NCBI GenBank assembly: GCA_900770015.1
Contig: CAAGIU010000103.1
Coordinates: 1 to 13,647 of the forward strand
Source: an uncultured Oscillospiraceae bacterium
GTDB taxonomy: Bacteria > Bacillota_A > Clostridia > Oscillospirales > Oscillospiraceae
Length of the DNA stretch: 13,647 bases
Direction of reading: 5' to 3'
Shown here: positions 1-13,647 of the stretch, in pieces
Layout of the letters: each line of letters begins with the position of its first letter
How positions within the stretch are numbered: position 1 is the first letter of the stretch
Translations under genes and position numbers: made by a program
The notes under the pieces: model-generated
What the model saw: the letters and a program-made list of their open reading frames with translations, nothing else
Databases searched by the model: none
What the model was told of the DNA's origin: nothing

Positions 1-107
1 GGCAAGCCGGTCGGCACGGTGATGTTTGCTTTCTGCCCCCTCTCACACTCTCCCCTATATTGTATTACCAGCTGGTAAACGAGTATTTCCGAAGGGAGGT
101 GTTGAGG
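1..107. other. upstream flank, no confident gene
   Basis: No confident gene is seen here. Two + strand frames are open from the window edge. One ends at TAA 76-78 and could be the last 25 codons of an upstream gene (ending CITSW). The other runs in frame into the small peptide at 108. Neither shows a recognisable motif, so the upstream gene cannot be named. The only distinct structure is the palindrome at 65-78. A GGGAGG ribosome binding site at 94-99 serves the next reading frame. Confidence 0.3.
65..78. repeat. perfect 14-bp palindrome TTACCAGCTGGTAA
   Basis: The 14 bases are identical to their reverse complement and sit 29 bases upstream of a small reading frame, where an operator for a dimeric regulator could lie. 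No good -35/-10 pair was found next to it. About one perfect 14-mer palindrome is expected by chance in a window of this length, so function is only a possibility. Confidence 0.35.
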
Positions 108-200
108 ATGGATGCCAAAATGATTCTTGGAATCGGTCTGCTTCTGTTTATCGTGGGCGGTCTGGTGTTTCTCAAAATCAGGACAAAGAAGAAAAAGTGA
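108..200 (+). CDS. 30-residue single-span membrane peptide
   Basis: This small reading frame runs from ATG 108 to TGA 198. It has a strong Shine-Dalgarno GGGAGG (94-99) with an 8-base spacer. The peptide starts MDAKMILGIG, has one hydrophobic segment at about residues 5-23 rich in Gly, Leu, Ile and Val, and ends in KIRTKKKK. Its strongly basic C-terminus predicts a membrane-spanning peptide with the C-terminus in the cytoplasm. I do not recognise a family. Its position just before cargo genes and presumably downstream of conjugation genes suggests a small membrane accessory of the element. The frame is also open upstream to the window edge, so a longer N-terminus cannot be excluded, but the ribosome binding site supports ATG 108. 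Confidence 0.6.
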   Translation: MDAKMILGIGLLLFIVGGLVFLKIRTKKKK

Positions 201-205
201 TCCCA

Positions 206-234
206 TTGCAGAATGGAAAGGAGCGTGATAAAAT
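206..234 (+). promoter_or_regulatory. possible extended -10 promoter for the lipoprotein gene
   Basis: TTGCAG (206-211) is followed after 17 bases by TAAAAT (229-234). TG at 226-227 is placed correctly for an extended -10 (TGATAAAAT). The -35 is weak (3 of 6) and the -10 is good (5 of 6). Transcription would start near 241, leaving a leader of about 25 bases before the ATG at 266. Together with the terminator at 1111-1141 this would make the lipoprotein gene a separate transcription unit. The call rests on motif reading only. Confidence 0.35.
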
Positions 235-265
235 GGCAGCATGATGTGGAAGGGAGGGATCGCAC

Positions 266-1087
266 ATGAAAAAACTACTGATCCTGATTGTCCTCGCAGC
301 GATGATGCTGACGGCCTGCCAATCTACAACGCTGCCTACGAACACCGACAACGAGCATTTGGAGGCAACAACCACAGAACCGACTGCCGAAACACAGAAG
401 CAAGCTCCGGAAGCAGCTGCGGCCGAAGAGCCTGCGACCAAAACGGCAGAGGAAACCGCCGCACCGACAGATGCTCCCGAGACCACCGAAACAACAGAGA
501 AACCCACAGAAGCGGTCGAGCCGCTTGATGCCCCGAAGCCCACCGAAACGCAGGCTCCGACTGCTCCTCATACCCACAGCTACACGGCTTCGGTCACAGC
601 ACCGACTTGCAGCTCCAACGGCTTTACGACCCATACCTGTTCCTGCGGGGACTCCTACAAGGATTCCTACACAAACGCTTTGGGTCATTCCTATGCCGAC
701 ACGGTTGTGCCAGCGACCGAAACCGAACGGGGCTATACCAAGCATACCTGTTCTGCCTGCGGAGACAGCTACATAGACTGTTACACGCCGGTGCAACGCG
801 TCGAAATCATCACCGAAGCGGATATTCTGGCGATCTGTGCAGAGGCTTGTGCCTACGCAGAATCCCTTGGGTTGATTATCGACCCCACCTGCCCGAACTG
901 GACGGCATCCTGTACTTGCTCAAGATACAGCGATGGCTATTCAACCCGTGAAGAAGGACTTGCCTATATCAGAAGGACATTCTTCGAGGATGCAGAGTAC
1001 ATCGCTTCCATGGGGTATAGTTCGTACTACCCCCTCTATTGGGCAGACGGCGATAACTGGCGTTTCGTCGGAGCGTTTTGGTGGTAA
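266..1087 (+). CDS. surface lipoprotein with Thr/Glu/Pro-rich stalk and two Cys repeats
   Basis: This is a secreted lipoprotein of 273 residues. The signal peptide ends in the lipobox LTAC (15-18), with Cys18 as the lipidated residue. Residues 19-100 form a low-complexity stalk of Thr, Glu, Pro and Ala that probably crosses the cell wall. Two tandem repeats follow (about 102-137 and 140-174), each with the pattern H-S-Y, a Gly-aromatic-Thr turn, HTC, a Cys-Gly, DSY and a final YT. The first carries CSC (125-127) and the second CSAC (162-165), which could bind metal or form disulfides. The C-terminal domain (178-273) is rich in Tyr and Trp, has further Cys pairs, and ends in FWW. GGGAGG lies 9 bases before the ATG. 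The role is unknown; it may be a surface-binding or exclusion-type protein. The lipoprotein call is strong, the function is not. Confidence 0.85.
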   Translation: MKKLLILIVLAAMMLTACQSTTLPTNTDNEHLEATTTEPTAETQKQAPEAAAAEEPATKTAEETAAPTDAPETTETTEKPTEAVEPLDAPKPTETQAPTAPHTHSYTASVTAPTCSSNGFTTHTCSCGDSYKDSYTNALGHSYADTVVPATETERGYTKHTCSACGDSYIDCYTPVQRVEIITEADILAICAEACAYAESLGLIIDPTCPNWTASCTCSRYSDGYSTREEGLAYIRRTFFEDAEYIASMGYSSYYPLYWADGDNWRFVGAFWW

Positions 1088-1110
1088 GACAAAAGCATAT
1101 TGCCTGATTT

Positions 1111-1141
1111 GCAGAGGTTCTTAATGAGCCTCTGCTTTTTT
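1111..1141 (+). terminator. intrinsic terminator after the lipoprotein gene
   Basis: GCAGAGG (1111-1117) pairs perfectly with CCTCTGC (1129-1135) around an 11-base loop and is followed by six T. It lies 24 bases after the lipoprotein stop and 31 bases before the ATG of the pilus adhesin gene. The T-run is itself followed by a complementary A-run: CTTTTTT at 1135-1141 pairs with AAAAAAG at 1147-1153, so an alternative hairpin using the T-run can form. Confidence 0.8.
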
Positions 1142-1171
1142 ATCTCAAAAAAGAAACGGAAGGAGAATTCT

Positions 1172-3361
1172 ATGAAGAAACACACAAGATCGGTCTTCGC
1201 CCTTCTTCTGGTCGTGCTGATGGCAGTTGGCATGATGCCCTTCGGGGCATTTGCCACGGACACAGGCACCGACCCTGCGGAGGTGACCGAAGAACCTATC
1301 GAGCCGGAGGTTCCTTTATCGGAGGAACCGACTGAGCATGACATTACGGAGCCCGTCGAGGAATCCGATATTGAAGTGCCGGCGGAAATCCAGTTGGCCA
1401 CTCGATATTCGGCGGGCAGCAACATTACCGTCTATAACTATTTTCATGCGTTTTTCGTCATCTCGGAAATGAACTGCATCGACGGTTCCCCGTTCCTGAC
1501 GAGCAAATCGAGCTGGCCCGGCGACAGCCCCTCCGACTGGGGTTCCTGCGGCGGCAAGTACGATCTGTTTTACTGCATCGACTTCTATGCACATGGAAAT
1601 GCCAATGGTGCAACCACAAAGCCCGGAACTCCGCTGGAAGAAACCCCGGCATGGAAAGCAATTTCCAGTGCCGGAAAGAAGGGCATTCAGCTTGCACTGA
1701 TTTACGGTGTTCCCAACTGCAGTTCCTACTATGACAATGTGTACGGCTATGAAGCGACGCAAATCATCATCTGGGAATACCAGCTTGGTGTTCGCACCGA
1801 TGCAAGTCAGACAGTATCGTTCTTCAACACAACTCTTGGCAAGTATCCCAAGATCAAAGAAGCCTATGATGCGATCCTGTCGAATATCAAGCGCCACCAG
1901 ACGGAACCCAGCTTTCACGGGCAGACCGTTGAGCTGAAAAACATTGGTGAGACTTATGCCGTTACCCTGACCGATTCCAACGGGACATTCCAAAATGACC
2001 AGTGGAGCATTGAAGGAACGCATCCCGGTGTTGAAGTTCGGCAGAGCGGCAACAATCTGAAGGTCTGGGCAACTGCTTACGGCGGCGAGGTAGACATCAC
2101 CTTGAAGCGAAAGCTGAACATTGCAACCGGCAACGCCCTGTGTGCCTTTACCGGAGAGCAGAGCTGTGTCACCGGCGTGGCAGATGACCCGTTGTTCGCA
2201 AAGCTGACCGTCAAGCTGCCGTCTACGGGCAAGCTGAAAATCGTCAAAACGGCTCCCGATGGCATGAATAAGTCCAATATCCGCTTTGACATCTATGAGG
2301 GATACACCAATCTGTCCGAAGGCAAGGTCTTTGCCTCCGTCTACACCAACGCTGACGGCGTAACCTATGCGGACGGTCTGATTGCAGGAAAGAACTACTA
2401 CGTCCGTGAGATCGTGCCGGAGAATAGCAAGCAGAAGCCCGATTGGACGATTTCCGGGGCAGAGAAAAGCGGCACAAGTGCAGATGTGGCATGGTTCACC
2501 GCCGTTGCAGGCAGTACCATCCAAATCAACTGCACCAATGATTGGGACTACGGCTCCGCCGAAATCACCAAAGTCACAGACGATGGCAAAAACACCGCCA
2601 ACCGTGTGTTCTACCTTTATGACGGTTGGAGCAACTACGAAGCGGACAAGCGGTTCGCAGAACTGACCACCAATGCAGGCGGCAAAGCGACTGTAGCAAA
2701 GCTGATCCCCGGCCATTGGTACTACCTCGTGGAAAAGACCTTCCTGCCTGCCGAAGATCAAATGCCCGTATGGGAAATCACAGGCGCGGACGATTGGAAG
2801 ATGTCCGACAGCGGCGGTACTCGAATCGCTGTGTTCAAGGTTTCTGCCGGCGGAAAGCTGAATATCGTTTGCAAGAACCACCTGTTGCCCACTGGGAAGA
2901 TTACTGTGGAGAAATCAAAAGAGGGCGGAACACCGCTGACTCAAACCACGTTCCTTTTGGAATATTCCAAGGATGGTACGACATGGAAGCCTGTGGAATT
3001 CAGTGCAGGCCAATTCTTTGTTGGTTGTTGTTCCAGCCCCAGCCTCGACAACGGCACCTTAACCACCGATAAAACCGGTTCTGTCACTTTTGACGGCTTA
3101 GCCATCCAGGATGTAACCTACCGGCTGACGGAAGTGAAATCTCAAGACGGCAAACAGCTTATGGCAGAAATCCTCTTTGAAGGTTCTCTGACGGAGGATA
3201 AGGAAATCACCATCCGTGCCGTCAACAACGAAGTATTCCTGTTGCCCTTCACCGGCTCCAACGGATTCATGACCGCAACAATCAGCATTCTTGTGATGGG
3301 TGCCGCATTGCTGGCGGCCTTTTTTACTCTCCGAAAGAAAACTCACAACACTACCGACTGA
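1172..3361 (+). CDS. LPxTG pilus tip adhesin with thioester domain and SpaA-type domains
   Basis: This is a secreted, sortase-anchored adhesin of 729 residues. The signal peptide ends at about AFA (26-28) and is followed by an acidic Glu/Pro/Thr region. Residues about 84-240 match a thioester (TQXA) domain: Cys135 in FYCID and Gln197 in ATQIIIWE are the expected pair that forms an internal thioester, which in this family can bond covalently to host targets. Three SpaA/CnaB-like Ig domains follow (about 352-455, 460-568, 573-686), each beginning with a Lys strand (IVK, ITK, VEK) and ending with a Glu strand (REI, VEK, TEV) suited to isopeptide bonds. The sorting signal is LPFTG (691-695), a hydrophobic segment and RKK. 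I chose ATG 1172 because GGAAGGAG precedes it and the signal peptide follows directly; an in-frame ATG at 1100 would begin before the terminator. It is first in the pilus operon and most likely the tip protein. Confidence 0.88.
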   Translation: MKKHTRSVFALLLVVLMAVGMMPFGAFATDTGTDPAEVTEEPIEPEVPLSEEPTEHDITEPVEESDIEVPAEIQLATRYSAGSNITVYNYFHAFFVISEMNCIDGSPFLTSKSSWPGDSPSDWGSCGGKYDLFYCIDFYAHGNANGATTKPGTPLEETPAWKAISSAGKKGIQLALIYGVPNCSSYYDNVYGYEATQIIIWEYQLGVRTDASQTVSFFNTTLGKYPKIKEAYDAILSNIKRHQTEPSFHGQTVELKNIGETYAVTLTDSNGTFQNDQWSIEGTHPGVEVRQSGNNLKVWATAYGGEVDITLKRKLNIATGNALCAFTGEQSCVTGVADDPLFAKLTVKLPSTGKLKIVKTAPDGMNKSNIRFDIYEGYTNLSEGKVFASVYTNADGVTYADGLIAGKNYYVREIVPENSKQKPDWTISGAEKSGTSADVAWFTAVAGSTIQINCTNDWDYGSAEITKVTDDGKNTANRVFYLYDGWSNYEADKRFAELTTNAGGKATVAKLIPGHWYYLVEKTFLPAEDQMPVWEITGADDWKMSDSGGTRIAVFKVSAGGKLNIVCKNHLLPTGKITVEKSKEGGTPLTQTTFLLEYSKDGTTWKPVEFSAGQFFVGCCSSPSLDNGTLTTDKTGSVTFDGLAIQDVTYRLTEVKSQDGKQLMAEILFEGSLTEDKEITIRAVNNEVFLLPFTGSNGFMTATISILVMGAALLAAFFTLRKKTHNTTD

Positions 3362-3378
3362 GAAAGGATTTGATAACG

Positions 3379-5286
3379 ATGAAGAAACTCTTTGCTATGT
3401 TCATGGCACTTGCCATCTGTCTTTCTATGCTCCCTGCCGCCTTTGCCGCCAGCCCTGCGGATGCCGTCATTGACGTTGACCGCCTCTGCTCCATCGACCT
3501 GTATAAGTACGACCTGACTTCCGCCGAAGCAGACGGCGTGTGGGACAACAGCTATGTATCCACCGGCACCTATGACAAGCCCGGTGTCAACGACATTCTG
3601 GGCAATCCCAACCGTGTCGTGGATTTGGGAAACGGCGAGGTGTCCTACGGCTACGCCATCCGCGGCGTGGAGTTCACCTATGCCCGTGTTGCAGACATCT
3701 ATCAATATGTCGGCAGAACACAGGATGGGACGCTCGTTGCCAAGGTGCTCTATGGTTTTGACAACATGGAACTGCTTTCTGCGCTGGGCTTGACCAGAGA
3801 AAACCGCTTTGCTCCCGCCGACCATGACGGCAAGCTGTATTTCACCGCTGACACTCTGCTCACCGCCCTGCGCAGTGCTCTGGAAACCAATGCCACCGGC
3901 ACGAAGAATGCGCTGGAAAGCATCGTCAAGACTTCCGGCACCGCCATGCCCGAAACTGACAGTTACGGTCATTCCGAAGCAAAGAACTTGCCGGTGGGTT
4001 TGTATCTGGTGGTCGAAACCCGTGTTCCCGAAATGGTCACGGAAACCACCGCACCCTTCCTGCTGAGCCTGCCTATGACCACCGTGGACGGTACACAGTG
4101 GATGTACGATGTCTGCGTCTACCCCAAAAACGGCACTTCCAACCCTGATCTGACCAAAACTGTCCGTGAAAGCAAGGAATCTACCGGCAAGAACGGCGGC
4201 ACCGGGATGATTGATGATGGCTTTGACCATACGGCAACCGCCTCTGTCGGTGATGTCGTGGAATACCAGATCCTCTCCCGTCTGCCCGCCATTACCTCCA
4301 AGGCTTCCTATCTGACCACCTACACCTTCGAGGATACCATCTGCAAGGGAATCCTGTACAACCGCAATGATGTGGTTCTGGAATTCTTCCGTGACGCCGC
4401 CTGCACGGACAAGATCGCAACCTGGAACGAGGGTGACGGAAACTTTGGCGTGGGCTATGTATCCAACGAGGACGGCACTTCCGTTATGGCCATCACCATG
4501 CAGGAAAACGGTCTGAAGGAAATCAACCAGTCCACCGCCGTCCATAACGGCACCCATGAATCCGGCTACTCGCAGTGCTATCTCCGCATTACTTACTCTG
4601 CCACTCTCACAGAAGATGCTGTTCTGGGCAACACCTCCAACGATAACGAAGTCGTTCTGACCTGGAAGCGCACCAACACCGCGTATTACGACACGCTCAA
4701 GGACTGCTGCCATGTCTATGTCTACGGCGTCGATCTGGAAAAGCAGTTCTCCGACGATGAAGGGAACTTTGAGAAGGTGCAGTTCACCGTCTGCAACGAC
4801 ACCGACAGATGCTATGTGACTGCCGAGTTGAAAGACGGCATCTACTATGTCACCGGCACTGCCGAGGAAGCCAATGCCACCCGCTTTGTTCCCAACGAGG
4901 ACGGTCACATCCGCATCAAGGGCATGGAGGACGATGCCTATATCTTTACCGAAGTCCAGACCGATGAAGGGTACACACTCCTGAAGGACAGCATTCATAT
5001 CACCATTACCGCTGACGGCAGAGGCGAATACTGCAACGCCTGCGGCATTGAACTGCTGACCGCGTCCGCCACCGTGGACGGCAACGCCGTGCAGATGGAA
5101 GAAGACGACAGCTCTGTTTCTGCCATCGTCCCGTTGACCGTTGTGAATACCAAGGGCTTTGACCTGCCCCAGACCGGCGACAACGGTGTTTGGATGTACG
5201 GCGTGATCGGCATTCTGGCTATGGCTGCCTCTGTCGGCACCATTGTCATCGTCTGCCGCAAGAAGAAACCTGCTGAAAACGAATAA
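3379..5286 (+). CDS. LPxTG backbone pilin with isopeptide D2 domain
   Basis: This is the major pilin of a sortase-assembled pilus, 635 residues long. The signal peptide ends near AFA (21-23). The N-terminal shaft domain ends in the pilin motif VYPKN, whose Lys250 should be the nucleophile joined to the next subunit. A middle domain (about 255-450) resembles the fimbrial isopeptide-forming D2 domain. A last Ig-like domain (about 450-592) carries an E-box-like stretch, YIFTEVQTDEGY, with Glu525. The sorting signal is LPQTG (596-600), a membrane helix and CRKKK. The start is ATG 3379, which begins MKKLF and has AGAAAGGA at a workable distance; TTG 3370 would sit almost on that site. It lies 17 bases after the adhesin gene, so both should share a transcript. 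Codons are strongly C/G-ended, as in a highly expressed gene. Confidence 0.9.
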   Translation: MKKLFAMFMALAICLSMLPAAFAASPADAVIDVDRLCSIDLYKYDLTSAEADGVWDNSYVSTGTYDKPGVNDILGNPNRVVDLGNGEVSYGYAIRGVEFTYARVADIYQYVGRTQDGTLVAKVLYGFDNMELLSALGLTRENRFAPADHDGKLYFTADTLLTALRSALETNATGTKNALESIVKTSGTAMPETDSYGHSEAKNLPVGLYLVVETRVPEMVTETTAPFLLSLPMTTVDGTQWMYDVCVYPKNGTSNPDLTKTVRESKESTGKNGGTGMIDDGFDHTATASVGDVVEYQILSRLPAITSKASYLTTYTFEDTICKGILYNRNDVVLEFFRDAACTDKIATWNEGDGNFGVGYVSNEDGTSVMAITMQENGLKEINQSTAVHNGTHESGYSQCYLRITYSATLTEDAVLGNTSNDNEVVLTWKRTNTAYYDTLKDCCHVYVYGVDLEKQFSDDEGNFEKVQFTVCNDTDRCYVTAELKDGIYYVTGTAEEANATRFVPNEDGHIRIKGMEDDAYIFTEVQTDEGYTLLKDSIHITITADGRGEYCNACGIELLTASATVDGNAVQMEEDDSSVSAIVPLTVVNTKGFDLPQTGDNGVWMYGVIGILAMAASVGTIVIVCRKKKPAENE

Positions 5287-5295
5287 CTGACGATT

Positions 5296-5332
5296 GGGGG
5301 CTGTCCGCAAGGGCAGTCCCCGAAAGGGGGAC
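5296..5332 (+). promoter_or_regulatory. paired alternative hairpins at the sortase ribosome binding site
   Basis: The pilin-sortase gap can form two hairpins that exclude each other. Hairpin A pairs 5296-5306 with 5311-5321: 11 bp including two G-T wobbles, closed by a GCAA tetraloop. Hairpin B pairs GTCCCC (5316-5321) with GGGGAC (5327-5332) around GAAAG. B buries the Shine-Dalgarno GGGGG (5326-5330) of the sortase gene, while A leaves it free. No T-run follows, so it is not a standard terminator. Hairpin A could also block 3'-exonucleases and keep pilin mRNA more abundant than sortase mRNA. The pairing is seen; the regulation is inferred. Confidence 0.55.
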
Positions 5333-5335
5333 GAT

Positions 5336-6187
5336 ATGAAGAAGAAAATCATGATTGGCGTGTTGATCCTTGTATTCCTGCTGGCTTTGGCCAGTACGCT
5401 TTACCCGGTGATCAGTGACTACTGGAACACCAGGCACCAATCCGAAGTGCAGGTGGAGTACGAAAAGCAGATGGAATCCATGGAGGATGCCGAGCTGGCC
5501 GCCGCTTTGGAAGCCGCCAATGCCTATAATGCGGCACTTCGCCCGGTGCGGTACACCAAAGCGGCTTTGGATGCTGCGGCTGTCGGTTATGACGATTTGC
5601 TGAACCTCTATGGAAACGGCGTAATGGCCTATGTGGAGATTCCCAAAATCCATGTGAATCTTCCAATCTATCACGGTACGACCACAGAAGTGCTGGAAAA
5701 AGGCATCGGGCATCTGACCGGATCTTCTCTGCCCATCGGCGGTGTGGACAATCACGCTGTTCTGACAGGGCATTCCGGTGTAGCCGGACAGCGGCTGTTT
5801 TCCGATCTTGACCAACTGGAAATCGGGGATGTCTTTTTCATTCATGTGCTGAATCAGCAGCTTGCCTACGAAGTCAGAGCCATTGACACAGTTCTGCCGG
5901 AGGACACCAAGCTCCTGACCAGCGTAGAGGGAAAGGATAAATGCACCCTTGTTACCTGCACCCCCTTCGGGGTCAACACCCACCGCCTGTTGGTGCAGGG
6001 AGAGCGCATCGAGTATGAGGCCGCAGAGGAGATCGCCGCACAAACCGAATCCGTACAAGTGGAATCCACGTGGGAAACGCAGTATATCATGGGTCTGAAA
6101 TTGGGGGCAGAAATCCTCGGCTTCCTCGTTGTTGTCGTCCTTGCGGTGATCGGTATCCGAAAAATGCGGAGGCATGGACATGATTAA
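5336..6187 (+). CDS. class C (pilus-polymerising) sortase
   Basis: This membrane-bound transpeptidase has 283 residues. It should cleave LPxTG between Thr and Gly in the two upstream pilins and link Thr to the pilin-motif lysine of the next subunit. Visible parts are an N-terminal membrane helix (5-23), a helical linker, the sortase beta-barrel from about 96, catalytic His146 in LTGHSG, Cys208 in TLVTC, Arg217 in THRLLVQG, and a C-terminal membrane helix (256-276) ending in basic residues. Two membrane spans plus the TLxTC-TPxG and HRLLV motifs point to class C. I see no canonical lid motif (DPW/DPF) before the barrel. The start at ATG 5336 has a G-rich ribosome binding site (5326-5330) and gives MKKK followed directly by the membrane helix; the in-frame extension from 5294 lies in the hairpin region. 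Confidence 0.92.
   Translation: MKKKIMIGVLILVFLLALASTLYPVISDYWNTRHQSEVQVEYEKQMESMEDAELAAALEAANAYNAALRPVRYTKAALDAAAVGYDDLLNLYGNGVMAYVEIPKIHVNLPIYHGTTTEVLEKGIGHLTGSSLPIGGVDNHAVLTGHSGVAGQRLFSDLDQLEIGDVFFIHVLNQQLAYEVRAIDTVLPEDTKLLTSVEGKDKCTLVTCTPFGVNTHRLLVQGERIEYEAAEEIAAQTESVQVESTWETQYIMGLKLGAEILGFLVVVVLAVIGIRKMRRHGHD
6168..6172 (+). promoter_or_regulatory. Shine-Dalgarno that decides the second sortase start
   Basis: GGAGG inside the end of the first sortase gene is 7 bases from ATG 6180 but only 1 base from ATG 6174. This favours MIKKIL over MDMIKK as the true N-terminus and creates an 8-base overlap with the upstream gene. Confidence 0.6.
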
Positions 6188-6893
6188 GAAGATCTTGATT
6201 GCTCTTTGCGTGTTTGTATTTCTTATCGGCGCAGGCGTTTTCCTCTATCCATCCTTCCGCACCGCCGCACAGAAGCAGACCGCACAAGCAGAAATTCAAC
6301 GCTTTGAAAATGCGATTCAAGAACAGCACGAACAGGCTGAAGCAGGAACGAAAGAAGAAAGAATCTATCCCGACCTGTGGGAAGCCTGCTGTGCCTATAA
6401 CCGAAATCTGTATTTGACGAAGCAGGAAAGCTGGACGGAGGAAAATCAGAAAAAGCCTGCCCTGAATCCGGCAGACTTTGGCTATGCGGAATCGTGCTTT
6501 GCCTGTCTCTCCATCCCAGAGCTCGGCATGGAGTATCCCATCTATCTGGGAGCAAATTCGGAGAATCTCAATCAAGGTGCTGCCCACTTGGGACAGACCT
6601 CCCTGCCCATCGGCGGCGAGAACACCCATTGCGTCATCGCCGGACACCGAAGCTGGTCCGGTGCCGTCATGTTCCGAGGGCTGGAAGAACTGACGGAGGG
6701 CAGTACAATCTACATCACAAATCCCTGGGAAACGCTGACCTACACCGTCCAAAGCGTACGGACGGCAGACCCGAAGAAATCAGACGAATTGACTATTCAG
6801 GAAGGATGTGACCTTCTGACCATTTTCACTTGCAGTTATCCCAATACCCGACGACTGATCGTCACTTGCGAAAGGAGTGATCCGCTTGACTGA
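6180..6893 (+). CDS. second sortase, single N-terminal membrane anchor
   Basis: This is a sortase of 237 residues with an N-terminal membrane helix (about 4-22), a charged helical linker (30-60), and a sortase barrel from about 105. Catalytic residues are His156 in IAGHRS, Cys218 in TIFTC and Arg225 in NTRRLIV. It resembles the class C catalytic core but lacks the C-terminal membrane helix of its neighbour and ends soon after the Arg strand. The usual His before the catalytic Arg is Arg here. A likely role is wall anchoring of the finished pilus, or joining the tip adhesin to the shaft, while the first sortase polymerises. Its start overlaps the first sortase gene by 8 bases and its end overlaps the next gene by 8 bases, so translation is probably coupled across all three. 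Sortase identity is firm; the class and exact step are not. Confidence 0.88.
   Translation: MIKKILIALCVFVFLIGAGVFLYPSFRTAAQKQTAQAEIQRFENAIQEQHEQAEAGTKEERIYPDLWEACCAYNRNLYLTKQESWTEENQKKPALNPADFGYAESCFACLSIPELGMEYPIYLGANSENLNQGAAHLGQTSLPIGGENTHCVIAGHRSWSGAVMFRGLEELTEGSTIYITNPWETLTYTVQSVRTADPKKSDELTIQEGCDLLTIFTCSYPNTRRLIVTCERSDPLD
6871..6877 (+). promoter_or_regulatory. Shine-Dalgarno that supports a TTG start
   Basis: AAAGGAG lies 8 bases before TTG 6886. The in-frame GTG at 6877 overlaps this site and ATG 6901 is 23 bases away, so TTG is the best-placed start for the next gene. Confidence 0.55.
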
Positions 6894-8109
6894 AAAGCGA
6901 ATGGAAATCATTGCACTGCCCAAAGCACAGCGCCTTTACACTTACGCCAACAGCCAACAGATTTCCATGCAAACCGGGCTGATCGGTCATCTGAGAGCAG
7001 ATTTCGGGGGCAATGGGAAGCAGTTCTTTTCAAGCTTTTTTGACTTCCGGAAAGATCTGAAATCGGACGCATTCAAGGACGAAATCAATACCGTCTTTGA
7101 TTTTCTCAGGGAAGGCAGCCGCTATGTGGATAAGAACGGTGCAGAAATCCGCGAACACGATTTCCTTCGATTTGAGGATGGAACAGAGAAAGAGGTTTTC
7201 CGCCTGCAAGACGGCTCCCTGGGCATTTCGGTTTCCAATCCTGCATATCTTGCGGCACATCCGAATGCGGAAGAGTATTATTCCACGCTTTCCGGGTGGG
7301 CTCCGGATGGCGGCATCAAGAAAGTCACCGATGGGGCGGTCGATTTCGCGCGCCGTCCGAACCGGCAGGAGAAAGCGTATGTCTCCTGCGGGAGCGTACT
7401 GAAAAGCCGTTCTGCGCTTTCAGCTTTCTGCGCCGCTCATCCCGAATGCGGCTTTGCGGGCAATTACACCCAAGAGTTCGGCATCCGTGTGAACACGCCG
7501 GACTATGCCTACCTGCTGCGTCTGAATCCCACCAAAGGTGACTATAACATTTACTGTTATTGCTACCGCCGTGATTGGCTCGATCACCACTTGCAGCAGG
7601 CGCAGAAGGGCATCCGCTTTATTACACCCAATTACCAGACGCTGTTCACGCTTGCTGACGGGGATCAGGTTCGCATTCTGAACGCACAGGGCGGCTGTGA
7701 GGATAAGACCGTCCGGTATGTGGATGATTATCATGCGGAAATCGGCATGAATCTGTACCATATCTGCGAATTTGCAGAACGCATGGAGCAAGCCGGAAGC
7801 AAAGGGCTGATTCCGCTCCGGGCGTCCCTGCCCGACAAGTGCTGCAGCACCCTTTTGGAGAACGGGAAAGTGGTCATTCTGAAAAAGGGAGAAACCGGTT
7901 ACTACACGACGGATATTCCTTTCACGTCCAGGGAAGAAGCACAACGCATTGTGGATGAGCAGAACAGCCGGCTGGGTGTAACCAAGGCGCAGGAGGCTGC
8001 TATGAAAGCCGGCTCCATGTTTGGCTTTGCAGTTCCCGCCGCCGATCCCAAAAACTACGATGAAAACGGCATCCCGCTGGGTCGCAGGGCACAGAATCAC
8101 GAAAGATAG
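6886..8109 (+). CDS. accessory conjugative-element protein, function unknown
   Basis: This is a soluble protein of about 407 residues with no signal peptide or membrane segment. I do not assign a function. Three parts can be seen. An N-terminal module begins MEIIALPKAQRLYTYAN and includes FFDFR and a stretch ending VFDFLR. A middle module contains a Cys-poor hydrophobic core with YAYLLRLNPTKGDYNIY, then YRRDWLDHH and KGIRFI. A C-terminal region carries a repeat-like ILKKGETGYYTT and an Ala/Lys-rich tail. From memory, proteins with this middle module recur in Firmicutes conjugative elements next to the giant methylase/helicase gene, which fits the context here. TTG 6886 is preferred for its spacing from AAAGGAG. 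The gene overlaps the second sortase by 8 bases, so the pilus operon appears to read on into conjugation genes. Confidence 0.75.
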   Translation: MTEKRMEIIALPKAQRLYTYANSQQISMQTGLIGHLRADFGGNGKQFFSSFFDFRKDLKSDAFKDEINTVFDFLREGSRYVDKNGAEIREHDFLRFEDGTEKEVFRLQDGSLGISVSNPAYLAAHPNAEEYYSTLSGWAPDGGIKKVTDGAVDFARRPNRQEKAYVSCGSVLKSRSALSAFCAAHPECGFAGNYTQEFGIRVNTPDYAYLLRLNPTKGDYNIYCYCYRRDWLDHHLQQAQKGIRFITPNYQTLFTLADGDQVRILNAQGGCEDKTVRYVDDYHAEIGMNLYHICEFAERMEQAGSKGLIPLRASLPDKCCSTLLENGKVVILKKGETGYYTTDIPFTSREEAQRIVDEQNSRLGVTKAQEAAMKAGSMFGFAVPAADPKNYDENGIPLGRRAQNHER

Positions 8110-8118
8110 GAGGAATCC

Positions 8119-8448
8119 ATGGATAAGAAAACCGCGATCTGCGAGTATTTGAGAAAATACCACGCAGGCAGGAAAAACGCCGTTTTCAGCCGTGAGCTGG
8201 AACGGCTTTTTATTTTGGACGGAAGATCTGTCCGTCGGGCGATCAACGCTCTGCGGCAGGAAGGACATCCCATTTGCAGCGACCAGTGCGGCTATTACTA
8301 TGCTGACAATCAGAAAGAGATCAACGACACCGTGTGTCGCTTGAACGCCCTTGTCACCAAGATTTCCAATGCCCGGTCGGGGCTGCTGTTCGCATCCATC
8401 ACCGGTGACAATGTGACCGTCAATCTGAAGATCACCGTAGGAGGCTGA
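8119..8448 (+). CDS. small winged-helix-like DNA-binding protein
   Basis: This 109-residue protein probably binds DNA as a regulator or accessory factor of the element. The N-terminal two thirds look like a winged helix-turn-helix: an opening helix (3-15), a helix-turn-helix candidate from SRELERLF through GRSVRRAINALRQEG (24-49), and a wing with a Gly-Tyr-Tyr-Tyr strand (58-61). The C-terminal part (65-109) forms a helix, then beta-rich sequence. The start has GGAGG (8109-8113) with a 5-base spacer. It begins 9 bases after the preceding gene and ends 2 bases before the giant gene, so it is co-transcribed with both. No operator for it can be pointed to. The fold call is by pattern only. Confidence 0.7.
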   Translation: MDKKTAICEYLRKYHAGRKNAVFSRELERLFILDGRSVRRAINALRQEGHPICSDQCGYYYADNQKEINDTVCRLNALVTKISNARSGLLFASITGDNVTVNLKITVGG

Positions 8449-8450
8449 CC

Positions 8451-11400
8451 ATGCCGAGCAAAAAACAGACCGTGATTGCGCTGGTATCCGAGGAAATCCG
8501 TTCGACCATGTCCTCTCCCAGCCGATATATGGACTTTCTGGACACTGCCGCTCAAAACTACAAGTACAATTACCGTGAGCAGGTTTTGATTCACGCACAG
8601 AAGCCCGATGCCACTGCCTGCGCCGACATTGAAACTTGGAACAAGCTGGGGAGATGGGTCAACAAAGGCACCAAGGGCATTGCCCTGTTGGTAGATCGTC
8701 CGCCTGTCAGTCTGCGGTATGTGTTCGATGTTTCCGATACCAACTCCCGTGCCGGACGAGAAGTGAACTTGTGGAAACTGATGCCCAGGCATGAAGCTTC
8801 CGTCATGGAATCACTGGAAAACGCCTATGGTGAACTGAATGCCGACGGGTTTTTTCCCTCTGCGGTGATGGCAGTTGCTGACCGAATTGTAGAGGACAAC
8901 TTGCCCGACTATTTTGCCATGCTCAAGGAACAGACAGCAGGCAGCTTGCTGGAGGAACTGGACGAGGACAATCTGCGGCAGTGGCTCAAGCAGCCCTTGC
9001 AGGCCAGCGTGGGTTACATGATTCTTGCTCGCTGCGGCTATGCACCCCGTGATTTCTACGGTGCAGAGGACTTCGCCCACATCATGGACTTCGACACGGA
9101 GGACACGGCCTCCGTTCTTGGCGATGCCGCCAGCCGAATGGCAGAGGGCGTCCTGCGGGAGATTGCCACAACTGTCCGTTCATTGCAAAAAGCGGAGCGG
9201 GCAGAGAATCGCACATTTGCGGAACCCGCAAAAGAGAAGTACAATGATGCCGGAACAAAAACCATTGAAAGGAGCAAGGAACATGGAACTGACTTACAAG
9301 CAGGCGGGCGATTATCTGATTCCCGACTTGGAGCTGCCGGAAAACCCGAGGGTGGGCAAATTCGGGATGCTGCGGCAGACCTTCCTGCGGGAGCATCGCA
9401 GCCCGATCTACACGGGGATGCTGTTCAGCGGCAAGCTGAACCCCCATCTGGAGGAAATCGACCGGCAGGCCAACGAGATGCTGGATCGCCTGATCTGCCA
9501 GATGAAGCAGGAACAGGGCGTGACCGAGAAGCTGAAGGCAGAGAATCAGATGCTGTGGGTTCAGAGGATGAACAACATCCGCAACGCAGCGGAGGAGATC
9601 GTCCTAAAGGAACTGATCTACAGTTAAGCGGTCGAAACGGAGACCTGAGGTGGGAAGTTGAGTATTTCTATCAGGACGAGGAAAAGAACGAACTGCTCAG
9701 AACCTGTGAAAAACTGAATAGCCATCGCATGGAAATTGCCGCATTCTTTGCATCCCAACCGGATGAAAAAGAACGCGGCAATTTTGTTAAGAGCTTCTTT
9801 GATAATACCTTTATTGAGCAGATTCTGGAAAGCGGTCAGCGTGTGGGCTACCGCGCCTATGACGATATGCTCCATCTGTGGCGCGGCTCGTACCTGAGCC
9901 GGGAGCGAGAGGAATATCTGCTGTGGCCGTCTGTGGCCAGACGCATTGAGGGCATGATCCTCATGAATCAATGGCTTGCTCCGGGCGAGGTGGTATTCCC
10001 CACAGAACAGCAACAAAAAGAACAAATCCTTTATGCAAAATCAAAAAACGGAATTGGCTTTGCTCTGCCCCAAGCGGCTGTGGACTATGTACTCACCCAC
10101 GGCACAGGCGTCGAACATGGGAAATTCGGCGTGTATGAGTTCTTCACTCAGAAGAAAACTCCCATCGACAATATTCGCTTTCTCAAGGAGGCCTACGGAA
10201 TCGGCGGTCACTCGGATGCCATACCCGGCACCGGTTTGTGGGAAGATCACGATGGGAAGGGAATCTCCATTTCCCGCTTGAATGCCGGAGAGAAAGCAAG
10301 TGTCCTGTTGTCCTGGAGCATGGTGGAAAAACGGATTCGGGACCTCATTGCCACCGACCGCTATCTGACCAAAGCGGAGAAGGCGGAATACCCCAGGTAT
10401 CTGGCAAATCAGCAGGCACGGCAGGAGCGTGGTGCGGTTGCGGATGAAGTCAAATCCATCATCACGGACTATAACGATTTCCAAACTCAGCTTGGCAACA
10501 CGAACGCTGTGCTGAATCAATATGTCCTGTTCTCCTGCATATCCAGCCTTTGCACTGGCGAAAAAACCACATGGACGCTGACGAAGGATAACTATGTTCT
10601 GCCCTTGCTCCGTGGGGCCTTACAGACCATCATTGCAGAGAAAACGCACCTTACCGAGCGAGCCGAAACTGCTTTGGAAAAGCTCAGTCTGCCTCTGTTT
10701 GCACCCTTGGAGCCGACCTACGATGAACTGAATCCACCGCCCGAACCGCCGAAGGAATATAGGCTCAGTCTGGGAGATACGATTTTCCTCGGAACCCACG
10801 AATACGATGTTCTGTCCCTTGGGGAACAAACGGTGGTGCTGTACGACACGGAGTTTCCCATTTTCAATCAGGAGATACCCACCGCCGAATTTTATGAGAA
10901 GCTGGCTGAAAACCCGCTGAATGACAAGTACCTTCAACCTGTGGAGCCGCTGACCGCAAGTTCCTCCACACCGGTGGAAGAAACTGCCAACGAAGCGGAA
11001 CAGGAAGAACCGACTGATGAGGAACTGAATCAGCATCCCATCAGTGTTGTGGAGAATGGCAAGGTTTTCACATATCCCAATGCAGAGGCAATGATGGAGG
11101 CAGAACCCCTTTCTGCACCGCCAATGCTCCCAAAACGGAAAGCCGCTCCCAACATCCTGCACCCCGAAATCACCAACCGTCGGAACCATCGAATTCTGGG
11201 GGACGATTTGGGTGTTGGCACACCTTCGGAACGTTATTCCCGCAATGTCATGGCAATTCGTCTGCTGAAAAAGCTGGAAGCCGAAGGAAGATTGGCGACT
11301 GAACTGGAACAGGACATTCTTGCCGACTATGTAGGCTGGGGTGGTCTGGCAGACTGCTTTGACGAGCGAAACAGCCACTATTCGGAACTGAAAGACCTCT

Positions 11401-13586
11401 TGACGGAGGAAGAATACGCGGCGGCCAGAGAATCCACTCTGACCGCTTTTTTCACGCCGCCTGTGGTTATCAAGGCGATGTATCAGGCACTCGCCAACAT
11501 GGGCTTCCAGACCGGCAACATCTTGGAGCCCTCCTGCGGTGTCGGCAACTTCATGGGTCTGCTCCCCGAAAGCATGAGCAGTTCCAAAATGTACGGCATT
11601 GAGCTGGACAGTGTTTCCGGCAGGATCGCCCAGCAGTTGTATCAGCACAACAGCATTGCGGTGCAGGGCTTTGAGAAAACCGACCTGCCCGACAGCTTCT
11701 TCGATGCGGCCATCGGCAATGTCCCCTTCGGACAGTTCAAGGTGCCCGACCGCCGTTATGACAAGCACAACTTCCTCATCCACGATTATTTCTTTGCCCG
11801 AACGCTGGACAAGGTTCGTCCCGGCGGTGTCATTGCTTTCATCACTTCCAAGGGCACGATGGACAAGGAAAACCCTTCCGTCCGCAAGTACATTGCCCAG
11901 AGAGCCGACCTAGTTGCCGCCATTCGTCTGCCCAATAACACCTTCAAGGAGGCCGCAGGCACGGAGGTCACTTCTGACATTCTGATTCTGCAAAAGCGGG
12001 AATCTCTCATCGACATGGAGCCCGATTGGGTGCATCTCGGTGTGGATGCCAACGGGATCAAGATGAATCAATATTTTGTGGATCATCCCGACATGATTAT
12101 GGGCGAGATGCAAATGGTCAGCGGCCCCTACGGTCCCGAAAGTGCCTGCATCCCCTATGAGGGGCAGGAGCTGTCCGACCTGCTGGCAGATGCCGTGGCA
12201 GGCATCCACGGTCAAATCACCGAATACGATGTGCAGGATGTGTCGGACGATGAGGAAGACCACTCCATCCCCGCCGACCCGACGGTTCGCAATTTCAGCT
12301 TTGCATTGGTGGACGGCAAGGTGTATTTCCGTGAAAACTCCCGCATGAATCCTGTGGAACTGACCGTCACCGCCGAAGGCCGTGTGAAGGGCATGATTGC
12401 CATCCGGGATTGTGTTCGCCAACTGATTGAATATCAGACCGAAGATTACCCGGGCAGCATAATCGAGGCAGAGCAGGAAAAGCTGAATACCCTGTATGAC
12501 GAGTTCGAGAAGAAATACGGGCGAATCAACTCCCGTGCCAACAATTCCGCTTTCCGGGACGACAGCAGTTACTATCTGCTGACCTCTCTTGAAGTTACCG
12601 ATGATGAGGGCAAGTTTATCCGCAAGGCGGATATGTTCACAAAGCGGACGATTCGCAAGAAGGTCATTGTAACCACCGTGGATACCGCTTCGGAGGCTTT
12701 GGCTCTGTCACTGGCTGAAAAAGCAGGCATTGATATGCCCTATATGCAGTCGCTGACGGGCAAGACAGAAGAACAGCTTGCCGAAGACCTCCGCGGCGTG
12801 ATTTTTCTCAATCCCGAACACCTATCCGAAAATGACAGCCATCCCAAATATCTTCCTGCGGATGAATACCTCTCCGGCAATGTCCGGGAAAAGCTGGCGT
12901 TGGCGCGTCGAACCGCCGAACTCTACCCGGAGGATTACGCCCCCAATGTGACCGCATTGGAGCGGGTACAGCCGCAAGACCTGACCGCCAGCGAAATCTC
13001 TGTCCGTCTGGGTGCCACATGGCTTCCCGAAGATGTGATTGCCGACTTCATGTTTGAGCAGTTGAGCACACCCCGATACGCCCGCTGGAACATCAAAGTC
13101 CATTACTCGCCCATTACCGGCGAGTGGAACATTGAGGGCAAAAACTACGACCGTGGCAATGTCAAAGCCAACAGCACCTATGGCACCGAACGCATTAACG
13201 CCTATAAAATCATGGAAGAAACCCTCAATCTGCGGGATGTCCGTATCTTCGACTATTTGGAGGACGGATATGGCAAAAAAATTGCTGTCCTCAACAAAAA
13301 GGAGACCGCCATTGCACAGGGCAAACAGGAGCTTCTCAAGCAAGCATTCCAGGACTGGATTTGGTCTGACCCGGAACGCAGAGCAAGGCTGACTGCCCTC
13401 TACAACGAGAAATTCAACTCCAACCGCCCCCGTGAATATGACGGCAGTCACCTCAATTTTGTGGGCATGAACCCGGAAATCAAGCTGCGTCCCCATCAGG
13501 TCAATGCCGTGGCACACATCCTTTATGGCGGCAATACGCTGCTTGCCCATGTGGTCGGCGCAGGGAAAAGTGCGACACGTTCGTAA
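8451..13586 (+). CDS. giant DNA methylase/SF2 helicase of conjugative element, interrupted
   Basis: 1711 codons are seen, with the 3' part missing. Residues 1-80 resemble the ArdC-like single-strand DNA binding domain of mobile-element proteins (ADIETWNKLGRWVNKGTKG). Residues about 278-392 are low complexity because they overlap tnpV in another frame. Residues 400-920 hold LPD/YodL-type accessory segments of uncertain role. The methylase core includes YVGWGG, motif I LEPSCGVGNF (1025-1034) and motif IV NVPFG (1090-1094), typical of N6-adenine methylases of this family. A helicase begins at LRPHQVNAVAHILYGG and reaches the P-loop VVGAGK (1701-1706). The coding exon appears to end at 13569; codons 1707-1711 and the stop at 13584 belong to an inserted group II intron. 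Family members continue as GAGKT plus the rest of the helicase. TAGGAGG precedes ATG 8451 by 6 bases. It probably processes or protects element DNA during transfer. Confidence 0.88.
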   Translation: MPSKKQTVIALVSEEIRSTMSSPSRYMDFLDTAAQNYKYNYREQVLIHAQKPDATACADIETWNKLGRWVNKGTKGIALLVDRPPVSLRYVFDVSDTNSRAGREVNLWKLMPRHEASVMESLENAYGELNADGFFPSAVMAVADRIVEDNLPDYFAMLKEQTAGSLLEELDEDNLRQWLKQPLQASVGYMILARCGYAPRDFYGAEDFAHIMDFDTEDTASVLGDAASRMAEGVLREIATTVRSLQKAERAENRTFAEPAKEKYNDAGTKTIERSKEHGTDLQAGGRLSDSRLGAAGKPEGGQIRDAAADLPAGASQPDLHGDAVQRQAEPPSGGNRPAGQRDAGSPDLPDEAGTGRDREAEGRESDAVGSEDEQHPQRSGGDRPKGTDLQLSGRNGDLRWEVEYFYQDEEKNELLRTCEKLNSHRMEIAAFFASQPDEKERGNFVKSFFDNTFIEQILESGQRVGYRAYDDMLHLWRGSYLSREREEYLLWPSVARRIEGMILMNQWLAPGEVVFPTEQQQKEQILYAKSKNGIGFALPQAAVDYVLTHGTGVEHGKFGVYEFFTQKKTPIDNIRFLKEAYGIGGHSDAIPGTGLWEDHDGKGISISRLNAGEKASVLLSWSMVEKRIRDLIATDRYLTKAEKAEYPRYLANQQARQERGAVADEVKSIITDYNDFQTQLGNTNAVLNQYVLFSCISSLCTGEKTTWTLTKDNYVLPLLRGALQTIIAEKTHLTERAETALEKLSLPLFAPLEPTYDELNPPPEPPKEYRLSLGDTIFLGTHEYDVLSLGEQTVVLYDTEFPIFNQEIPTAEFYEKLAENPLNDKYLQPVEPLTASSSTPVEETANEAEQEEPTDEELNQHPISVVENGKVFTYPNAEAMMEAEPLSAPPMLPKRKAAPNILHPEITNRRNHRILGDDLGVGTPSERYSRNVMAIRLLKKLEAEGRLATELEQDILADYVGWGGLADCFDERNSHYSELKDLLTEEEYAAARESTLTAFFTPPVVIKAMYQALANMGFQTGNILEPSCGVGNFMGLLPESMSSSKMYGIELDSVSGRIAQQLYQHNSIAVQGFEKTDLPDSFFDAAIGNVPFGQFKVPDRRYDKHNFLIHDYFFARTLDKVRPGGVIAFITSKGTMDKENPSVRKYIAQRADLVAAIRLPNNTFKEAAGTEVTSDILILQKRESLIDMEPDWVHLGVDANGIKMNQYFVDHPDMIMGEMQMVSGPYGPESACIPYEGQELSDLLADAVAGIHGQITEYDVQDVSDDEEDHSIPADPTVRNFSFALVDGKVYFRENSRMNPVELTVTAEGRVKGMIAIRDCVRQLIEYQTEDYPGSIIEAEQEKLNTLYDEFEKKYGRINSRANNSAFRDDSSYYLLTSLEVTDDEGKFIRKADMFTKRTIRKKVIVTTVDTASEALALSLAEKAGIDMPYMQSLTGKTEEQLAEDLRGVIFLNPEHLSENDSHPKYLPADEYLSGNVREKLALARRTAELYPEDYAPNVTALERVQPQDLTASEISVRLGATWLPEDVIADFMFEQLSTPRYARWNIKVHYSPITGEWNIEGKNYDRGNVKANSTYGTERINAYKIMEETLNLRDVRIFDYLEDGYGKKIAVLNKKETAIAQGKQELLKQAFQDWIWSDPERRARLTALYNEKFNSNRPREYDGSHLNFVGMNPEIKLRPHQVNAVAHILYGGNTLLAHVVGAGKSATRS
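9268..9274 (+). promoter_or_regulatory. internal Shine-Dalgarno for the embedded tnpV
   Basis: AAAGGAG lies 8 bases before ATG 9283, well inside the giant gene. A near-ideal ribosome binding site placed exactly before the only frame-shifted start with a family match supports real translation of the embedded gene. In the giant gene's frame the same bases encode part of IERSKEHG. Confidence 0.65.
9283..9627 (+). CDS. tnpV: TnpV-family protein embedded in another frame of the giant gene
   Basis: This 114-residue protein starts MELTYKQAGDYLIPDLELP and ends EEIVLKELIYS. I recognise the pattern as TnpV, the small transposon-encoded protein found in Tn4451-like and other clostridial mobile elements. 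It is soluble, with a short N-terminal beta/loop part, a basic middle (GMLRQTFLREHR) and a long helical C-terminal half (about 54-112) that may form a coiled coil. Its molecular role is not established. It lies wholly inside the methylase/helicase gene in a different + frame, has its own ribosome binding site (9268-9274), and ends at TAA 9625. The host protein's sequence over this stretch is Gly/Asp/Arg/Pro/Ala-rich and disordered, as expected if the tnpV frame is the constrained one. An in-frame extension upstream to 9025 is shadow sequence. Confidence 0.8.
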   Translation: MELTYKQAGDYLIPDLELPENPRVGKFGMLRQTFLREHRSPIYTGMLFSGKLNPHLEEIDRQANEMLDRLICQMKQEQGVTEKLKAENQMLWVQRMNNIRNAAEEIVLKELIYS

Positions 13587-13647
13587 CTGAAAAGGTTACG
13601 CACAAGTCAGCTAACAATAGAATCGGGAATTTGAAAGGAGTCCCTGA
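13570..13647 (+). mobile_element. 5' end of a group II intron inserted in the helicase P-loop codon
   Basis: The helicase frame is conserved up to GGG AAA A at 13569, then turns into GTGCGAC and meets a stop within 17 bases. GTGCG is the group II intron 5' consensus (GUGYG). The next bases form a hairpin, CGTAAC (13582-13587) with GTTACG (13595-13600), and a second short stem, GGGA (13625-13628) with TCCC (13641-13644), as expected for the start of domain I. The insertion follows the first base of the Thr codon of GKT, so splicing to a 3' exon starting CN would restore GKT. Any reverse transcriptase and the 3' half lie outside the window. A simple frameshift or assembly end is the alternative. 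Confidence 0.7.

Follow-up and report, generated by a model that had tools for sequence, protein, structure and literature searches.

The ICEs of Streptococcus suis carry, according to the extracts of PMC12479173 used here, four intron families, each with its own conserved motif. Two of the S. suis sites lie in the ICE helicase, at the motifs DNMLXI and WRPXDXX, and the same extracts argue that the full-length VirB4 and coupling protein need splicing. A group II intron has also been reported in snf2 (PMC9815147, in extract), and another, called IIA, in the SNF2/DarB-like helicase gene of Streptococcus phage phi-SgaBSJ31_rum and of a bacterial relative (PMC12350094); the latter paper, as far as its extract goes, sets the record MT836027 aside as an apparent ICE. 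In Tn1549-like vanB2 elements, a 2588-bp group II element lies between nucleotides 5014 and 5015 of Tn1549, and its 610-aa protein is described as sharing 99% identity with a protein from F. prausnitzii A2-165 (PMC4143159, in extract). Group II introns showed, in the extract of PMC2814812, no preference for conserved sites in the genes analysed there. Our literature search, which covered the titles and the beginnings of the abstracts of open-licence papers, showed no intron site in a Walker A motif among those listed, a coverage that does not establish absence from print.

We analysed a stretch of 13,647 nucleotides from an uncultured Oscillospiraceae bacterium (hereafter the window), which very probably ends inside a mobile group II intron inserted at GK|T of an ICE methyltransferase-helicase gene, as judged from its relatives. 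The intron would have entered the Walker A Thr codon between its first and second bases; it is about 2.8 kb long in complete relatives, where it encodes a reverse transcriptase/maturase. Aided by the maturase, the intron RNA would splice out and restore GKT in the mRNA. Retrohoming would then have the excised RNA, together with its protein, reverse-splice into uninterrupted alleles, guided by an EBS1 that pairs with bases held nearly constant by the protein sequence.

The interrupted helicase gene

The helicase frame of the window (8451-13586, forward strand, 1711 codons) has the C-terminal end ...NTLLAHVVGAGKSATRS, followed by the stop. The initial annotation had described it as family-like through HVVGAGK and then turning abruptly into GTGCGAC and a stop, with GGAAAA at 13564-13569 as IBS1. 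These positions are correct, since HVVGAGK is followed by SATRS and the stop and GTGCGAC begins at 13570, and the junction is common to the relatives. The features of this region are the following.

8451..13569, forward strand: 5' exon, N6-methyltransferase/SNF2-type helicase through the first base of the Thr codon (PF02384; homologue P0002)
13548..13569, forward strand: Walker A codons HVVGAGK and base 1 of the Thr codon (GAGKT in intron-free relatives)
13564..13569, forward strand: candidate IBS1, GGAAAA, pairing with the EBS1 column of the relatives' domain I (EBS1 itself would lie past the window)
13570..13647, forward strand: probable group II intron, first 78 nt, 5' end GTGCGAC, cut by the window end (identity with relatives)
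13570..13586, forward strand: unspliced read-through, SATRS and stop (an ending shared by 49 of 120 listed homologues)

The N6-methyltransferase domain (PF02384) occupies residues 988-1184 of the window gene. The protein P0002 (2496 aa) is 98% identical to the gene's last 312 residues across 99% of their length and reads on as GAGKTYEM at the site, with SNF2 and Helicase_C domains downstream, and the window gene is thus no longer family-like past the Walker A lysine. Intron-free relatives, P0002 included, read GAGKT here. From the junction (13569|13570) to the end of the window there are 78 bases. The GTGCG at 13570 agrees with the 5' end GUGYG of mobile group II introns; it is a common 5-mer that proves nothing by itself, and the case for an intron is a comparative one. 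An Rfam scan of the window alone returned no family match, because in the relatives the domain-I model matches from intron base 88 on (in L006, from position 453 with the intron starting at 366), and the window holds 78.

In one relative (L035), genes for a topoisomerase III and a MobA/VirD2-type relaxase are found close to the split gene, which makes its host a conjugative element; the same setting would follow for the window by kinship with relatives of this type. The left part of the window (1172-6893) is a pilus operon, with a thioester/SpaA-domain protein, a SpaH-type pilin and two class C sortases. Pilus operon and conjugative-element helicase share one contig.

Recurrence of the junction and complete introns in relatives

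The first 35 nucleotides of the intron were found in 17 public genome contigs by an exact scan, which detects only near members of a single intron lineage. In 15 of the 17 they follow H-x-V-G-A-G-K and one further base, that is, they interrupt the same Walker A Thr codon; the remaining two (L002 and L015) sit in other genes. The 78 intron bases of the window are identical at 77 positions in L006, and at 76 each in L003 and L017. The C-terminal end GAGKSATRS recurs in 49 of 120 homologues (the best 120 of 7987 scored). Two plasmid records and two faecal 'phage' records match the window's last 148 bases up to query base 68-70 only, the proposed junction lying after base 70 of this query; the same exon junction is uninterrupted in OY725868 (L019, a plasmid record) and in MT835870 (L020, a faecal one). 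Of the 17 contigs, at least five (L004, L005, L008, L013, L016) stop no more than 125 bases past the intron start, as judged by the lengths of contigs and loci, which fits a repeat that assemblers fail to cross and may be the reason why the window stops where it does.

Among viral contigs, an exact 42-nt scan and a search with the Walker B pattern found none, and the sole viral-contig match to the junction pattern (L018) was dropped, the frames listed after it being unlike helicase or intron protein. Sequences distantly related to the first 335 bases of the intron occur in 117 plasmid records, 112 of them from Enterococcus, with 60-80% identity in 107. At several of the plasmid matches listed, the matching sequence underlies a CHAP or tail-lysozyme-like gene.

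Both intron ends are present in nine copies, which are 2757-2811 nt long and end in AT before CN-T[AT][TC]-GA. In eight of them the helicase continues downstream as T[FY]E[MI], with GKT restored; the ninth (L011/L039) has a non-helicase 3' flank and was not counted as a resumed helicase. Domain I (RF02004) was detected in all ten loci scanned, at 170-198 bits, and domain V/VI (RF00029) in nine, the tenth being L002, which holds just 1.7 kb past the intron start. For the L006 domain V/VI, the folding energy is -49.5 kcal/mol versus -31.0 for shuffles (z -6.3). A single intron frame of 628-642 codons between stops is found in seven Walker A copies; the maturase frame of the L001 intron is broken by a stop, and the L015 intron is without a maturase-sized frame. 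The intron protein of L003 matches TIGR04416 at 338.8 bits (cut-off 300) and RVT_1 at 141 bits, and the solved structures that it matches include GsI-IIC RT and LtrA; an HNH match, at 13.6 bits, is below the cut-off of 21.4. A YADD box is readable in this protein. Thus the reverse transcriptase, the domain V/VI and the 3' exon opening with CN and resuming the helicase (as TFxM in the prediction, as T[FY]E[MI] in the relatives), all predicted in the initial annotation, were recovered in the relatives. The outcomes that would have spoken against an intron, namely a downstream sequence lacking reverse transcriptase or domain V, or a frame resuming after a few bases, are absent there.

Target recognition, occupancy and spread

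We aligned domain I of 13 introns (ten from Walker A sites, and one each from the methyltransferase part, RadC and the L002 gene) and scanned 625 columns for EBS1, with no position chosen beforehand and G-U counted as a pair. The best column scores 17.0 and the next best 11.7 (mean 6.3 and sd 2.1 over the 625 columns), the top score being the sum of a Walker A mean of 5.0/6 and of 6/6 each for the methyltransferase-site (L034) and RadC-site (L015) introns. The L002 intron pairs at 3/6 in this column; it was left out of the sum, and it fails as an extra guide-target pair. Introns at Walker A have UUUUAC as their guide, with UCUUAC in L012 and L045, in keeping with the earlier expectation of an EBS1 near TTTTCC (TTTTAC or TCTTAC in the relatives' domain I); the proposed IBS1, GGAAAA, pairs with it at five of six positions. 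Nine of the ten Walker A introns, scored singly, give 5/6 each, and L006 has the same guide in the alignment. The lone mismatch is at base -5, where the Gly codon has its wobble base; base -2, the wobble position of the Lys codon, faces U or C of EBS1. As read from this pairing, the guide rests on codon positions kept fixed by the protein, and selection may have placed it there. EBS1 base 2 is C in two of the ten Walker A introns, which both have G at -2, and U faces A or G; as evidence of covariation these cases are too few, and they are confounded by a possible flanking GTAA/TTAC stem. For EBS2-IBS2, no column stood out in the aligned introns at six offset/length settings.

The nearest genome in the collection searched (G001) has no match to the window's last 200 bases or to the helicase gene, and a sample of its phylum gave 0 occupied sites in 398 genomes; the F. 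prausnitzii APC923/51-1 genome carrying L003 (G399) was therefore taken as the centre of the survey. The site is occupied in 3 of 197 genomes of its family and, in a class-wide sample, in 2 of 391, G399 being one of the two. A 160-aa protein query across the site matches 55 of the 197 family genomes. Its 76 rows comprise 68 stretches that cross the site at 43-88% identity (one with an internal stop, one probably frameshifted), five rows for three split sites, and three further rows, which are either end pieces that stop short of the site or the second half of a stretch included in the count. In G399 itself, one copy is split and three are uninterrupted. The site is thus common and its occupation rare. 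The suggestion that an invariant ATP-binding motif would offer the intron a site in every related element holds insofar as many related elements have the site, but it is seldom filled (3 split versus 68 in the family of G399).

We then compared 1 kb of intron with the final 300 5'-exon codons at nine loci (36 pairs, non-independent). The introns of L006 and L046 are 96.1% identical, with 68% identity of exon residues and 42% at fourfold sites; the corresponding values are 94.8%, 55% and 35% for L003/L006, and 97.7%, 89% and 58% for L010/L011. Over all 36 pairs, fourfold identity averages 31%, versus 27% expected from composition, hence silent sites are close to saturation. Introns 96% identical in helicases with 42% fourfold identity imply horizontal movement into one site, and the extreme pairs require movement of the intron between divergent alleles to the same base. 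Intron similarity correlates weakly with exon-residue similarity (Spearman 0.38, 36 non-independent pairs), so some co-inheritance may remain.

Other sites are interrupted in the same gene. L034 has a second, ORF-less intron at 6225-7584 (1360 nt; RF02004 170.7, RF00029 62.1 bits), which lies in the methyltransferase part and interrupts, after its first base, an Ala codon that follows DYFF. A further group II intron, with a 632-codon frame inside, follows DEAHEFKN in Ruminococcus albus (locus L037/L053).

L053, about 12003-9236, minus strand: Ruminococcus albus group II intron (RF02004 49.4, RF00029 55.4 bits)

Helicase similarity returns near the end of this second intron and is lost about 50 residues later; five of 120 listed proteins (the best of 7987 scored) end at the same DEAH-box position. 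A further 15 of the 120 listed homologues (P0058 among them) run through Walker A unbroken and end past SPEG in YTLVGR-like tails; L006 is broken at this residue too (PEGYNF; L006:3840-3998). The cause may be an integrative element in snf2, of the kind described from S. suis. Elsewhere, an ORF-less intron with the same 35-nt start splits RadC at HNH|PSG in Enterococcus lemanii (L015), and in an Oscillospiraceae MAG (L002) an intron with this start follows a 5' exon ending in FDCSG, presumably an NlpC/P60 motif. The 177-aa piece of the L002 5' exon had no Pfam family match.

One might speculate that a single intron lineage of conjugative elements behaves much like a homing intein, settling on the codons of catalytic or invariant motifs by re-tuning its EBS1, the Walker A guide sparing the Gly wobble base. 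We put this forward tentatively, and think it somewhat less probable than its negation. It would cover the helicase Walker A, the methyltransferase motif, the HNHPSG of RadC and the DCSG motif; and with a guide on fixed bases and the Gly wobble unpaired, nearly any related element would be a target.

Alternative explanations and comparison with known systems

The change in the reading frame sits 78 bases from the window end, where assemblies often fail, and it might be argued that it arose by frameshift, or through chimerism or misassembly at the contig end. Such an accident is hardly credible, as 15 genome contigs share the junction, 49 of the 120 listed homologues have this ending, and eight relatives carry complete introns with a resumed helicase; the recurrent junction and the complete introns rule it out as the whole explanation. 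An intron that has lost the ability to splice, leaving the helicase a pseudogene, is unlikely rather than incredible. The stop in the L001 maturase frame and the decay of the L053 helicase after its second intron could be read in this way, and the window copy, known from 78 nt alone, could be incomplete, its completeness being presumed from its relatives. However, long helicase frames are open past the intron in L035, L036, L038, L001 and L046, and near-identical introns in divergent hosts point to recent mobility of the lineage.

We regard as improbable, still more so than a dead intron, that the intron is a switch tuning transfer, with the unspliced transcript giving a methyltransferase-only protein and the spliced one the full enzyme. 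The unspliced frame does retain the methyltransferase domain and stops five residues past the Walker A lysine, but the 68 uninterrupted sites against 3 split ones indicate that the elements manage without the intron. With a mobile, splicing group II intron at GK|T as the preferred reading, it is plausible that in split copies helicase activity, and so transfer, would depend on splicing, as the initial annotation proposed. Many seemingly truncated ICE helicases in databases are then likely to be intron-split genes.

Group II introns in ICE helicases are already known from S. suis, and the Walker A GK|T site would be an addition to them: a sharply defined, widespread homing site at an invariant ATPase codon, and a natural series for comparing guide and target codons across very divergent hosts. 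Like the S. suis ICE introns, as described in the extracts of PMC12479173, the intron takes a conserved motif of the ICE helicase as its target; unlike those at DNMLXI and WRPXDXX, it is inserted in Walker A, the comparison being one of sites and not of intron sequences. One protein of the helicase family studied here (P0049) also has DNMLLI and WRPSDLQ. The phi-SgaBSJ31_rum case is similar by description (PMC12350094, in extract), in that an SNF2-type helicase gene is hit and related introns lie in homologous genes, and MT836027 is 69.8% identical to the intron studied here over query bases 91-335. The vanB2 element is likewise comparable by description, not by sequence, as an insertion in a Tn1549-family element (PMC4143159, in extract). 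Should the homing-intein-like behaviour be true, it would contradict the lack of preference for conserved sites reported in the extract of PMC2814812.
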